In this document: positions 1-64,000 of the stretch, piece after piece
How the letters are laid out: every line of letters begins with the position of its first letter
Position numbering within the stretch: the first letter of the stretch is position 1
Assembly (NCBI RefSeq): GCF_000379685.1
Contig: NZ_KB903250.1
Location: forward strand, 248,624 to 312,623
Reading direction: 5' to 3'
Origin: Catelliglobosispora koreensis DSM 44566
GTDB taxonomy: Bacteria > Actinomycetota > Actinomycetes > Mycobacteriales > Micromonosporaceae
Length of the DNA: 64,000 bases
Made by a program: the position numbers and the translations under genes
Notes under the pieces: model-generated
The model's input: only the letters and a program-made list of their open reading frames with translations
Told to the model about the DNA's origin: nothing
The model's database searches: none

Positions 1-2
1 TG

Positions 3-596
3 CTGCTCGGCGACTCAACCGCGTTGGGCGTTGGCGTTGAGCACTTGACCGACACGGTTGGCGGTCAGCTCGCGGAGCTGTTGTCCGCTGATGGACGCCA
101 GGTCTTACTTTCGAGCGTGGGCGTGGCGGGCTCGCGTTCTTCCGACCTAGCGACGCAGGTCGCGCGCTGTCTGCTCGGCGAACGCCCCGACGTGGCACTG
201 ATCCTGGTGGGCGCCAACGACGCCACGGGTCTACGCCGGCCGACCGATGCGGCTGTCTACCTGGGCGCGGCGGTCCGCCGCCTTCGCGACGCCGGAGTGG
301 AAGTCGTCGTCGGCACCTGCCCCGACCTGGGTGCGGCTCGTGCGATCGCGCCGCCGCTGCGGCAGATCGTGGGCTGGCTGGGGCGCCGGGTGGCTCGTGC
401 TCAAGTACGCGCCGTGCACGCCGCAGGCGGAGCTGTCGTCGACCTAGGCGCCGAGACGGGACCCGTGTTCCGGGCGGACCCCAACACCCTCTGCCACGAT
501 CGCTACCACCCCTCCGCTGACGGTTACCGCGTGTGGGCGTACGCCTTGCTGCCCGCCGTCGCCCACGCCGCTGGCGTCACTCCCCGCCTGCCCTAA
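3..596 (+). CDS. SGNH/GDSL hydrolase, 5' end outside window
   Basis: The reading frame is already open at the left edge, so the N-terminus is missing. The first visible codons read LLGDST, the block I GDS motif carrying the nucleophile Ser of SGNH hydrolases. Further on are the block III motif VGAND (Asn near bases 216-218) and the block V Asp/His pair in DRYHPSADGY (bases 498-509), so the catalytic set is complete. These enzymes are esterases or lipases acting on acyl or acetyl esters; the substrate cannot be told from sequence. A TTG at 24 could be mistaken for the start, but it lies after the GDS block and would remove the nucleophile. No terminator hairpin with a T-run is obvious after the stop. 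Confidence 0.88.
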   Translation: MLGDSTALGVGVEHLTDTVGGQLAELLSADGRQVLLSSVGVAGSRSSDLATQVARCLLGERPDVALILVGANDATGLRRPTDAAVYLGAAVRRLRDAGVEVVVGTCPDLGAARAIAPPLRQIVGWLGRRVARAQVRAVHAAGGAVVDLGAETGPVFRADPNTLCHDRYHPSADGYRVWAYALLPAVAHAAGVTPRLP

Positions 597-620
597 ACAC
601 CCTTGTTGATCTCCGGCGCT

Positions 621-682
621 GATCCACATCCCGATAAGGTTGATCAACAGGCGGTTTGATCACCCTTTTCCGGCTATGGATC
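621..682 (+). repeat. 62-nt palindromic repeat, copy 1
   Basis: The element runs from GATCCACA to TATGGATC and is exactly 62 nt, like the copies at 807-868 and 44603-44664. Positions 21-30 (tgatcaacag) and 38-43 (gatcac) are identical in all three copies when copy 2 is inverted. The two arms are imperfectly complementary and fold into a hairpin around a short loop. It lies in the non-coding gap between the SGNH hydrolase and the thiolase. It resembles REP-type elements in organisation, but I do not recognise the family. Confidence 0.75.
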
Positions 683-786
683 TCGCTCAGTGATCACCTT
701 CCGGCCAACCCGAGGCGCAACCGTCTGAGGCGATCGCCGATCGCGGTCTCCCCCATCCGGGGCACGGCTCGACCGCGCCATTTCCC

Positions 787-888
787 TGATCCACATCCCT
801 AACTGAGATCCACATCCGGTGAGACGTGATCCCATGCCCTGTTGATCACGTCTCACCGGATGTGGATCTGCTTTGTGGATGTGGATCA
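787..888. repeat. Nested symmetrical palindrome around the hairpin
   Basis: A 12-bp perfect inverted repeat (TGATCCACATCC at 787-798 and its complement at 877-888) brackets the 26-bp hairpin at 806-869. Seven unpaired bases lie on each side (799-805 and 870-876), so the whole 102 bp can fold into an extended, almost symmetrical stem. It looks like two more half copies of the same repeat family placed around a complete copy. It lies about 240 bp upstream of the thiolase start. Confidence 0.7.
806..869 (-). repeat. 62-nt palindromic repeat, copy 2 (perfect hairpin)
   Basis: Bases 806-831 and 844-869 are a perfect 26-bp inverted repeat with a 12-nt loop. The core 807-868 is 62 nt and matches the other two copies only when reverse-complemented, so this copy is inserted in the opposite direction. 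Its arm sequence differs from copies 1 and 3, yet complementarity is complete, meaning that both arms have changed together. No T-run follows on either strand, so an intrinsic terminator is not the best explanation. Confidence 0.85.
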
Positions 889-958
889 TCCGGTGGCTCT
901 TTCGATGCGCCTTTGGCGAGGCGGCTGCGGCGCGGGCCCGGGGGGGGGAGCTTGGGAA

Positions 959-1024
959 GCGCGGACAGGGAGGGCCTCGCGGGAGGGACGGTCTGGACCA
1001 CGGCGGACATCGGAAATCGGGTTT
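959..1024 (+). repeat. Dispersed ~67-bp repeat, copy A
   Basis: This stretch matches 44490-44556 in the same orientation. A 22-bp identical core lies at 970-991 (starts GAGGGCCTCGC) against 44501-44522, and flanking identity is roughly 80 percent. A frame through it reads ASREGRSGPRRTSE, and through the second copy ASREGRPGPRRASE, but there is no RBS and no sign that it is translated. It lies between the palindromes and the thiolase operator. A stretch of nine G residues begins just upstream. Confidence 0.75.
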
Positions 1025-1102
1025 ATGGCGCGCCCATCGTGCGGCGCCGAAGCAGCGCGGCAGGCGGCACAGGGTGTGAGATTCTGCGGCTTGGGCCGTT
1101 GT

Positions 1103-1116
1103 TTACTCGCGAGTAA
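1103..1116. promoter_or_regulatory. 14-bp palindromic operator upstream of thiolase
   Basis: TTACTCGCGAGTAA is a perfect 14-bp palindrome ending 10 bp before the thiolase ATG. Palindromes of the TACTnnnnAGTA type are typical TetR-family operators in actinobacterial fatty-acid and acyl-CoA metabolism. By position it would overlap the promoter or the start of the leader, so repression is expected. The regulator is not encoded next to it. Confidence 0.6.
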
Positions 1117-1126
1117 GGTCAGAGGC

Positions 1127-2374
1127 ATGACTGAAGCTGTGATCGTCGCGACCGCCCGGTCGCCGATCGGCCGGGCTGGCAAGGGGTCGCTGGTCGATCT
1201 GCGTGCCGATGACCTGGCCGCCACCATCGTGCAAGCGGCCCTGGACAAGGTGCCACAGCTCGACCCGAACACGATCGATGATTTGTACCTCGGTTGTGGG
1301 CTTCCCGGAGGCGAGCAAGGGTTCAACATGGGGCGGGTCGTGGCGACGCTGCTGGGGCTGGACAATCTGCCCGGTGCGACGCTGACGCGGTATTGCGCAA
1401 GCAGCCTGCAGACGACCCGGATGGCGTTCCACGCGATCAAAGCCGGTGAAGGCGACGTGTTCATCAGCGCCGGTGTAGAGATGGTGTCACGTTACGCGCG
1501 CGGCAACTCTGACGTGCTCCCAGCGGATGCCGCCGCGATCGTTGGGGGAAGCTGGAAGAACCCGCGGTTCAAAGCCGCCGGGGGACGGACCGCTGAGCGG
1601 GCCGGGGAGAAAACTCCAACGTGGACAGACCCACGGGAAGCAAGCGAACTGCCCGATATCTACATCACCATGGGGCAGACCGCCGAGAATCTCGCTCAGA
1701 TCGCCAACGTGAGCAAGGAGGAGATGGACGAGTTTGGGGTCCGCTCACAGAACCTTGCTGAAAAGGCGATCGCGGATGGCTTCTGGGCTCGCGAGATCAC
1801 TCCGGTCACGTTGCCGAACGGGACAGTCGTGTCCAAAGACGACGGTCCCCGTGCGGGCGTGACGCTGGAAGCGACCGCTGGACTCAAGCCCGTGTTCCGG
1901 CCGGATGGGCGCATCACCGCCGGAAACTGCTGCCCGCTCAACGATGGTGCCGCCGCAGTGGTCATCATGAGCGACACCAAGGCACGCGAGCTTGGCCTGA
2001 CACCGTTGGCGCGCATCATTTCCACCGGTGTGACGGCAATGAGCCCTGAGATCATGGGCATTGGCCCGGTCGGCGCGACGCAGGAGGCGCTCAAGCGCGC
2101 AGGCATGACGATCGCTGACATCGACTTGGCTGAGATCAATGAAGCCTTTGCCGCGCAGGTGATTCCGTCTTACCAGCAGCTGGGCATTCCGATCGAGAAG
2201 CTGAACGTCAACGGCGGCGCGATCGCGGTCGGTCACCCGTTTGGCATGACGGGCGCACGCATCACGGGCACGCTCATCAACTCGCTGCAGTGGCACAACA
2301 AGAGCATCGGCCTGGAAACCATGTGCGTTGGTGGCGGCCAGGGCATGGCCATGATCATTGAGCGGTTAAGCTAG
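1127..2374 (+). CDS. Acetyl-CoA C-acyltransferase (thiolase)
   Basis: The predicted enzyme has 415 residues, the usual size of a type I/II thiolase. It cleaves 3-ketoacyl-CoA with CoA in beta-oxidation, or condenses acyl-CoAs in reverse. Cys90 (RYCASSLQT) is the acyl-accepting residue, His370 lies in VGHPFGMTGA and Cys400 in CVGGGQG, so the catalytic triad is intact. An in-frame TTG at 842 gives a longer ORF, but that would translate the hairpin and repeats; the ATG at 1127 has AGAGG just upstream and fits the family N-terminus (TEAVIVATARSPIGR). The penultimate Leu codon (2366-2368) is TTA. It is monocistronic, with its tail overlapping the convergent gene by 20 bp. No 3-hydroxyacyl-CoA dehydrogenase partner is adjacent. 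Confidence 0.95.
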   Translation: MTEAVIVATARSPIGRAGKGSLVDLRADDLAATIVQAALDKVPQLDPNTIDDLYLGCGLPGGEQGFNMGRVVATLLGLDNLPGATLTRYCASSLQTTRMAFHAIKAGEGDVFISAGVEMVSRYARGNSDVLPADAAAIVGGSWKNPRFKAAGGRTAERAGEKTPTWTDPREASELPDIYITMGQTAENLAQIANVSKEEMDEFGVRSQNLAEKAIADGFWAREITPVTLPNGTVVSKDDGPRAGVTLEATAGLKPVFRPDGRITAGNCCPLNDGAAAVVIMSDTKARELGLTPLARIISTGVTAMSPEIMGIGPVGATQEALKRAGMTIADIDLAEINEAFAAQVIPSYQQLGIPIEKLNVNGGAIAVGHPFGMTGARITGTLINSLQWHNKSIGLETMCVGGGQGMAMIIERLS

Positions 2375-2627
2375 CCCGCAACTCGCGCAAGGCTTCGATG
2401 GCTTCACTGAGCCGGGCCTGATCGGGGGTGCTCTCCATCAGATCGGCGACGAGAACGCGAAGCTGATCCGCAAGAGCCACATCGGAAAGTCGCGGCACGA
2501 CGTGTTCTGGACCGGCGATACGCTGCAGCACTTGGTGCAGGGTATCGCCCCGGCTCCCCCACCGGGCCGGAGTCCAATGTGACACCTGGTTGACGACCAA
2601 CTGGGTGACTTGCCGCAACTCTTCCAT
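2355..2627 (-). CDS. Small hypothetical protein
   Basis: About 90 residues, rich in Leu, Arg and Glu, probably all-helical (for example residues reading ELRQVTQLVVNQV and EAIEALRELRASL). I recognise no family. The longest reading frame begins at 2693, but its first codons fall in the terminator hairpin of the upstream gene. ATG 2627 has GAGGTG just upstream (3-nt spacing) and is the more likely start; ATG 2642 is the alternative. It ends inside the convergent thiolase. Confidence 0.55.
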   Translation of the reverse strand: MEELRQVTQLVVNQVSHWTPARWGSRGDTLHQVLQRIAGPEHVVPRLSDVALADQLRVLVADLMESTPDQARLSEAIEALRELRASLTAQ

Positions 2628-2644
2628 ATGCACCTCATACATAA

Positions 2645-2687
2645 AAAGATCGCCGTCCCGCGGGGTTACCCAGGAACGGCGATCTTT
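2645..2687 (-). terminator. Intrinsic terminator of the BI-1 gene
   Basis: On the minus strand AAAGATCGCCGT pairs with ACGGCGATCTTT (12 bp, 2645-2656 with 2676-2687), with two further G-C pairs inside. It is followed by a run of five T. It starts 8 bp after the stop codon of the Bax-inhibitor-like gene. Confidence 0.85.
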
Positions 2688-2695
2688 ATTCATGC

Positions 2696-3490
2696 TTAGT
2701 CGTCGCCCATGAAGTAGCTGAGCAGACGCAGGAACTCGAGGTACATCCAGATCAATTCGACCAGGATGCCGAAAGCGCCGAGCCAGCCGTATTTGCGGGG
2801 CAGGCCAGCGGCGATGCCGTCCTCGATCTGCTTGAAGTTCACGACGAACATCAGAGCCGCGACCACGATGCAGATAAGGCTGAAGCCGATGGCGATCGGG
2901 CTGCCGTCACGCAATGCGGTCGGTTCGCCGGTCGCGAGGGAGATGACGAAGTTGATCAGCATGACGACGGCGAGGCCGGCGGCCGCTCCAATGACGACCT
3001 TCATGAACATCGGGGTCGCCCGGATGACCTTCGCCTTGTAGAGGCCAGCCATGATGAGGAAGACGCTCAGGGTCGCGATGACAGCCTGAACAACGATCCC
3101 GTCATAGAGCGTCTCAAACGCCTTGCTCACCGCACCGAGGAAGATGCCTTCGACGATGGCATAGGCGAACAGGACGATCGGGTTCGTCACCTGAGCGAAC
3201 GAGATGATCAGACCGATCACGAGACCGACAAGCATCGCGGCGATGAAGGTCGGGTAGAGCGCCGTCACCGGGACAACTGCCCAGGTGATAGCGGCGAGCA
3301 GGGTCGTCACGCCGATCAGGCTGACCGTCTTGACCACGACATCGTCGATGGTCATGACGTCCTGAGTGCCCGTCTGGACTGGCGAGCCCTGGTAGGTGTA
3401 GCCGTATTCAGCGCCCTGACCGGGTACTGAGTACTGCGGTTGCTGCGCTGCCTTGCCTATTCGGCCCAGCACGGGGTTGGTGCTTTTCAC
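2696..3490 (-). CDS. Bax inhibitor-1/YccA family membrane protein
   Basis: 264 residues: a polar N-terminal tail of about 50 residues rich in Gln, Gly and Tyr, then about seven hydrophobic segments ending in the Glu-containing ILVELIWMYLEFLRLL. This is the layout of the bacterial BI-1/YccA (TMBIM) family, which includes pH-sensitive calcium-leak proteins and YccA, a modulator of FtsH. The actinobacterial branch carries exactly such an extended Gln/Tyr-rich N-terminus. The gene is single, closed by a strong terminator. The physiological role in Actinobacteria is not established. Confidence 0.9.
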   Translation of the reverse strand: MKSTNPVLGRIGKAAQQPQYSVPGQGAEYGYTYQGSPVQTGTQDVMTIDDVVVKTVSLIGVTTLLAAITWAVVPVTALYPTFIAAMLVGLVIGLIISFAQVTNPIVLFAYAIVEGIFLGAVSKAFETLYDGIVVQAVIATLSVFLIMAGLYKAKVIRATPMFMKVVIGAAAGLAVVMLINFVISLATGEPTALRDGSPIAIGFSLICIVVAALMFVVNFKQIEDGIAAGLPRKYGWLGAFGILVELIWMYLEFLRLLSYFMGDD

Positions 3491-3555
3491 TCTTACGCCT
3501 CCTGCGTAGACAGATACCCGGCACTAGGGTAGCTGCCCGTGTCAACGCAGTGGGG

Positions 3556-3921
3556 TCACGCACCCGGCCAGGCTGCGGCCCGGGCCTGATCCGGCGCGGC
3601 TTCAGGCTCGTTGCGGCAAGCCGCGGCCAGTGCTCGGAACACGAACAAATCGGGCTCGAACAGGCGCGCTCCGTCGACCTCGATGGCTGGCCACAGGTTG
3701 TACGGCAGCTCAGGCAAGCTGGCCACCGCCTTGCGGTCCTTGAGTCCCGCTTCGGCGAGCACCCAGCCGAGAGCGCCCGTGATGCGGTCCGGATCGTCAC
3801 CATCGAAGGTCCGGCGAATCTCCGGATCTCGCCACGGCCCCTTAACGGGGGCAACCGCGGCGGCCGTCGCCGCACGGTCGATCAGCTCGATAACGTTCCG
3901 GCTGCTCACGTGGTAGGTCAT
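3556..3921 (-). CDS. Conserved-looking hypothetical protein
   Basis: 121 residues, acidic, without signal peptide or membrane segment. Recognisable stretches are RDPEIRRTFDGDDPDRITGAL and LPYNLWPAIEVDGARLFEPDLF, which look like a compact folded domain, but I cannot name the family. It lies 20 bp downstream of the large membrane protein gene on the same strand and may be co-transcribed with it. Confidence 0.6.
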   Translation of the reverse strand: MTYHVSSRNVIELIDRAATAAAVAPVKGPWRDPEIRRTFDGDDPDRITGALGWVLAEAGLKDRKAVASLPELPYNLWPAIEVDGARLFEPDLFVFRALAAACRNEPEAAPDQARAAAWPGA

Positions 3922-3941
3922 AGCTGATAAGTGTTACCCAG

Positions 3942-5684
3942 TCAGCCTTGCGATGTCCTGGGTTCGCCAATCTTCCAAACCAGGGCGTCAGCGATTTGCT
4001 CACCCGGGCCGAGCATGTCTTCGAGCACGGTCTGCAGGGCGGTCCGATGTGGATGGCTGGTGAGCACCACACACCTCGCTTTCCAGGCCGCGAAGTCCAT
4101 CCCGGCTTGGATGCGTTCCTTATCCCCCACCGGCGCGGGCACCCCTGATTTCGCCACCTCGTCGAGCAGGTGCGAGGTGGGCCGCTTCCACGTGCCAACC
4201 GTTGCCCGGCCGTCCCTGCCGTAGGGGCCGATGAAGAAGCCTTCCGGCATCCCGAAGGCCGCCCGGCTGGCCGTCGCGTAACGCATGGGGCCAGGCAGAG
4301 ACGGCGTCGCGATCGGCACCGGAACGATGACGTCGCCGGTTTCCGCGCACCTTTTCCAGTGCCCTTCGGCATAGAACACAGGCACCGGTGCCCGTTCCCG
4401 GACGGGAAGAGAAGTCGGGGCGAGCGGCACGAGCGCCACACCGATGGCCAGCGGCAGCACCCAGTGCGCTGGTCCCACTTCTTCCATCGCCTTGTCCCAG
4501 CCCAGGACGATCAGCAGAGCGATGAGCGGGATCGCCGCCAGGGCGAACCGCATCGGCAGCGCCCCGTCGATCACGGGAATGTCTTTGAGCCAGCCGTAGG
4601 GCAGCTCGACCTCCGTGCGTTCCCGGTCCACGACAAGCTTCGCGCCAAGGGAAAGTGCGGACATGGCCAGCGCGGTGATCACACTCGCCCACGCGACCGG
4701 TGAGCGGCGCAGCCAGAAGACCAGCCAGAGCACCAGCAAGATCAGCGGGGCGCCGTAGAAGGTGTTGTACTCGGCGGGCCCCGTGCTCAAGCTGGCGTTG
4801 CTCACGTCGCCCGCTAACGAAAGCGGCGAATAGGCGGGAAAACTGGCTAGGTCAGCCGAAAAGTAGTCCGGGTTGAACACTCCATTCGGGACAGACTGCG
4901 GCCCCGCGAACTGAAGCCAAAGCGGATAGGTCAGCAGCGGCACCGCGATCCCGACCGCGATGGCGATCCCGGCCGCGAAACGCCAGACCTGATGCCACGG
5001 CGGGCGGGCCGCCAGCGCGTAGATGATCGTGAAGACGGCGAGCGACGCGGCCGTCAGGAACAGCACTTCCTCGCCGATGAACACCTGCGCGACGACGAGC
5101 AGTCCAAACGCCACGGCCGGGCGCAAGATCCGGCTGACCCGTGCTCCTTCCTCACCACAGGCCCGGAAGAGCGCCACGACGCACCAGATCATGGCCGGAA
5201 CCAGCCACTGCGCCGTCATGTGCAGGTGCGAGTTGGCCTGCGACACCATCCCTGGCGCGAAGCCGCAAAACCCGCCGCCCAGGCCCGCCGCGATCGGGGA
5301 CGCGTGCAAAACCCTGTGGAACAGGAGGTACCAGGCGAAGGCCGTCGCAGCCAGGTTGAGCACCATGAGCACGGCGAAGGTCACCGGCGCCCCGAACAGC
5401 ATGGTGACGGCGCCGAACAGCACGCCCAGCCCCGTCGTCGCCGCATTGGTGAGCAAGTTGATCCCGTCCGGCGCGTTCATCCGGTCGGTAAGCAGGCTGT
5501 GATCTCCATCCCAGAACCGGCTGCCGTAGGCGAGGAACCACTCAACCAGCGTCTGGTCGCTCGCGTTCTGTGACAGCTCGAGTCCCTGCGGATCCCGCAG
5601 CAACCCACCCGCGACCCAGAGCGCGAGCAGCAGATAGGCGAGGCAAGCGCCCCAGTCAGCAGGCCTGCCGATCCGCCACGTCAT
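3942..5684 (-). CDS. GT-C-like multi-spanning membrane protein
   Basis: About 580 residues with some 10-12 hydrophobic segments and a C-terminal soluble part of about 170 residues rich in Pro and charged residues. The first large extracytoplasmic loop contains NASDQTLVEWFLAYG, resembling the conserved Asp-Gln/Trp loop of GT-C superfamily glycosyltransferases that use polyprenyl-phosphate sugars. This suggests transfer of sugars outside the membrane, but the substrate is unknown and the assignment rests on topology. The frame opens at 5732; the ATG at 5684 has AAGG at 8-nt spacing and is preferred over 5690. It is divergent from tRNA-Leu. Confidence 0.7.
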   Translation of the reverse strand: MTWRIGRPADWGACLAYLLLALWVAGGLLRDPQGLELSQNASDQTLVEWFLAYGSRFWDGDHSLLTDRMNAPDGINLLTNAATTGLGVLFGAVTMLFGAPVTFAVLMVLNLAATAFAWYLLFHRVLHASPIAAGLGGGFCGFAPGMVSQANSHLHMTAQWLVPAMIWCVVALFRACGEEGARVSRILRPAVAFGLLVVAQVFIGEEVLFLTAASLAVFTIIYALAARPPWHQVWRFAAGIAIAVGIAVPLLTYPLWLQFAGPQSVPNGVFNPDYFSADLASFPAYSPLSLAGDVSNASLSTGPAEYNTFYGAPLILLVLWLVFWLRRSPVAWASVITALAMSALSLGAKLVVDRERTEVELPYGWLKDIPVIDGALPMRFALAAIPLIALLIVLGWDKAMEEVGPAHWVLPLAIGVALVPLAPTSLPVRERAPVPVFYAEGHWKRCAETGDVIVPVPIATPSLPGPMRYATASRAAFGMPEGFFIGPYGRDGRATVGTWKRPTSHLLDEVAKSGVPAPVGDKERIQAGMDFAAWKARCVVLTSHPHRTALQTVLEDMLGPGEQIADALVWKIGEPRTSQG

Positions 5685-5764
5685 CCGCATGACCTTAATG
5701 GATCCACCCGTATGGTGCTGGAGCGGAACCATGCCGACCGGTTACCGTGTGTCATGCCATCGCG

Positions 5765-5847
5765 GTCCGGGTGGTGGAATGGCAGACACCGTCGACTTAA
5801 AATCGACTGCTCGAAAGAGCGTGCGGGTTCGAGTCCCGCCCCGGGCA
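5765..5847 (+). tRNA. tRNA-Leu (anticodon TAA)
   Basis: An 83-nt class II tRNA. The acceptor stem gtccggg (5765-5771) pairs with cccgggc (5840-5846), with one G-T wobble; the discriminator is A5847 and CCA is not encoded. The anticodon loop is 5796-5802 with anticodon TAA at 5798-5800, flanked by a 5-bp stem. A long variable arm (ctcgaaagag) and a T-arm gcggg/ttcgagt/cccgc follow. It reads the rare UUA codon and is the counterpart of Streptomyces bldA. The 3' end serves as the likely attachment site of the island to its right. Confidence 0.97.
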
Positions 5848-5848
5848 C
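5835..5848 (+). repeat. Putative attL at tRNA-Leu 3' end
   Basis: CCCGCCCCGGGCAC covers the 3' strand of the T-stem, the acceptor 3' half and the discriminator of tRNA-Leu. The same 14 bp occur at 21017-21030 in the same orientation, at the far edge of the accessory block. This is the standard layout for an element integrated at a tRNA 3' end. A chance match is possible because the sequence is almost pure GC. Confidence 0.6.
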
Positions 5849-6189
5849 AAAACGGACATTCCTATCAGTCACTATTGCCAGCTCAGCTGGCAATTTGTGC
5901 GATCTTGCCGACACCTGGCATGCGGTTGGAACAACGTTTCTGCTGGTCACAGGCGTGCGGGTTTGTGCCTCACCGATCGTCTTTCGGCTGATCTGCCTAT
6001 CATCTGTTTGGTCCACCCGGACACCACACCGCAAGCGGGGTACAAGCAGTGGCCACGGTGACGGTCCTTCCCTTCGGGAGTTTCGGCCGTGCCCGATCTT
6101 CGAGGGCCGTCGCCGCGGCGCGTTCCACGGCAACACGCCCGAACCTGGGCTGCGGTCGCGCACCGGTGTCCTCACCGATCCCGAGGTCT
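5849..6189. other. Non-coding gap after tRNA
   Basis: I see no convincing gene in this stretch. Reading frames exist on both strands but lack RBSs and show no consistent third-position GC bias. The right-hand end may contain worn upstream parts of the Abi pseudogene that follows. Confidence 0.5.
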
Positions 6190-6420
6190 TGCAGCACACC
6201 TCAACCGCATCCGTGCCACCATGACCGACGACCCGGCAGGCGATCGGGTCGTGCAAGGAACTCACCGAGAGCCTGCTAAAACTCATCCTGGACCGCAGCG
6301 GCGAGCAGTACGGGGCTGGCGATGATCGCCTTGCCCTCTACAAGAAGGTCGCCGTGCTGCTGAGGCTGGACGCCACCTCAATCCCTGATAGCGCAACGGC
6401 CCCGAGAGGAACCCCAGTCA
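6190..6420 (+). pseudogene. Remnant of an abortive-infection (Abi_C) protein
   Basis: From 6249 one frame reads SCKELTESLLKLILDRSGEQ and then LALYKKVAVLLRLDA. This closely resembles the Abi_C domain (abortive infection C-terminus, PF14355), whose usual text is AIG-KELVES-CK-IL...LYK-V---L-L. The preceding piece LAAHLNRIRATMTDDP, also typical, lies in a different frame, with the shift near 6230. After SIPDS the similarity stops although the frame stays open to 6536. No start codon or RBS serves the fragment. It is a decayed phage-defence gene at the left edge of the island, with the N-terminal and extreme C-terminal parts lost. Confidence 0.65.
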
Positions 6421-6585
6421 TTAGCAGCCACCTAACTTGCTGGCTTGGCACGCCTCATATCTGTTGTATTGGCCGAGTCCATCTTGTCTGCTTCTTGCCG
6501 CGAGAGTCGCTGTCACCCATGCCGATAAAGGTTTGAAGCAATTCGGCAAGACGTTGCTCCGTCACCCAGTCTCATTCGGCGGGGG

Positions 6586-7698
6586 TTAAACCTGGGGCGG
6601 TTGTTCCTGTAGACACTGATGGTGGTCGAAGGTGATGCTGGTGAGCCACGGGGCGCCGACGATCACGGCAGTGGGTGGTGTGACACCGGAGTAGCGCAAT
6701 AGGAATGTGCTAAACGACATGTCTTCGAAGAATTGATGGGATCGCATGTGCGGGAGGAACGCGGCGACCGTCCATTGTTCGGGGTTGTCTCTGGCGGTTT
6801 TCCAGCTCAGGTAGGTGCCGTCGGCTCTGCGGCCCCAGCACAGCAGCCCGCGCTTGCGTGGGTGGAAGCTCATGTACTGCGCGAGGCCAACATCATCGGC
6901 GGCGGCAGCCTGGTCGCCCTGGCGGAATGCGATGTCGCGGCTTTCGCACATATCGGGGCCGAAGATGGTGATATCGCAGACGGTTCCGGTGCCGCAGGCG
7001 TCGATGAAGGTCTTGTAGTCGTTCGGTAGAGCGGTTCCCAGCCGCGTTTCAATCGCTGGCCAGTTGTTATGCGTTTTCCATGTGGACGGTGGGCCGATGG
7101 CGACGATCAGCGCTGCACTGTGGTCTTGCGGCAGGGGCAAGCCTTCGGTCGCTTTCTCATTTGCCTTCGCTGGCTCAAAGACTCGCGGCCTTGCGGCGGG
7201 ATACGGTTTGAAGTGGGGCAGCCGTCCGGCATCAAGCTCATCCAAGACGAACTGTGCCATGCCATGCTTGTGGGTTTGCCACTGGGTGAAAGAGCGGTTT
7301 GATGTGACAACAGGCCAGTCGTTTGGATCATTGGATCCGGTGAGCCACCAGTAGCAGAAGCTGTTGCCGCTGGCCCACAACAGCACGCCTTCCGGCTCGG
7401 GATACAGCGAAAAAGGGAAGTTACCGTCCCCGCTTTCACGCCACCTCATGAAGGTGTCCAGGATGTGCGCCTTGGGGGCCAGGAAGTCGTTAGCTGGGTA
7501 GCCGAGCAGCCCCGGATAGGTGGGCAGGAGCTCGTTGCCGAACGTCCCTGCTGGCGCCTGGTCGACAAAGGTTTTGTAGTCGAAGGGAAGACTGATCCCC
7601 AAGCCATCTTCGACCGTGGCCCAGTCCACAGCCGCCCGGGTCGCATTTGGCGGGTTGCCAGTCACCCTCAAGAGCTGCTCGATGGCTTGAGTGGGCAT
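6586..7698 (-). CDS. Tandem SUKH (SMI1/KNR4) domain protein
   Basis: 370 residues with two copies of the SMI1/KNR4 fold. Copy 1 (about 25-150) has WATVEDGLGISLPFDYKTFV; copy 2 (about 205-345) has WPAIETRLGTALPNDYKTFI. Each is followed by the family's GLL-W / G-L-WG...SWWLT-type strand. SUKH proteins commonly act as immunity proteins against polymorphic or contact-dependent toxins, binding them directly; others are scaffolds. Start ATG 7698 has GGAG five bases upstream, whereas the in-frame TTG/ATG at 7764 lacks one. No cognate toxin gene lies beside it, so it may be an orphan immunity gene within the defence-rich island. Confidence 0.8.
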   Translation of the reverse strand: MPTQAIEQLLRVTGNPPNATRAAVDWATVEDGLGISLPFDYKTFVDQAPAGTFGNELLPTYPGLLGYPANDFLAPKAHILDTFMRWRESGDGNFPFSLYPEPEGVLLWASGNSFCYWWLTGSNDPNDWPVVTSNRSFTQWQTHKHGMAQFVLDELDAGRLPHFKPYPAARPRVFEPAKANEKATEGLPLPQDHSAALIVAIGPPSTWKTHNNWPAIETRLGTALPNDYKTFIDACGTGTVCDITIFGPDMCESRDIAFRQGDQAAAADDVGLAQYMSFHPRKRGLLCWGRRADGTYLSWKTARDNPEQWTVAAFLPHMRSHQFFEDMSFSTFLLRYSGVTPPTAVIVGAPWLTSITFDHHQCLQEQPPQV

Positions 7699-7859
7699 GG
7701 GATCTCCGGTAAGGCTCTGGCGCTCGATGGTGTCATCTGGGCGATGCACCAGCGCTTTCAACAAGTTGCGCTCGCTGCTGCTCGAGTACTACGCGGCCTT
7801 CCTAACCGCTTTTGCATCCTCAATGCGCTTGGAAGTTCATGGCCCTTTTCCAAGTGCGC

Positions 7860-8291
7860 CTACGAACGGCAGGCGGGCAGCTGACTTGTGCTGGTTGTAT
7901 CGGCTGGCGCGCAGGGGGTGAGGATGAGGACGTTAAGTTGGTACTCGCCCTGGTCGTAGGTGGTATTAATCTTGCCAATCTCGACAAGGACAGCTTGGCC
8001 CACGGTTAGCTGGCTGGCGAGTGCCCCAACTCCTGGATGGACAGCACCACAGATCTCCCCGTCAGGGGAACTCACACACGCCGTGTCGCCGTCACCGTTG
8101 ATAACGGTGATGGTTCCCGTGAAGTAGTCGGTGGAACGCCCCCACGAGAAGCCTGTCCAGATCCCAGCAGCGAAGACTCCGAGCGCTATCGCCAGGTAAG
8201 CGACACCGCGTACATACGTGGGTTGGAACAGCCGGCGCGCAGAGTCGTTGGGCCCATTTGGGGTTAGGGGTGGATCAGGCTCTTCAGACAT
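7860..8291 (-). CDS. Single-pass membrane protein of unknown function
   Basis: 143 residues: a Pro-rich cytoplasmic tail, one membrane segment at about 29-47 (VAYLAIALGVFAAGIWTGF), then an outer domain of about 90 residues. Three of its four Cys are placed as TACV, EICG and LTPCAP, suggesting disulphides. GAGG lies 7 nt before ATG 8291. The outer part has a beta-rich look (TGTITVINGDG, QAVLVEIGKINTTYD). I recognise no family. It sits upstream of the SUKH gene on the same strand with 160 bp between. Confidence 0.65.
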   Translation of the reverse strand: MSEEPDPPLTPNGPNDSARRLFQPTYVRGVAYLAIALGVFAAGIWTGFSWGRSTDYFTGTITVINGDGDTACVSSPDGEICGAVHPGVGALASQLTVGQAVLVEIGKINTTYDQGEYQLNVLILTPCAPADTTSTSQLPACRS

Positions 8292-8910
8292 TGATCGACC
8301 TCGGGTCAGTTTTGTGCGGCTCGTGCTAGGGAGCCGTGGCCAAGGTCATTGTAGGTGACCTTTTGGCTCCAGGGAGAAGCAAAGTCCACCCACCTGCGCA
8401 TTTGGATGCCCGCTGCGCCGGGCGGCGTCGCGCACAGGATTGATGTCCTCGCGTACTGAAACAAAACACGCACAACTGCTCAAACAAATAGGCGCGGCTC
8501 CGCGTGGTCGAGCGGATCGGATCCAACCGGGTTCGGATTCTGCCACCTCAAGTCACCCACACCACGACCCGCCGAACCCGGAATCACAAAAGCCCAGCTC
8601 ATCACGCCCGAGCCCGCGGTTCTAAGCCGAAAATGGCAGAGGCCGATCATCAGATCGGCATCGATGCACGTCTCACGAACCGCGTTTCCCAGTTCAGAAA
8701 CATATTCATGCACTTAAGTGGACCAGATGTGGCACAATCCGGACCACATCCACCCTGGTCAGGGGCCATATCGGCCGTGCGGCAGACAGATTCTGGCTTA
8801 ATCGGCTGGCCGTTTGCTGGTGTGTCCGCCGTCCGGGCCACTATCGAGCGCGCCGCAGCGGCCGCTCGTCTCGGCGTTCGTGGTCCATCGGCCGCTTTCG
8901 GGTGGATGCG
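8292..8910. other. Intergenic region without a gene
   Basis: About 620 bp between the divergent membrane-protein gene and the EACC1-CHAT operon. A 136-codon frame on the plus strand begins at 8504 but has no RBS, no GC3 bias and low-complexity composition, so I do not call it. A 7-bp hairpin (AAGGTCA / TGACCTT, about 8343-8363) followed by three T is present. Confidence 0.5.
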
Positions 8911-8939
8911 TTGAGTGCCGTCTCCGGCGCCTTTAAACT
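8911..8939 (+). promoter_or_regulatory. Leaderless promoter of EACC1-CHAT operon
   Basis: A -35 box TTGAGT (8911-8916) and a -10 box TAAACT (8934-8939) are separated by 17 bp, the ideal sigma-70/HrdB spacing. The ATG at 8948 begins eight bases after the -10 box. There is no Shine-Dalgarno sequence in the gap, so the transcript probably starts at or within two bases of the ATG, giving a leaderless mRNA. Confidence 0.7.
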
Positions 8940-8947
8940 CTCGCACT

Positions 8948-9322
8948 ATGTTGATTCATTTAGATGTTCCTGCCGAGGTCGCGGATGATCTGTTTTCCGA
9001 GGACCTCGCAGGAATAGTGGGCAGTAACCGGTCCGCAGGGGAGGTGGTTCAGGCCGTTGTTACGGTCGTGGGACTTGCGGCGAACCTGGTGTCGATAGTC
9101 GTGGCGGTGGAAACGATGCCGACGGTTGTGCGGCGGCTGCTGACCTGGCTCCGGCGTTCTGGTGGTGGTGACGGGCCCCCAGTTCAGCACGAGATTCAGG
9201 TACAGAGCACGACCGGCAGAACGCAAATTGTGGTCGCCGATTCCTCAAAATCGGTCGACATTGTCGTGGTACAAATCCTGGATGTGTTAAACCAGCCTGA
9301 GGCTGGGGGCAATTCGGAGTGA
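8948..9322 (+). CDS. EACC1-like small protein of a CHAT conflict system
   Basis: 124 residues: a short polar N-terminus, a hydrophobic helix at about 35-60 (VVTVVGLAANLVSIVVAVET), then a small alpha-beta domain (EIQVQSTTGRTQIVVADSS). Size, layout and position directly before a CHAT protease gene fit EACC1, the effector-associated constant component described in actinobacterial and other multicellular-bacterial conflict systems. Assignment is by architecture, not by a search. Its stop overlaps the CHAT start by 4 bp (GTGA), indicating translational coupling. Start ATG 8948 follows a leaderless promoter; an upstream in-frame start at 8915 would overlap that promoter. Leu codons 5 (8960-8962) and near the C-terminus (9287-9289) are TTA. 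Confidence 0.6.
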   Translation: MLIHLDVPAEVADDLFSEDLAGIVGSNRSAGEVVQAVVTVVGLAANLVSIVVAVETMPTVVRRLLTWLRRSGGGDGPPVQHEIQVQSTTGRTQIVVADSSKSVDIVVVQILDVLNQPEAGGNSE

Positions 9323-11646
9323 CCGCGGATGGCCTCGACAACGCGTTCTCGGTGCTTAATTCGATCGCTGAGATGCTGGAAAACGATCCCATCACGACCA
9401 GGCAGGCATTATCTGACGCAGTTGACGCAGTCCGTGTAGCGATTGGACAGATAGAAGCCGAACTGAGCGGCAAAACAATGTCCACGATGACCGCACGGGC
9501 GTTCGGGATGAAGGCAGAACTCCATTTGCGACTTGGTGACCTTGACGGCGCCGTTGAATCCTTCGCGGAGGCAGACAGCCGCTACAAGCGCGCAGGGGCC
9601 AGTGAAGAATACGGCCTCTTCCTTCTGCAAGTCGCCGAAGCGCTTTCGTTCAACGGATTCTCAACTGAACTCGCGGAACGGTATGCAGAAGCCGCCAGCG
9701 ACATTCTCAACGACGTGGGTAGCGGCAACCTTCACCACGCTGACAGGTTGATGGCGAACCTTCGGCGGAAGCGCACAGGGACAGCCAGCCAGACCGAAAT
9801 TGATGCCTTGCGCCATGCAGTGGAGAAAGCGCCACCAGGCAGGCAACGAGGTGTCGCCGCGCAAGCTTTGGTCGTGGCGCTTCACAGCGTCCCAAACGTC
9901 AAGGATCACTTGCAGGAAATCCATGACACGGCCAACACTGCCTTTAGGGATCTGTGGAAACACGGGACAGTCGAAGATGCATGCACCGTCCTATTTGGCT
10001 TACATGACCTCTACAGGGATCAGCTGAAACTGCCTTCATGGGCCGGCAACGCCGTGTCTTCTGCTCTGGAGCGCGCTCGCGAAGCTGGACGGCTTGATCT
10101 TGAGCGGGACATGTTAGCCGTTGGCGCCGCTTTGCTCGACCAAGATGGCGAGCCTGCTGCGGCCTTGGCAATGGCGCTTGAAGGCGTTGCGCGCCATGAT
10201 GAACACCTCCTCATGACAAAGTCGTCTCACGTACGCGATGCACTTACCTACGCGGGCCAGAAGGCACGCGAGACTGCCCTGCACCTGGCGGTCGCTATGA
10301 ACAGCCCGGAACTCGCCGCTGAGCTGATCGAGTCCGCAAGACTTCAAGTGCTGCCAGATGACTTGGCCAACAGCGACGGACAATGGGCCGGCCGCCTGCT
10401 GGGACTGCGTCCTATCTCCGTTGGCGGGGAATCACGAGTTGCGAAACACTACCGCGCCGGCCGGGTTGGCGCCCCGCTTTCGCTTGAGACAGCGATCAAC
10501 CGCGTAGGTGGCGAGTCAGCATCATGGTGGGGTGTATGGGCCTTCCAGGGCGCGGTTCACTGGACGCTCCTACATCGCGGAGTCTGGTCATGCGGACGGA
10601 TCCCCGCCGAACCTGGTACTGAGCTACATGAACTGCTCCGCAAAGCCATTTTCGAAAACGATGACACGTCGATCGCCGACCGCATCACGGGAGACTGGTG
10701 CCGAAACGTGGCCTCCGAGGAATTCCTGGCAGCCGACCTCGGCGAGTTACTTATCCCGCCACGCCTGCGGGCAGCAGTCCTGGCAGCCGAGGAAGCACAG
10801 CCCATATCCCTGGTCCTAGCGGGGAACCTCCATGCGATCTTGCCCATCTGCCTCCTTGGTGTGCGGGAGAACCCGTTCATCCAGGCCGTACGCCTAATCG
10901 AATCGGCGGTCCTGCGGGTAGCACCACCGGCTGTCATCCTTGAGCAGATCTCCAATGCCTACAGCCAAAGCGCGGGGCCGCACGAAATCATCGTGGCGTG
11001 CGTCGATCCGCGCGGCGATCTTAAGAACAGCCGTACAGCTCCCGACGGCGCTAGGGTCGTGCTGGGCAGCCCAACAGAAGGCCGAAAACCGGCCAGCCGT
11101 GAAAACCTTATTGCCGCACTCGAAACCAACGCGGGCGAGGCCGGCATCTTCTACTACTCCGGGCACGCGATATCGCCCGGGCGTGACGGGCTGGGCGGCG
11201 ACTACGAAGACGGCCTCGTGCTTTCCAACGGCGAAACGTTATCAGCCGCAGACCTTTTCGGCCCTGACGGGGGTTCATTCAACTTCCCGCCACGAAGTAT
11301 CATTAGTGCGTGTTCCTCATCCGGAGCGGCAGGAGGTGCAGCCGGTGAGTGGCTTGGCCTCGCGGCGGCACTGCTCTGGCGAGGAAGCCGGCAGATCATC
11401 GCAACAAACTGGAGCATCTGGGATACCCGCTTCACGACAAGGTTTGACCTCGCTCTGGCCATGCGGCTTCGGGAAGCCTCCGATGTGGCATGGGCGCTTC
11501 GCGAAGCTCAACTCGCCGCACTCCGCGAGTGGAGAGCGAGTCAGCACGACTTCACAAACTTCCAAGCTCCGGGACTGCCAGGCTCCTCAGCAAACTTGGC
11601 GCTTCCATTGATATGGGCTTCCTACTGCTGCGTAGGCACCAAGTAG
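9319..11646 (+). CDS. TPR-like helical protein with C-terminal CHAT protease
   Basis: 775 residues. Residues 1 to about 350 are helical with TPR-like repeats (GDLDGAVESFAEADSRYKRA). A linker domain follows, and a CHAT (caspase-HetF-associated TPR) peptidase domain occupies about 510-775. The catalytic dyad is His616 in FYYSGHA and Cys665 in SIISACSSSG. CHAT proteases such as TPR-CHAT of type III-E CRISPR and bacterial gasdermin activators are cleaving effectors released by partner sensing. The start GTG overlaps the EACC1-like stop, so the two form one operon. No gasdermin or other evident substrate is adjacent. At least four TTA codons are present (9409, 10114, 10747, 11239). Confidence 0.85.
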   Translation: MTADGLDNAFSVLNSIAEMLENDPITTRQALSDAVDAVRVAIGQIEAELSGKTMSTMTARAFGMKAELHLRLGDLDGAVESFAEADSRYKRAGASEEYGLFLLQVAEALSFNGFSTELAERYAEAASDILNDVGSGNLHHADRLMANLRRKRTGTASQTEIDALRHAVEKAPPGRQRGVAAQALVVALHSVPNVKDHLQEIHDTANTAFRDLWKHGTVEDACTVLFGLHDLYRDQLKLPSWAGNAVSSALERAREAGRLDLERDMLAVGAALLDQDGEPAAALAMALEGVARHDEHLLMTKSSHVRDALTYAGQKARETALHLAVAMNSPELAAELIESARLQVLPDDLANSDGQWAGRLLGLRPISVGGESRVAKHYRAGRVGAPLSLETAINRVGGESASWWGVWAFQGAVHWTLLHRGVWSCGRIPAEPGTELHELLRKAIFENDDTSIADRITGDWCRNVASEEFLAADLGELLIPPRLRAAVLAAEEAQPISLVLAGNLHAILPICLLGVRENPFIQAVRLIESAVLRVAPPAVILEQISNAYSQSAGPHEIIVACVDPRGDLKNSRTAPDGARVVLGSPTEGRKPASRENLIAALETNAGEAGIFYYSGHAISPGRDGLGGDYEDGLVLSNGETLSAADLFGPDGGSFNFPPRSIISACSSSGAAGGAAGEWLGLAAALLWRGSRQIIATNWSIWDTRFTTRFDLALAMRLREASDVAWALREAQLAALREWRASQHDFTNFQAPGLPGSSANLALPLIWASYCCVGTK

Positions 11647-11665
11647 TAGCGATTACCGTCGTTGG

Positions 11666-12838
11666 CTATCCCGTCGTATCGAATACGTCGGCCTGTTCAA
11701 GCCACACCGATCGACTAGTTTCGATGGCGTCTTGCCATAACACAGGTGCCGCAGTGATCGAATCCAGCACAGCGCCTGTGGCGCGCAGCTTGTCTGCGAG
11801 GCCAGGTTCTATATGGGCTGTGGCTGCGAGGACCGAGGCAAGGAGCGATTGTGTGATGAGCTCTGCAGTCTTGACGTCCAGACCGAGGATCGACTTCTCG
11901 GCCCCTGGGAGGATCGCCTCAGCTGCACCGATGTCGCTGGGATTGGCGATCGCTTCGGCCCAAGCTTCAACCGCTTGTGGATCCCGGCGCAGTCGCTTGG
12001 CCACTGCTGCAAGAAGTTGCGGGCCAAAGTATTCGGCGTCTCCTGTCTGCATCCGTGCGGTGAGCTGTAGGTAGCAGATGGGAAGGGCTTGGGGCGGTGC
12101 GACGGCGACTGTGAGCGCAATTGTTACAGGCCATCCCCAGTGGTGAGCAGTACCGGACGAAAGGTCGGCGCGCAGGCGGTTGTACATCGCGCGGACTTGT
12201 GCGTCGTCTGGGATGGTTTCCGCCAGCAGCACCACACCCCAGCCGCTGATGAGGTGTTCGGTCGGAATTTCGTTCCATCGGCTGTCCAGGTTGGATCGTT
12301 GTTCGCTGAGCCACTGGCCGATTTGCTCTGTTGTGGCGAACTTCGCCAGGAGTGGGATTGTCGGCGGTGTGTTGTTGGTCTGATGTTTACGCAGGCTTTC
12401 GAACAAGGTTTGCAGGTTTTGCGGATCGTTGGGGCTGTCGTTGAGGTACCAGCTGAGCACGAGTTCTTGTTCGAGTAGTGATGGGTCGGCTTGGATCTGG
12501 TCTCGTAGTTGCTGGGCTAGTTCAGGATTCAGGTGTGCGACGGTGGCGAGGCCGGCCCAAACTTGCTTGAACTCATCGCTGTCAGCCATTCGGGAGGCGA
12601 GCCGCTTTATCCAGCCTGGTTCTAGGTGCTGATTGAGTTTGCTCCAGTTTGCGGCTAGCAGGGTGGCGAGGGTTGTGTCGACTTCGCCGAAGACGTTGAC
12701 GAGTGCGGCTCCTACTGGTGGTTGGGTTCCGTAGTTTTCTGTAAGGCCGTCGAGTAGGGATAAATCCCCAAGCAGGAGCATGATGGTCCAGGCGACTCTG
12801 CCAGCTTGCCTTTGAGCTGGCCGTTCGCGTTTCACCAC
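11666..12838 (-). CDS. Helical protein downstream of the TIR gene
   Basis: About 390 residues, almost entirely helical by composition (Leu, Ala, Gln, Trp rich), with stretches such as ELAQQLRDQIQADPSLLEQE and LLAAVAKRLRRDPQAVEAW that look like HEAT- or TPR-type repeats. I recognise no family. GTG 12838 has AGGTG at 6-nt spacing; the frame opens at GTG 12847 directly after a stop, and ATG 12781 is another option. It is the third gene of a leftward run (degenerate TIR, TIR, this), about 108 bp after the TIR stop, and converges on the CHAT gene with 19 bp between stops. Base composition is more AT-rich than neighbours. It may be a regulator or adaptor of the TIR pair, which is inference from position only. 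Confidence 0.7.
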   Translation of the reverse strand: MVKRERPAQRQAGRVAWTIMLLLGDLSLLDGLTENYGTQPPVGAALVNVFGEVDTTLATLLAANWSKLNQHLEPGWIKRLASRMADSDEFKQVWAGLATVAHLNPELAQQLRDQIQADPSLLEQELVLSWYLNDSPNDPQNLQTLFESLRKHQTNNTPPTIPLLAKFATTEQIGQWLSEQRSNLDSRWNEIPTEHLISGWGVVLLAETIPDDAQVRAMYNRLRADLSSGTAHHWGWPVTIALTVAVAPPQALPICYLQLTARMQTGDAEYFGPQLLAAVAKRLRRDPQAVEAWAEAIANPSDIGAAEAILPGAEKSILGLDVKTAELITQSLLASVLAATAHIEPGLADKLRATGAVLDSITAAPVLWQDAIETSRSVWLEQADVFDTTG

Positions 12839-12946
12839 GGTGATCACCTATCCCGTTTGTGCCCGCAGATAGGTGGCAGTGCGCGAACCGCGTGGTCCCG
12901 ACCGGCAGAGATGGCTGGCTTTTGCGATCATCGCGGCTGTCACTGG

Positions 12947-15208
12947 TTATGAGCCGACTCGGGTGGCAAGATCCAGAGCGAAGGCACGCTCCAGCCGGGC
13001 AGCGGCTTCTTTCGCCAGCGCGGCGTTGGTGACGCAGCCATCGCAGAACGGAGTTCGCTGCACCATCCCCTCCGACGTCACGATGAGCAGGTGGCCGTCA
13101 GTGGTGGTTGCCAGATCACGGACGGCACCAACCGCAGTCCCCACAACCACCGCCGGGGTCAGGTTCGCCGTGGCGTGCAAGATGACGGTCCCGTTGGAAT
13201 AAGCCGTCGCGAAGGCGTCCCCGTTGAGGTTCAACGCGGCAGAAGTGCCCACTATTGACCGGTGCTCGGGCTCGGCAATCGCCTGCCAGGTCCAGGATGG
13301 CGCCTGTGCTGGGTCGGCCCCGGTGAGATGCCACATGGTGCCGCAGGTTCCCACACCGGAGCCTTGTCCTACCACGACGATGGTCTTTCCGTTGGGAGCC
13401 AAGGCGATGCGGTTTGCGCCGGTACCACAACTGGTGCCGCCCAAGCGCTGCACCGACCTACCCGCAACAAGAAACATGTCGCCGTAACGGTTCCCCGCAA
13501 GGAGGACCTCGGTTCCGGGGATGATGGCAGCGCTCGCGAGCCCGGCGATGTCACTGAGCCGGCCGGTGACCGCAGCCTGAGCCACGCTGACCGTCAGTAG
13601 GTCGCCGTCGAGACATGGGAGGTAGAACGTTGCCGGGTTCACGAAAACCGGGCGGCCAAACCGGCATCCTGGCGCGTCAACTGGTTTGGCTGGTCCGTCC
13701 TCCACCAGCGGAACGACCCAGAGTCGCTCGCCTGTCACGGCCGCGACCGAACCATCGCTGGCTCCGCCACCGAGCCTGAGTGCATCGGGCACAGTGCGCG
13801 TCGCCGTTACGTTTCCGTCGGTGGTGTCGAGCTTCTTCAGACCGCTCTGGCCAACCACCCACCACATGCGCGGGTCCGCCGACGGCAGCAGGGCGGTGTA
13901 AGACTCGGCCGGATCGTTGCGCAACGTGGTGGCATCGCTGAGCCGCCACGTGACCGCCCAGCGGGTGCCCAGTGCCCACACGCGTGAAGAGTCCGTGCTC
14001 CACGCGACATCCACGAGGGCGCCGGGAGCCCCGCGCAGGCCGAACCGCACGACACCGGTGCTCAAGTCGGCCACCTGCACTCCGGATCCGGCGGCGGCTG
14101 CTAGGAGCCGGCCGTCTGGTGACAGCTGGATGGCCACCGGCGGGACAGTGAAATGGACTGTGCGCCAGAGCTGGCCCGATCTGTTGACCAGGACTGTGCC
14201 GGTTTGGCTGAGTGGGCCTAGCGTCAGTTCTGCTGGCCAGGGCTGCTGGTGTTCTACGGCCACCGAGCCTATGGCAGTAGCCGCACGCACATCCTGGGTC
14301 GTCGGCCGTGTCCATGACTTTCCGGCACTGTCGGTCACAACGATGTCGGTGGCTATAGGACGCTTGGCAAAGCGAATATCGCCAGCAGAAGAATCAACTT
14401 TAAAAGCATCATCTGGTACGCGGTGAGCCAGCGCTCTGGTGATGACGCTGGCGTTGGCGGCCGACTCGTCATCGCCTAGTTTGGCTGCCAGGAACAGGCC
14501 TTGGTAGATACTTTTAGAGATCTCGTCCTGCCGGGCACGTTCCTCCAAATAGGTGGCTGCCTGCACCTCGTTCGCGTATCCCACCGCCACATTGCGTGCC
14601 GCATACCACGAAGACAAACCGAATCCGCCAATGACCAGCACGACTGCGGCCATTGCCATCGCCGCGCGGCGTCTCGTGCGGGAGCGGCTATCACGCAGAT
14701 AATCCAGCTCATAAGGCTCGGCCTGCGGCGGAAGCCGAAGCCCGCGCACCATCACCCGGCGCCTGGCTCTGCTGGCAAGCCCTCGCCTCCGACGGCCGCT
14801 CTGCTGCCAGTCCCTTGCGGCTCGCCGAAGCTCGATGCGGCCCGCCCTGTGCACGTCGTCGAGCGTAAGCTGACCCTCATTCCCTTCCACGACAAGCACT
14901 TCGAGCAACCGGTCCGCGGCAGCGGCTGGGTCCTCGCCGACGTAACACTCCAGCACCCGAGTGCCGAACTGGCGCGCGTGTTTAACCTCGGACTGGCACT
15001 CATCCGAAGCGTCGAACGCCACCGACCGGCAAGCGAAAACCGCTGTGGCGGCTTCGATTTCCTCGAGGATTTTGACTTTCCACTCAATCGTGGGCGGGAT
15101 ATCGTCCTCATCGATCCAAACAGGAACGTGACGGGCCTCGAGCTCCGTCTTGAGCCGTATGACCCACGGCCGTTCCTTGCGGCTGTATGAAATGAAAACG
15201 TGCTGCAT
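12947..15208 (-). CDS. TIR-transmembrane-beta-propeller protein
   Basis: 753 residues. An N-terminal TIR domain (about 1-125) starts with HVFISYSRKER and has a Cys71-x-x-Glu74 motif (SDECQSEVKH), matching the position of the catalytic Glu of TIR NADases. A basic linker leads to one membrane helix at 182-203. The rest, about 255-720, is a WD40/YVTN-like propeller (IQLSPDGRLLAAAAGSGVQV). A CDGC motif at 722-725 and a helical Arg/Glu-rich tail end the protein. The TIR side is probably cytoplasmic. TIR domains in defence usually deplete NAD+ or make cADPR isomers. ATG 15208 has AGGGAG at 8 nt; it lies 5 bp after the stop of the upstream paralogue, so they are co-transcribed. Confidence 0.85.
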   Translation of the reverse strand: MQHVFISYSRKERPWVIRLKTELEARHVPVWIDEDDIPPTIEWKVKILEEIEAATAVFACRSVAFDASDECQSEVKHARQFGTRVLECYVGEDPAAAADRLLEVLVVEGNEGQLTLDDVHRAGRIELRRAARDWQQSGRRRRGLASRARRRVMVRGLRLPPQAEPYELDYLRDSRSRTRRRAAMAMAAVVLVIGGFGLSSWYAARNVAVGYANEVQAATYLEERARQDEISKSIYQGLFLAAKLGDDESAANASVITRALAHRVPDDAFKVDSSAGDIRFAKRPIATDIVVTDSAGKSWTRPTTQDVRAATAIGSVAVEHQQPWPAELTLGPLSQTGTVLVNRSGQLWRTVHFTVPPVAIQLSPDGRLLAAAAGSGVQVADLSTGVVRFGLRGAPGALVDVAWSTDSSRVWALGTRWAVTWRLSDATTLRNDPAESYTALLPSADPRMWWVVGQSGLKKLDTTDGNVTATRTVPDALRLGGGASDGSVAAVTGERLWVVPLVEDGPAKPVDAPGCRFGRPVFVNPATFYLPCLDGDLLTVSVAQAAVTGRLSDIAGLASAAIIPGTEVLLAGNRYGDMFLVAGRSVQRLGGTSCGTGANRIALAPNGKTIVVVGQGSGVGTCGTMWHLTGADPAQAPSWTWQAIAEPEHRSIVGTSAALNLNGDAFATAYSNGTVILHATANLTPAVVVGTAVGAVRDLATTTDGHLLIVTSEGMVQRTPFCDGCVTNAALAKEAAARLERAFALDLATRVGS

Positions 15209-15213
15209 TCCCC

Positions 15214-17427
15214 TCACTCCCTGCCAAGCGAAGCGCCACAGACACGAATACCGAGACTATCGCGAGTCTCTATGTCTATATACGACAGTTGCCGTGAAGT
15301 GAAGCAGCGGTCGAATCGCTCCCGAAATGTCCGTAGCAGGCCCTCGTCCGTCGCGCACCCGTCACATTCGGGCGCCCGCCACGTGTGCCCGGCCGCCGTA
15401 GCCACGAGTGGCCCGTCGCCCCACCCGACGGCCGTCACCGCCGCCCCGCCAGGCACCGCCCAGGGCACCACCACGGTCCACTCACTGGTGCCTTTCTCGA
15501 TGATCGCGACATTGCCCCAGGAGTCACCCGCAACGATCTGTGTGCCGTCACCTCGTACTGCCACCGCGGTCACCTCGCCCTTGAACCCCGTCATCGTCGT
15601 CTCCGGAATGGACCCGGACGCCGAGATCACGACCGTCCGGCCGTCGGCCCTAGCCGACACGCCAGCCTTAGCCGACCCGGCGGGCACCGCCACGGCCACC
15701 GGCGCTTCAGGTAACCGCCAAACGCTATGTAGCCCATCACTGACACAGCTCACGAGAGCTGCCTCCGGGTACACCAAAATTCTGGCTGGGCGGATCATGT
15801 CTTTGCAGACAGTGCCTAGCGGGATAGCACCAGGCAGGTAGAAGACCTCACCGCGGCGATCGGAGCTGAGGATTACTACGCGGTCGCCAGTCGTCCAAAT
15901 GAGACTTCGTGGCAGGTACGGGACCACGATGCCCGTCGGCCGCAACGGTGCTCCGGCTGCGGCAACCCAGTACTGGCCATCAGCTCCTGGAACCATTACC
16001 TGGCGGCCATCCGGCGAGATACCCCCACCAACCGCGCGCAGCGCGCCCGAAGGCACGGTCAGCACCCGCACACCATCGTTTACCAAAACGATCTGACGAT
16101 CGGCCGTTTCCGCCAAGACAAGCACCGCACCCGTTTCGGTGACCGTCAGGTCAGCAACAGACGCGAACGTCCCTAACGCCGCAGCGGTGCCGCTCTGTAG
16201 GTCGAGTCTGATCACCGCGTTGTCAAAACTGATCGCGAACCCGACGTCGCGATTCGCTAAACGGGCCTGGCTCAACCGCTTATCGCTGACAGGTTTGACC
16301 TCTCTGGTGCCGATGTCGATGCTTACCGCTCCAGCCGCACCGACGGCAAGCGCCATACTTCCGTCCGGTGACGCCGCAAGCTGAAGGTAAAGCGCTGGCA
16401 ACGGTTTGGCCCACAGCACTTCCCCGGCAGGCATCTGCAGCAACGCGAACGAACTCGCTGCCCCCTCTCGGTAGATCACCGCCGCTTGCCGCCCTCCATT
16501 AAGCAGCACATACGAGCTGGCATCCGGATAGGTGTAGATAGTGCCGACGCTCCAAGGCAGCGCAAGGGCTTCCCGAAGGGTTCGGCGAGCCAATTCCTGC
16601 TGTGCCACACTGCCGTGCAGGAGCAGCGAGGCAGCCTGCGCCGCGCTCCAATCAGGAATCTCCTTTAGCAGCTCCGGGTCACCGATCGTGGCGATAGCCG
16701 CCCGGTTATCCAGCTCGCGCTGGGCCAGTCGCGGTACCAAATTTACGGCAGTGCAAATGGCAAGGACAGCGGCGATCACGGCTCCCGTACCCCAAAGCAG
16801 CCTGCGACGAGACCGTTTGCGCGCCTTTCGCAGTGATGCCTCGATGAACTGCTGGGCCGGCCAGGGCTGCAAATCCCATCGGTGCCACTGCAGCTGGGTG
16901 AAGCCCCGCATGAGGTGGCGCATCTCGTGAACGAGGCGCAGGTCATCAATCAGACGGCTCTCATCGGCCAGGTCGCTCTTCCAAGCGTGCACCGCTTCGG
17001 CGAACTGCCGCTCCAGCGTGTACTCGGCCCGGTCAAAGGCAATGCCCGCAAGGATCGCCCCGATGCCGCCTTCCGGCCCGGGATCGCCGGGCAGCCAGGT
17101 AACCTGGTTAATCTCGAATAGACGCGCGAGATTCAGCTGTTCGTTTTCGGTGAGGGGCCGTCCCACGTCCCCCGCGCTCACTGCCTCCAGCCGCACCGCG
17201 ACGATCGGGCCACCACGGCGCACCTGTGCTATCCAGTCGGGGTCAGTCAGCGCCTGCAGAGATAGCAGCACTACTTGCAGGTCCTTTTCGGACCTACCAT
17301 CACCGCGTACGCCCACCCCTGCCTGCGCGAGACGTGTGGCGAGCTCAGTCGCGGCTGGTGAATCGGCCGGATGATGGACGAGGGTTACCAAAACGGTGTT
17401 GCTTCGGCTGTCCCGGGGTTTGGCCAC
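15214..17427 (-). CDS. Degenerate-TIR-like/TM/beta-propeller protein
   Basis: About 737 residues with the same plan as the next gene. The N-terminal alpha-beta domain (TVLVTLVHHPADSPAATELA, then DLQVVLLSLQAL and PIVAVRL) looks TIR-like but lacks the SYS-R box and the C-x-x-E motif. A basic stretch precedes a membrane helix at about 210-231, followed by a propeller with repeats like LAASPDGSMALAVGAAG. The tail again has CDGC and a helical end. Probably an inactive, sensing partner of the TIR protein; that is inference. The frame opens at TTG 17466; GTG 17427 is equally possible, and neither has an RBS. It contains at least one TTA codon. Confidence 0.75.
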   Translation of the reverse strand: MAKPRDSRSNTVLVTLVHHPADSPAATELATRLAQAGVGVRGDGRSEKDLQVVLLSLQALTDPDWIAQVRRGGPIVAVRLEAVSAGDVGRPLTENEQLNLARLFEINQVTWLPGDPGPEGGIGAILAGIAFDRAEYTLERQFAEAVHAWKSDLADESRLIDDLRLVHEMRHLMRGFTQLQWHRWDLQPWPAQQFIEASLRKARKRSRRRLLWGTGAVIAAVLAICTAVNLVPRLAQRELDNRAAIATIGDPELLKEIPDWSAAQAASLLLHGSVAQQELARRTLREALALPWSVGTIYTYPDASSYVLLNGGRQAAVIYREGAASSFALLQMPAGEVLWAKPLPALYLQLAASPDGSMALAVGAAGAVSIDIGTREVKPVSDKRLSQARLANRDVGFAISFDNAVIRLDLQSGTAAALGTFASVADLTVTETGAVLVLAETADRQIVLVNDGVRVLTVPSGALRAVGGGISPDGRQVMVPGADGQYWVAAAGAPLRPTGIVVPYLPRSLIWTTGDRVVILSSDRRGEVFYLPGAIPLGTVCKDMIRPARILVYPEAALVSCVSDGLHSVWRLPEAPVAVAVPAGSAKAGVSARADGRTVVISASGSIPETTMTGFKGEVTAVAVRGDGTQIVAGDSWGNVAIIEKGTSEWTVVVPWAVPGGAAVTAVGWGDGPLVATAAGHTWRAPECDGCATDEGLLRTFRERFDRCFTSRQLSYIDIETRDSLGIRVCGASLGRE

Positions 17428-17466
17428 GTGACCATTTTGGAGCCGGGACCTAGCGCCGCGACTCAA

Positions 17467-17843
17467 TCAATCATGCAAATCTCTCTAGATGGTTGGCCTC
17501 ACGCCAGCGTTGGTTTGCGTCTGCACTCCCACACATTTGCTGTCGCCGTTGTCAGAGGACCCACGCTCAAATTGAATTCACTCACGTCCTTCGGGGGATA
17601 CGTACCCGCCGGGCCTAATCCGGCATAAATTCATCTGAAGCGCCCGAGCATCTACGATTGAACTGCCCTTCCAGCCGATGTTTCAAGTAGCACTTACCCG
17701 TTGGTCAATCTGGACGCCAGGCAAATGGCGGCATTTCCCTGAACCACGAGTTCTGCTAACGTCTGGTTCCCATCAGCACTTAGCGCCACATGCGCGCGCA
17801 AAATATTGCTGACCACGCCACGCGACGATCCGGGACACGATAG
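17467..17843. other. Divergent promoter region, no gene
   Basis: A 377-bp spacer between the leftward TIR operon and the rightward PH-like membrane gene. It must carry both promoters. It is AT-richer than its surroundings and contains no convincing reading frame. I could not pick out reliable -10/-35 pairs. Confidence 0.5.
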
Positions 17844-18626
17844 ATGCGGCGACTGCTCTGGAGTGCTGGGGCGATCTTTCCTATATTGTTCGCCCTCGTC
17901 GGCAACCTGGCTACAAACTCGGTGAAGATCCCTCCCAGCTGGGCGCCATGGGTATGGCTTGGCACCATCGCGCTAGGGCTGTTCCTCGCTACTCAGGCCT
18001 ACAGACACGCAGCAGGAGCCACGGTCGAAGCCAGCGAGGGGAAGGTCGAGGTCGAACTGCGGCCGGTCCAAGGCGAGTCGCGAGTGCTCGGCACAACGCT
18101 CGACACCAGTCAGCAGCACCGTCGTCGCCTATATCAGACTCTTTGGGTGATGGGTGCACTCATGGTGCTGCTTGCCCTCACATGCTGGATTCCCGGCCCT
18201 GGCGCAGCAGACAAAGGGTTCTTCGACGCAGCTGAAAAAGGTCCGAGTCTCTACGAAAGTTATCCCTGGCCCGTCGGGCTCGGATTGACGATAATCTTCC
18301 TGCCCTGCGCTATTACGGCACTCGTCCTGGTGAGGAGCAGCCGCAGGACGCTAGAGTTCACGGGTGAGGCCGTGACGTTCACCAAGGGCAGAAGAACTCC
18401 CATGATCGTGCCCTGGAGCGAGATCACCAATATAGAGGTCCGGTCTTACTGGGGCAGCGGCAAATGGTTGATCGCCTTTCCCCGTGCCGGGTCATTGCTG
18501 TTAACCACAGAGCCGACCATGTCGGCCTTTCGCCCCAACAAGAAAGCCATTTGGATCTGCAACCTAGGCGAAGCGGGCTTCCCTAGGCACGCTGTTGAAG
18601 CGGCCATCCAGCAGTGGAGGCCATAA
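17844..18626 (+). CDS. Membrane protein with C-terminal PH-like domain
   Basis: 260 residues. Hydrophobic segments lie at about 4-22, 35-52, 98-116 and 142-164. The last 95 residues form a soluble domain, TLEFTGEAVTFTKG followed by VPWSEITNIEV, the signature of a bacterial pleckstrin-homology-like (bPH) domain that follows membrane segments in many actinobacterial proteins. The function is unknown; such proteins may sense or organise at the membrane. ATG 17844 has no strong RBS. It is divergent from the TIR pair and could be part of the same system, but nothing shows this directly. Confidence 0.7.
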   Translation: MRRLLWSAGAIFPILFALVGNLATNSVKIPPSWAPWVWLGTIALGLFLATQAYRHAAGATVEASEGKVEVELRPVQGESRVLGTTLDTSQQHRRRLYQTLWVMGALMVLLALTCWIPGPGAADKGFFDAAEKGPSLYESYPWPVGLGLTIIFLPCAITALVLVRSSRRTLEFTGEAVTFTKGRRTPMIVPWSEITNIEVRSYWGSGKWLIAFPRAGSLLLTTEPTMSAFRPNKKAIWICNLGEAGFPRHAVEAAIQQWRP

Positions 18627-18800
18627 GAAAAGGCGGCGGCCAGTAGGTTAGGGGCACGAATAGCCAACCTGTAGCCGTCTACCTTGCATCACATGCCGTA
18701 CCAGCGATCATGGGAGGCGCAGATACGAGTGACACCTGTACCTGACCGAACTCGCAGGTGTCCTGATCAGCTACCGAAGACTCACCAAATAGGACAGTCT

Positions 18801-19964
18801 TTAACCGGCGTTGGTGGAAGCCACTCCGGTTGACTGCGGTTCGTCGAGAAGTGATCTGACGAGAATTAGCGAGATGAGCTCATCCACGGTTTTCCCGAGT
18901 TTGCGGACGTTGGAGGACTTGTCAGCGAGCGGGTACAAGAGGCTCTTGAGATCGCCGAGGTCCAGCTGTTTTTCCTCGTCTTGCGTGAGCTTGACGAAGC
19001 GGTCCTCGGCTAGTTTGTCAATTACCCGAATGATCTCGTCGCGGGAAAGTGGCTGGAAGCCAATTAGGGAGTCGAACCGGGAGTAGAGCGCGTCGCCGAA
19101 CGCGTCGCGGATTTCCTTCTCCGAACCGTAATTGGAGGTGCAGATGATCAGCGACGGACCGAGGTGCACGCTGTAGTTCTTATCTTCGAAGATGCCACTG
19201 TCGAAAAGCTGGTAAAAGGCGCTGTGGAAGACGGGGTTTGCCTTGTCGAACTCGTCGATCAGGATGACGCCGGATTCGCGGTCCAGAAGGTCGTGGGCGA
19301 ACGACGGCTCGGAATGTGTCCCGCCGAACAGGTATGAAGCGAACTTGTCATTGTGGAACATGGAGAACTGTTTGCGCATGAGTGTGCCGCCGAGGAGCCC
19401 ATTGATGAACTGGGCGGTCTCGGTTTTGCCGACGCCGGAGGGACCGTAAAACATCAGCACGACGGGCTTGGCTTGTCGTGCTGTGGTTAGCGGGTACAGC
19501 GCTGCGAGGAGTTTTTGCATCACTGTCGCCTGCCCGACGAGGTGGTCAGCGAAGCCGTCACGGAAGTGTATGAGCGTCTCTCTAGTCACCGCGGGATATT
19601 CATACCGCTTTAGGACGGTGGCGGGGAAAGCCCGTTGCAACTGCGCCAGTGCGTGGGCCGGTGGGTTGTGCAGATGTACGTGCTTCGGGTTGATGGAACG
19701 AATCAGCCCTGCAAAGTTGGTGATCACGTGCTCGCTGAGACTCGCATAGTCGCTCGACTGCGCGACCATGCGCTTGGGCCGTTTTGGCTGCAGATCGTCT
19801 AGTTCGCTCTCGTTATGCGCAGGGGCGATGATCTTGAAAAGGCGGCGGGCTTCGTCACGCGCGTAGACGATGTCCAGGAGGCTTTCGTCCGCCTGCTTTC
19901 CGAGCTGCTCCTCAAACCAGGACAGCGGCCCGCAGTAGACGGTGACCTTGGTGTCACCCGGCAT
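18801..19964 (-). CDS. AAA+ ATPase of ClpA/B-type (AAA_2)
   Basis: 387 residues. About 130 N-terminal residues of unknown fold precede one AAA+ module: Walker A GPSGVGKT at 174-181, Walker B VILIDEFD at 233-240, sensor region IICTSNYG at about 273-280 and an Arg finger in SRFD (about 296). The text DEFDKA-P-F---FYQLFD-G matches the second AAA domain of ClpB/ClpA and torsin-like proteins, which remodel or unfold proteins. It lacks the Clp N-domain and a second AAA module. Start ATG 19964 overlaps the upstream gene by 11 bp (an earlier in-frame start at 20000 overlaps more). It is the effector-like half of a two-gene unit in the island. Confidence 0.85.
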   Translation of the reverse strand: MPGDTKVTVYCGPLSWFEEQLGKQADESLLDIVYARDEARRLFKIIAPAHNESELDDLQPKRPKRMVAQSSDYASLSEHVITNFAGLIRSINPKHVHLHNPPAHALAQLQRAFPATVLKRYEYPAVTRETLIHFRDGFADHLVGQATVMQKLLAALYPLTTARQAKPVVLMFYGPSGVGKTETAQFINGLLGGTLMRKQFSMFHNDKFASYLFGGTHSEPSFAHDLLDRESGVILIDEFDKANPVFHSAFYQLFDSGIFEDKNYSVHLGPSLIICTSNYGSEKEIRDAFGDALYSRFDSLIGFQPLSRDEIIRVIDKLAEDRFVKLTQDEEKQLDLGDLKSLLYPLADKSSNVRKLGKTVDELISLILVRSLLDEPQSTGVASTNAG

Positions 19965-20538
19965 GTTCGACGCCCGCCAAAAGTACGTCGTACACATCAA
20001 GGAACGTTTCGGCCACCGCGCCGGGGCCGTCTAGCAGTTCCAATGCAGTTACAGGTTCCGCATTGGTGCCGCCGGACATCTCGGCCTGCATGCCAAGCCC
20101 GTCTTCAGTAGTGCTCCCAACAAGGATGCCGTGAAAGACAAGCCGCATCCGGCCAAGGTCGGTCAGTCCGTAATTGTTCCGGAATGCCCTGAAGTTGAAA
20201 CGCAGCACGCACTTCGAACCCGTCGCCATTTCTTCGCCAACGAGTTCGTAATAACCCTTCGCACTTTCAAGTGCCTCATCCAGCCGGGCCAAATCGACGC
20301 CCAACTCCTCGGTCTTCGCAATGACCATGTATGGCGTGTACATCTTCATATAGGCCATCGAATCCTTTGACGCTGTCACCCGCAGACCGCGCAGCCGCCT
20401 GATCCGGTCATCGCCTTCGACCTGCGCAAGGTAATCGGTAAGGATTGTGTTAGACAGCGTTTTACTGAGAATGCTCTTCCCGGCCCTGGACACATCGATA
20501 CCAGCACCCGTCTCCGCGGAAGCACCGATGGACGGCAA
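19954..20538 (-). CDS. Partner protein of the AAA+ ATPase, unknown family
   Basis: 194 residues from the only available in-frame start, a TTG. Readable, protein-like codons (for example AAKFSW) continue upstream of it until a stop 12 codons earlier, with no ATG or GTG. The N-terminus may therefore be truncated or a non-standard start used. Conserved-looking parts are SNTILTDYLAQVEGDDRIRR, YTPYMVIAKTEELG and FNFRAFRNNYGLTDLGRMRL. It vaguely resembles the DUF6414 group, but I would not assert this. No membrane segment. It overlaps the AAA+ gene by 11 bp and is co-translated, so it probably acts as adaptor or substrate selector. Confidence 0.65.
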   Translation of the reverse strand: MPSIGASAETGAGIDVSRAGKSILSKTLSNTILTDYLAQVEGDDRIRRLRGLRVTASKDSMAYMKMYTPYMVIAKTEELGVDLARLDEALESAKGYYELVGEEMATGSKCVLRFNFRAFRNNYGLTDLGRMRLVFHGILVGSTTEDGLGMQAEMSGGTNAEPVTALELLDGPGAVAETFLDVYDVLLAGVEHAG

Positions 20539-20727
20539 CCAGCTGAACTTCGCAGCCAGGTGACCGGACGCCCATCAGCCCGCGCTGCCAGATGCGTACG
20601 GCGCGCCCCACGGCCCGATAGTGCCTCGATGGGGTGAAGCAGCACCGGCCGCTGTCATCAGGACGGACCACGACCGCCACACAAGGGAGGCACAGAAGCA
20701 ACAGGACTGCTACAAAGGGGGGACGTG

Positions 20728-20967
20728 ATGACCACACAGGCCACCGGTGAAGCGAACCCGAAGAAGATCAGGGTCCGGTTCGAGTTCGTGATCGTTGACG
20801 GTCCACCGGCGGCAGAGCTTCTGCGAATCCAGCAGAAGGCCTTCACCGAGGCACTGCTATGGTTCGTCCAGCACCATCCACAACAGAATGAGCCTGGCCG
20901 ACAGCTACGCGGCCGACCAGGACAAACAGAGTTTAGGCGCGGTGAAGAACCACCCGTTCCTGAATGA
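20728..20967 (+). CDS. Small basic protein, possibly frameshifted
   Basis: 79 residues starting at ATG 20728 after a GGGGGG stretch. The first 50 codons have strong GC3 bias and read ANPKKIRVRFEFVIVDGPP and EALLWFVQ. From about 20875 the bias switches to the +1 frame, which continues to 21034 and reads MSLADSYAADQDKQSLGA and KNHPFLNDQLPQ. So either one gene of about 100 codons has been frameshifted, or a second small ORF (ATG 20888 to 21034) overlaps it. No family is recognised. It is the last gene before the right-hand att-like repeat, in the position where excision genes are often found. Confidence 0.45.
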   Translation: MTTQATGEANPKKIRVRFEFVIVDGPPAAELLRIQQKAFTEALLWFVQHHPQQNEPGRQLRGRPGQTEFRRGEEPPVPE

Positions 20968-21016
20968 TCAACTGCCCCAGCGGCGGGCCATTAGGCCGTT
21001 GGGATCTCTTGCGTGC

Positions 21017-21030
21017 CCCGCCCCGGGCAC
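21017..21030 (+). repeat. Putative attR (copy of tRNA-Leu 3' end)
   Basis: CCCGCCCCGGGCAC is identical to 5835-5848, which is the 3' end of tRNA-Leu(UAA). Direct orientation and position at the edge between accessory genes and housekeeping-type genes support an integration duplication. The island between the repeats is 15.2 kb. The next base begins the stop codon of the neighbouring leftward gene. Confidence 0.55.
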
Positions 21031-21234
21031 TTAATACTTGTGGATCATGAAGCCGTCGTGTTCGGGGCAGATGTACAAACCCTGAGCGCTGCCGCACTCG
21101 CCCAGAAGGGCACGACGGCCCAGCAGGGTCTCCTGGCCGGTTTCGATAGAGATGATGGTCAGGGCGAGCAAGGTGTAGTGCTGCCCTGGCGGGACCTTGA
21201 GCTCACTGTCCTCATATCTGGCACGCATGACCAA
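21031..21234 (-). CDS. Small hypothetical protein next to attR
   Basis: 67 residues from a TTG start: MRARYEDSELKVPPGQHYTL, then ALTIISIETGQETLLGRRAL, and a C-terminal CPEHDGFMIHKY. GC3 bias supports translation, and the same frame is open further upstream (DITPANLSTRDAAWIDSAHL). The real protein may therefore be longer than annotated or may have lost its start. The frame overlaps the truncated sigma-factor fragment on the same strand. No family recognised. Confidence 0.45.
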   Translation of the reverse strand: MVMRARYEDSELKVPPGQHYTLLALTIISIETGQETLLGRRALLGECGSAQGLYICPEHDGFMIHKY

Positions 21235-21284
21235 GTGAGCAGAGTCGATCCATGCCGCGTCGCGGGTGCTGAGGTTGGCCGGCG

Positions 21285-21413
21285 TTATATCATTGCCCGA
21301 AGGTCCTCCTGCACAAAGTCTTCCGCCTGTGCCCTATCGCCGGTCAGCCCGTAGGCGAACCGCAACAGCCGCGGTGACGTCCCGTGATAGAACGCTTCGA
21401 AGCTCAAAGTCAT
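21285..21413 (-). pseudogene. Truncated ECF sigma factor (N-terminal fragment)
   Basis: The 42-codon frame from ATG 21413 reads MTLSFEAFYHGTSPRLLRFA then YGLTGDRAQAEDFVQED and stops. This is the sigma region 2 start of SigE-family ECF sigma factors (F-EFY---Y-RLVR-LY-LTGD--EAED-VQEA). Regions 2.3 to 4 are missing, so it cannot function. The break lies about 255 bp from the att-like repeat and may date from rearrangement at the island edge. Confidence 0.6.
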
Positions 21414-21451
21414 GCTCTGGGACACGGGCCCATCGCCGGGCTGGGTGCGCT

Positions 21452-22090
21452 TCACCGAGAAAAATTGTAGAGCTGGCGAAACTTCGTGTCGTCGACGATC
21501 TGGACCTCGCCGTTCTTCTGGCGCACGATCCACTGGCCGGCCTTAGCGGTGCGTGCCTTTGGCTTTCCGCGCACGCCAACCTCATCGAGGCCGCTGGCCA
21601 GGACGGTACGAATCTTCTCGCCACCCTCGGCTTGGTAGGCCTCGACCGACACGACCTTGCGCCACTTGTCCTGTGTGCCCGCGATGCGCTCGTGCATGTC
21701 GAGCCACTCGGCGAGCGCGGAGCCGTAATGCTTTGCCGCGTCGCCTGGTTCCTGGACCCGCACCCACGACCCGGTAAAGGTTTGCGTCGCACCCTTGCCC
21801 CATTGCGGCACATCGATAACGGTGTCGTGCTCCGGCGGTTCGATGACGATGGTGGCGGTCTTCTCTTCGGGCTTCGCCGCATAGGTTTGCGCCTTGGCTT
21901 CATCAAAACCGGGATACTTGGCGCCGGTCACCATAGTTGGCCGGGAGGCCGGTTTCTCGTCCCACTCAAGCACTCGCTTGACGTCGGCGTCGCTCGCGCG
22001 CGCTGAAATCTCCATGCCGCGTTGCGCCGCGACCCTGCGAGTCGCCGCCTTCGGTTTCGCCGGTTTACGCACAGGAGCATGATCCGTCAC
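21452..22090 (-). CDS. Lys-rich protein with PGDYG-like C-terminus
   Basis: About 212 residues from GTG 22090; the longer frame to 22138 runs into a terminator hairpin and is unlikely. The first 45 residues are Lys/Ala/Arg-rich. The C-terminus AGQWIVRQKNGEVQIVDDTK followed by FRQLYNF resembles the PGDYG-type domain (G-W/Y-V---G---V--- -F---Y) found in many small bacterial proteins. A similar domain may sit in the middle (VIDVPQWGKGATQTFTGSWV). Soluble, no signal peptide. The role is unknown, and the start is uncertain because no clear RBS precedes either candidate. Confidence 0.6.
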   Translation of the reverse strand: MTDHAPVRKPAKPKAATRRVAAQRGMEISARASDADVKRVLEWDEKPASRPTMVTGAKYPGFDEAKAQTYAAKPEEKTATIVIEPPEHDTVIDVPQWGKGATQTFTGSWVRVQEPGDAAKHYGSALAEWLDMHERIAGTQDKWRKVVSVEAYQAEGGEKIRTVLASGLDEVGVRGKPKARTAKAGQWIVRQKNGEVQIVDDTKFRQLYNFSR

Positions 22091-22129
22091 GAGTTGATAA
22101 TGGACGCCCCCGTCAAGAGAGGGAAGACA

Positions 22130-22154
22130 CAGCCCCACCGCGATGGTGGGGCTG
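22130..22154 (-). terminator. Hairpin after the DUF1906 gene
   Basis: CAGCCCCACC pairs with GGTGGGGCTG (10 bp) around the loop GCGAT. It starts about 10 bp past the DUF1906 stop on the minus strand and is followed by TGTCTTCCCTCTC, a weak pyrimidine tail. Confidence 0.65.
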
Positions 22155-22164
22155 GCCCTCGTTC

Positions 22165-23736
22165 TTAGACTCTGGTGATGCGGATCGCATCAGCGATGAC
22201 GTAGCCGGTGCCGTTCGTCCAGCGGCTGACGCCAACTCTGTCCGCATCGCCTGCGGCCAGCGTGAAGACGCCCAGCGAGACCCACTGCCCGCCGTTGACG
22301 CGCTGGTTCACCAGCACCGACTGGTTGCCCGATGTCGTGGCCACGATGAAAGGCGTCGCATCGTTATAGCCGGAGTTAGCCGGGTACCAGACGGACACTT
22401 CATAGGTGTCTGTTTCCGGGATCGCCACCTTGTACCAGGCGACATCGCTCGACGACACCGGGTTGGCGAAGCGATAGTCCGTGCCGTAGCGCTGTGCGGA
22501 GAACGCTGACGTGCCCCAGTTAGCGCTCGCCGTGAACCGCCCAGCCGTTGTGTTGTCAACGATTTCCGTGAAGCCCGGCGGTGGTTCTTCCACCGTCGTG
22601 GACACGTCGAGATAGTTGCGATCGATGTGAACCCTTACGCCGCCCCAGGTTTCGTCAACGTCCCCGGCGTATTGGTGCAGCCGCTGATGGTTGGAGTAGT
22701 AGTCATCGGGGCAGTAGGAGCCCGCGTCGGTGTCAGCCACACCGTTCCACCACGCGATCCACAGGTGGTCGAGCCGCGTGTATTGCGGGTCGTGGTAAGC
22801 GTTGCACACATCCGTGATGCCGGACGATCCGCTGGAGTACATGCCGGATAGGTAGCCAAGCGCGTGCAGACGTTGCGTCCAGCCGGACAGATAGGACAGC
22901 ACGGCTGCCCGGCACGAGGCGTTGGACGGGTAGTGCTCGATGTCGTTGTAAATAGCGCTTCCTGGCGGAATGCCAAGCGCCTGAGCCGCGCTGACCGCGC
23001 TAGAAGCCGAAGTCATGCCCTGTGAACGCGCCGTCGCCGGGTCGCTGGACATCTTCGGAGTCCTTGTGCCACAAGGAGCTTGGCGGCCGAGCTCGATCGG
23101 GATCAGCCGCCAGCCGTTGTTGGTCTGGTTAGTCACCCAGCTCGCGGTGAGGTTGGGCTGCGAGCAAGACCGGCTGCCTCCGCTGATGTAGATGCCGATC
23201 GCACGGTAGGGCGAGCTGTTGCGCCACGCGTTCATCGTTGACTGCGATGGCGCGGCACACGTGTCGAAGCCGCGTCCGGTGTAGATGCCCGGTTGCGGGG
23301 CGACCGCCGCCGCCGCGGGAAGCGAAGCCGCGACCGGAGTCGCCGTCTTTCCAACCAAGCCGCGCACGGTGGCTTCGGTGTCTGGGGTGAAGTGTGCGGT
23401 GACGAGAACTCCGCCGGCCCGGAACTGCGCTGTGTCCGAAGTCGACTGACTCAGGCGTTCCGCCGCCATCGGCTCGATGATCAGGCCCGCGGTCCGTCCT
23501 CTTAGGTCGGACGGACAGGACTCCTGATTGCCTGGGCGCCCCAGGTAAACAGCAGGTTCATCAAAACGAACGCAGGCGTCGGGGTGGGCACTCAAGTCGA
23601 CAACGCGCCAGGTCAAGGGCACTTCAACCCGATATCCCTGGTACGCGATGAGCCGTGCCGTGGCCGCCGAAGCTGGAGTGATAGCGAGGTATAGCACGGA
23701 CATGAGGCCGACCACACCCGCCAGGATCTTTCTCAT
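22165..23736 (-). CDS. Secreted DUF1906 (GH25-like) protein with golvesin-like C-domain
   Basis: 523 residues. A Sec signal peptide (about 1-25, ending ASA) is followed by a ~110-residue domain and then, from about 150, the DUF1906/Rv2525c-like TIM barrel. The barrel text is GRGFDTCAAPSQSTMNAW, YRAIGIYISGGSRSC, SAIYNDIEHYP and LGYLSGMYSSGSSG. DUF1906 is related to GH25 lysozymes and acts at the cell wall; Asp and Glu of YNDIEHY line the active site. The last 130 residues (FTEIVDNTTAGRFTASANWG to YVIADAIRITRV) match the golvesin C-terminal-like/CBM-type beta sandwich. GAGGAGG precedes ATG 23736. An inverted repeat lies in the leader. Probably peptidoglycan or polysaccharide binding or cleavage outside the cell. 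Confidence 0.85.
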   Translation of the reverse strand: MRKILAGVVGLMSVLYLAITPASAATARLIAYQGYRVEVPLTWRVVDLSAHPDACVRFDEPAVYLGRPGNQESCPSDLRGRTAGLIIEPMAAERLSQSTSDTAQFRAGGVLVTAHFTPDTEATVRGLVGKTATPVAASLPAAAAVAPQPGIYTGRGFDTCAAPSQSTMNAWRNSSPYRAIGIYISGGSRSCSQPNLTASWVTNQTNNGWRLIPIELGRQAPCGTRTPKMSSDPATARSQGMTSASSAVSAAQALGIPPGSAIYNDIEHYPSNASCRAAVLSYLSGWTQRLHALGYLSGMYSSGSSGITDVCNAYHDPQYTRLDHLWIAWWNGVADTDAGSYCPDDYYSNHQRLHQYAGDVDETWGGVRVHIDRNYLDVSTTVEEPPPGFTEIVDNTTAGRFTASANWGTSAFSAQRYGTDYRFANPVSSSDVAWYKVAIPETDTYEVSVWYPANSGYNDATPFIVATTSGNQSVLVNQRVNGGQWVSLGVFTLAAGDADRVGVSRWTNGTGYVIADAIRITRV

Positions 23737-23748
23737 CCAAGCCTCCTC

Positions 23749-23795
23749 GGTAAGAATCCTTCACAAAGTCGTAACTAGTTTGGAGAATTCTTACC
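23749..23795. promoter_or_regulatory. 9-bp inverted repeat in leader of DUF1906 gene
   Basis: GGTAAGAAT (23749-23757) and its complement ATTCTTACC (23787-23795) are 29 bp apart, just upstream of the GAGGAGG ribosome site. It could be a two-site operator or an mRNA hairpin that affects access to the RBS. No known regulator motif is recognised with certainty. Confidence 0.45.
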
Positions 23796-23852
23796 ATGCA
23801 TTCACCGCGCTCGCTAGAGTGCTTGACGAGGCATTGATCAGCGGAAAGAAAA

Positions 23853-23887
23853 GTGGCGTGGAGAACCAGGACGGTTCTCCACGCCAC
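23853..23887 (-). terminator. Strong intrinsic terminator of the LPXTG gene
   Basis: A perfect 15-bp stem, GTGGCGTGGAGAACC with its complement, around the 5-nt loop AGGAC. On the minus strand it is followed by TTTTCTTT. It lies 12 bp after the stop codon of the surface protein gene. Confidence 0.9.
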
Positions 23888-23898
23888 CAAGCGATTTC

Positions 23899-25578
23899 TT
23901 ACACCAGTCGGCGCCGGCTCAGCCGAAGCAGCAGAGCTCCCGCCCCGAGGACAACCACGCCGAGACCGACGAGCGGCAATACTGGCGATCCCGTGCGCGG
24001 CAGCCAAGTACCAGTGTCTGGGTCGTAGGCATAGCCCGAAACACCTGTCCCGGGATCCCCGGGCGCCGATCCGGCGGGCGGATCGCCGACGATCGGGGAA
24101 ACCACTGGCGGAGCACCCGCAGCCGGTGGTGTGGCACCGGGTTCGAGCGCGACGAGGTGGTCCTCGATTTCGCCGCCATCAACCCAGGTCGTGTTGTCGG
24201 GCGTGACTTCCGCGTCGGCATACAAGCGCAGCCGCAGCGCAGCCGGAGTCGCTTGGCGGGCAAGGGATGCCTTGCGAGCGGGCCATGAAAGCGTTGCCGT
24301 GCCGTTGTTCGCCGGCGCCGACGCTGTCGCCAGCTCGGCCGCGCTGAACGTGCCGTCCCCATCAAGGTCGAGCCATCCGGCCAACAGACCGGCCTTGCCC
24401 GTGTTGTTGGTTACGGGCACCGTCAGCTTGGGCGCGTTGCTGTTGAGCACGGTTCCCGCCGGGACCGCATCCTCGTCGTTGGCGCTGGGAACGTTGGTGT
24501 TATCGCTGTCATAGGTGTCCGACGGGAACCCGTCGATGTCGGAATCCACCAGCGTTCCCAAGTGGAATCGTTGCGAGCTGTCGAAGACCTGCGTCATCAC
24601 GTGTGCCGGACCCTTTGCCGCGGAAGAGGTCTGGTAGGTGTCCGGAGCGTCGCCAAAATCTGTCGCGAGCAGACAGTCGGCGCCATCGTTGATGCGCAAC
24701 GAAGCTGCCGAGCCGAGTGGCTGCACCAACGGCGGTGTCAGGTCGAGGCGCACCATGAAGGTCTTGCTCTGCCCGCTCATATTGGCGTTATTGGCACCGA
24801 CATAGAAGTTGGCCGTGCCGTCCTCCATGAACACCGCGCCATAGTTGTCGCTGTTGGGCAGATCCGCCGACAGGTCAGCCACATCCGTGACCACACCGCT
24901 CGCCGAATCGACTTTGACCACTTTGCGTTTGCCGCCGGAAAGCTCTACGCCGTAGAGCCCACCATCGGAATCGTTGTAGTCCCAGTCACCGATGTTCAGC
25001 ATCGCGTCCGGGTTGCCCGGCGAAATCCGCGAAAGCGTGACGTCGGTGAGGATGTGCCCCAGGGTCGCGCTCGCGGGATCGATGTCGATGACGAACAGGT
25101 GGTTGGCGGGCTGCTTCGTGTGCGCGTAATACCGGTTGCCCTGAGCCGTGCCAGCCAGCGCGAGATAGTCTGAATGCCCAAGGGCGGCAAGGTTTCCGGG
25201 CGCGCCGATCGAGTCGGTGTTCCCAAGCGAGTCCACGCGCACGATTTCGTCAGGGAACGGTCCCTCACCGGGTTTCGGCGGGTTCTTCACCGCATGCGTG
25301 CCCCAGAAAACGTTCTGAGTGCTGGAATACCCAGCCGCGTTCACCACGATGGGATTAGACCCAAGAACAAGATCTTTGATGGGTACTAGGGAAGCCTTCG
25401 AGATGTCATAGAAACTCAGCGTCGATTGGCTGCCAGACGCTGACGAGAACATGTAGCCCAGGTTCGGGCACGACGGAAACGGCGCTGCCGCTGGCGGAAT
25501 GGTCGCTGCTGCACTCAAAAGCAGCGCTCCAATGGCCAGCGGCAGGCTGATCAGTCGCTTGTGGACAAAGGTAATCAC
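23899..25578 (-). CDS. LPXTG-anchored surface protein (GEVED domain)
   Basis: 559 residues. A signal peptide (about 1-32) is followed by a propeller-like N-domain of about 270 residues (DUF6923 type, beginning near MFSSASGSQSTLSFYDI). A GEVED/CshA-type domain comes next, with DFGDAPDTYQTS, DEDAVPAG, GWLDLDGDGTFSAAEL and a WVDGGEIEDH ending. The tail is a Pro/Gly linker, LPRTG, a hydrophobic stretch and RRR, so sortase links it to peptidoglycan. No sortase gene is in the window. The start is a GTG at 25578 with a poor RBS, 19 bp after the NADH dehydrogenase stop. A role in adhesion or matrix is inferred from the family. Confidence 0.85.
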   Translation of the reverse strand: MITFVHKRLISLPLAIGALLLSAAATIPPAAAPFPSCPNLGYMFSSASGSQSTLSFYDISKASLVPIKDLVLGSNPIVVNAAGYSSTQNVFWGTHAVKNPPKPGEGPFPDEIVRVDSLGNTDSIGAPGNLAALGHSDYLALAGTAQGNRYYAHTKQPANHLFVIDIDPASATLGHILTDVTLSRISPGNPDAMLNIGDWDYNDSDGGLYGVELSGGKRKVVKVDSASGVVTDVADLSADLPNSDNYGAVFMEDGTANFYVGANNANMSGQSKTFMVRLDLTPPLVQPLGSAASLRINDGADCLLATDFGDAPDTYQTSSAAKGPAHVMTQVFDSSQRFHLGTLVDSDIDGFPSDTYDSDNTNVPSANDEDAVPAGTVLNSNAPKLTVPVTNNTGKAGLLAGWLDLDGDGTFSAAELATASAPANNGTATLSWPARKASLARQATPAALRLRLYADAEVTPDNTTWVDGGEIEDHLVALEPGATPPAAGAPPVVSPIVGDPPAGSAPGDPGTGVSGYAYDPDTGTWLPRTGSPVLPLVGLGVVVLGAGALLLRLSRRRLV

Positions 25579-25597
25579 ACCGAGCGTAACGACTTAG

Positions 25598-26911
25598 TTA
25601 CTGTTTGGTGGCTTCCTGGATAGGCACGAAGGGGTCCTGGAGCTCACCGAGCGAGACGACCTCCCGCTTGAAGAACAGCGCCAGGGTCCAGTCGATGACC
25701 ACACGAACCTTGCGGTTGAGCGAGGGAATGCGGCTCAAGTGGTAGGTGCGGTGCAGGAACCACGCCGACAGGCCCTTGATGTTGACGCCGAACAGCCGCG
25801 CCACACCCTTGTGCAGGCCGAGGCTCGCCACCGATCCCACGTGCTTGTAGCGGTATTGGCGAATCGGCTTGGCCCGTAAGGTCGCCACGACGTTGTCGGC
25901 GAGCCGCCTGGCCTGGCGCACGGCGTGCTGCGCGCTCGGGGAACACATTTCCCCGGCCGCGGCCGTCAAGTCAGGCACGGCAGCACAGTCGCCTGCGCTC
26001 CAAGCGCCCTCAACGACTTTGCCGTCGTCGACGATCCGCAGCGTTGGCTCGCACGTGATCGCGCCCCGGGCGTTGCGCGGCAGATCCGTCGCGTTGACGA
26101 GCGGATGTGCCTTGACGCCAGCGGTCCACACGATCGTATCGGCGTAGAACTCCGCCCCATCCGAGAGCTTCACGAGATTGTCCACGCACGACTCAAGCCG
26201 TGTCCCGAGCCGGACGTCGATGTCCCGCTTGAGCAACTGCTCGACCGTGTAGGCGCCCATCTCCTGGCCGACCTCGGGCAGGATGCGCTGAGTCGCCTCG
26301 ACGAGCACCCAGTGCATGTCCGAGGCCTTTAGCTCGGGGTAGTAACGCAACGCGTCGCGGGCCATGTCTTCCATCTCGGCCAGCGCCTCAACCCCGGCGT
26401 AGCCCGCGCCCACGACCACAAACGTCAGCGCGCGACTGCGCACGGCCGGGTCTTCGGTCACGGCGGCGATATCGAGCCGCTCCAGCACGTGGTTGCGCAG
26501 ATAGATCGCTTCGCCGATGGTCTTGAAGCCGATGGCGTGCTCACGCAACCCGGGGATGGGCAACGTTCTGGAGACGCTGCCCGGCGCGACCACGATGTGG
26601 TCATAGGGAACCTCGCGCGGCGGGCCAGACAACGGCTGCACTGTCGCCACCTTGCGGGAGTGCTCAACCTTCGTCACGGCACCGGCAAGGATGGTGCACT
26701 TGCGAAGTTCACGCCGCAACGGGACCACGCTGTGCCGTGGCGAGATGTTTCCTGCCGCCGCTTCCGGGAGGAAAGGCTGATAGGTCATGTGTGGCTGGGG
26801 ATCGACCACCATAACCTCGGCCTCTCCGGCGCGGAGCTTGCGCGAGAGTCTGAGGGCGACGTAAAGGCCGACGTGGCCGGCGCCCACCACCAATATCCGA
26901 GTTGGTGTCAC
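25598..26911 (-). CDS. ndh: Type II NADH dehydrogenase (NDH-2)
   Basis: 437 residues, the usual length. It carries an N-terminal FAD Rossmann motif (RILVVGAGHVGLYVALRL), a second NAD(H)-binding motif (VVVGAGYAGVEALAEM) and the FAD-binding WSAGDCAAVPD. The C-terminal 60 residues, containing AWFLHRTYHLSRIPSLNRK, form the amphipathic membrane anchor. It oxidises NADH and reduces menaquinone at the inner membrane face without pumping protons. It is transcribed leftward, apparently on its own promoter, and is followed closely by the surface protein gene. Confidence 0.9.
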   Translation of the reverse strand: MTPTRILVVGAGHVGLYVALRLSRKLRAGEAEVMVVDPQPHMTYQPFLPEAAAGNISPRHSVVPLRRELRKCTILAGAVTKVEHSRKVATVQPLSGPPREVPYDHIVVAPGSVSRTLPIPGLREHAIGFKTIGEAIYLRNHVLERLDIAAVTEDPAVRSRALTFVVVGAGYAGVEALAEMEDMARDALRYYPELKASDMHWVLVEATQRILPEVGQEMGAYTVEQLLKRDIDVRLGTRLESCVDNLVKLSDGAEFYADTIVWTAGVKAHPLVNATDLPRNARGAITCEPTLRIVDDGKVVEGAWSAGDCAAVPDLTAAAGEMCSPSAQHAVRQARRLADNVVATLRAKPIRQYRYKHVGSVASLGLHKGVARLFGVNIKGLSAWFLHRTYHLSRIPSLNRKVRVVIDWTLALFFKREVVSLGELQDPFVPIQEATKQ

Positions 26912-26981
26912 GCCTTCAAATTACTCGCTTTTGAACACGCTCAAACGCCGATTTAGCTGTGATCTCCGTTAGCGACGGCGC

Positions 26982-27524
26982 TCACAGCTCCCGTTTCTTC
27001 AGCCTGGCCGCCCACGAAAGCACAGCTACGATCCCGGCCGCCGCACCCAGCCCCACGAGCAGCACCGGCACGGACGCGCCCGGCGTGACGGACGGCACTG
27101 TCAGCACGATGAGCGTGGAGACGGCCGCTGACACGACAATGACCAAAGCCGCTCGCGCTGCCCAGCGCAAAATGACCGCGCTGTCCACAATGGAGTCATA
27201 CGGCAGCACCGCCGCCAGCGCGGCCGACGAGTGCAGCAGATAGAGCGCGCACGCGGTGGTGAACGTTCCCGGTCCGGTCACCGTCTGTCCGGTCCCGAGA
27301 GTCGCGACCACCCAGAAAATCACCGCCAGCACCATCATCACGTCTACGAACCGCGATCCCGGCGCGAACGCGGGCACCAGGGAAAGCACCCCGATGAAGA
27401 ACAGGAACCGCGGCGAGAGCGCCGCCCCGGGAGCCGCCGACCACAGCGCGGCGAACCCGGTCGCGAAGACCAGAGCCCGCATGATGAGCGGTGCCGGGGT
27501 TACCCGGCGCAACTTGTCGATCAT
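26982..27524 (-). CDS. Membrane protein at the end of the MoxR operon
   Basis: 180 residues with five or six hydrophobic segments, for example RFLFFIGVLSLVPAF, FVDVMMVLAVIFWVVATL, LVIVVSAAVSTLIVLTV and VPVLLVGLGAAAGIVAVLSW, and a short basic tail. No family name. Its ATG overlaps the DUF58 stop by 4 bp, so it belongs to the same operon and may anchor the complex. About 70 bp separate it from the divergent-end of the NADH dehydrogenase gene. Confidence 0.7.
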   Translation of the reverse strand: MIDKLRRVTPAPLIMRALVFATGFAALWSAAPGAALSPRFLFFIGVLSLVPAFAPGSRFVDVMMVLAVIFWVVATLGTGQTVTGPGTFTTACALYLLHSSAALAAVLPYDSIVDSAVILRWAARAALVIVVSAAVSTLIVLTVPSVTPGASVPVLLVGLGAAAGIVAVLSWAARLKKREL

Positions 27525-28876
27525 CGGTAGGCACCCACCTTCGGCGCTGACGCCAGCCGGGAAACGTCGCGAAGGACGCTGTCGAGGCTGCCCGCCCCCG
27601 CCCAGGCCACGACCGGGACGCCGTGCTCACGCAACTGGCCGATCGTGTTCTCCCGCTCCAGCTTCCACAACCGGAACGCCACTTCCGACCAGCCGCTGGA
27701 GGTGACCGGCGCGATGAGCCCGGCCGGCAACGTATCGACAGCGATGACGAATCGCCCGGCCCGCACGAGCCCGGCGAGCATTCCGGCCGACCGGGCGTCA
27801 AGCAACGGCGTCAAAACCACGACCAGCGCGTCGGCTGAGATGCTCGCCGCCAGTTGCGCTCCGCCTCGCTCCTGCGCCGTCGGGCTCGGGTACGCGTCGA
27901 GCAGCCACTCCAGCACCGTGAGGTATTGACGGCGGCCGCTGGCCGGGCGCAGCTTGCGCGCCATCGAGCCATATTCGAGCAGCGAGACCCGGTCCCCAAG
28001 GTGCAGATAGTGCTCGGCGATCGCGGCACTCGCCCGGACCGCGCGGTCGAGCACGGAAGCTGTCCCGTGCACGCCCTCGGAACGGCCCGCGTCGGCCAGC
28101 AAGTCCAGCAGGATGACGACTTCAGCGTCGCGATCGGACAAAGTCGCCGCGACGTGCAACCGTTCAGTGCGCAACGACACGCGCCAGTCAATGCGGCGCA
28201 ACCGGTCCCCCGGCGCGAACTGACGGACACCGGCGAGCTCACCGCCCTCACCCGCGCGGCGTGACCGGTGCTGACCGACGAGGCCGGCCGCCCGTGGCAT
28301 CGCTTCGTCGGCCGCGAACGGCTCGGTCATCGGATAGACCCGGACCCCGAGCGCTCCCGTCACCACGGCACGGCTGATGAGCAGGCCGTCGCAGGCGACG
28401 GCGTAAGCCGAAGCTGGGCCAAGGGTTTGGCGCCCCCAGCGGATCGCTGGTCCCGTCATCTCCACGGCGGCAGCCACTCCCCGCGCCACGGAGGTCACCT
28501 GCGGCCGGTCACCGTCGGCGAGTTTGAGCCAGGGCGAGTGCTGGACCCGGAGCACCGCTAGGTCGTACCCGGTGATGTCCCTGTTTTCCACCTCAATCGT
28601 GGCGCCGAGCTCACCGCCCTCGACCGGCAGTGTCTCCACCGTGGACAGTCTTAGCCCGGGAGCACCGCGCGGACGGCGTGACAGTCCAAACGCGACACTG
28701 AGCGCCAGCGGGACGGCCAGCACGACGAAATCGGCCCGGCCAAACAGCACCGCGAGAATGAGCAGCACGCCGCACACGAACACAGCCCGGCTCAGCGCCG
28801 TTGTCGGGATCCACTGATCCTCGTCAGGCGCTGCGTCATCGAAATCGCGGGGTGGATCCGCGGGCCGTAACTGCAC
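27521..28876 (-). CDS. DUF58 domain protein, partner of MoxR
   Basis: 451 residues. Two hydrophobic segments near the N-terminus (about 28-65) are followed by a large domain that contains the DUF58 signature GEGGELAGVRQFAPGDRLR then IDWRVSLR (about 215-240). A vWA-like part follows (EVVILLDLLADAG), in which the MIDAS D-x-S-x-S is not kept (DLLAD). DUF58 proteins form membrane complexes with MoxR ATPases. The start is 2 bp after the MoxR stop. The role is probably in assembly or stress-dependent maturation of envelope proteins, inferred from the family. Confidence 0.88.
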   Translation of the reverse strand: MQLRPADPPRDFDDAAPDEDQWIPTTALSRAVFVCGVLLILAVLFGRADFVVLAVPLALSVAFGLSRRPRGAPGLRLSTVETLPVEGGELGATIEVENRDITGYDLAVLRVQHSPWLKLADGDRPQVTSVARGVAAAVEMTGPAIRWGRQTLGPASAYAVACDGLLISRAVVTGALGVRVYPMTEPFAADEAMPRAAGLVGQHRSRRAGEGGELAGVRQFAPGDRLRRIDWRVSLRTERLHVAATLSDRDAEVVILLDLLADAGRSEGVHGTASVLDRAVRASAAIAEHYLHLGDRVSLLEYGSMARKLRPASGRRQYLTVLEWLLDAYPSPTAQERGGAQLAASISADALVVVLTPLLDARSAGMLAGLVRAGRFVIAVDTLPAGLIAPVTSSGWSEVAFRLWKLERENTIGQLREHGVPVVAWAGAGSLDSVLRDVSRLASAPKVGAYR

Positions 28877-28878
28877 GG

Positions 28879-29919
28879 CTATTTGGCCTTGCGGCGCGGG
28901 GTGGAGGCGGGCAGCAAGTCGAGGTCGCTATCGGCATAGCGGGGCTGCTGTGTGTAGGACGGCACGGCACCGCTCGCCGGAGCGGCCGTCGCGGCGAGCA
29001 CGTCGGCGACGACAGCCGCTGGGTCAACGCGCTTGAGCCACATCTCCGGGCGCAGCGAAATGCGGTGTGCCAAGGCTGGCACGGCGACCTGCTTGACGTC
29101 TTCGGGAATCACATAGTCGCGTCCAGCCATAGCCGCCCGCGCCCGTGAAAGCAGAAGCAGCGCAAGCGATCCGCGTGGCGAGGCGCCAACCAGGACAGCG
29201 TGATGCTCGCGGGTGGCACCGGTCAAAGCGACCACGTAACGGCTGATGGAGTCTTCGACTTCGATGTCTTCGAGACCGGATTGCATGCGCCGCAACGTGG
29301 CCGCGTCGGCCACTGGCTCCAGCACGGCCTCTTCTTGCTTACGGGACATGCGGCGCCGCAAGACGGTCAGCTCTTCGTCGGCCTCGGGATAGCCAAACGA
29401 AACGCGCAACATGAAGCGGTCGAGCTGGGCTTCGGGCAACGGGTAGGTGCCTTCGTATTCAATCGGATTCGCCGTCGCGAGCACGTGAAACGGTGGCTCC
29501 AGCCGGTAGGTCACGCCTTCGACCGAAACCTGCTTCTCCTGCATGGCTTCCAGCAGAGCGGCCTGCGTCTTCGGTGGCGTCCGGTTGATTTCGTCGGCCA
29601 GCAGCAGGTTGGTGAACACGGGCCCGGCGCGGAAAGTGAAGTCGTGCTTGCGCTGGTCGTAGAGGAACGACCCGGTCACGTCGGCGGGCAGCAGGTCAGG
29701 GGTGAACTGAAGCCGGCGGAAGTCGAGCCCGAGCGCCTGGGCGAACGAACGCGCCGTGAGCGTCTTGCCCAGACCCGGCAGGTCTTCCAGGAGCACGTGG
29801 CCGCCAGCGAGAATTCCCGCCAGCACCAGCTCTAGCGACTCCCGGTTGCCCACCACGATGGTGCCGACCCGGTCTAGCACCTGGGCGGACAGGCGCCCGA
29901 TCTCTTTCGCGTCCATCAC
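28879..29919 (-). CDS. MoxR family AAA+ ATPase
   Basis: 346 residues. Walker A is GLGKT (in LLEDLPGLGKTLTARSFA), Walker B is LLADEINRTPPKTQAALLEA, sensor 1 lies in VLATANPIEYEGTYPLPEA, and the Arg-finger region is LDRFMLRV. This is the standard MoxR plan. The last 30 residues form a Ser/Pro/Gln-rich tail with KAK. MoxR ATPases act as chaperones loading cofactors or assembling protein complexes with vWA partners. It overlaps the upstream gene by 4 bp and lies 2 bp from the DUF58 gene. Confidence 0.93.
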   Translation of the reverse strand: MMDAKEIGRLSAQVLDRVGTIVVGNRESLELVLAGILAGGHVLLEDLPGLGKTLTARSFAQALGLDFRRLQFTPDLLPADVTGSFLYDQRKHDFTFRAGPVFTNLLLADEINRTPPKTQAALLEAMQEKQVSVEGVTYRLEPPFHVLATANPIEYEGTYPLPEAQLDRFMLRVSFGYPEADEELTVLRRRMSRKQEEAVLEPVADAATLRRMQSGLEDIEVEDSISRYVVALTGATREHHAVLVGASPRGSLALLLLSRARAAMAGRDYVIPEDVKQVAVPALAHRISLRPEMWLKRVDPAAVVADVLAATAAPASGAVPSYTQQPRYADSDLDLLPASTPRRKAK

Positions 29920-30467
29920 AATTTCTCCAGTGCAGCAATGATGTGGTCAAGCTCTTTGGCCTGAGGACTCCGGCGATGTGGCATCGTGACGAAAGTCCAA
30001 AGTGGATCGCCCAGCTTTTCGCGGGCGGCAACGGGGTCGCTGGCTCGCGTGATCCCGTATTTCTGGCGCAACCGCTCATCGGCTAGCTCCCCGAGGCGGG
30101 GCAGCACACGGCGGTTGAAGCGGCTCGCGTCGGTATGACTCCAATCGAGCATCATGTCCCAGCTGTTGACCGCGACCTTCAGCCCGTCTGGCATGGACAG
30201 TGGCTGTTCGACCGTGAAGCCAGCGTGCCGGGCCCTTGGCCCGGGCCGCAGGCGCTTGGTAACCCGGACCAGTCCCGCAATCGCCAGGGCGAACCCGAAC
30301 AAGGCCGGCACCGGTGCTTCGAGCTCCATCAGCCGTAACGCTATGTATGCCAAGGCGGTCAGCACACAGGCGATCGCCAGCAGGCTGAACGTGCGGACAG
30401 CCATGGGAGCGGCCGGCTTGGCCGGGCGCTGAACCTCAGCGCCACTAAACAGATCATCGATCGTCAT
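29916..30467 (-). CDS. Two-TM membrane protein in MoxR operon
   Basis: 183 residues: a short cytoplasmic N-terminus, two hydrophobic helices (about 24-45 and 50-65, FSLLAIACVLTALAYIALRL and PALFGFALAIAGLV), and a basic cytoplasmic C-domain with several Trp and Pro. The family is unnamed to me, but this gene recurs between DUF4129 and MoxR genes in Actinobacteria. It has 4-bp overlaps with both neighbours, so it is translationally coupled. Confidence 0.75.
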   Translation of the reverse strand: MTIDDLFSGAEVQRPAKPAAPMAVRTFSLLAIACVLTALAYIALRLMELEAPVPALFGFALAIAGLVRVTKRLRPGPRARHAGFTVEQPLSMPDGLKVAVNSWDMMLDWSHTDASRFNRRVLPRLGELADERLRQKYGITRASDPVAAREKLGDPLWTFVTMPHRRSPQAKELDHIIAALEKL

Positions 30468-31150
30468 GCTGTCGCCGCCTGGGTCAGTTCGCCGTGCAAG
30501 CGCGTCAACGCCGCTCTCGCGTGATCGCGCATTGACTCGTCAACGTCACGTGAGGCGTAACGGGCCTGACGGTAAACGTCGGCGAACCCGGTCAGCACGC
30601 CCTCGCTGAGGTGATGGCCAGCGAGCAACCGCAAGACGAGATCAGAGGACGTGTCCCCACGCTGGCGTGCCGTGCCCGCGGCCGCGGCGGCCCGCTCCAG
30701 CCGCACCCAGCACGCGATGACGGCCCGTCTCGGGTCGGTGCCGATCTCGCCGAGATCGAGCAGCCCGGCTTCGATCGCGGCGACCACCTCTTCTTCGAGA
30801 CTCGCCGGGGGCTGCTGTGCGTCACGCCGTCGCAACGGGCGGCGGCGAAACCGCGTCGCCGACCCACCGACCGCGCGCACGAGCACCACGATCAGCACCA
30901 GCACCGCGACCGCCACGAGGGCGATCAGCACCGATGTCACCCAGCCGGGGAGCTGGACATCGGTGTAACTGGCCTCTTGCTGGGCCGAACCGCTCGGCGC
31001 CGGGCGCTCTTCCTGCGGGGGTCCGGTGTAGACAGGCTCCTCGCTAACCGAGTGCCACAGCGGCAGTTGCGTCATGGATGCCGCGATTCCCGTGGCGGCT
31101 AGCAGCGCAGCCACGGCAAGCATCGGAGCCCATCGGCGAAGCATTCCCAT
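30464..31150 (-). CDS. DUF4129 domain protein
   Basis: 228 residues. The first membrane helix is at about 8-25; an outer Pro/Gln linker follows, then a second helix at about 70-92 (VTSVLIALVAVAVLVLIVVL) and a cytoplasmic DUF4129 domain (PRRAVIACWVRLERAAAAAG, LRLLAGHHLSEGVLTGF, VYRQARYASRDV). DUF4129 is the usual third member of MoxR/DUF58 clusters and often joins transglutaminase-like proteins. First gene of the five-gene operon 26982-31150. Confidence 0.87.
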   Translation of the reverse strand: MGMLRRWAPMLAVAALLAATGIAASMTQLPLWHSVSEEPVYTGPPQEERPAPSGSAQQEASYTDVQLPGWVTSVLIALVAVAVLVLIVVLVRAVGGSATRFRRRPLRRRDAQQPPASLEEEVVAAIEAGLLDLGEIGTDPRRAVIACWVRLERAAAAAGTARQRGDTSSDLVLRLLAGHHLSEGVLTGFADVYRQARYASRDVDESMRDHARAALTRLHGELTQAATA

Positions 31151-31197
31151 CGAAGGAGAATCCTGCCATGCCGCGCAGGTTCAGCACAGATAGCCAC

Positions 31198-32313
31198 TCA
31201 CTCCCCGGCGACGGTTACCCGCACCGGCTGGTTTGGCTTTTCCTCGGTCTTGAAGGGGAAGCTTTCGCGATCAGCACCCAAATTGCGCGGAAACACCTGC
31301 ACAGCGACGTGAAGGGTGCGGTCCGGAAGGGTCGCCTGGCTGGTCGTGAACGTGACGGTCAAGGAAACTGATCGCCCCGCGGCGATGGGATAGATGCGGA
31401 CGATAGAAGGATACGAAGCCAGATTGATCAGCGGCCCGCCGAAGACGACTCCTACCGAGCCGCTCTCCAAGGTGGACACATTGCGCAACGTCACGGTGAC
31501 CTGTCCCGTGCGCTTGCCGTCGGCGCCCGCTGGCCCAAACGCCAGGACCGATGAGGTGACCTCGATGCCAGCTGCACCCGTCTGGAACCCGAACTCCTGC
31601 GGCCCACTGATCTGCCGGAATTCGCCAGTATCCCAGGCGAATTGGCGGACCTGTGGGTTAACCGGCACACCCAGGTCGGGCGGAATCTCATAGAAGGTCA
31701 CGGCGACCCCTCTGACGAGCGGCTCAATCGCCGAGATCCAGCGTGAGGCGTTTGAGGAAGCCGCGACTCGTCCCTTCATCACTATCTTTGCGGCCGCGTC
31801 CCGCTCAACCACAATGACTTGCTGCTGCTGCATCTGATTTGACACAACGCAGTGCAGCAGAGCCACCGTTTCCAGGACGGCATCATTGTCCACATTAGAC
31901 TGAATCAGGCTCTTGATAGTGATGTTGTTGCCCGGCTTGAGCTCGGTGGAGCACTGAGGCTCCCGGCTCCAAGGCTGCAACTTCAACTTCGCCGCGAAGA
32001 CAGTTTCCTCGTTGAGCGCATCGTCGGTGGCGCTGTCCGTGGGACCGGGCGAAGCCGACGTCGGAGCGGCCGCCGCCTTGGCATTCTGCGAAGGCTGGCC
32101 GCTACCCGGGTCTTTGCGCACCGTCAGGAAATCGGTGGCCGAGGCGACCACGATCGCCAACGCGGAAAGATAGACGGTCAGATAGAACCGACCTTTGACC
32201 GGCGGTGCCCCCGCGACCGGAGGCTCACCTTCAACAGGCTGGAACGCGTTCAGCTCGGGCTTTTCCGTCTCATTCACAGCGTCAACACGCTTGCCCTGCG
32301 GTGACGGTTGCAC
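31198..32313 (-). CDS. Membrane-anchored protein of unknown function
   Basis: 371 residues from GTG 32313; GTG 32277 is an alternative. A cytoplasmic Pro/Glu-rich N-terminus, one helix at about 43-63 (LTVYLSALAIVVASATDFL) and a Ser/Pro/Thr linker lead to an outer domain of about 270 residues. It is rich in beta strands (QVTVTLRNVSTLESGSVGVV, SVSLTVTFTTSQATL) and has two cysteines that could pair. It looks like an Ig-like or NEAT-like fold. I know no family. It lies 5 bp after the YrdB-like gene and 47 bp before the MoxR operon, so it is probably co-transcribed. Confidence 0.7.
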   Translation of the reverse strand: MQPSPQGKRVDAVNETEKPELNAFQPVEGEPPVAGAPPVKGRFYLTVYLSALAIVVASATDFLTVRKDPGSGQPSQNAKAAAAPTSASPGPTDSATDDALNEETVFAAKLKLQPWSREPQCSTELKPGNNITIKSLIQSNVDNDAVLETVALLHCVVSNQMQQQQVIVVERDAAAKIVMKGRVAASSNASRWISAIEPLVRGVAVTFYEIPPDLGVPVNPQVRQFAWDTGEFRQISGPQEFGFQTGAAGIEVTSSVLAFGPAGADGKRTGQVTVTLRNVSTLESGSVGVVFGGPLINLASYPSIVRIYPIAAGRSVSLTVTFTTSQATLPDRTLHVAVQVFPRNLGADRESFPFKTEEKPNQPVRVTVAGE

Positions 32314-32318
32314 CCCAG

Positions 32319-32705
32319 TTAGTGACGCAGGAGCCAGCCGAGGCGGCCCAGCGAGAAAGCCAAGTGCAGCAACAGCAAAGCGCCGAGCACGAGGCCCACG
32401 ACGGGCAGTCCGGCCCAGGCGAACGCGGCCGCCCCACCGCCGAGCACGAGCAGCTCAATCACGAGCCGCAGCCAGCCGGGCACCGGCACCGGGGCGTTGC
32501 CGCTGCGGCTGGGATCACCAGGGACCGCGAACGTTCCCCAGATCGTGGCGACAGCGGCCACGGTGAAAAGTGCCGCCGCACCACCAATCAGGCCACCATC
32601 GGCGAGCCTCCAAGCGCCATAACCGAATCCGGCCAGGGCCGCCAGCTCAAGCACGAAACGCAGCAGCAGATTCCACCCGGGCATCTTGCCGTCGCTCGCG
32701 CTCAC
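32319..32705 (-). CDS. YrdB/DUF2568 family membrane protein
   Basis: 128 residues with four hydrophobic helices. The text WNLLLRFVLELAALAGFGYG, AVATIWGTFAVPGDPSRSG and VPGWLRLVIELLVLGGGAAA matches the DUF2568 (YrdB) family, including the conserved W-x-F-PGDPSR box. Function unknown. The ATG overlaps the uracil-DNA glycosylase stop by 4 bp. Confidence 0.85.
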   Translation of the reverse strand: MSASDGKMPGWNLLLRFVLELAALAGFGYGAWRLADGGLIGGAAALFTVAAVATIWGTFAVPGDPSRSGNAPVPVPGWLRLVIELLVLGGGAAAFAWAGLPVVGLVLGALLLLHLAFSLGRLGWLLRH

Positions 32706-33334
32706 AGCCCAGCCTCTGCTTTGACGAGGGCGAAGACGTCATCAAGCATCGCCGGGGTGAGCTTGCCAGTGAAGATGTTCTGCTGAGACACGTGAAAACT
32801 CCCGATAACCGTTGGCACACCGTCACCGCGCCACAAGGCACCGTGACCAAACGTTGGCCGTGGCCGGGGTGGGCTCACGGAGTACACACTGGACATGGTG
32901 GGCCACCACGCGCCCCAGGCGAACGCGCCCAGAGTGAGCACGACGCGCAACGTGGGTTTGAGGAAACCCACTTCCTGTACCAGCCAGGAAGCGCAAGTGT
33001 CGCGTTCTTCAGGCGTGGGCTTGTTATCCGGCGGAGCGCAGCGGACCGACGCGGCGATCCTTACATCGACCAGTTTAAGTCCATCGTCAATGGACACACT
33101 GAGCGCCTGATTGGCCAGCCCTGCCCGGTGCATCGCGGCGAACAATACGTCACCGCTGCGATCGCCGGTGAAAATGCGGCCGGTGCGGTTGCCGCCATGT
33201 GCGGCCGGGGCCAGCCCGAGAATGAGGATGCGAGCGTCACTGGCACCGAAACCAGGAACGGGCCGTCCCCAATACACCTCGTCTTTGAAGGCGGCCCGCT
33301 TCTCTCGTGCGACTTGTTCCCGCCAGGCGACCAA
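32702..33334 (-). CDS. Uracil-DNA glycosylase, family 5 (UDGb)
   Basis: The ORF from TTG 33334 gives 210 residues. The signature GLAPAAHGGNRTGRIFTGD (motif A region) and the late motif IGSFHVSQQN are those of UDGb, a [4Fe-4S] enzyme that removes uracil, and sometimes hypoxanthine, from DNA. The text upstream of this TTG in the same frame reads LDAQISACRACPRLVAWRE, the conserved N-terminus with two cluster-binding Cys, so the real protein must begin earlier. Between the preceding in-frame stop (33392-33394) and that text there is no ATG, GTG or TTG; ATC 33391 is the first sense codon. It overlaps the stop of the hydrolase gene, which suggests coupled re-initiation. Confidence 0.85.
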   Translation of the reverse strand: MVAWREQVAREKRAAFKDEVYWGRPVPGFGASDARILILGLAPAAHGGNRTGRIFTGDRSGDVLFAAMHRAGLANQALSVSIDDGLKLVDVRIAASVRCAPPDNKPTPEERDTCASWLVQEVGFLKPTLRVVLTLGAFAWGAWWPTMSSVYSVSPPRPRPTFGHGALWRGDGVPTVIGSFHVSQQNIFTGKLTPAMLDDVFALVKAEAGL

Positions 33335-33378
33335 GCGCGGGCACGCCCGGCAGGCCGAGATCTGGGCATCAAGTTTGG

Positions 33379-34062
33379 CTAAAGCGTCGATCTAAAGACC
33401 TCGATCGTGCGAGCCCACGCGCTGGCACTGGCGGCCGCGTCGTAGACCTCTGGACGGTCGTCGTTGAGGAAAGCGTGATGCGTTCCGGGGTAATCGTGCG
33501 TGGTGACCTTGCCGCCCGCCTCGGTGATCGAGCGGACCGCCGTCTGAACCCCTAGCGCCTGCGACGTCCCGTCCTCTTCGGAGCAATGGATGAGCGCCAC
33601 TTTGCCGTCGTAGTTGGACCAAGCCATCGGCATGCGTTCCCACGGGATCGCGGGATAGAAACCAACGGCGGTGGTGATGCGCGGGCTCAGCGTCGCGGAC
33701 CAGAGCGCGAGACTGCCACCCATGCAGAAGCCAGCGACACCGATCTTTTCGCTGGTGACCTCGGCTCGGTCAGCGAGGTAGTCAGCCGCACCGGCGATGT
33801 CTTTGGCGGCCTGATCCATCGCCAGGCCCATCATGAGTTTGCCCGCATGATCGGGCTCTGTGGTCTGGACCCCGTGATATAGGTCAGGCGCCAGCGCGAC
33901 GAAACCGGCTGCCGCGAAACGGTCGGCGAGGCTCTTGATGTGCGGCACCAGGCCCCACCACTCTTGGATCACGATGACCGCAGGTCCGCTGCCTGTCTCC
34001 GGGATCGCCAGATAGCCCTCGCTCGTGCCACCGTTGCTGGCAAAACTTACGAGCTCACCCAC
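33379..34062 (-). CDS. Dienelactone hydrolase family protein
   Basis: 227 residues from GTG 34062, which has AGGAGG at 6-nt spacing. The frame opens at 34188, but that extension would include the terminator hairpin of the preceding gene. An alpha/beta-hydrolase with nucleophile elbow GVAGFCMGGS (Cys), Asp in a late strand (HCSEEDGTSQ), and His in DYPGTHHAFLNDDRPEVYD. The Cys/Asp/His triad is that of dienelactone hydrolases, which open lactone rings in aromatic degradation. Homologues are widespread and often have unknown substrates. First gene of the leftward run ending at 26982. Confidence 0.9.
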   Translation of the reverse strand: MGELVSFASNGGTSEGYLAIPETGSGPAVIVIQEWWGLVPHIKSLADRFAAAGFVALAPDLYHGVQTTEPDHAGKLMMGLAMDQAAKDIAGAADYLADRAEVTSEKIGVAGFCMGGSLALWSATLSPRITTAVGFYPAIPWERMPMAWSNYDGKVALIHCSEEDGTSQALGVQTAVRSITEAGGKVTTHDYPGTHHAFLNDDRPEVYDAAASASAWARTIEVFRSTL

Positions 34063-34157
34063 ACTCGTCCTCCTGTCGGTCAGTCGTCGTTGGCTGGTCG
34101 CACAGTGATGGCGTACCGCGTAGCCAACCACACCTGACCGAATCGGGAAAGACACCG

Positions 34158-34193
34158 GCGGCGTGGCGAATGTTACGACCTTCGCCACGCCGC
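34158..34193 (-). terminator. 13-bp hairpin after LppU-like gene
   Basis: GCGGCGTGGCGAA (34158-34170) pairs perfectly with 34181-34193 around a 10-nt loop. It lies 20 bp after the stop of the 34214-34651 gene on the minus strand. The T-run is poor (GTGTCTTTC), which is usual for actinobacterial terminators. Confidence 0.75.
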
Positions 34194-34213
34194 GTTAACC
34201 AATGTTTCGGTGA

Positions 34214-34651
34214 TTAGGCCTTCGGCCCGAGGCAAAGAACCTTGCCCTTGGAGGAAGCCTTGATGGGGTTGTCCTTGCTCAGCAGGAGGTAGGACTCAGC
34301 GCCTTCGACCTTGACACACTCTTCTTCGGCCTCGGCCTGGTTCTTGTTCTCCAGCGTGCCGAGAACTTTCTGCTTGGCGGTGGCGTCGCCACAGTCGACG
34401 ATCTTCACGTCGTTCACGTCCGGTGCCTCGGTCAGGCAGTCGCCGACGCTGGCGTTAGACGGGTCAGACCCGTTGAAGACGGCGGGGAGAACCACACGGA
34501 CGACGACGAATGCGAGGATGGCGACCACAACCGCCACGATGATGCCGACGATCTTCTTGCCGGCGCCACCCTTCTGCGGGGCCGCGGCTGGCTCACCGTA
34601 GGGGGCGGCAGGAGGAGCGGTTTCGGGGGTAGCTGGGTTCTGCTCAGTCAC
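34214..34651 (-). CDS. LppU-like single-pass secreted-domain protein
   Basis: 145 residues. A Pro/Ala-rich cytoplasmic N-terminus and a helix at about 35-58 (IVGIIVAVVVAILAFVVVRV) precede an outer domain with ASVGDCLTEAPDVNDVKIVD, CGDATAKQKVLG, EECVKV and KVLCLG. The four Cys and the text around them resemble the LppU/SCO3897 family of actinobacterial cell-envelope proteins. Probably two disulphides. The next gene upstream is a paralogue in tandem. Function unknown. Confidence 0.75.
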   Translation of the reverse strand: MTEQNPATPETAPPAAPYGEPAAAPQKGGAGKKIVGIIVAVVVAILAFVVVRVVLPAVFNGSDPSNASVGDCLTEAPDVNDVKIVDCGDATAKQKVLGTLENKNQAEAEEECVKVEGAESYLLLSKDNPIKASSKGKVLCLGPKA

Positions 34652-34677
34652 AAGAGGAGTCCTTTGTGAGGGGATGG

Positions 34678-35121
34678 TTATCGGTTGTCCCGGTTTAGCT
34701 TCAGGCAGATCGTGCGCCCCAAACCTTCCGCACTGCCATCAGCGAAGAAGAGGCGTTCGGGGGCACCGGTTTTGAAGCATTCGTCGGCGCCCTGGCGCTC
34801 GGTCTTACCATCCATGACGGACGACACCTTATAGATCGCGTCCGGTTCAAGGCAATTTCGCAGCTCCAAACCGCCAGAGATTTCGATGCTCGTCAGGCAG
34901 TCTCCCGCCTTAATAGCCTCGAAATCATCGGGATCTGGCTCGGCGGCGTCCTTTTCCACCTGCGCGATGGTTTCCTCGATGATGCCGCTCTGCCACAGGT
35001 AAACCCCTATGCCGCCGCAGCAGCACAGCAACACAGCCAAGGCGCCAGCGATGATGCCAAAGATCACCTTGCTGTTCATGCCTGACTTCGGAGAGTGATA
35101 GGGCTGGTACGGCTGCGTCAT
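34678..35121 (-). CDS. LppU-like paralogue
   Basis: 147 residues with the same plan: a Pro/Tyr N-tail (MTQPYQPYHSPKSG), a helix that carries three consecutive Cys (AGALAVLLCCCGGIGVYLW), and an outer domain with GDCLTSIEI, LRNCLEPDAIYKV, ADECFKTG and GRTICLKLN. It keeps the four outer Cys spacing of the neighbour. It is 26 bp upstream of that gene and co-directional, so the pair arose by tandem duplication and is likely an operon. No lipobox is evident. Confidence 0.75.
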   Translation of the reverse strand: MTQPYQPYHSPKSGMNSKVIFGIIAGALAVLLCCCGGIGVYLWQSGIIEETIAQVEKDAAEPDPDDFEAIKAGDCLTSIEISGGLELRNCLEPDAIYKVSSVMDGKTERQGADECFKTGAPERLFFADGSAEGLGRTICLKLNRDNR

Positions 35122-35181
35122 GGGGTTCCCATCGGTGTGGACCCCGAGATTCTGCCAGCTCCGGCCAGATAATGTGACCCC

Positions 35182-36072
35182 GTGACCGAGCCTGTGGCCG
35201 CTATCGACTGTGGCACTAATTCCGTTCGCCTTCTGCTCACTTCACCGGCTGGAGAAATCGCCCGCGAAATGCGGATCGTCCGGCTCGGCCAGGGCGTTGA
35301 CCGGACGGGTCAGCTCGACCCGGCAGCCATTGAACGCACGCGCGCCGCACTAGCCGAGTATCGCGCCCTCATCGACAAGCATCAGATTCACCGGATCCGG
35401 ATGGTCGCCACGTCAGCGACCCGCGACGCTTCCAACGCCGAAGACTTCCGGCAGATGGTCATCGCGACGCTCGGCCAGCCGCCAGAAGTGATCAGTGGCA
35501 CCGAAGAAGCGGCCTTGTCATTCGCTGGCGCGGTCGCTGATCTGCCCACCGGGCCCGACTATCTCATCGTGGACATCGGTGGTGGCTCAACGGAATTCGT
35601 GCGCGGTCAGCGATCCAAGAGCGTGGACATCGGGTGCGTACGCCTGACGGAACGTCATCTGCACTCTGATCCGCCGCGGCCGGAAGAACTGGCACTCGCC
35701 TTGCGCGACATCTCGGCGGCCGTCCACGAGGGTCTTGCGGTGACTGGCAGTCAAGGTGCGCAGCTCGTCGGACTCGCTGGTTCGGTCACGACGACGGCCG
35801 CGATCGCGCTAGGGCTACCCGCCTATGACCGCGATCGCATTCACCACAGCGTGCTGTCTTTGGACGACGTCGAACGGGTCGTCACGCGACTGTCCACAAT
35901 GGACCATGAGCAGCGGGCCGCCATTCCCGTGATGCACCCCGGCCGCGTTGACGTCATAATCGCGGGCGCCACGATCCTGTGCGAAATCATGCGGATCTCT
36001 GGCCTGCCCACGGTCACCGTGTCCGAACACGACATTCTCGACGGGATCGCCGCCTCGATCACAGGTGCATGA
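35182..36072 (+). CDS. Exopolyphosphatase / Ppx-GppA phosphatase
   Basis: 296 residues, the short actinobacterial type. It carries an actin-like ATPase fold with AAIDCGTNSVRLLL (phosphate 1), the second motif YLIVDIGGGSTEFV, and GLAGSVTTTAAIALGL (adenosine site). Members hydrolyse polyphosphate or convert pppGpp to ppGpp, so it links phosphate storage and the stringent response. GTG 35182 is the start. It is divergent from the LppU-like genes, with 60 bp between. Its last 14 bp overlap the convergent acetyltransferase gene. Confidence 0.92.
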   Translation: MTEPVAAIDCGTNSVRLLLTSPAGEIAREMRIVRLGQGVDRTGQLDPAAIERTRAALAEYRALIDKHQIHRIRMVATSATRDASNAEDFRQMVIATLGQPPEVISGTEEAALSFAGAVADLPTGPDYLIVDIGGGSTEFVRGQRSKSVDIGCVRLTERHLHSDPPRPEELALALRDISAAVHEGLAVTGSQGAQLVGLAGSVTTTAAIALGLPAYDRDRIHHSVLSLDDVERVVTRLSTMDHEQRAAIPVMHPGRVDVIIAGATILCEIMRISGLPTVTVSEHDILDGIAASITGA

Positions 36073-36568
36073 GCATGCGGGTGTTGCCAAGCGTGTTTGG
36101 CTTCACCCGCTCCAAACCCAGGAACTCAGCCACACCAACGTCATAGGAACGCAGCAGCTGCTCATAGACCTTCTGCGGCACCGGCGCGCCGTCGATCTCC
36201 TGGAACCCGAACGATCCGAAGAAGTGCGTCTCGAACGTCAGCACGAAGATGCGTTTCACACCAAGTTCACGCGCGTCATCGATCAGCGCGGAAACGATGC
36301 GGTGCCCGATGCGCTGACCGCGCGACTCCCGGTTCACCGCCACCGTGCGGATCTCGGCGAGGTCTTCCCAGAGCACGTGCAAAGCACCGCAGCCGAGCAG
36401 GTTTTCGTCATCGTCGACGGCGACGCGGTATTCCTGGATGTCTTCGTAGATCGCGACAGTGTCCTTGCTCAGCAGCCGCCGCTCACCGCTGTAGTCGTCG
36501 ATCAGGCGCCGGATCCCTTTAGCGTCACGGGTTTTCGCCTTGCGGACCACAGCTTCGACGTCAGACAC
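36059..36568 (-). CDS. GNAT acetyltransferase, ArgA-like (amino-acid N-acetyltransferase)
   Basis: 169 residues forming one GNAT domain. The acetyl-CoA loop is RTVAVNRESRGQRIGHRIV and the C-terminal part has LTFETHFFGSFGFQEID. This is the pattern of the short amino-acid N-acetyltransferases of Actinobacteria (Rv2747/ArgA type) that acetylate glutamate in arginine synthesis; the amino-acid kinase domain of classical ArgA is absent. No other arg genes are nearby, so the substrate is not proven. It overlaps the DUF501 gene by 8 bp. Confidence 0.82.
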   Translation of the reverse strand: MSDVEAVVRKAKTRDAKGIRRLIDDYSGERRLLSKDTVAIYEDIQEYRVAVDDDENLLGCGALHVLWEDLAEIRTVAVNRESRGQRIGHRIVSALIDDARELGVKRIFVLTFETHFFGSFGFQEIDGAPVPQKVYEQLLRSYDVGVAEFLGLERVKPNTLGNTRMLMHL

Positions 36569-37076
36569 AGGGACCCGCAGTCCACCACGGCTCGATCATC
36601 TCGATGACCTCGTCTCCGAGCGGATTGACACCGGGCCCCGCCGCCAAGGCGTGCCCGAGCAACACGTGCAAACACTTGACCCGGTTAGGCATGCCACCGG
36701 CCGAGATGCCCTCGATCTCGGGCACACTTCCGATGCTTTCGCGCCGCTCCAAATAACCTTCATGCGCTTTCTGGTACTCCGAAGCAAGCTCCGGATCCTC
36801 TTGAAGGCGCTGGAACATCTCCTTCATCACCCCGGCCGACTCGAGACGGCTGCACTCAGCGGTCGCTCGCGGACAGGTCAGGTAGTAGAGCGTCGGAAAC
36901 GGCGTTCCGTCGGCCAGCCGTGGCATGGTCTCGACCACATCTGGGCGGCCGCAAGGGCAGCGGTGCGCTATCGCACGGGTGCCGCGTGTTGGCCTGCCGA
37001 GCTGTTTAGCGACCGCCTCGAGGTCTTCCTCGCTCGCCTCGCTCAGCTCCTGAGCGGGCAGCATGCTTCTATCCAT
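36561..37076 (-). CDS. DUF501 domain protein
   Basis: About 171 residues. HRCPCGRPDVVETMPRLADG, FPTLYYLTCPRATAECSRLE and GGMPNRVKCLHVLLGHALA are the conserved DUF501 blocks, with four Cys and one His likely to bind a metal. It sits between ftsB and ppx in nearly all Actinobacteria, which suggests a conserved but undefined role. The chosen ATG (37076) lies inside the ftsB stop region, so translation is coupled; ATG 37064 is an alternative. It overlaps the acetyltransferase start by 8 bp. Confidence 0.88.
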   Translation of the reverse strand: MDRSMLPAQELSEASEEDLEAVAKQLGRPTRGTRAIAHRCPCGRPDVVETMPRLADGTPFPTLYYLTCPRATAECSRLESAGVMKEMFQRLQEDPELASEYQKAHEGYLERRESIGSVPEIEGISAGGMPNRVKCLHVLLGHALAAGPGVNPLGDEVIEMIEPWWTAGPCV

Positions 37077-37563
37077 TAGCAGCGTCCACACTGGACCATA
37101 AGGTCTCGTACCAGTTGGTGGGCTTGGGCGGCGCAGCCGGTTTCCCGGTGTCGAGCGTGCCTTCCCAGACGGGAATCAGCGGTGTCTCACCCTTGCGCAC
37201 CCAGAAAAATCGCTTGCGCAGCTGGATTCTGACGTAGTTTTCGTCTTCCCACTTGGCCGCTTCTTCTTCCAGCGCCTCAATGTGCCGCCGTTGCTGCTCC
37301 TGAGCTTGGCTCATCGCATCGATCTCGGCGAGCTGCGTCAAGTAGACCCGCACGGGATAGGCGTAACCGAGGGCAAGCGCCGCCAGGACAACGAGCAGAA
37401 TCGTCGCGCGTCCCGTGAGGCCACGCTGGCCGGGCGCCCGGGTCCGCTTCGCGGCCCCTTGTGCCGCGGGCCGCCTGACGGCGGCTGGACGTGCACCAGA
37501 GCGAGGTTTGCTGCGGGAGCGGCGAAGAGGGCCAAGCAACGCCCGTTGCCGTCGCTGTTGCAT
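37069..37563 (-). CDS. ftsB: FtsB/DivIC septum formation initiator
   Basis: 164 residues: a long, very basic Arg/Ala/Pro N-tail of about 50 residues, a membrane helix (about 54-72, ILLVVLAALALGYAYP), then a coiled coil (AEIDAMSQAQEQQRRHIEAL, EEEAAKWEDENY) and the ARxxxxxxRKGE-type end (LRKRFFWVRKGETPLIP). This is the FtsB/DivIC domain, which links FtsL and FtsQ in the divisome. It lies 28 bp after the enolase stop, as in most Actinobacteria. Confidence 0.9.
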   Translation of the reverse strand: MQQRRQRALLGPLRRSRSKPRSGARPAAVRRPAAQGAAKRTRAPGQRGLTGRATILLVVLAALALGYAYPVRVYLTQLAEIDAMSQAQEQQRRHIEALEEEAAKWEDENYVRIQLRKRFFWVRKGETPLIPVWEGTLDTGKPAAPPKPTNWYETLWSSVDAANG

Positions 37564-37591
37564 CGGCCCTCTCCCCTCGCTCTACGTGAGC

Positions 37592-39638
<2,047 letters not shown>

Positions 39639-39651
39639 AACGGCTACCTTC

Positions 39652-41241
39652 TCACACGCCAGCCTGCAGAAGAGTCCGCAGGTGGCGCGGTGACGGGGAG
39701 CCATGGGACAGCATCGCGTCGTGCCACTGCCGCAACGGGACATTAGCGGGCTTTAGCCGCGCGATGTCGCGAACTTCGGAGTACCCCACAAAATAGGTGG
39801 ATAGCTGCGTAGATGACAGCTGGGCGCGGCGCCATTTGCCCGCGGCCTCGCCCTCTTCCTGGAAGCCCTTACCCAGCATGAGTTCCATACCGTCCGCTTC
39901 GGACAGTTCCTCGCAGTGCACGAGCTGGTCGAGGATCGCGTTGATCGCCATCCGCAGCTGCATCTTGAGCTGCTGTGCGCGGACAGCCATGCCACCAAAG
40001 CCGTGCTGCACCATCATTTCCTCGGTGTAGACCGCCCAGCCTTCGACGAAGGGACCAGAGAACCCCAGCGCGCGTACGCGGCTGCTGCCCCGGTAGCGCC
40101 GAGAGTGCGCCAGCTGTAGGAAGTGCCCTGGCATCGCCTCGTGCACGGTCAGGTTGCGCACCATGTGGTTGTTGTACTCGCGGAAGAACGAGGTCACCCG
40201 CTCGGGCGTCCAGTCATTCGGCGTCGGGGAAATGCAGTAGTAGGTCGGAACGTGCGCTGGCTCAAAGACACCCGGCGGGTCGCAATAAGCCACGGCGATG
40301 CCCCGGTTGAACTCGGGCATCTCCTGAATGATGCACGGGTCATCGACAAGCGTCACCAGGTCGTGCTCGCGCACGAAGTTAGTCGTGTCTTCGAGACTCT
40401 CCTGAGCCAGGGCGACGATCGTGTCGTTGTCCGGGTGATCGTCGGCCAGCCGGTCGAGCAGCTCGCGGATGTTTCCGTTGGGCGCCAAGTCTTTGAGCTG
40501 TTCGGTGACCTCCTCGACACAAGACCACGCGCGCTTGAGCACCTCGGCGGCTGTCAGCTCGGTGTCGAGCGTGTACCAAAGCTTCGCGTCCCACAACCGG
40601 CGGCCCAAACGTGGATCACGCTCGCCCTCCCGCGAGGCGCACCAGGCGGAGAACTCCTCCAGCGCCTTGCTTGCCGCGTCAGCCACCGGCACGACCCGGC
40701 TCTTGAGGCCAGGCGACTCGGCGAGGAGCTTGGGCAGCTCATCACGGATCATCGAAGCGGTGCCGGTGAACTGCCCGGCCGCAGTCTCCAAGTGAATCTT
40801 CGGGCAGTCTCGCAAAACGCCCCGTGCGACAGCGAGCGCGTCGGGGATCTTCTCCAGTCGCGCGGCGATCGACTCCAGTCGATCCGGCACAGGCGCGAAC
40901 GGCCTGGCCATGAGCGAGTGCAGCAGCGATCCCGGGTTGTGCAGCATCGGGTTCCATTCATACGAACGGGTTTCCGATAGCTCAAAGGTCGACCGCTCCA
41001 CGAGCGACGTCAAAATCGCGTGATCGACCTGCTCGGCCAGCGGCAGCGAGTCACTGTCCAATTGCGACAGTGCGTCCGAGGCGTCACGCAGCATGTTCAG
41101 CTGCGCCAGGACGCCGTCTGGCGAGTAGTCCGGAAGCTCCGTGTCGAACCGGTGATCACCAGCGAATGCGGCGGTAGCAGGACTCTCTTTGAGCATCGCT
41201 TCGACGATGTTTTCGGCGAGCGGCACAAACTCTTGCGACAT
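39652..41241 (-). CDS. DUF885 metallopeptidase-like protein
   Basis: 529 residues with no signal peptide. The central text NLTVHEAMPGHFLQLAHSRR contains HExxxGH, the DUF885 zinc motif, followed by EGWAVYTEEMM with the third ligand Glu. The rest is helical. DUF885 proteins are carboxypeptidase-like zinc peptidases related to M32. Length and motif are complete. It follows mazG by 9 bp and precedes the lipoprotein by 13 bp, so the run 42767-38955 may be one transcript. Confidence 0.88.
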   Translation of the reverse strand: MSQEFVPLAENIVEAMLKESPATAAFAGDHRFDTELPDYSPDGVLAQLNMLRDASDALSQLDSDSLPLAEQVDHAILTSLVERSTFELSETRSYEWNPMLHNPGSLLHSLMARPFAPVPDRLESIAARLEKIPDALAVARGVLRDCPKIHLETAAGQFTGTASMIRDELPKLLAESPGLKSRVVPVADAASKALEEFSAWCASREGERDPRLGRRLWDAKLWYTLDTELTAAEVLKRAWSCVEEVTEQLKDLAPNGNIRELLDRLADDHPDNDTIVALAQESLEDTTNFVREHDLVTLVDDPCIIQEMPEFNRGIAVAYCDPPGVFEPAHVPTYYCISPTPNDWTPERVTSFFREYNNHMVRNLTVHEAMPGHFLQLAHSRRYRGSSRVRALGFSGPFVEGWAVYTEEMMVQHGFGGMAVRAQQLKMQLRMAINAILDQLVHCEELSEADGMELMLGKGFQEEGEAAGKWRRAQLSSTQLSTYFVGYSEVRDIARLKPANVPLRQWHDAMLSHGSPSPRHLRTLLQAGV

Positions 41242-41250
41242 TCCGCAAGG

Positions 41251-42141
41251 TTATAGGTTCTCCGCCAGCCGGCGCAGTGCCGTTCTTAGCGCGGCTTCAG
41301 CATCTTCATCGCTTCGCGCCAGCAACGCGAGCAAGTCACCGCCGAGGGTGCCATCGCTTTCTGGTGCTGGTACTCCGTGACGCTGCGCCCGGTTGAGAAG
41401 TTTGCGAGCCAGAATCAAAGACGGCAACGACCACGTGATCGCCGACGGCTTCTCCTCTTGTTTGATCCGCTCCCAGTTTTCGACGACCTCATCCACGGTT
41501 TCGGCTTTGACGTCACCAAACACGTGCGGATTGCGCCGGATCATCTTCGCCACGAAGTCGCCCGCGAGGTCGTCAATGGACCATCGTTCGTCTTCGGGCA
41601 GTTCTTCAGCGAGCCTCGCGTGCAACAGCACCTGGAACAGCACATCGCCCATCTCGGCGCGCAGCTCGTCGTGATCCTCGCTCAGGATCGCGTCATGTGC
41701 TTCGTAGGCTTCTTCGAGCAAATACTTCGCCAGTGTCCGGTGCGTCTGCTCCCGCTTCCACGGATCTTCCGCCCGCAGCCGGTCGACCACGTGCACCGCG
41801 TCGAGTAAACGGGCGCCCGGCGGGTCCCACGAGCCGTACATGAGTTCCAGTTCAGCTAGCCCTGGTTCTCGCGCCAGCTTGAGCCCTAGTTCCCGCGCCA
41901 TCGCCTCGTCGCCCTCGGGGCCGGACAACCACACCACGGTCTGATCCGTGCTCGTCAGCAATGCTTGCGCGGGCGCGTCCGTGATGGTCACGGTCACTTG
42001 ATGTGACCGCAGAGCGTGCGTCAGTTCAGATTCCGCGCCGGCGAACACAGGCACCTGACGCACCAGGTCCCAAGCGGCCGCGGTAAGCAGCCCAGCCGGG
42101 ACCCGGGGCGAGGTAACGAGCAGAACGATCCGCCGGATCAC
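41251..42141 (-). CDS. mazG: MazG nucleoside triphosphate pyrophosphohydrolase
   Basis: 296 residues. A ~100-residue N-terminal extension typical of Actinobacteria precedes the MazG fold. The Mg-binding motif is LEEAYEAHDAI and the second E-x-x-D is in AEMGDVLFQVLLHARLAEE. Later comes RRNPHVFGDV and the conserved Trp in VVENWERIKQEE. It hydrolyses NTPs and dNTPs to NMP and pyrophosphate, removing aberrant or oxidised nucleotides. It overlaps the SurA-like gene by 4 bp. Confidence 0.93.
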   Translation of the reverse strand: MIRRIVLLVTSPRVPAGLLTAAAWDLVRQVPVFAGAESELTHALRSHQVTVTITDAPAQALLTSTDQTVVWLSGPEGDEAMARELGLKLAREPGLAELELMYGSWDPPGARLLDAVHVVDRLRAEDPWKREQTHRTLAKYLLEEAYEAHDAILSEDHDELRAEMGDVLFQVLLHARLAEELPEDERWSIDDLAGDFVAKMIRRNPHVFGDVKAETVDEVVENWERIKQEEKPSAITWSLPSLILARKLLNRAQRHGVPAPESDGTLGGDLLALLARSDEDAEAALRTALRRLAENL

Positions 42142-42767
42142 GGCTCGCTGGGAGTCTCGGTCGCTTGACGCTGCGCCTCGGTCACGACACTCGGCGCCAG
42201 TGGCAGCCCGACGAAGTTCACATCTGAGTAGCGCGGGTTAAGCGTTAGCTTGTCGGCGCTCAGAAGCGCGTTGTGGACCCGGACGCCGGCCTGCAACTGC
42301 GGAAGCACCTGCTCGTAGGGCGGGGTGTTCGGGCCGGACACCCGGCTGTAGAGCGCCTGCGTTTCAGCGTCGGTCGAGGTGCCGAGTTCTGGCGGGATCG
42401 CCGCGAAGCAGGCTTCCAGCTGCTGATTCATCCCGAACAGCGGATTGTTCTTGATCGCTGCGGGGACCTCGTCTGGCAACGGTGTCGCCTGGAAACTGAA
42501 GCCCTTTTGCTCGCTCAAGCGGCGGCACAGCTCAAGGCCCGTCCACACGTACACCGCGTCGCGGTTCTGGATTTTGGTGACCGGACGTCCCGTTTGCGCG
42601 GCGGCCGCTTCAACCGTCGTGTTGTAATCGTTGACCAAAGTGGTTACTTCAGCCTCGGATAATGAGGCGTCCCCCACGTAGGCCGCGATCTTCGGATCCG
42701 ATCGGCACGAAGTCAAGAACACCAGGCCAAGGGCCAAGCCGGCGGCGGCTACCAGACGAATGCGCAC
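42138..42767 (-). CDS. SurA-N-like lipoprotein
   Basis: 209 residues with a signal peptide ending in the lipobox LTSC (Cys about 21). The mature protein is helical, with AAYVGDASLSEAEVTTLVND near the front, the pattern of the SurA N-terminal chaperone domain (V-G--ISE-EV). It has no parvulin domain. It may help fold exported proteins on the outer face of the membrane. The mazG stop-start overlap links it to that gene; an adjacent gap leads to a divergent membrane gene. Confidence 0.8.
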   Translation of the reverse strand: MRIRLVAAAGLALGLVFLTSCRSDPKIAAYVGDASLSEAEVTTLVNDYNTTVEAAAAQTGRPVTKIQNRDAVYVWTGLELCRRLSEQKGFSFQATPLPDEVPAAIKNNPLFGMNQQLEACFAAIPPELGTSTDAETQALYSRVSGPNTPPYEQVLPQLQAGVRVHNALLSADKLTLNPRYSDVNFVGLPLAPSVVTEAQRQATETPSEP

Positions 42768-42838
42768 GCGCTCACCTTCTCACGGCGATCGCTTAGGGGA
42801 ATTTTCAGGGTTAACTTTCACGCCTCTTTCAGGGCAGA

Positions 42839-44038
42839 ATGCAGCGCGTGACCACGCAAATGTTGCCCCGATCCGCTGGTGAGTGGGTGGGGATCGCACG
42901 ATTCGGCCCCGCTGACGCCCTGCGCCCAGCGCTGACGACCATGATCTATCGCCTTTGGCTCGTGGCGTTCGTGCTGAAAATGCTCGGCTCAACGTGGGAC
43001 ATGTCGTGGCACTTCATGTGGCTGCGCGACACCGCCGCGCCACCGCACATCCTCAACACCATCGGCACCGTGATCGTCGTCGCACTCGTGATCTTCCAGG
43101 CGCGCTACAACGTCGGCGTTGACAAGTGGGCCAAGCGCCTCATGGTTTTCGGCACGGGGATGTTCCTCATCGCGATCCCGATTGACATCCTGAACCACGA
43201 GATCAACGGGCTCGACATCACGGCGTGGAGCGCCAGCCACGCACTCCTCTATATCGGCACCGCGTTCATGCTCCTGGGCTGCGCCCGCGGCTACTGGATC
43301 TCGACGCCTCCCGGCCGCACCCGCACTGTGGTCAGTGCTGTGTTGTGGGGCTTCTTCCTGGAGAACGTCCTTTTCCCTGCCCAGCACCAGGAATATGGCG
43401 TGAACTCGCTGGCCGCCTGGAAAGCCGGCGACCCCACGGCCGAGTTCGACCTTCTCGACTTCGCGGCAAAGCAGATCGGGCGCGAGATCGATGAGATCGC
43501 CGTTTCGAATTTCGCCCTACCGGTCGATTCCTGGGTCTACCCCGCTTGGCTCACCGGCGCGGCTTTGCTGACCCTCGTCGCGGCGCGTTACTTCGTCGGC
43601 GCCCGGTTCACCGCCACCGCTATCGCGGCCGGTTACCTCGGTTACCGCGTGATCGCGTGGGTCCTGCTGACCGGCACCGGCTTCCCGCCCTCGCGTCCGC
43701 CCTTCATGCTGCTCGCGGGTGCCGTGCTCATCGACCTCGTGTTCCTCGCCTTCGCCGCCGACCGACGCCCCGGAGCCGACGCCGCTAAAACCTTCCCCGC
43801 CCCGACCGGACGAGCCCGTCTCGTGCTCGCGGGCGTCTTCGGCGCAGCCGTGGCCACCGGCGCCCTCGCCGTGGCGGCCTGGGTCCAGGGCTTCTTCAAC
43901 GGCCAACTGCTCGGCAACCCACCCATCGACTACACCGCGTTTGTCTGGGGTGGACTAATCCTCGCGATCGGCTGGCTGGCGATCACCTTGATCCCCACCT
44001 ACCTCTCGCGCCCTTCCGCCCCCACCCCTAGCGCCTAA
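42839..44038 (+). CDS. Multi-spanning membrane protein of unknown family
   Basis: 399 residues with about ten membrane helices. A striking early region is LGSTWDMSWHFMWLRDTAAP followed by PHILNTIGT, with clustered Trp and His, and later DILNHEINGLD and FPAQHQEYGVNS. The His and Trp lie near predicted helix ends and could bind metal or heme, which is speculation. I do not recognise the family. ATG 42839 or GTG 42848 may start it. It is monocistronic, divergent from the SurA-like gene. The gene is closely followed by a pyrimidine-rich region and repeats. Confidence 0.7.
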   Translation: MQRVTTQMLPRSAGEWVGIARFGPADALRPALTTMIYRLWLVAFVLKMLGSTWDMSWHFMWLRDTAAPPHILNTIGTVIVVALVIFQARYNVGVDKWAKRLMVFGTGMFLIAIPIDILNHEINGLDITAWSASHALLYIGTAFMLLGCARGYWISTPPGRTRTVVSAVLWGFFLENVLFPAQHQEYGVNSLAAWKAGDPTAEFDLLDFAAKQIGREIDEIAVSNFALPVDSWVYPAWLTGAALLTLVAARYFVGARFTATAIAAGYLGYRVIAWVLLTGTGFPPSRPPFMLLAGAVLIDLVFLAFAADRRPGADAAKTFPAPTGRARLVLAGVFGAAVATGALAVAAWVQGFFNGQLLGNPPIDYTAFVWGGLILAIGWLAITLIPTYLSRPSAPTPSA

Positions 44039-44360
44039 CCCCGCGCTCCCGCACCACTGCTTTCCTACACCACTGCTTTCCCGCGCCCCGGCCTCTCCTT
44101 CCGCCGGGGCGCTTCCCTTCCCCCGTCGCTTCCACCCCCTCCCACCGGCTTCCCTCCCGCGGCCGCGTAGGCCAAGGCCCGCCTTCGGGTGGCCCCCTGC
44201 TCGTTCACCCCTTGCGTTCCGGCCATTGGGTTTTGCCGCAGTTTCTCCTCGTGCTTTCCCGGGCCTACATCGCCTCGACTTAGCGCTCGTCCTCAGGCGT
44301 TGCGCTTCGGCATGTCCGTCTTAGGATGCGGCTCCACCTCTCCATATAGGACGTTCTAGG
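44039..44360. other. Pyrimidine-rich intergenic region
   Basis: The first 260 bp on the plus strand are strongly biased to C and T (CTTTCC, CCCTTCC, TCCACCCCC and similar), with no coding frame. It follows the membrane protein stop. The tract precedes the 21-bp palindrome and the dispersed repeats. Confidence 0.5.
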
Positions 44361-44414
44361 TGAGGGAGGAAATCCTCCACAGTTGTGAGTTGGTGTGGAG
44401 GATTTCCTCCCTCA
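44361..44414. repeat. Perfect 21-bp inverted repeat with 12-nt loop
   Basis: Bases 44361-44381 pair perfectly with 44394-44414 around a 12-nt loop. Each arm also contains a near-palindrome (GGAGGAAATCCTCC), so each arm could fold by itself. Loop length is the same as in the 26-bp hairpin at 806-869, but the sequence is unrelated. There is no T-run, and it sits about 320 bp after the nearest gene, so it is unlikely to be a terminator of that gene. Confidence 0.8.
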
Positions 44415-44489
44415 GCCAAATGCACTACATGTGGAAGCAAGAGCCGCACCGACCTTGAACACGCGGCCAGGAAGCGGGACCGCCGGGAT

Positions 44490-44556
44490 GCGCGGACCTC
44501 GAGGGCCTCGCGGGAGGGACGGCCGGGACCACGACGGGCATCGGAAAAATGGGGTT
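44490..44556 (+). repeat. Dispersed ~67-bp repeat, copy B
   Basis: Matches 959-1024, with the 22-bp core identical at 44501-44522. It is in the same orientation as copy A, and both have a 62-nt palindrome nearby (here 47 bp downstream, there upstream). Confidence 0.75.
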
Positions 44557-44602
44557 TGAGCGTAAATCGGCATCGCTCGATGCATATCTGATCTCTGAGC
44601 AC

Positions 44603-44664
44603 GATCCACAGCCCGAAAAGGGTGATCAACAGGCCATTTGATCACTCCAATTGGGATGTGGATC
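44603..44664 (+). repeat. 62-nt palindromic repeat, copy 3
   Basis: From GATCCACA to TGTGGATC, 62 nt. It has the invariant tgatcaacag at positions 21-30 and gatcac at 38-43. Same orientation as copy 1. The outer 8 bp are perfectly complementary, and the rest of the arms are mostly so. Confidence 0.75.
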
Positions 44665-44742
44665 ATCCATGAAGATCGACATCGCGATCGTAAACGAAGG
44701 CGGCGAAAGGAGGCAGGACAGCGCACGGAAGGGGTGGACGCG

Positions 44743-45105
44743 GTGGTGCGGTGGGGCTATGTTGCGGGGCCATTGAAGCCGAAGGCGAAGGCAGGCGCGA
44801 AGGCAGGCGCGAAGGCAGGCGCGGGCGAAGGCGAACGCGAAGGGAAAGCCGCGAAGCCGGAAGGCGGCGGGAGCCGGAAGGCGAGCAGAGGGACGCGCGG
44901 GGTGCTGGTCGTGCTCGGGGTGCTGCTCGCGGTGGATCCGCTGAGCGGCGTCGCCCCGGTCGGGATGGAAGTCATCGCGCGGACGATGGGCGTCGAGGGC
45001 ACGGTGACGATCGAGCACTGCGGTGGCGCGCGTGAGGACGTTCAGTGTTTCGGCACGTTCAGGGGACGCGAGGAAGGCGTGACCATCGACAACGTCGAGA
45101 TCTAA
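44743..45105 (+). CDS. Small membrane protein, uncertain
   Basis: About 120 residues from GTG 44743 with GGAAGGGG about 8 nt upstream; the frame extends back to 44638 but that part lies in the repeat. An N-terminal Lys/Ala/Gly-rich stretch with the triple repeat AKAGAKAGAKAG is followed by a hydrophobic stretch (GVLVVLGVLLAV) and a C-terminal part TVTIEHCGGAREDVQCFGTF with two Cys, a pattern seen in small actinobacterial membrane proteins. It could be a real gene or a worn-down remnant next to the repeat cluster. Confidence 0.45.
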   Translation: MVRWGYVAGPLKPKAKAGAKAGAKAGAGEGEREGKAAKPEGGGSRKASRGTRGVLVVLGVLLAVDPLSGVAPVGMEVIARTMGVEGTVTIEHCGGAREDVQCFGTFRGREEGVTIDNVEI

Positions 45106-45158
45106 CTCAGCGAAGCGAAGCAGCCCGGCGAGCACCGCGTTAGCGCCGGGATGGCGCC

Positions 45159-45623
45159 TTAGGACCAGTCGAGCTGCATTTTGACGTTGGCTTCCAGCTC
45201 AAGCAGGATGCGCTTGCGGTCAAGGCCACCGCCGAAGCCGACGAGTTTGCCGTCAGCGCCGACGATGCGGTGACACGGGACGATCACGGGAATCGGGTTG
45301 CGATTGCACGCTGTGCCCACCGCTTGCGCGCCACCGGGCTCGCCAACGGCAGCCGCCACGAAACCGTAGGAACGGGTTTCCCCGTAAGGGATCTGGAGCA
45401 TCTGATCCCACACGGCACGCTCAAACGAACTGCCCTTAGTGACGGACAGCTTGACGTCAAACGAGGTCAGCGAACCAGCGAAGTAGGCACGCAGCTGGTC
45501 GGCCACGTCGTCGGTGCCCAGGGGTGCTCCCGGGCGCCCTCCAAAGTGGACGTTGCACAGACCGCTGTCGTCGAGGGCGTAAGCCAGGTCGCCAATAGGT
45601 GATTCAACATATGCCCACCGCAT
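45159..45623 (-). CDS. ogt: Methylated-DNA-protein-cysteine methyltransferase
   Basis: 154 residues. The active Cys117 is in IPVIVPCHRIVG, and the helix-turn-helix is GETRSYGFVAAAVGEPGGAQ. The protein removes O6-methylguanine from DNA in a suicide reaction. It has no Ada regulatory domain, so it is the stand-alone Ogt type. Start chosen as ATG 45623; a GTG 18 bp upstream is possible. It lies 64 bp downstream of mfd on the same strand. Confidence 0.93.
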   Translation of the reverse strand: MRWAYVESPIGDLAYALDDSGLCNVHFGGRPGAPLGTDDVADQLRAYFAGSLTSFDVKLSVTKGSSFERAVWDQMLQIPYGETRSYGFVAAAVGEPGGAQAVGTACNRNPIPVIVPCHRIVGADGKLVGFGGGLDRKRILLELEANVKMQLDWS

Positions 45624-45687
45624 GAAACCAAGCCTAACCACGCCCTACGACAACAACCACGCCCCAGACCGCCACGTCCGAAATCCG

Positions 45688-48600
45688 CTAGACGGCGACC
45701 GGGGCGGGTGCGCCGAGCACGTCCTTGAGCAGCTGCGCGCACCAGTCGAGCAGCTGCTGGTCGCGCATTGGCTCGCCGCCGACACGGCGTGTCATCGGGA
45801 CGGGAACGGACACTTGGGAGGTGGCCGTTTTGTAGACCGAGTCCGGGTGATAACGCTTGAGGCGCAACTGTTTCGAGTCTGCCAGCTCGATCGGGGAGAA
45901 CCGGATGTGCTTGCCCTGCATCGAGATCTCAGTCAGCCCGTAGTGACGCACGAGCAGGCGCAGCTTCGCGACGGACACGAGGTTTGCCACCTGGGCGGGC
46001 GGCGCGCCATAACGGTCCGTGACTTCGGCGATGACTTCTTGCAACGCCTCTTCCGAGCGGGCTGAGGCGAGCTTGCGGTAGATCTCCAGGCGAAGGCGCT
46101 CGGACTCGATGTAGGACTCCGGAATGTGCGCGTCGATTGGCAGGTCAATCTTGACCTCTGCCGCCTCTTCTTGAGCGGTGCCGTCACCCTTGAACGCGGC
46201 CACGGCCTCGCCGACCATGCGCACATAGAGGTCGAACCCGACTCCCTCAATGTGACCGGACTGTTCGCCGCCGAGCAGGTTTCCCGCGCCGCGGATCTCG
46301 AGGTCCTTCATCGCGACATACATGCCGGCGCCGAGCTCGGTGTGCTGGGCGATCGTCGCGAGGCGCTCGTGGGCGTGTTCCGTGAGCGGTTTCTCTGGCG
46401 GGTAAAGGAAGTAGGCGTAAGCGCGCTCGCGCCCACGGCCCACGCGGCCCCGGATCTGGTGCAGCTGAGCCAAACCGAGGAGGTCAGCCCGCTCCAGGAT
46501 CAGCGTGTTCGCGTTGGGAATGTCGATGCCCGACTCGATGATGGTCGTGGCCACGAGAACGTCGTATTCCTTCTCCCAGAAGCCAACCATCACCTTTTCC
46601 AGCGCGTCTTCGCCCATCTGGCCGTGCGCGATGCCGACCCGTGCTTCGGGAATGAGCTCGCGGATGCGGCGGGCCGCCTTGTCGATCGAATCCACGCGGT
46701 TGTGCAGATAGAAGACCTGACCGTCGCGCAAGAGTTCACGGTGGATGGCCGCCGCGACCTGCTTGTCGTCATAAGCACCGACGTAGGTCAGGACCGGATG
46801 ACGCTCTTCCGGCGGCGTCGTGATCTGGGACATCTCACGAATGCCGGTGATAGACATTTCGAGGGTACGCGGAATCGGTGTCGCCGACATGGTCAGCACA
46901 TCGACGTTGGCCCGCATCTCCTTGAGCTTTTCCTTGTGTTCCACACCAAAGCGCTGTTCCTCGTCGACGATGACGAGCCCGAGCCGGTTGAAGCGGGTTG
47001 ACTGCTGCAGCAGCCGGTGCGTTCCAATCACGACATCGACCCGTCCGTCGGCAGCCATCGCGATCGTCTCGGTGGCTTCCTTCGGTGTCGCGAATCGCGA
47101 CAGCTGCCGGATGACGATCGGGAACTGGGAGAACCGTTCCGAGAACGTGTTGAAGTGCTGCTGCGCCAAAAGCGTTGTCGGGACAAGGATCGCGACCTGC
47201 TTGCCGTCTTGCACCGCTTTGAAGGCCGCCCGGACCGCGATCTCGGTCTTGCCGTAGCCCACGTCGCCACAGATCAGCCGGTCCATCGGGACCGGTTTCT
47301 CCATGTCTTCCTTGACCTCGTCAATGGCGGTCAGCTGGTCGGGGGTTTCCTGATAGGGGAACGCGTCTTCCAGCTCCCGTTGCCAGGGCGTGTCCGGGCC
47401 GAAGGCGTGGCCGGGCGCAGCCTGGCGCGCCGCATAGAGCTGAATCAGCTGCGCCGCGATCTCGCGAACCGCCTTGCGCGCACGGGCTTTGGCCTTCTGC
47501 CACTCAGAGCCACCCATCTTATGCAGGGTTGGCTGCTCGCCACCGACGTAACGGCTGAGCTGGTCGAGCGAATCCGTGGGCACGAAGAGCCGGTCGCCCG
47601 GGTGTCCGCGCTTGGAAGCGGCGTATTCGATGACAAGATATTCGCGGTCCGCGCCGTTTACCTTGCGCTGCACCAACTCCACGTATTTGCCAATGCCGTG
47701 CTGCTCGTGCACCACGAAATCGCCAGCCCGCAACTCCAGGGGATCGATCGTGTTGCGCCGCCGTGCGGGCATCTTTCCCATTTCGCGGGTACCCGCGCCG
47801 CGCCCGCCCGAGATGTCAGTGCCCGTCAGAATGGCCAGTTTCGCTGGGGCCACGAGCATGCCATGGTCGAGTGGACCGGTCGTCACGAACACGCCCGCCG
47901 ACGGTGCGACCGCTAGACTGTCCACAAGCGACGCTCCGATTCCCGCGTCGCGCAACACTTCTGAGGCACGCTGTGCCGGACCGTGCCCCTCGAAGACGAG
48001 CACCACACGCCAGCCCTCGTTGAGCCACCCCTGCACATCGCTGACCACTGAAGCGGTCTGACCGTGATAAACCGGCGCCTGCACCGCGTTGAGACTCAAA
48101 ACCATTGCCGTGTCTGGAGAAACGTCAACGGACGGTTTGTCGAGCCAGGGCTCGGCGTCGTCGGCGGTCACCGTCTCGGCGAGGCCGAACGGAGAGGCCG
48201 TCCACCAGGGCAGGCCAATCTCGAGCGCGTGTTCTCTAACCCCCGCTAGGGATTTGAACGCGGCTGCCCCGAGATCGATGGGTGCCTTACCACCGGTTGC
48301 CGCGGCAGCCCACGAGGCTTCGAGGAATTCGTCGCTGGTGCGCAACAGATCGTGCGCGCGAGTGCGGATGCGCTCCGGATCGGACAGCAAGACAAGCGTG
48401 CCGGGCGCGAGACAATCGATGAGCAGTTCCATCGAATCCTTGCCGCGATGCAGGGCGGGCCCGAGGGACTCCATTCCTTCGACCGGAATGCCTTCGGCCA
48501 GTTTGGTGAGCATCTCCTCTAGCGCCGGGTGATCGGCGGCGAGTTCAGCGGCCCGCTCCCGGATATCGGGAGTCAGCAACAGCTCACGGCACGCTGGTGC

Positions 48601-49275
48601 CCACAGGGACTCGACTTTTTCGATCGTCCGCTGGTCGGCAACCGAGAAGGTGCGGATCTCCTCGATCTCGTCGCCCCAGAACTCCACTCGCGACGGATGC
48701 TCATCCGTCGGCGGGAAGACGTCAAGGATGCCGCCGCGCACGGCGAACTCGCCGCGCTTGGTCACCAGATCGACGCGGGCATAAGCGATGTCGATGAGCC
48801 GGCTCACGATGGCATTCAGTTCGACGGACTGTCCCGCGCGCAACTCGACCGGGTCTAGATCGCCCAGGCCCTTGAGTTGCGGCTGCAGCAGACTGCGCAC
48901 CGGCGCCGTGATGACACGGATCGGTGCCTTGCCCGGGTGAGCCAGGCGCCGCAGCACAGCGAGCCGCCGGCCGACCGTGTCGGATCGGGGCGACAAACGC
49001 TCGTGTGGCAACGTTTCCCACGCGGGGAAGACGACAACCTCTTCCGGGTCGAGGAAGGCGGACAGGGCGACCGCGAGGTCTTCGGCCTCACGGCTCGTCG
49101 CGGTGACCGCGAGCACGGGCCGCTGTTGGGCGGCCGCGGCGACAAGGAAAGGCCGGGCCGCGGCGGGCGCGGTGACCTCCACCTCTGCCTCGGCGGCGGC
49201 CAGTTCGTGGACGCGCCGCAGCGCTGGATCGGCGGAGGCGGCTTCCAGCAGTCCGGTGAGCATCGTCACGTGCAT
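45688..49275 (-). CDS. mfd: Transcription-repair coupling factor
   Basis: 1195 residues, full length. An N-terminal UvrB-like part (TATSREAEDLAVAL, LIDIAYARVDLVTKRGEFAV) leads to the CarD-like RNA polymerase-interacting domain (DFVVHEQHGIGKYVELVQRK). The translocase has Walker A GDVGYGKTEIAVRAAF and Walker B VDEEQRFGVEHKEKLKE. Then motifs AHGQMGEDALEKVM, ESGIDIPNANTLI, QIRGRVGRGRERAYAYFLYP and the C-terminal TRCF domain. Mfd removes stalled RNA polymerase and recruits UvrA to lesions. It is encoded first in a leftward block and followed by ogt. Confidence 0.98.
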   Translation of the reverse strand: MHVTMLTGLLEAASADPALRRVHELAAAEAEVEVTAPAAARPFLVAAAAQQRPVLAVTATSREAEDLAVALSAFLDPEEVVVFPAWETLPHERLSPRSDTVGRRLAVLRRLAHPGKAPIRVITAPVRSLLQPQLKGLGDLDPVELRAGQSVELNAIVSRLIDIAYARVDLVTKRGEFAVRGGILDVFPPTDEHPSRVEFWGDEIEEIRTFSVADQRTIEKVESLWAPACRELLLTPDIRERAAELAADHPALEEMLTKLAEGIPVEGMESLGPALHRGKDSMELLIDCLAPGTLVLLSDPERIRTRAHDLLRTSDEFLEASWAAAATGGKAPIDLGAAAFKSLAGVREHALEIGLPWWTASPFGLAETVTADDAEPWLDKPSVDVSPDTAMVLSLNAVQAPVYHGQTASVVSDVQGWLNEGWRVVLVFEGHGPAQRASEVLRDAGIGASLVDSLAVAPSAGVFVTTGPLDHGMLVAPAKLAILTGTDISGGRGAGTREMGKMPARRRNTIDPLELRAGDFVVHEQHGIGKYVELVQRKVNGADREYLVIEYAASKRGHPGDRLFVPTDSLDQLSRYVGGEQPTLHKMGGSEWQKAKARARKAVREIAAQLIQLYAARQAAPGHAFGPDTPWQRELEDAFPYQETPDQLTAIDEVKEDMEKPVPMDRLICGDVGYGKTEIAVRAAFKAVQDGKQVAILVPTTLLAQQHFNTFSERFSQFPIVIRQLSRFATPKEATETIAMAADGRVDVVIGTHRLLQQSTRFNRLGLVIVDEEQRFGVEHKEKLKEMRANVDVLTMSATPIPRTLEMSITGIREMSQITTPPEERHPVLTYVGAYDDKQVAAAIHRELLRDGQVFYLHNRVDSIDKAARRIRELIPEARVGIAHGQMGEDALEKVMVGFWEKEYDVLVATTIIESGIDIPNANTLILERADLLGLAQLHQIRGRVGRGRERAYAYFLYPPEKPLTEHAHERLATIAQHTELGAGMYVAMKDLEIRGAGNLLGGEQSGHIEGVGFDLYVRMVGEAVAAFKGDGTAQEEAAEVKIDLPIDAHIPESYIESERLRLEIYRKLASARSEEALQEVIAEVTDRYGAPPAQVANLVSVAKLRLLVRHYGLTEISMQGKHIRFSPIELADSKQLRLKRYHPDSVYKTATSQVSVPVPMTRRVGGEPMRDQQLLDWCAQLLKDVLGAPAPVAV

Positions 49276-49376
49276 CCTTTCGCCAGCGTTGTGAACACGC
49301 CGAAATGCCCCGTTCCGGGCGGGAGACGGGGTGATAGGGACAGCTTACTCGCGTCCACTGACGTTATCGTGCACCA

Positions 49377-50819
49377 ATGCGCCGCACCCCCTTCGTGCTG
49401 CTGGTTGGCCTCACGCTTAGCGCCTGCTCACCATCAGTTCCCGTCATTCCACAGCCAGCTCCAGCCGAGCAAACTAAGGCTTCGCAGGACTACACGCCGT
49501 GGAAGGCGGGCTTGTCCAAGCCGGTCGCTGACCCGCTCTACCCACAGCACGGCAATCCAAGCATCGACGTCTTGCACTACGCTTTGGATTTGAGCTGGGA
49601 GCCGGGCACGAAACTGTTCACGGGAACGGCACGGCTGCGGTTGCGGGCCGCCGCTGACGTGCCCGAGATCAAGCTCGACCTGTCAACGGCCATGACGGTC
49701 GACGCGGTGACGCTCGATGGTGTGGCCACGACGGGCAGCGCGGCTGATGACAACATCACTGTCCCAGCGGCGCTGGCCAAAGACCGGTACGCGACGCTGG
49801 AGATCAAGTATCACGGCACCCCCAAGCCGGTGCCCATGCCAACTCATCGCAGCGACGCCGAGGACCTGGGGCTGACAGTCACGGCTGACGGTTCACTGTG
49901 GACGATGCAAGAGCCTTACGGCGCCTTCACGTGGTATCCCGTGAACGACCACCCGTCGGACAAAGCGCTCTACGACATCAACGTGACTGTGCCCGAGGGT
50001 TGGTCCGGGGTCGCCAGTGGCACGCCAGCGGGACAGACCGGAAACACGTTCCGCTACACGAGTTCCGATCCCGTGGCGAGTTACCTGACCACGCTGGCGG
50101 TCGGGCAGTACACCAAGGAAACCGCGAAGGGTCCCCGCGACCTGCCCGTGACGTATTGGTACGTCAAGGGTCGCGACGACGCCATGATGAAGATGATCCG
50201 CAAGACGCCGGAATACCTTGCGTGGCTGGAAGAGCGCTTCGGGCCGTACCCGTTCCCGAGTGCCGGCGTGGTCATCGTGCCGTCGGAGTCGGGCATGGAA
50301 ACCCAGCAGATGATCACACTGGGCACGATCAAGGCTGCCCGCAGCGCGGACAACGACGAACTGTGGGAAGACGTGATGATCCACGAGCTGGCCCACCATT
50401 GGTTCGGTGACACGGTCGGCCCGAGCACCTGGATCGACGTTTGGCTGAACGAGGGCTGGGCCATGTGGGTGGAGTTCCACTGGTCGAACAAGCGGGATGG
50501 CTTGTCCGACAAGGAGTGGGAGACGTGGATTCGCAGCCGTGACGCGCAGCTGCGGGCCAAGTCGGGCCCGCCCGGAAAGCCGCGCGCGGACAGTTTCGCC
50601 GAGTCCAATGTGTACTACTGCCCGGCGCTCATGCTGCACCAGATCCGCAAACAGATTGGTGATCAAGCGTTCTTCGAACTGGGCAAGGCGTGGGCGGCGT
50701 TCGGTAAGAACACCACACAGGACCGCGCCTCGTTCATCGATTTCGTCAACAAGCAGACCGGCAGGGACTTCACGTCTCTGATCAATACCTGGCTAGACAG
50801 CCCCACGACGCCTAAATAA
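49377..50819 (+). CDS. M1-family metallopeptidase lipoprotein (copy 1)
   Basis: 480 residues. A signal peptide ends in the lipobox LSAC (Cys about 17), so the enzyme is anchored outside the cell. The zinc site is His336-Glu337-x-x-His340 (HELAHHWFGD) with Glu359 in NEGWAMW, 18 residues later. The N-terminal beta saddle and the catalytic domain of M1 aminopeptidases are present, but the C-terminal helical domain IV is missing. The substrate recognition motif appears as SGMETQQMITLG rather than GAMEN. It is 10 bp upstream of a paralogue and divergent from mfd. Confidence 0.92.
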   Translation: MRRTPFVLLVGLTLSACSPSVPVIPQPAPAEQTKASQDYTPWKAGLSKPVADPLYPQHGNPSIDVLHYALDLSWEPGTKLFTGTARLRLRAAADVPEIKLDLSTAMTVDAVTLDGVATTGSAADDNITVPAALAKDRYATLEIKYHGTPKPVPMPTHRSDAEDLGLTVTADGSLWTMQEPYGAFTWYPVNDHPSDKALYDINVTVPEGWSGVASGTPAGQTGNTFRYTSSDPVASYLTTLAVGQYTKETAKGPRDLPVTYWYVKGRDDAMMKMIRKTPEYLAWLEERFGPYPFPSAGVVIVPSESGMETQQMITLGTIKAARSADNDELWEDVMIHELAHHWFGDTVGPSTWIDVWLNEGWAMWVEFHWSNKRDGLSDKEWETWIRSRDAQLRAKSGPPGKPRADSFAESNVYYCPALMLHQIRKQIGDQAFFELGKAWAAFGKNTTQDRASFIDFVNKQTGRDFTSLINTWLDSPTTPK

Positions 50820-50829
50820 CGTTGAGCGC

Positions 50830-52266
50830 ATGCGCCGCACCCCTGCGTTAGTCCTTTGCGCTGTCCTCGCCGCTTGCACCCCAACGCCAGCGCCGTTGCC
50901 GCAGCCTGCCCCGGAGACCAGCTACAACGGCGACTACGCCGTCTATGAAGCTGGGCGGTCGGAACCCATCGCCGACCCGGTCTATCCACAGCACGGCAAC
51001 GCAGGCGTGGACGTGCTCCACTATGGACTCGACTTGGCGTGGTCGCCGTCGGAGAAGAAACTGACCGGCACGGCGACGATTCATCTACGCGCGGCGAAGG
51101 ACCTTAGTGAGCTGACCCTGGATTTTTCCGGCGCGCTCAAGGCTGATTCAGTGACTCTTGATGGCGTCGCCAAGACGGGCAGCCCGGCTGACGACAACCT
51201 CACGGTGCCCGCACAGCTGAAGAAGGATCAGCGCGCGAGGCTGGTCATCAAATATCACGGCACGCCCGCTGTGGTCACCGCACCCACGCGCCGGCAGGAC
51301 TTTTCCACGCTCGGGTTGCGCGTGACCAGAGAAGGTTCACTGTGGACGATGCAAGAGCCTTTCGGTGCCTTCACCTGGTACCCAGTGAATGATCATCCCT
51401 CGGATAAAGCGCTCTATGACATCGCGATCACGGTTCCCGAGGGCTGGGCGGGCATCGCGGGCGGAACGCCAGCGGGGCGGGACGGACAGACGTTCCGTTA
51501 CAAGTCCGCCGACCCGATGGCGAGCTACCTGACGACGCTTGCCGCTGGGCCTTATCGCCAGAAGACGGCGACCGGCCCGCACGGCTTGCCTTTGACGTAC
51601 TGGTACGTTCCCGGCCGCGATGACGCCATGCTCTCCACCGTCGAGCACTCGCCGCGTTACCTGACCTGGATCGAGTCGAAGTTCGGCCCCTACCCGTTCC
51701 CGACCGCGGGAGTGCTGATCGTCCCGGCGACGTCAGCGATGGAGACACAGCAGCTGGTCACGATGGGTCTGGCAAACCGGCTGGAAGCAGCCGATCATGT
51801 CTATCGCGAAGGCGTGCTGGTGCACGAGTTCATCCACCACTGGTTTGGCGACACGGTGACCACGAACAGCTGGGACAGCTTGTGGCTCAACGAAGGCTGG
51901 ACGATGTTCGGGCAGATCATGTTCGAAAACGAGCGCGACGGCGTCTCGTGGGAGCAGTGGGAAGCCCGCATCCGCGCCACGGATGCCAAGCTGCGGCAAG
52001 ACTTTGGCCCGCCGGGCAAGCCGAACGCGGCTGACTTTGGGCGGTCTAACATGTACATCTGCCCCGCCCTGATGCTCAACGAGATCCGCAAACAGCTGGG
52101 CGACAAGGCTTTCTTCGACATGGCTAAAGCCTGGGTCACGGCCAACAAGAACACCGTGCAGGACCGCGCCTCGTTCACCGCCTTCGTCACCAAGCACACC
52201 GGCCGCGACTTCAAGCCCTTGATCGACACCTGGCTCGATTCCCCGGTCACACCACCGGCTACTTAG
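50830..52266 (+). CDS. M1-family metallopeptidase lipoprotein (copy 2)
   Basis: 478 residues, close paralogue of the preceding gene throughout (for example EGSLWTMQEPFGAFTWYPVN against DGSLWTMQEPYGAFTWYPVN). Lipobox LAAC. Zinc site His332-Glu333-x-x-His336 (HEFIHHWFGD), third ligand Glu355 in NEGWTMF. The signature AMETQQLVTMG is close to that of copy 1. A tandem duplicate, only 10 bp from copy 1, probably one operon. Both lack domain IV. Confidence 0.92.
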   Translation: MRRTPALVLCAVLAACTPTPAPLPQPAPETSYNGDYAVYEAGRSEPIADPVYPQHGNAGVDVLHYGLDLAWSPSEKKLTGTATIHLRAAKDLSELTLDFSGALKADSVTLDGVAKTGSPADDNLTVPAQLKKDQRARLVIKYHGTPAVVTAPTRRQDFSTLGLRVTREGSLWTMQEPFGAFTWYPVNDHPSDKALYDIAITVPEGWAGIAGGTPAGRDGQTFRYKSADPMASYLTTLAAGPYRQKTATGPHGLPLTYWYVPGRDDAMLSTVEHSPRYLTWIESKFGPYPFPTAGVLIVPATSAMETQQLVTMGLANRLEAADHVYREGVLVHEFIHHWFGDTVTTNSWDSLWLNEGWTMFGQIMFENERDGVSWEQWEARIRATDAKLRQDFGPPGKPNAADFGRSNMYICPALMLNEIRKQLGDKAFFDMAKAWVTANKNTVQDRASFTAFVTKHTGRDFKPLIDTWLDSPVTPPAT

Positions 52267-52318
52267 CTCTTGGCAGAAACGCTTGGGCATCGGCCAATAG
52301 TGCGCCAAGCTGGGCGGC

Positions 52319-53299
52319 ATGAAGATCCTGATTCTCGGCGGCACCGTGTTCCTGGGCCGGGCCGCCGCCCGCGCGGCGGTCGAAGCGGGGCACGAGGTCA
52401 CTTGTGCCGCCCGCGGTGTGTCCGGATCGGTGCCCGACGGCGTGACGTTCGTCGAGATCGACCGCAGTTCACCGGACGGGCTTTCCGCCCTGGAGGGCAC
52501 GTTTGACGCGGCTATCGATGTCGCTCGCTGGCCTTCGCACGTGCGCAACTCGCTTGCCGCGCTTGAGGGTCGCGTGGGGCACTGGACGTTCGTGTCGAGC
52601 TGCAGCGCTTACTCCGACGACAGCGTCCCGCTCGCGCTGGCCCACCAACTCCCGCTGCATGACCCGCTGCCAGAAGACGGCGAAGAGGTGATGGAGAACT
52701 ACGGTCCGGCGAAGGTCGCATGCGAGCAACTGTTCGCGGCGACCGGTGTGCCAACGTTTGTTTGCCGCGCTGGCCTCATCGTTGGGCCGGAAGACATCGG
52801 CAACCGGTTCAGCTACTGGGTGTCGCGTTTGGACCGTGGCGGCGAGATCCTCGCCCCGGGCACCCCGGAGGACTACGTGCAGTGGATCGACGTACGCGAC
52901 CTGGGCGCGTGGCTCGTGAAGGCCGCCGAGACCGGGCTGACGGGCGCGTTCGACGGCATCGGCGCTCCAGTGACACGGTCAGAGTTCTTTGATGGCATCG
53001 CCTCTGGACTGTCCGTCGCGCCGTCGCTCACGTGGGTTCCGCAGGAATTCCTGGCCGAGCAGAACGTTAGCCCCTGGGCCGGTGAGCGATCCTTGCCGAT
53101 GTGGCTGCCGCTGCCTGAGTACGCGGGGTTCATGTCGCACGACGTCTCGCCCTCCCTGGCTGCCGGTCTCATCCAGCGCCCGCTGGCTGAAACCGCTCGC
53201 GACACTCTCGCCGCCACAGGCGAAGGGACCGCCATCAGAGCCGGGCTAACCGCCGAAGAGGAAGCCGAAGTCCTAGCCGCTTGGCACAAGTCAAGCTAG
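52319..53299 (+). CDS. NAD-dependent epimerase/dehydratase family protein
   Basis: 326 residues with the N-terminal Rossmann motif ILILGGTVFLGRAAARAAVE (GxxxFLG). An extended-SDR layout. The catalytic Tyr-x-x-x-Lys is replaced by ENYGPAKVACEQLF (Tyr in NYGPAK, a Y-x-x-x-K form), and FVSSCSAYSDDS supplies the Ser/Thr. It is close to reductases such as isoflavone-reductase-like or mRNA-binding SDRs. The substrate is unknown. The last codons overlap the convergent 53296 gene by 4 bp. Confidence 0.85.
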   Translation: MKILILGGTVFLGRAAARAAVEAGHEVTCAARGVSGSVPDGVTFVEIDRSSPDGLSALEGTFDAAIDVARWPSHVRNSLAALEGRVGHWTFVSSCSAYSDDSVPLALAHQLPLHDPLPEDGEEVMENYGPAKVACEQLFAATGVPTFVCRAGLIVGPEDIGNRFSYWVSRLDRGGEILAPGTPEDYVQWIDVRDLGAWLVKAAETGLTGAFDGIGAPVTRSEFFDGIASGLSVAPSLTWVPQEFLAEQNVSPWAGERSLPMWLPLPEYAGFMSHDVSPSLAAGLIQRPLAETARDTLAATGEGTAIRAGLTAEEEAEVLAAWHKSS

Positions 53300-53820
53300 C
53301 CAAGGCGTTCGATGGTGATGGGCAGGAAGCCCTGACGGTGCATCTGGGATTTGACCAGGTGCACCACCGCCGGCGTCGCCGGGCCGTAAAGGTCGACCGC
53401 CCACGCGAGGCCAGGACCGACGTCGCGAAGCTTCCACTGAACGTCCACTATCGACAATGACGGCGCATCTCGCCGGCCTGCGAAGAGCAGGCGCAGAATG
53501 CTCTCATCGCCAAAGGAAAGCGGCTGCGCACCCAGTGGAATCCGGTCAGTGAACAGGGAGCACAGCACGGATTCGGCTGGCAGGTCAGCGGCTTGCTCTG
53601 CCTCGGCACGCGTGACGGGCCGCACTGATTCCCGCAGCGCCGCATCTGCCCGGATCTCACGGCTTAGCGACGCACCGCTAGCCCAGGCTGACGGTGAGAA
53701 GCAAACACTGTCAATGCCGATGGCAGCCCCGGTTGGCTCCAAGACGAATTCCTCGACGAGCACGGTGTTCGGGCCGACGAGGTAATAATCCAGCACGAAC
53801 GCAAAGTAGCATTTCGGCAT
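53296..53820 (-). CDS. Hypothetical protein
   Basis: About 174 residues from ATG 53820; GTG 53796 is an alternative. Readable stretches are DYYLVGPNTVLVEEFVLEPT, ADLPAESVLCSLFTDRIPLG and HRQGFLPITIERLG. Soluble, no signal peptide, no family recognised. Its ATG overlaps the ATG of the divergent kinase gene, sharing two bases (53818-53821), so at least one of the two genes must use an internal promoter or a different start. No Shine-Dalgarno is visible. Confidence 0.6.
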   Translation of the reverse strand: MPKCYFAFVLDYYLVGPNTVLVEEFVLEPTGAAIGIDSVCFSPSAWASGASLSREIRADAALRESVRPVTRAEAEQAADLPAESVLCSLFTDRIPLGAQPLSFGDESILRLLFAGRRDAPSLSIVDVQWKLRDVGPGLAWAVDLYGPATPAVVHLVKSQMHRQGFLPITIERLG

Positions 53821-54751
53821 GACGAGCCCTACGCAACGCCAGTTGACCGATGACGAGGTCAAAGCTTATGCACGGCAGGCGTTTCCTGAGGTCTCGGTAG
53901 TCGGATGCAAGCCGCTCAATGGTGGGACGTTCGCGGCGGTCTGGCGGGTCGGGTTGAGCGACGGCCGCGACACGGTGCTGAAGGCCGGGCCGTCGCCGCA
54001 GACGCCGTTGCTCACCTACGAAGCCGACATGATCGAGTCGGAGGCGGCGTATTACCGGCTCGTGCGGTCGCACCTCCCGGACGCGCCCGTGCCCACGGTT
54101 CTCTACGGCGACAAGGACTTTCTGTTCGTCACGTACCTGCCGGGCACCCCACTGTCCGATCAGGACGATGATCCGCGTGTGCGGGAGCAGACCGGAGCCG
54201 TGCTCTCCAGGATCCACAACATCAAAGGACCCCTCTTCGGGTACCCCACGAGCACGCGCCCACAAGCCGAGACGTGGTCCAAGGCGTTCCAGGGCATGGT
54301 CGATGCGCTACTCGGCGATGCTGTGCGGTGGAAAGTGCCGCTGCCCCAAAGCGCCGGCGTGATCCGGGCGGTGGTCAATCAAAGCCGTGCCGTGCTCGAC
54401 GAGGTGACCGAGCCGCGTCTCGTGCACTTCGACCTGTGGGACGGCAACGTCTTGTGCCAGAACGGCAAACTGACCGGACTCGTGGACGGTGAAAGATACT
54501 TCTTCGGCGACCCGTTGTTTGACTTTGTGTCCACAGCGCTGTTTCAGAAGATCGAAGACCAGCCTGAGCACCCGTTCCTGCGCGGCTATGGCCCGGTGGC
54601 GCTCCACAAGCGACGGCTAGCCCTCTACCGCATGTATCTCTACTTGCTCATGCACGTCGAGGTGCCCAGCCGGGGCATCACTGAGGAACAGCGGATCCGT
54701 TATGTGGCACAGCTTCTGGACGCCGAGATTTCCTGGCTCGCCAGCGGATGA
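53819..54751 (+). CDS. Aminoglycoside phosphotransferase (APH) family kinase
   Basis: 310 residues. The C-lobe has the Brenner-type motif VHFDLWDGNVLCQN (H-x-D-x-x-x-x-N), and the metal Asp lies in GLVDGERYFFGDPLFDF. The N-lobe has the Gly-rich loop CKPLNGGTFAAVWRV and the Lys in DTVLKAGPS. Such kinases phosphorylate antibiotics, homoserine, choline or sugars; resistance is not implied. The last 74 bp overlap the convergent DUF2784 gene. Confidence 0.88.
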   Translation: MTSPTQRQLTDDEVKAYARQAFPEVSVVGCKPLNGGTFAAVWRVGLSDGRDTVLKAGPSPQTPLLTYEADMIESEAAYYRLVRSHLPDAPVPTVLYGDKDFLFVTYLPGTPLSDQDDDPRVREQTGAVLSRIHNIKGPLFGYPTSTRPQAETWSKAFQGMVDALLGDAVRWKVPLPQSAGVIRAVVNQSRAVLDEVTEPRLVHFDLWDGNVLCQNGKLTGLVDGERYFFGDPLFDFVSTALFQKIEDQPEHPFLRGYGPVALHKRRLALYRMYLYLLMHVEVPSRGITEEQRIRYVAQLLDAEISWLASG

Positions 54752-55085
54752 ACGCACCGATCCACGAGACCAGCACGAGCCCGGCGACTAGCGCACGCAG
54801 AAGGTTGGTGTATTGCTCCGGGTAGATGACACCCTCGATGTAGGTGTCGATGAAACCGGTGGGCTCTAGACCCTGCTGTCCGGCCTTGTCCCGGGCCCAG
54901 TTTTCCACGTAGGTAAGCGGGCAGTCGAACCCGACCAGGACCGTGGAGAAGCCCCAGCCCGCTAGCGCGATGTGGGGCCAGATGAGCCAGGGCCGCCACC
55001 ACGCCAGGAAGCCGCCCAGGGTGACGTAGACCAGGAACGCGAAGTGGAACACCATCGTCACGTCGCCCAGCAGCCGGTACCACAT
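54678..55085 (-). CDS. DUF2784 family membrane protein
   Basis: 135 residues with four helices: MVFHFAFLVYVTLGGFLAWW, WPHIALAGWGFSTVLVG, the conserved CPLTYVENWARDKAGQQG, and LVAGLVLVSWIGAFIRW. This is the DUF2784 family. The loop with Cys and Trp after helix 2 is its hallmark. Function unknown. It lies after ppc on the same strand and overlaps the APH gene by 74 bp at its 3' end. Confidence 0.87.
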   Translation of the reverse strand: MWYRLLGDVTMVFHFAFLVYVTLGGFLAWWRPWLIWPHIALAGWGFSTVLVGFDCPLTYVENWARDKAGQQGLEPTGFIDTYIEGVIYPEQYTNLLRALVAGLVLVSWIGAFIRWRARKSRRPEAVPHNGSAVPQ

Positions 55086-55099
55086 AAATACGACACTAT

Positions 55100-55127
55100 G
55101 CCCCTGACCTCCGCTGAGGCCAGGGGC
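55100..55127 (-). terminator. Hairpin after ppc
   Basis: GCCCCTGACCT pairs with AGGCCAGGGGC with one mismatch around a 6-nt loop. It lies about 31 bp past the ppc stop codon. No T-run follows on the minus strand, so the strength is uncertain; it also lies just upstream of the DUF2784 start. Confidence 0.55.
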
Positions 55128-55157
55128 AAGATGCTTAAGCGACCACGGCGAAACTAC

Positions 55158-57941
55158 TCAACCTGTGTTCCTCATGCCGGCCGCGATGCCGTTGACGGTG
55201 GTCAGCAGCGCGCGTTCCAGGGTCGGGTCGCCACTGTTGGTGCGCCGTGAGCCGGGGGCCGTCGAGATCGACCGGCCAGCGTGCCCGTGATCGCGGTATT
55301 GCCGCAGCAGCGCCACCTGAAGGTGATGCAACGGCTCCAGGTAGGTGTCACGAACCGTCAGCGTGCGCTTGAGCACCGGCTGGCCTTCCAGCAGACCGGA
55401 TTCTCCGGTCACCGCCAGGACTTCGGCCACGGTCAATTCGTACTCCCGCTCAATGGTCTCGAAGATCGACCGCAACGGCGCTGGCACCAGCGCTTGGACA
55501 TAGCCCCGCGCGATGGTCAGGTCGGTCTTGGTCAGCATCATCTCCACATTGGACAAGAACGTCCGGAAGAAGTGCCAGTTCTCGTGCATCTCGCGCAGCA
55601 GATCGGCTTGCCCGGCTTCCCGCAGGGCTCGCAGCCCGGTGCCGACGCCGAACCAGCCCGGCACGATCTGGCGCGACTGGGTCCAGCCGAACACCCATGG
55701 GATCGCGCGCAGGCCGCCGAGACCGGCGCCCGAGTCGGGGCGCTTGGCCGGACGGGAGCCGATGTTAAGCGCGCCAAGGAGTTCGGTGGGCGTGGCGGCC
55801 CAGAAATACTCCGGGAGGTGCGGGTCGTCGACGAGTTCGCGATAGGCCTTGAACGCGGCATCCGACATGCGGGTCATGCCAGCGTCCCAGTTGGCCAGCA
55901 TTTCCGCGGGCTGACGGGGCGTGGTGTGCAGGAGCGTGGCCTGAAGCACCGCGGCGACGGTCAGCTCAAGGTTCTCGCGAGCCAGGGCCGGCAGCGTGTA
56001 CTTGTCGGAGATGACCTCGCCTTGCTCGGTGACCTTGATAGCGCCGTCGAGCGTGCCGTAGGGCTGGGCGAGGATCGCCTCGTGCGTCGGGCCACCGCCA
56101 CGGCCAACCGTGCCGCCCCGGCCGTGGAAAAGCCGCAGCCGCACACCGTGTTTGGCGGCGGTGTCGCGCAAGGACCGCTGTGCCTTGTGGATCGCCCACT
56201 GGCTCGTCGTGATCCCGGCTTCCTTGTTGGAGTCGGAGTAGCCGAGCATGACTTCTTGCACGTCACCGCGCGCGGCGACGATCGCGCGATAGGCCGGGAT
56301 CCGGAGGAGCTGATCGAGCAAAGCCCCGCCAGCGTCCAGTTCAGCGACCGTCTCCAGCAACGGAACGAAACCGATGGCGGCCCGTCCCGCGTGCGCGTCG
56401 ACGAGGCCCGCTTCGCGCCCCAGCACGACCGCGGCAAGCACATCGTCGATGCCGCGGGTCATCGAGATGATGTAGGACTCGATGACATCGGCGCCAAACT
56501 GCGCATGGGCATCGCGGATCGTTTTGAAGACATCAAACGTTTTGCGGGCCGCGTCGGTGAGCGGAGTGTCCACACTGGACAGTGGTCGGCGGCCCGTCAG
56601 CTCCTCGGTGAGCAGCGCCGTGCGCTCCTCACGGGACAGTGAGTCATAGTTGGGCACTTCGCCGACGCGAGCGTAAAGCTGAGACAGCACAACGTGATGT
56701 GCGTCCGCGTGCTCACGAACGTCCAAAGTGGCCAGATGCAAACCGAACGCGCTCACGACCCGGATCACCGAGGCGAGCAGACCGGTCGCCGTTAGCTGTC
56801 CCGCGTTACGGGCCAGTGACGCGCGCACGAGTTCGAGGTCGGTGATCAGCTCAGCCGAGCCCAGATAGTCGCGACCCGGTTCGTGTGCCGTGCCGTTGGC
56901 CAGCCGCGAGCGGGTGTTCGCCAGCTTGGCTTTCATGCAGCGCGCCTTGAGACGGTACGGCTCCTCGGCGTTGACGCGGCGGAAACGGGACGCCACCTCG
57001 GGCAGCGCGTCCAGATCCTTAGCCAGGCTCGCGGACAGATCAAGCGACACGCCACGCAGCCGGCGCGACACGGAGACCTCGTTGATGAGTTCGTCGAGCG
57101 CGTTCTCCACCGCACGGATGCCGTGCTCATGTTGCAGGATAAGGACTTCACGCGTCACGGCCGGCGTGACGAACGGATTGCCGTCGCGATCTCCACCGAT
57201 CCACGTGCCAAAGGTCAGCGGCCGCGAAATGGGCGCGGTTTCCACGCCGAGCCGCTTGAGCGTCTCAGCCAGATCAGCCAGTACGCGGGGAGCCGCGTCG
57301 TCGTACAAGTCGCGCAGGTAATAGACCGCGTTACGGGCCTCATCCGTCGGGTCAGGACGATCGAGGCGCAACTCGTCGGTCTGCCACAAGAGATCGAGGA
57401 GTTCGGCCAGACGGCCGTCGGCTTTGGTCGTGTCACCAAAGAGGGCGGCTTCGGCGTACTCATTGTCGAGGTGATCGGCGATGGTCCGCAGCTTGGTCAG
57501 GATCGAGCGGCGCGCGGCCTCGGTGGGGTGGGCGGTGAAGACCGGCCGGATGGCGAGCCGTCGCGCGGCAGCGGCGAGTTCTTTCGCCGGAACCTCCCGG
57601 GCCGCGATGCGCTGAGCGGCGCCGTCGAGCCAGCCGCCCTGTTGCGCGCGGCGGCGGCGCAACTCCCGGGCGCGGTGCACCTGCTCGGTGATGTTGGCCA
57701 GGTGGAAGTAGGTCGAGAAGGCGCGGGCGAGCAGTGTCGCGGTGCTGACGTCGACGCCACCGAGCTTGGCGGCGGCTCCATCGGCGTCGGACCGGACGAG
57801 GGCTCTGACTTCCTCGACCAGGTCGAGAAGGGCCCGGCCCTCCTGGCGAGCGAGGGTCTGGCCGAGCAGGGTGCCTAGGCGCCGGATGTCGGCCCGGAGG
57901 GCGGCATCCTCACCTGCGGTGGCGTCATCGTCGAAACTCAC
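55158..57941 (-). CDS. ppc: Phosphoenolpyruvate carboxylase
   Basis: 927 residues, full length. The catalytic His is in [13 protein letters not shown], the PEP/bicarbonate loop in [13 protein letters not shown], and the Gly-rich loop in [16 protein letters not shown]; the conserved [15 protein letters not shown] is also present. It makes oxaloacetate from PEP and bicarbonate, an anaplerotic step. The C-terminal end is [13 protein letters not shown], as in other bacterial enzymes. ATG 57941 has a GGAACG-type weak RBS. Divergent from the APS kinase gene. Confidence 0.97.
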
Positions 57942-58056
57942 GTGCGTTCCTTCCAGACGTGGTGCAGAAGGACGCCGATGTCCGCCGATGATGCTATCTC
58001 TAGTTACCCAGAGGTGTGCTCGACCTCCCCGGCCTGGCCTGCCAAACTAGTCACCC

Positions 58057-59577
58057 ATGGGAGAGCGTAGTGAGCTAGTGATCAGCGAGGAGTCGTTACG
58101 CGGCGCCCCGTCGTGGACACCGTCGGCAACGGAGCTCTCTGATCTGGAGCTATTGCTCGCCGGCGCGTATGCGCCACTGACCGGTTTCATGGGACCAGCC
58201 GATCTTGAATCCGTTGCGCGGACAGGGAAACTTCCCAGTGGCGCGGCTTGGCCGGTGCCCATCACACTGGAAATTCCATCAGGAATGATCGATGGGATTG
58301 AGGCCGGGCAACCCACACCTTTGGTGGTGACCGACCCCGAGGGTGCCCCGGTGGCGATCGTCCTTATCGAGGAAACGTGGGAGACCCGGCCAGGCTGGCA
58401 CGGTGTCGCCGGGCCGGTTCACCGTCATGGTGACGGAGGTCACGCCCCGTTCTCCCGGCTTCGCGCCGACACGGAAACCGTCCGGTCCTACCTGACCGAG
58501 CCACGTGTGCTCGGTATCTTCGCCGACCGTCCGCTGCACCGGCCGCAGCTGGCTCAGCTCGTGCACGCGTCGCGCCAGCTCGCCGCGCAGGTATTGATCC
58601 TGATCCCCGTCTCAGGACCGAGCCCCGATGGGCTCACGCCAGAGGCTCTCGTGCGCAGTGTGCTGGCCGCACGCGACCGGATGCCCTCGCCCGTGATCAT
58701 CGCCGTTCCGCTGGCCGAACGTGGCTCGGAGCTGATCGACGCGCTGCTTCGCGCGCGCGTCGCCGCCGCTTACGGCGTGACCCACCTGCTGTCCACGTCG
58801 GGCACCGTCACCGGAGCTGGCGTCAAACTGATCGTCCCGCGCGAGCTTTCGTATGACGCCCGCGACGGACAGTGGCGCGACCGCGACGAGGTGCCGGAAC
58901 GCTTCGAGCGCCGTCCGCTGAAGACCCGCGAGATCGCCGACCTGCTCGACGATGGTCTCGCGCTTCCCGAGTGGCACACGCCGCCCGCGGTCGCCAAGGA
59001 ACTCGGCCGGGCCCGCCCGCCGCGCCGCCACCGCGGTCTCGTGCTCTTCTTCACCGGGCTTTCGGGTTCCGGCAAGTCGACCATCGCGCGTGGCGTTTCC
59101 GACGCCCTGCTCGAAACCGGGGAGCGGTCGCTCACATTGCTCGATGGCGATGTGGTCCGGCGCGAGCTGAGCGCCGGGCTCGGATTCTCCAAAGAGGACA
59201 GAGACCGCAACATCCGCCGCATTGGCTGGGTCGCCGCGGAGGCCGCCCGCCACGGCGGCATGGCGATCTGCTGTCCCATCGCGCCCTACGCCGCTGCCCG
59301 TGCCGCCGCGCGCGAGATGGCGCACGCTGCCGGAGCCGACTTCGTGCTCGTGCACGTCGCGACGCCCATTGAGGTCTGCGAACAGCGCGACCGCAAAGGC
59401 CTTTACGCCCGCGCCCGGGCAGGCACGCTGACGGGAATGACCGGAGTGGACGATCCCTACGAGGAGCCGCAGGACGCGCAGCTCACGATCGACGCCTCAG
59501 TGGGAACGGTCAGCGAGGCGGTCAGCGAAGTGCTGACCTACCTCGCCGATCAGGGCTGGATCAACCCTCGCGGATAG
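58057..59577 (+). CDS. cysC: Adenylyl-sulfate kinase with degenerate ATP-sulfurylase-like N-domain
   Basis: 506 residues. Residues 1-310 keep the fold of Aquifex-type Sat (PUA-like start ELLLAGAYAPLTGFMGPADL and an alpha-beta part). But the catalytic QTRNPxHxxH motif reads ADRPLHRPQL, and the second motif GRDHAG is absent (SGTVTGAGVK in its place). Residues 330-506 are an intact APS kinase: Walker A GLSGSGKS at 334-341, LDGDVVRRELSAGLGFSKED and RNIRRI. It makes PAPS from APS. ATP-sulfurylase activity would then need CysD/CysN elsewhere; none is in this window. Confidence 0.88.
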   Translation: MGERSELVISEESLRGAPSWTPSATELSDLELLLAGAYAPLTGFMGPADLESVARTGKLPSGAAWPVPITLEIPSGMIDGIEAGQPTPLVVTDPEGAPVAIVLIEETWETRPGWHGVAGPVHRHGDGGHAPFSRLRADTETVRSYLTEPRVLGIFADRPLHRPQLAQLVHASRQLAAQVLILIPVSGPSPDGLTPEALVRSVLAARDRMPSPVIIAVPLAERGSELIDALLRARVAAAYGVTHLLSTSGTVTGAGVKLIVPRELSYDARDGQWRDRDEVPERFERRPLKTREIADLLDDGLALPEWHTPPAVAKELGRARPPRRHRGLVLFFTGLSGSGKSTIARGVSDALLETGERSLTLLDGDVVRRELSAGLGFSKEDRDRNIRRIGWVAAEAARHGGMAICCPIAPYAAARAAAREMAHAAGADFVLVHVATPIEVCEQRDRKGLYARARAGTLTGMTGVDDPYEEPQDAQLTIDASVGTVSEAVSEVLTYLADQGWINPRG

Positions 59578-61502
59578 GTGCGGCCCAGCTCAACGTCGAA
59601 GGCCCGGTGGTCGCTCAGTTTCTGGAACGCCCGCTGGCCACCGCTCGTGTGCTGAATGCGGGAGTCGCGTCCGTCCGCATTAGGCGTTTCGAAGTAGACG
59701 AACGCTTTGACTCGCGGGAACAGGTCAAGCTGCAACCGGGCTGAATCGAAGAACTTTTCGTGATGGCCCGGGTTCTTGCGCGAGTACCAGACGCCCCACT
59801 CGCCAACCATCAAAGGCTTGTCGGGGAACGTTTTCGCGGCCCAGTTGTAGAAACCGGGCCAGCCTTTGCGGCTACCGGAGCGCCGGTTCATCATCTCGGC
59901 GAAGTCACCAAAGCCGTAGCCAGGGTCGCTGTAGGAGTAGATGTCCCACGCCACCCAGTCGACGACATCGGCTCCTGGGTAAAGGTCTTCGAACCACGGC
60001 TTGGTGTTCCACGGGATGTAGGCCATGTAGGACATCACCGTGACCGCGTTGGTCATACCCTTGCCGCGCAAGTACTTGACGACGTAACGGAACGCGGCGG
60101 CGTAGTCCTTGGCCGTCATCCCGCTGCCTTCTTGGTCCCGGACGTCATTTTCCGGCTCGTGGTGAATCGTGAAGAAGAACTGTTCCGGATGCACCTTCTT
60201 GATGTGCGCGGCCAGCCGGTCCAGGTAGGCATCGGTGCGCTGATCGGAGCGGGCGATCTCGGCCCACGTCACGCCGAGCGGTTTCCAGTTCAGGAACAGG
60301 ATCCGCGGGAAGTCCGGGTCACGCGTCAGCTCAACTTCGGCCTGCGTCGGGAACAGCTCGTGTCCCCGATGATAGGCGTGATAGATCAGCTGCGGGCGTT
60401 CCGCCAGGCGATCGAAGTTCTTAAGCGCCTCGATGCGATCTTGCGAGGTGTGCGCGCCAGGGGCTACACCCCAAAGAGCACCACATGTTGGTACGAGTCG
60501 ATCGCGCACCGTGCACTTCTGCGGCTGGCTGGGGCTGGCACTCGGGCTTTCTGTCGCGCTTGGACTGGCGCTCGGGCTTTCGGTCGGACTCGGGCTTTCG
60601 GTCGGACTCGGGCTTTCGGTCGGACTCGGGCTCTCGGACGGGCTCTCCGTCGGACTCGGGCTCTCAGACGGGCTCTCCGTCGGACTCGGGCTCTCAGACG
60701 GGCTCTCCGTCGGACTCGGGCTTTCGCTCGGGCTTTCCGTCGGGGTTGGACTGTCGGTTGGCGATGGTGAAACGCTCGCGCTCTCCGTGACGCTCGGCGA
60801 AGCGGTCGGCCAGGGGTCGGTCACCGGCTCGGAGGTGCGCGGCGTGGGAGTGAACGACGGCGGGTTCCATGGACCCGAGGACGCCGACTCCGACGGGTTG
60901 TCCACCCACCAGTCGAACGTGATCGTCGGGGCGCCAGTGAGCGTTTCCAAGGCTTCCCGTGCCACGAACTTGGCGTACTCAAGACTCGTCGGGCTGGTGA
61001 TCGCGAACGCGAACGTGCCGGACTTCTTGACCACGCTCGTGATGTCAAAGGCGACAGCGGGGGCATCGGGTCTCGGTTCGACCATGGCGACGACGTCGCC
61101 GAGCCTGGGTGCCGTGTCCGCGGCGAGTTCCTTTTCATCCCAGCCCGCATCGGGAACGTGGGTCAGTTCGAGCAACTCCGGCAGCTGACCGGAGTGCCGC
61201 CCGAGCCACAGCCAGGTCCGTTTCGGCAGCTGACCGTTGTCGGGCAGGGTGACGTCGAACTTGACGTAGCTGATGGCCGCGCCGCCATCGATGCCACCTG
61301 CAGCTAGATAGTCCTGGGTTCCACTCGTCTCTTCGGGAGCCGCGGTCAGGGCATAGGCGTCCCCGGCCGTTGTTACTCGCTGGGGCAAGGCCGCGACCTT
61401 GCCACCGATGATGCCGATCAGAATCGCTGCGGCAAGCGCCACTAAGGCTGCAGCGAAGCTGGTCAAGGCGCGAGCTTTCGCTACCCTGCGCATACCACCC
61501 AT
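59550..61502 (-). CDS. GH26-like secreted glycoside hydrolase with Ser/Pro/Thr repeat linker
   Basis: 650 residues. An N-terminal membrane anchor (about 12-35) is followed by a DNRLRE/CBM96-like beta domain (about 45-205). A linker (about 240-330) is made of repeats of the type SPTESPSESP. A GH26-like TIM barrel (about 340-650) has the putative acid/base Glu449 in TIHHEPEND and nucleophile Glu568 in MVGEWGVWY. GH26 members cleave beta-mannans or related beta-glucans. It is placed next to a polysaccharide export cluster and may trim the exported polymer. The stop overlaps the APS kinase stop region by 28 bp. Confidence 0.8.
   Translation of the reverse strand: MGGMRRVAKARALTSFAAALVALAAAILIGIIGGKVAALPQRVTTAGDAYALTAAPEETSGTQDYLAAGGIDGGAAISYVKFDVTLPDNGQLPKRTWLWLGRHSGQLPELLELTHVPDAGWDEKELAADTAPRLGDVVAMVEPRPDAPAVAFDITSVVKKSGTFAFAITSPTSLEYAKFVAREALETLTGAPTITFDWWVDNPSESASSGPWNPPSFTPTPRTSEPVTDPWPTASPSVTESASVSPSPTDSPTPTESPSESPSPTESPSESPSPTESPSESPSPTESPSESPSPTESPSPTESPSPTESPSASPSATESPSASPSQPQKCTVRDRLVPTCGALWGVAPGAHTSQDRIEALKNFDRLAERPQLIYHAYHRGHELFPTQAEVELTRDPDFPRILFLNWKPLGVTWAEIARSDQRTDAYLDRLAAHIKKVHPEQFFFTIHHEPENDVRDQEGSGMTAKDYAAAFRYVVKYLRGKGMTNAVTVMSYMAYIPWNTKPWFEDLYPGADVVDWVAWDIYSYSDPGYGFGDFAEMMNRRSGSRKGWPGFYNWAAKTFPDKPLMVGEWGVWYSRKNPGHHEKFFDSARLQLDLFPRVKAFVYFETPNADGRDSRIQHTSGGQRAFQKLSDHRAFDVELGRTYPRGLIQP
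60530..60765 (-). repeat. Tandem DNA repeats in the GH26 linker
   Basis: On the plus strand, units beginning CTCTCGGACGGGCTCTCCGT recur about three times at about 30-bp spacing (60630-60720), preceded by three ~18-bp units of the CTTTCGGTCGGACTCGGG type. They encode Ser-Pro-Thr-Glu-Ser-Pro units. Such repeats vary by slippage between strains. Confidence 0.8.
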
Positions 61503-61684
61503 GCGGTTATGCCTTCCAGCCGGGGGGCTGACGTCCCGTTTACGCCAGTTACCGGCATATTACCCTTTTTGATCCCTTTCGCAGCTTGTCCTCACAAAAC
61601 CTTTCTAGCTGCGGAAACAGCGAAACGGGTGTTATGGGGTAGAACGGCGAGTTACGTCCGTATAGCAGGCAGCGTTGACTCAGC

Positions 61685-63334
61685 GTGGACGCGTCATACG
61701 AGCTCAGCGATTACCTGACCATGGCACGCCGGCACTGGTGGATTGTCCTGCTGGCACTCACAGCGGGACTTGCTGCGGGCTACGCCTACAACGACCAGTT
61801 ACCGCGCGAATATGTGTCGGCCGCTCAAGTTCTCGTGCGGCCAGCGGGCCAGGACGCCAATGTCGCCGGTGGACGGACGCGCGACGAGATCAACCTCGAC
61901 ACCGAAGCTCAGCTGGTGCGCTCGACAGCCGTGGTCAGCCAGGCCGCCGCCCGGCTCGGCCGTGACGACATCGAGGCGCTTACGGCACGAGTTGCGGTGG
62001 AGGTGCCGCCCAACACTTCGGTGCTTCAGATCAAGTTCAACGCGACGACAGCGGCCGAAGCCCAGGCGGGCGCTCGCGCTTTCGCCGAGTCGTATTTGCA
62101 CAATCGCGAAGAGAACGCCAAAGCGACACTGACGGGCCAGATCGAGTCACTGAAGGGCAAGCTCGCGGAGCTCACTAGCGAGTTGACGAAGATCAATACC
62201 CAGCTCGCGACCGCTCGCAGTGGCTCGTCGGCATACGCCACTTTGGACAGCCAGCGGGACATGACGGTCGGGCAGATCAATCAGCTCACCGGGAAGATCA
62301 ATGGCTTGACGACGGAGACTGTCAGCGGTGGTGTGATCATCCGGGACGCTCGCCTGCCCGGAAAGCCGGTCAAGCCCAACACTCCCGTCAACGTCGCCGC
62401 GGGAGCCGTCCTCGGGCTGCTCGTGGGCTTCGCGACGGCCGGTCTTCGGGAACGGTTCGACCGTCGCGTGCGCGGCCGCACCGACGTGACGAACCGTTGC
62501 GGCATCCCGGTGCTGGGCCAGATCACGGACAAGGCGGTCCCGCAAGACGATGTGTTCGCGCCGTTCTCAGGTGGCGGAAGAGCGTTCAACCGTCTGCGCA
62601 ACGAGGTCGTCGCCGCGATGCAGCCCGGCGAGCAGGTCGTTGTGGTCACCGGCGCGAGCCGGGGCGCGGCGGCCACCAGCGTCGCGGCAAACCTCGCGGC
62701 CGCCCTGGCCCGCACCGGCACCAACGTGGTGCTCATTGGCGCCCACGCCCCGGACTCGCTCATCGACCCGGCCCCACTCGCCCGGCTCATGGGCGTCTCC
62801 CCCGCGCCGGGACTGTCCGATGTGCTCGCGGGACGGGCCAACCTCAGTGAGGTCACGCAGCGGGCGGCCCGCAATCCCACATTGCGCGTGATCACCGCCG
62901 GCGCCACTGGCAGCGCGGCCGGGCTGCTGCAGTCTCAGGCACTGCGCGAGATGGTGGATACGTTGCGTGGCAACGCTGAATATCTCGTCATTGAGGCACC
63001 GTCCACGTCGACCGGTGCCGATGCCCAGTCGCTGGCCAGCCTCGCCGACGCGGCTATCCTCGCGGTCGAGGTCCGGCGGACCCGCCGCCCCGAGGTCAGT
63101 GACGCGGCCGAACAGTTGCGCCGAGTCGGCACGCCACTGCTCGGAGCGGTGATCATGCCCCGGATCGCGCCGCGCAAACAGCCGGCTCTCGAAGCGGCCG
63201 AGCCAACCGTGGTCATGCCTCCGCCCGGCCCAGAACTCAACGGTCATGACGACCTGCCGCAGGACCAGACGGAGATGCTGTCCACTCTGGACCCAGAAAC
63301 GCTCGCGGCCCTGGATCAAGCCACCGGCCGATGA
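61685..63334 (+). CDS. Wzz-like chain-length protein with degenerate BY-kinase domain
   Basis: 549 residues from GTG 61685. An N-terminal Wzz domain (LSDYLTMARRHWWIVLLALT) has a first helix at about 18-33, a coiled coil at about 145-205, a second helix at about 235-252 (VNVAAGAVLGLLVGFATAGL), then a CpsD/CapB-like kinase domain. The Walker A position reads VVVTGASRGAAATSVAANLA and lacks the GKS/T; the Walker B DxD is also not obvious (YLVIEAPSTST). The tail lacks the Tyr cluster typical of BY-kinases. It controls export length of a polysaccharide, probably as a pseudokinase. It is followed by an overlapping polymerase-like gene. Confidence 0.85.
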   Translation: MDASYELSDYLTMARRHWWIVLLALTAGLAAGYAYNDQLPREYVSAAQVLVRPAGQDANVAGGRTRDEINLDTEAQLVRSTAVVSQAAARLGRDDIEALTARVAVEVPPNTSVLQIKFNATTAAEAQAGARAFAESYLHNREENAKATLTGQIESLKGKLAELTSELTKINTQLATARSGSSAYATLDSQRDMTVGQINQLTGKINGLTTETVSGGVIIRDARLPGKPVKPNTPVNVAAGAVLGLLVGFATAGLRERFDRRVRGRTDVTNRCGIPVLGQITDKAVPQDDVFAPFSGGGRAFNRLRNEVVAAMQPGEQVVVVTGASRGAAATSVAANLAAALARTGTNVVLIGAHAPDSLIDPAPLARLMGVSPAPGLSDVLAGRANLSEVTQRAARNPTLRVITAGATGSAAGLLQSQALREMVDTLRGNAEYLVIEAPSTSTGADAQSLASLADAAILAVEVRRTRRPEVSDAAEQLRRVGTPLLGAVIMPRIAPRKQPALEAAEPTVVMPPPGPELNGHDDLPQDQTEMLSTLDPETLAALDQATGR

Positions 63335-64000
63335 TCGCGCTGCTCGGCTTCTATCCCCTGTGGTGGCTGCTCGGCCTAGGGGTGCTGATCTTCCCCATCG
63401 CGGCGGTGCTGATGGCGATTTCGCTTTACCGTCAGCACCGCCGATGGCGCGTCACGGGCGAAGACCCGGTCCGCATGCCGCCAGGGTTTGTGCTCTGGCT
63501 TCTTTTTTGCCTCGTCGTGGTGGCCGGGATCGCGGCGCTCAACGCGGAGCCAGACGGCGCCGTCGCGGGTGGCTTCAGCGACCGCATCATCGGCGTGACC
63601 TACCGGCTCGTGCAGTACGCCTCGCTCACAGTGCTTCTGATCTATGCGGGCAGCCAGCCGTTGCGCCGGCTCAGCCAGCGCCGCCTCGTCCTGCTGCTCG
63701 CGTGGCTGTTCGTCGTGACCGTCGTGGGTGGACTGCTCGGCACCTTCGCCGGTCACCTGGAGATGACGTCCCCGGTGGAAATGCTGTTGCCCAAGAGCTG
63801 GACCGGAAAGGGATTCATCAAATCCCTCGTCCACCCGTACGCCGCACAGCTGCACGAAATCGTCGGCGACCCGTTGCCACGCCCGGCCGCGCCCTGGGGC
63901 TACACCAACACCTGGGGCAACAACTACTGCCTGCTCATGGGCTGGTTCGTCGTCGCCCTGTGGAAATACACGAACAGACCACTCATCCGCGCGGGCGGAG
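63331..64000 (+). CDS. O-antigen ligase/polymerase-like membrane protein, 3' end outside window
   Basis: At least 223 residues, open at the right edge. ATG 63331 overlaps the previous stop (ATGA). Several membrane helices lie at about 2-28, 50-66, 87-105 and 118-140 (VLLLAWLFVVTVVGGLLGTF), followed by an outer loop with KSWTGKGFIKSLVHPYAAQL and a Pro-rich GYTNTWGNN. This resembles Wzy-type polymerases or ligases in polysaccharide clusters, which agrees with the Wzz-like gene. Only the first part is visible, so no finer call is justified. Confidence 0.7.
   Translation, partial: MIALLGFYPLWWLLGLGVLIFPIAAVLMAISLYRQHRRWRVTGEDPVRMPPGFVLWLLFCLVVVAGIAALNAEPDGAVAGGFSDRIIGVTYRLVQYASLTVLLIYAGSQPLRRLSQRRLVLLLAWLFVVTVVGGLLGTFAGHLEMTSPVEMLLPKSWTGKGFIKSLVHPYAAQLHEIVGDPLPRPAAPWGYTNTWGNNYCLLMGWFVVALWKYTNRPLIRAGG

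Follow-up and report, generated by a model that had tools for sequence, protein, structure and literature searches.

REP-like elements are generally treated as hairpins, and REPINs are mobilised by RAYT transposases. Chromosomal sites of the matS, Noc, SlmA and ParB types are single short palindromes, and the site arrays of iterons and transposon ends consist of direct sites at about two helical turns. REP/BIME elements are described as dispersed extragenic palindromes that lie in convergent or tandem gene gaps and are found with other repeats (PMC3733652); a second source tabulates REP-like sequences from Actinomycetota species (PMC12306157). The palindrome described below, at 787–888 of a 64,000-nt window (the whole stretch of Catelliglobosispora koreensis DSM 44566 DNA that was analysed), is no one-off but one member of a dispersed family, T1. 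Among the open-licence papers listed, none named its box or the family.

The original prediction was a perfect 26-bp hairpin (arms 806–831 and 844–869, 12-nt loop) enclosed by a perfect 12-bp inverted repeat (787–798 and 877–888), with 7 nt between the inner and outer arms on each side (799–805 and 870–876), and each of these features is present in the sequence. The RNA fold of 760–920 had z = −11.0 against 200 dinucleotide shuffles, none of which was equally stable. Inner and outer arms carry the same 11-bp motif, 19 bp apart; the genome of 7.69 Mb contains its form here, GATCCACATCC, 166 times and the string read backwards not once. Two plus-strand genes flank the element, a GDSL lipase-like gene that ends at 596 and a thiolase gene at 1127; the loop of the element is the source of T1 polarity. 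An Rfam search of window positions 1–3000 gave no match above the gathering score and two below it, both to animal microRNA families; these matches, to mir-1267 and mir-39 on the minus strand at 803–869, are probably an echo of any long hairpin.

Features of the T1 locus and of its companion repeats in the window
Feature	Position	Strand	Basis or composition
T1 element, four-box copy (the palindrome)	787..888	.	arm alignment and family matches
Outer box A, GATCCACATCC	788..798	+	box match
Inner box A, 19 bp from outer box	807..817	+	box match and span analysis
Core half-site, GACGTGATC	823..831	+	arm alignment, family alignment
12-nt loop, here CCATGCCCTGTT; minus-strand reading AACAGGGCATGG	832..843	.	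family consensus AACAGGCGGTTT
Core half-site, inverted	844..852	-	arm alignment, family alignment
Inner box A, inverted; pairs with 807-817 to give the 62-bp span	858..868	-	box match and span analysis
Outer box A, inverted	877..887	-	box match
Left halo	697..786	-	outward strand G 0.44, C 0.28, T 0.13
Right halo	889..1126	+	outward strand G 0.44, C 0.26, T 0.16
T2 element, 62-bp span at 621-682, GGGTGATC-type core with A/T runs, terminator-like	608..695	.	profile match
M2, separate dispersed repeat of ~70 bp, here pointing away from T1	952..1025	+	profile match
Second T2 element of the window, M2 copy at 44483-44556 before it	44590..44677	.	profile match

Profile searches of the window and 65 further stretches, selected around covariance-model matches, yielded at least 74 T1 copies. 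Comparison of the window sequence with its own genome gave at least about 40 places (best 40 of 81 candidates scored), and a covariance model built from 40 copies gave at least 150 strand matches, by hand count at least 77 places, some of them belonging to a companion repeat, T2. A separate palindrome scan of the window and the 65 stretches, with a tolerance of 11 mismatches, returned 89 palindromes (68 with 0–2 mismatches, 7 with 3–6 and 14 with 7–11) and none in the reversed control. The T1 copies were found through box similarity, so that decayed copies could escape; ten 20-kb stretches outside the known places contained no T1.

T1 is 62–102 bp long and consists of an inverted pair of 11-bp boxes, GATC[C/G]ACA[T/G]CC, with a span of 62 bp and extra boxes 19 bp outward. 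The extra outer box is on the left only in 29 of the 74 copies, on the right only in 26 and on both sides in 17, two copies falling in neither class; 55 copies have three boxes and 17 have four. Which side carries it is independent of loop polarity and of gene direction. Aligned T1 ends have GGATC-ACGA-YKAAG where two boxes are present and GGATC-ACGA-purine-rich where there is one. On the one-box side, ACG(A) mostly comes straight after the inner box, just as it follows the outer box of the two-box side, and this arrangement suggests that a 19-bp unit was gained or lost. Five contig ends of this genome (the starts of C1, C7, C11 and C44 and the end of C4) lie within 500 bp of a T1, as if repeat-rich surroundings had broken the assembly.

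Pairwise identity among the 74 copies was 97.7% in the core, 93.7% in the inner boxes (98.2% without two degenerate sites), 87.6–90.3% in the outer boxes and 75% in the loop; it was 41.5% in the 5-nt spacers and 40–41% in the 8-nt spacers, with 26% for random sequence. At the 40 box and core positions, degenerate sites allowed for, 52 of the 74 copies were perfect and one had more than two deviations, and some copy pairs were close, L141 and L121 being 98.4% identical over the inner 62 bp. Of 70 innermost inverted box pairs, 66 had a span of 62 bp and 69 one of 61–63 bp, after 17 further inverted pairs of span 41 (62 minus 21), which by length use a box-like core, had been set aside; the reversed control was empty. 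Direct boxes were 19 bp apart in 86 cases, 21 in 16 and at other spacings in four, and the centres of the inverted boxes are 51 bp apart, about five helical turns.

Within copies, the 5-nt spacers formed 134 of 370 Watson–Crick pairs, against a mean of 151.5 between copies. Because they pair no better within than between copies, sequence sites rather than the hairpin seem to be conserved. Fully pairing 5-nt spacers were found in just 8 of the 74 copies, the window copy among them, and the perfect 26-bp stem of that copy is therefore atypical. The covariation score of 40 copies was 0.081 against 0.104 in shuffles, in a test that counted outer-arm pairs even in copies lacking an outer arm; pair measures were not above shuffles either, and compensatory stem changes, as sought for a structured RNA element, did not exceed expectation. 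Nor was there covariation between arms at the two degenerate box sites, which together with the non-pairing spacers fits DNA sites rather than a stem. With spacer pairing and covariation at or below expectation, selection for an RNA hairpin or a cruciform was unsupported.

The symmetry of the locus had been judged unlikely to be random, and insertion of one repeat into another had been offered as a possible origin. The non-randomness and the involvement of repeats held up; nested insertion did not: the outer arm repeats the inner box, and the 74 copies differ in how many boxes each arm has. A search for innermost inverted pairs at distances of up to 110 bp found no copy with the outer pair alone.

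T1 sits downstream of genes. According to a home-made codon-usage gene caller, 29 of the 74 copies lie between convergent genes and 31 between tandem genes (60 of 74), with 3 between divergent genes, 5 inside a called ORF and 6 at contig edges; gene pairs in the same stretches number 100 convergent, 315 tandem and 98 divergent. The intergenic regions that hold T1 are about tenfold longer than others, with medians of 609 bp (tandem) and 479 bp (convergent) versus 50 and 60 bp. Contigs differ in their density of the at least 77 places (permutation p 0.0003). On the contig with dnaA at 315 kb, the matches listed include three T1/T2 places, all beyond 500 kb, and no T1 in the first 500 kb. A dif pattern, used to place the terminus, gave no match.

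The least expected finding, which no reading explains fully, was a halo of skewed base composition around T1. In the noncoding flanks on both sides the outward strand is G-rich and T-poor over roughly the first 400 bp and has a nearly ordinary composition at 600–1000 bp, whether the side faces the end or the start of a gene. To 400 bp on the one-box side, the outward strand has G 0.45–0.51, C 0.22–0.25 and T 0.07–0.12; the two-box side has only a weak skew within 70 bp of T1. With T1, T2, a further repeat M2 and coding bases masked, the halo has G 0.43, C 0.26 and T 0.10, compared with 0.31, 0.31 and 0.19 in intergenic controls. Of 148 T1 flanks, 48 contained tandem arrays; in two sets of controls, 1 of 166 and 0 of 68 did. 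A purine/pyrimidine change point fell at T1 in 18 of 28 testable islands, with 1.8 expected from block shuffles; these replaced an earlier test (15 of 52 within 60 bp of T1, uniform expectation 10.6, and 43 of 52 within 120 bp) in which masking had pulled the estimated position leftward, to the border of the masked zone. By single element, the halo is a majority pattern and no rule: a C-rich left and a G-rich right flank were found together in 50 of 72 elements versus 16 of 83 controls, and a second per-element measure of flank skew gave 53 of 70. Purine words occurred at 20.7 per kb outward, 0.20 inward and 2.7 elsewhere on both strands, a ratio inflated by selection, the word list having been picked from the flanks counted; the base compositions are not so inflated.

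Two companion repeats accompany T1. T2, with 17 matches (two partial) in profile searches of the window and the 65 stretches, has the box, loop and 62-bp span of T1 and a different core with A/T runs flanking the stem, which makes it look terminator-like, resembling a bidirectional intrinsic terminator; in the cases seen it lies mostly 90–240 bp from a T1. M2, with at least 39 genome matches (best 40 of 70 candidates scored), has invariant blocks and occurs in many halos. Of 26 M2 matches that are 40 bp or longer and lie no more than 1 kb from a T1, 25 point outward, the exception being in L132; raw M2 core matches gave 24 of 26 outward in a list that includes non-M2 matches or matches about 2 kb or more distant. 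In the T1 stretches, 15 of 28 M2 copies are directed towards the 3' end of a gene no more than 110 bp away. M2 also occurs alone, there without a consistent upstream G excess. As a structured RNA, M2 was rejected (fold z = +0.7). It is also doubtful that M2 forms the outer end of one compound element with T1, because none of ten M2 copies taken away from known T1 had a T1 match within 2 kb; one of the ten has a T2 within that distance.

Neither a DNA search of 40 relatives nor searches of plasmid, phage and viral collections found a T1 match. Among 397 genomes drawn from the order, in a list from which the genomes of genus g55 are absent, that of T1 itself was the only one with the exact box pair at span 62. 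Under stricter filtering, with 33 candidates scored in each genome, the covariance model matched 13 of 120 other family genomes, and we read 25 of the matched places. In three g55 genomes (G054, G095 and G109), all ten copies read have the T1 box at span 62, around a core CGTGTC..GACACG instead of the T1 core; their selection through a model of 102 positions may favour equal length. Five places read in a fourth g55 genome, G076, represent another palindrome type, one of them with the box at span 61, and the palindromes read in other genera are of other types. Among 354 family genomes, the box 12-mer occurs 124 times here, 15, 13, 13 and 3 times in the four g55 genomes and at most five times in each of the other 349; its enrichment is confined to this genome and three of the g55 genomes. 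Both outward skews exceeded 0.1 in 1 of 20 look-alikes in other genomes versus 33 of 70 own T1 by the same measure, and the first five places read in relatives had no sustained outward G excess.

Other family genomes had their own kinds of nested palindrome (L159–L163, L165–L184): G009 has nested palindromes with GACGTGATC-type boxes, G076 has some with GATCCACAGC and CTACATCC parts, and G069 has some with CCACATCCGGGCGGATGTGG. A search for T1 in other phyla (contig collection minus the own genome) returned 37 half-element stretches; these were taken as chance because 36 lacked a following inverted box within 3 mismatches, and the remaining one, L075, ends after 12 bases.

We favour, with a probability of about 0.45, a reading of T1 as a REP/BIME-like chromosomal array of putative sites for a sequence-specific DNA-binding protein. 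Its basis is the boxes, their fixed spacing, the genomic location and the same box and span around another core in a second genus; constant boxes at a constant span, separated by free spacers, point to sites read by a protein in double-stranded DNA. The 74 diverged copies separate a hairpin reading from a site reading and favour DNA sites at fixed spacing, and the second genus keeps box and span while the core is replaced. The two inverted boxes at the 62-bp span and the one or two boxes 19 bp outside them would be bound together in one symmetric complex, mostly at gene 3' ends, where it might act as a REP/BIME-like anchor or insulator. Both the binding of a protein and the role of the complex we infer from sequence. 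The halo is not predicted by an array of protein sites; as a guess, its purine-rich, tandemly repeated DNA could stem from repeated slippage or repair synthesis beside the complex. Whatever its origin, the halo is a quantitative, testable sign of some process acting outward from T1.

The main rival has a transposase reading the same boxes, and conserved boxes with free spacers would be equally expected of a mobile element that needs its boxes for transposition. T1 would then be a REP-like non-autonomous mobile palindrome of MITE or REPIN type, a possibility we consider doubtful but serious, and its position would reflect tolerance downstream of genes. Dispersal within a single lineage (0 of 40 relatives, only the own genome of 397) and the near identity of some copy pairs, such as L141/L121, speak for mobility; the differing palindromes of other genera suggest turnover, and a convergent or unidirectional location is described as characteristic of REPs (PMC3733652). 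Against it, the sole Y1 (HUH) transposase match in the genome, when this family was searched, is partial, covering profile positions 76–121 of 121 in an 85-aa open frame (G000:C1:1131538-1131678, L164). T1 has inverted ends, and inspection of aligned copies by eye, without statistics, showed no target-site duplication; spacers average 41% identity, and the plasmid, phage and viral collections yielded no match. A bidirectional terminator or 3' mRNA stabiliser, acting through an RNA hairpin that C-rich, Rho-like RNA enters from both sides, is rather improbable. Its stable hairpin, its position after genes, the C-rich and G-poor composition of inward-reading RNA on both sides and the A and T runs around the T2 stem fit such a role, but the stem does not covary, the T run of an intrinsic terminator is absent from the T1 alignment, and the skew at sides facing gene starts is at least as strong as at those facing gene ends.

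In a further reading, T1 would be a start or restart place of outward bidirectional DNA synthesis and nascent-strand slippage would have built the purine-rich tandem repeats. The skew on the one-box side, reaching 400 bp and fading at 600–1000 bp whatever the gene direction, the excess of tandem arrays (48 of 148 flanks versus 1 of 166 and 0 of 68) and the change points at T1 (18 of 28, 1.8 expected) are all in its favour. We nevertheless regard it as a long shot: no initiator or nickase is known, the halo recurs in 1 of 20 look-alikes of other genera versus 33 of 70 own T1, and its composition could have other causes. A variant in which dispersed sites recruit a protein complex that starts nick- or break-directed outward synthesis or processing on both sides, the halo being its accumulated footprint, is about one chance in ten in our estimation. 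If outward synthesis were true, T1 would be a bacterial repeat growing its own intergenic DNA. A cluster of DnaA-box-like sites titrating DnaA is unlikely, to the point of being scarcely credible. The DnaA box is TTATCCACA, from which TGATCCACA is one position off, and a look-alike in genus g9 holds TTGTCCACA (L163); however, the T1 box is absent from the 3.5 kb around dnaA, where three TTATCCACA/TTGTCCACA boxes occur, and the C/G variation of the T1 box falls within its CACA part.

Set beside known systems, T1 resembles REP/BIME elements in being dispersed, extragenic, located between convergent or tandem genes and accompanied by other repeats, with at least 74 palindromic copies, 60 of 74 in convergent or unidirectional positions. 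It differs from them in length (62–102 bp, compared with 20–40 bp for REPs), in being built of direct boxes spaced 19 bp without a sign of pairing selection, and in its outward halo; an unpaired GTAG/CGTC end tetranucleotide was not found, CGTC/GACG sitting instead in the paired core. Like REPINs (PMC3733652), it is an inverted pair of short units with many copies in one lineage, whereas it has no GTAG tag and no cognate Y1 transposase gene was found in its genome beyond the one partial match. With matS, Noc, SlmA and ParB sites it shares palindromic sites that are numerous per chromosome and unevenly spread, but each T1 is an array of three or four sites. Its direct sites at about two helical turns recall iterons and transposon ends, from which it is set apart by mirror symmetry and by dispersal in at least 74 copies.

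What the first reader, a model, noticed from the sequence alone, without database searches (positions are those of the whole stretch)
11666..17427. Candidate undescribed system: intact TIR paired with a degenerate TIR, both with TM and propeller, plus a helical protein
Two adjacent genes share one unusual plan (TIR or TIR-like domain, basic linker, one membrane helix, WD40-like propeller, terminal CDGC and helical tail). Only the second has the SYSRKER and C-x-x-E signatures of a NADase. The first may be the sensor, the second the effector, and the third gene (helical repeats) an adaptor. The 5-bp gap between the two TIR genes suggests co-translation. TIR proteins in bacteria usually act by depleting NAD+; a membrane-spanning pair with extracytoplasmic propellers would sense something outside the cell or at the wall.
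Basis: partly seen in the sequence, partly recalled or inferred. Interest (0 to 1): 0.85.

Follow-up and report, generated by a model that had tools for sequence, protein, structure and literature searches.

The report
Paired membrane TIR receptors with propellers
Two coupled bacterial genes encode a matched pair of membrane proteins, one with a working-looking NAD+-cutting TIR domain and one with a broken-down TIR, and the same pair recurs in distantly related bacteria, so it looks like an undescribed two-chain sensor that may switch on a cell-suicide or alarm enzyme.

Summary
The two genes (12947-15208 and 15214-17427, minus strand) encode an intact TIR and a pseudo-TIR; each has a basic linker, one membrane helix and a WD40-like propeller. 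The pair recurs in the same order in ten further loci: Catellatospora, another Actinomycetota genome, and Coriobacteriales, Clostridia, Erysipelotrichaceae, Christensenella and Oscillospiraceae. Of 15 loci fetched by the TIR N-terminus alone, the nine with TIR, one membrane helix and a propeller all have the pseudo-TIR gene immediately upstream; the other six do not. Full-length profile matches reach E=7.5e-19 and 3.5e-25, the two families diverge in step (r=0.98), and both are under purifying selection. Every TIR keeps S-x-x-C-x-x-E; no pseudo-TIR does. No Pfam, PADLOC or NCBIfam model covers the pseudo-TIR protein, and no paper found describes the pair.

The third, helical gene is not part of the system: it is the orphan C-terminus of a large NACHT protein, absent from the other loci.

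Best explanation: a propeller-out two-chain receptor in which the pseudo-TIR gates a NAD+-consuming TIR. Enzyme activity, ligand and biological role are untested.

The parts
15214..17427 (-). Gene 1: pseudo-TIR, linker, membrane helix, propeller (737 aa from GTG 17427; a TTG at 17466 is an alternative start)
17089..17400 (-). Pseudo-TIR domain of gene 1 (about residues 10-113); no BB loop/alphaB, no C-x-x-E
   Evidence: profile-profile match to TIRs E=2e-6, E=2.6e-4 with two sequences
16744..16800 (-). Membrane helix of gene 1 (residues 210-228)
   Evidence: hydropathy 2.18, net charge +6 before and -1 after
15373..16530 (-). WD40-like propeller region of gene 1 (about residues 300-685)
   Evidence: blade number not settled
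15206..15220 (-). Junction of genes 1 and 2: stop TGA 15216-15214, 5 bp, ATG 15208; alternative GTG 15217 overlaps the stop (GTGA)
   Evidence: same GTGA overlap in Catellatospora
12947..15208 (-). Gene 2: TIR, linker, membrane helix, propeller (753 aa from ATG 15208)
14939..15208 (-). TIR domain of gene 2 (about residues 1-90)
   Evidence: Pfam TIR_2 E=6e-17
14987..14989 (-). Codon of Glu74, predicted catalytic residue in SDECQSE
   Evidence: S-x-x-C-x-x-E kept in all ten TIRs and in L179 (STPCQNE)
14609..14665 (-). Membrane helix of gene 2 (residues 182-200)
   Evidence: hydropathy 1.97, net charge +3 before and -1 after
13049..14356 (-). WD40-like propeller region of gene 2 (about residues 285-720)
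   Evidence: blade number not settled
11666..12847 (-).
   Evidence: E=7e-47 to the last 370 residues of a 1760-aa NACHT protein; absent from other loci

Best explanation
The two genes form a self-contained two-chain membrane receptor. Both chains sit N-terminus in, C-terminus out: TIR or pseudo-TIR in the cytoplasm, propeller outside. At rest the TIR is inactive, as a monomer or in a locked heteromer. A change sensed by the paired propellers (a ligand, envelope damage, or a surface component of a phage or another cell) re-orients the chains through their membrane helices. The pseudo-TIR, which has lost its own BB loop, alphaB and catalytic Glu but keeps the rest of the fold, then holds the BB loop of the real TIR and completes its active site. 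The TIR cleaves NAD+ with Glu74, giving growth arrest, death or an ADP-ribose-type signal. Shown here: architecture, homology of the pseudo-TIR to TIRs, recurrence and co-inheritance of the pair, purifying selection on both genes, kept and lost catalytic motif. Supported by sequence only: topology. Inferred: NADase activity, heteromer, direction of control, ligand, biological role.
For: TIR_2 with catalytic motif; motif in all ten TIRs and in no gene-1 protein. Pseudo-TIR matches TIRs at E=2e-6. Pair in eleven loci including the window, over two phyla, always gene 1 then gene 2. Full-length homology E=7.5e-19 and 3.5e-25. Mirror-tree r=0.984, Mantel p=2e-4, no third shared gene across distant loci. 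Pseudo-TIR domain under purifying selection, dN/dS 0.07 and 0.24. More positive charge before than after the helix in 18 of 18 proteins; six Cys after the helix in each actinobacterial protein, all twelve positions conserved at 35-39% identity. A neighbouring TIR fixes the BB loop and adds to the active site in a known TIR assembly (PMC10474274). Defence-type neighbours in the window.
Against: No biochemistry. AF2 models are low-confidence (pLDDT 51 and 44), so no interface could be examined. The conserved Cys do not extend to Bacillota. In Bacillota loci the neighbours look metabolic, not defensive. Profile signal for the pseudo-TIR is moderate, and the loss of the BB-loop region could equally make it an inhibitor.
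Confidence: 0.5

Rival explanations
1. Antidote model: the pseudo-TIR protein is a built-in inhibitor that caps the TIR, and its loss or displacement, not its activation, frees the TIR, like an immunity or antitoxin partner encoded first in the operon.
For: Gene 1 comes first and is translationally coupled; it lacks the BB-loop region, so it could cap a TIR strand.
Against: Two loci have a broken gene 1 (in-frame TGA in L179, frameshift in L012) and an intact TIR gene, which should be toxic if gene 1 were an antidote; sequence errors are possible. Matched propellers on both chains suggest shared sensing.
Confidence: 0.22
2. Signal-maker model: the TIR makes an ADP-ribose-type messenger that acts on a separate effector, as in Thoeris, rather than depleting NAD+ itself.
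For: Best weak family hits of the TIR are SAVED-TIR, ThsB and ThcB4.
Against: No effector gene is shared among the loci; the adjacent CHAT gene of the window is missing at Catellatospora.
Confidence: 0.2
3. Scaffold model: neither TIR cuts NAD+ in the cell; the pair is an ordinary envelope or stress sensor that signals by protein contacts.
For: Metabolic neighbours in Bacillota; TIRs can act as pure interaction domains (PMC7075850).
Against: The C-x-x-E motif is kept in every gene-2 protein while gene 1 has lost it, which implies selection for catalysis in one chain only.
Confidence: 0.13
4. One reading: the helical protein (11666-12847) is an adaptor of the TIR pair.
For: Same strand, 99 bp downstream; open frame of 393 codons with a possible ribosome-binding sequence before it.
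Against: It is the C-terminal fifth of a NACHT protein with a sharp break; the other homologs found lie in ORFs of 1729-1967 aa; the rest of that protein is not in the window and no close match lies elsewhere in the genome; absent from other loci of the pair.
Confidence: 0.03

Closest known systems
Animal Toll-like and IL-1 receptors
   Same: Single-pass membrane proteins with a cytoplasmic TIR and an outside sensor; IL-1 receptors work as heterodimers (PMC7075850). Likeness of working only.
   Different: Opposite order (TIR at the N-terminus), propeller instead of LRR or Ig ectodomain, predicted enzyme activity, and a partner TIR that has lost the BB loop. Not homologous as receptors.
Cyanobacterial WRAP/TIR-STAND operon (Dunin-Horkawicz 2014, cited in PMC9218822)
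   Same: Two coupled genes joining WD40 propellers and a TIR in a proposed prokaryotic immune system.
   Different: There both proteins carry a STAND NTPase; here no STAND was detected in either protein, both chains have a membrane helix, and one TIR is degenerate.
nSTAND1-TM-WD40 proteins of actinobacteria (e.g. L082)
   Same: Linker, membrane helix and WD40 propeller region; gene-1 profiles hit the linker-helix region at E=1.5e-4 and the whole protein at 2.7e-15.
   Different: Cytoplasmic part is an NTPase, single gene, no TIR pair.
PknD-type kinase-TM-propeller receptors
   Same: Cytoplasmic enzyme, one membrane helix, outside propeller (PknD layout from general knowledge). Gene-1 propeller matches designed Pizza propellers, which derive from the PknD sensor domain (that origin is my recollection).
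   Different: Kinase instead of TIR; no inactive partner.
Thoeris ThsB, SAVED-TIR, SPARTA (TIR-APAZ/pAgo), Cat1
   Same: TIR with catalytic Glu motif; weak profile matches of the TIR domain to ThsB, SAVED-TIR and Cat1.
   Different: Their partner or sensor domains (SLOG/Sir2, SAVED, APAZ/Ago, CARF) were not detected in the pair; no membrane helix plus propeller plan.

Membership tests
TIR domain (Pfam TIR_2), gene 2 | Profile score above gathering cut-off | tested here: met
   62.7 bits against cut-off 28; all seven members of A7 match
TIR NADase, gene 2 | Catalytic Glu in the C-x-x-E region after strand C | tested here: met
   SDECQSE, Glu74; kept in all ten TIRs
TIR NADase, gene 2 | NAD+ cleavage | not testable with these tools
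   needs an enzyme assay
TIR domain, gene 1 N-domain | TIR-like fold and profile similarity | tested here: met
   E=2e-6, shuffles 0.09 or worse; no Pfam hit; low-confidence model has the expected order of strands and helices
TIR NADase, gene 1 | BB loop and catalytic Glu | tested here: not met
   region missing; no C-x-x-E in any of eight
Proposed family: paired pseudo-TIR/TIR membrane propeller system | Gene-1 homolog immediately upstream of TIR-helix-propeller gene | tested here: met
   nine of nine loci found by TIR N-terminus, plus one found by gene-1 profile
Proposed family | Propellers outside the cell | tested here: inconclusive
   charge pattern in 18 of 18 proteins, paired conserved Cys in actinobacterial pairs; no experiment
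Thoeris | ThsA-type effector gene and ThsB/ThcB4-level match of the TIR protein | tested here: not met
   ThcB4 20.7 bits against cut-off 220; ThsB1 E=6.5e-4 over the TIR only; no effector gene shared among loci
CBASS SAVED-TIR | SAVED domain | tested here: not met
   match covers only TIR positions 15-63 of the 404-position model
STAND/NLR-type TIR or WD40 proteins | STAND NTPase domain | tested here: not met
   no NTPase hit in either protein up to E=1
NACHT protein (third gene) | NACHT domain | tested here: not met
   only the C-terminal 375 residues are present

The most novel reading that the evidence does not exclude
A bacterial two-chain transmembrane TIR receptor conserved from Actinomycetota to Bacillota: paired outside propellers sense an extracellular cue and assemble an obligate TIR/pseudo-TIR heteromer in which the inactive chain completes the NADase site of the active one. 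In working it would be a bacterial counterpart of Toll/IL-1 receptor heterodimers with the enzyme built in.
Probability: 0.4. Interest if true: 0.88.

Novelty: new variant of a known kind. Interest (0 to 1): 0.76.

Why it matters
The bacterial TIR immune systems found in the literature read here sense nucleotides, nucleic acids or phage proteins inside the cell. A conserved pair of membrane TIR proteins with apparent outside sensors would mean that bacteria couple events at the cell surface to TIR enzymes, which is the logic of animal Toll and IL-1 receptors. The paired active and inactive TIR also gives a simple two-part system for asking how an inactive TIR controls an active one.

Tried and rejected
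Helical protein as third component: rejected (NACHT C-terminal remnant). CHAT gene as obligatory effector of the pair: rejected, absent at Catellatospora. Thoeris, CBASS SAVED-TIR and STAND membership: tested, not met. Ordinary WD40 repeat similarity as the only link between loci: rejected by full-length profile matches and conserved gene order. Pseudo-TIR as a decaying duplicate: rejected by purifying selection. Searches of plasmids, phages and viral contigs with these proteins gave no relatives. Actinobacterial TIR-TM proteins with other outer parts (L137, L138, L141) belong elsewhere: I saw no pseudo-TIR partner next to them. Two-sequence profiles found only Catellatospora within the family; the decisive relatives came as an unplanned hit in a control for the TIR-likeness test.
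Full report
WHAT IS THERE. The window lies in an actinobacterial genome of the same family as Catellatospora. On the minus strand, gene 1 (15214-17427, 737 aa from GTG) is followed after 5 bp by gene 2 (12947-15208, 753 aa from ATG); a GTG at 15217 would overlap the stop of gene 1 by four bases. Gene 2 starts with a clear TIR_2 domain (E=6e-17) with FISYSRKE and SDECQSE, Glu74 being the predicted catalytic residue. Gene 1 has no Pfam TIR hit. Both have a basic linker, one hydrophobic helix (182-200 and 210-228), a WD40-like propeller region and a tail with P-x-CDGC-x-T.

IS THE FIRST N-DOMAIN A TIR? Yes, a reduced one. With two sequences its profile matches about 30 actinobacterial TIR segments at E=2.6e-4 (shuffled columns 0.11-0.63). 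With ten sequences and a broader TIR set it matches at E=2e-6 over 124 columns (20 shuffles 0.09 or worse). The stretch between strands B and C that carries the BB loop and helix alphaB is missing, and so is C-x-x-E. The low-confidence AF2 model gives the order beta-alpha-beta-beta-alpha-beta, as expected for a TIR without alphaB.

DOES THE PAIR RECUR? In 355 genomes of the family only Catellatospora tritici has it (G136, L008/L009), in the same order, with a GTGA overlap and 33-39% identity, with a transposase gene just upstream. A control for the TIR test then gave an unplanned hit: the N-domain of gene 1 matched, at E=2.5e-5, a family of proteins in loci that had been fetched from about 85,000 species only by N-terminal peptides of the TIR. 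Of those 15 loci, nine encode TIR plus one membrane helix and propeller (Catellatospora L009, Coriobacteriales L012, Solobacterium L014, Clostridia L015 and L017, Erysipelotrichaceae L016 and L021, Christensenella L020, Oscillospiraceae L022; the TIR gene of L017 and gene 1 of L022 are incomplete). All nine have a gene-1 homolog immediately upstream. The other six are TIRs of other builds and have none. The reverse test also works: the gene-1 profile found one new locus in 159 Actinomycetota genomes (G1057, L179), and a full TIR-helix-propeller gene with STPCQNE follows directly. Full-length profile comparison across phyla gives E=7.5e-19 for gene 1 (672 columns) and 3.5e-25 for gene 2 (661 columns). 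Distances within the two families correlate at r=0.984 (Mantel p=2e-4, ten loci; pieces of two broken gene-1 copies were combined for distances only), and no third gene is shared except between close relatives. In the Bacillota and Coriobacteriales loci the last codons of gene 1 carry the Shine-Dalgarno-like sequence of gene 2, a further sign of coupling.

SELECTION. For two pairs of related genomes, dN/dS of genes 1 and 2 is 0.11/0.12 and 0.32/0.29, against 0.03-0.04 and 0.13-0.15 for neighbouring genes. The pseudo-TIR domain is the most constrained part of gene 1 (0.07 and 0.24). So the degenerate domain is maintained, and the pair evolves two to four times faster than its neighbours. These are simple Nei-Gojobori estimates on two pairs.

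TOPOLOGY. In all 18 proteins tested the 25 residues before the helix carry more net positive charge than the 25 after. In the window and Catellatospora, each of the four proteins has exactly six Cys after the helix, at matching positions in each orthologous pair, although identity is only 35-39%. That fits disulfides outside the cell. The Bacillota proteins do not keep these Cys, so the point is limited to the actinobacterial pairs. Together this favours N-in, propeller-out; it is not proof.

THE THIRD GENE. Residues 17-391 of the helical protein (11666-12847) align to the last 370 residues of large NACHT proteins of Streptomyces plasmids (E=7e-47), and relatives lie in ORFs of 1729-1967 aa in the same bacterial family. 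Homology starts abruptly, nothing just upstream matches in any frame, no rest of that gene is in the window, the only other NACHT-type match in the genome is a distant one, and no other locus of the pair has it. It is best read as the stump of a NACHT gene. It may still be expressed, but it is not an adaptor of this system.

NEIGHBOURHOOD. Next to the pair lie Dodola genes dolA/dolB (18801-20538; PADLOC E=7.6e-55 and 1.8e-135, the dolA match starting at profile position 61). Convergent with the NACHT stump, a small single-helix protein is followed by a TPR-CHAT protein (8915-11646), which resembles the EACC1-caspase two-gene system of Kaur et al. 2020 (PMC7159879), although the small protein has no EACC1 hit in Pfam. 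This looks like a defence island. The Bacillota copies, in contrast, sit among genes that look metabolic.

HOW IT MOST LIKELY WORKS. In a known TIR NADase assembly the BB loop of one TIR is held by loops of its neighbour, which also adds to the active site (PMC10474274). A pseudo-TIR that keeps the rest of the fold but has no BB loop of its own could complete the site of one TIR and end the chain there. With two propellers outside, a cue that rearranges them would bring this about. This is inference from anatomy. Two loci with a broken gene 1 and an intact TIR gene (in-frame TGA in L179, frameshift in L012) speak mildly against gene 1 being an antidote, if they are not sequence errors.

NOVELTY. 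No Pfam, PADLOC or NCBIfam model covers gene 1 or the pair, and searches of the held open-access library found no description. Most subscription papers and most preprints are not in that library, so prior description cannot be excluded. The parts are known kinds; the combination, a coupled active/inactive TIR pair with membrane helices and propellers across two phyla, appears new.

Noticed in passing
window 18801-20538 (-): Dodola anti-phage genes dolA and dolB; the dolA match begins only at position 61 of the 258-position profile, so its N-terminus seems to be missing.
   Followed up: partly
window 8915-11646 (+): Small single-helix protein overlapping a TPR-CHAT protease gene; looks like the EACC1-caspase two-gene system, but without a Pfam EACC1 match.
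   Followed up: partly
window 11666-12847 (-): Orphan C-terminal 375 residues of a NACHT protein, with a sharp break just downstream of the TIR gene; marks a past rearrangement.
   Followed up: yes
L179:4979-7207 (-) and L012:5550-8005 (+): Gene 1 is broken (in-frame TGA; frameshift) while the TIR gene is intact. If real, this bears on whether gene 1 is an antidote.
   Followed up: partly
L137:2678-4804, L138:2726-4735, L141:2184-4574: Other actinobacterial proteins with TIR, one membrane helix and different C-terminal parts (WD40; PKD/Fn3-like; periplasmic-binding-protein-like, the last two judged by eye): membrane TIR proteins may be a wider class.
   Followed up: no
whole genome G000: The genome has 23 TIR_2 matches; some actinobacterial genomes in the same search have 25 or more.
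   Followed up: no
L073:7764-9101 and L074:8340-9635: TIR proteins with hydrophobic helices on both sides of the TIR and a shared multi-helix C-terminus, a different membrane-TIR build.
   Followed up: no
window 6586-7764 (-): Protein with a C-terminal SUKH (SMI1/KNR4) domain, a fold common among immunity proteins.
   Followed up: no
L014/L016 and L015/L017: Both genes of the pair evolve two to four times faster (dN/dS) than their flanking genes.
   Followed up: partly
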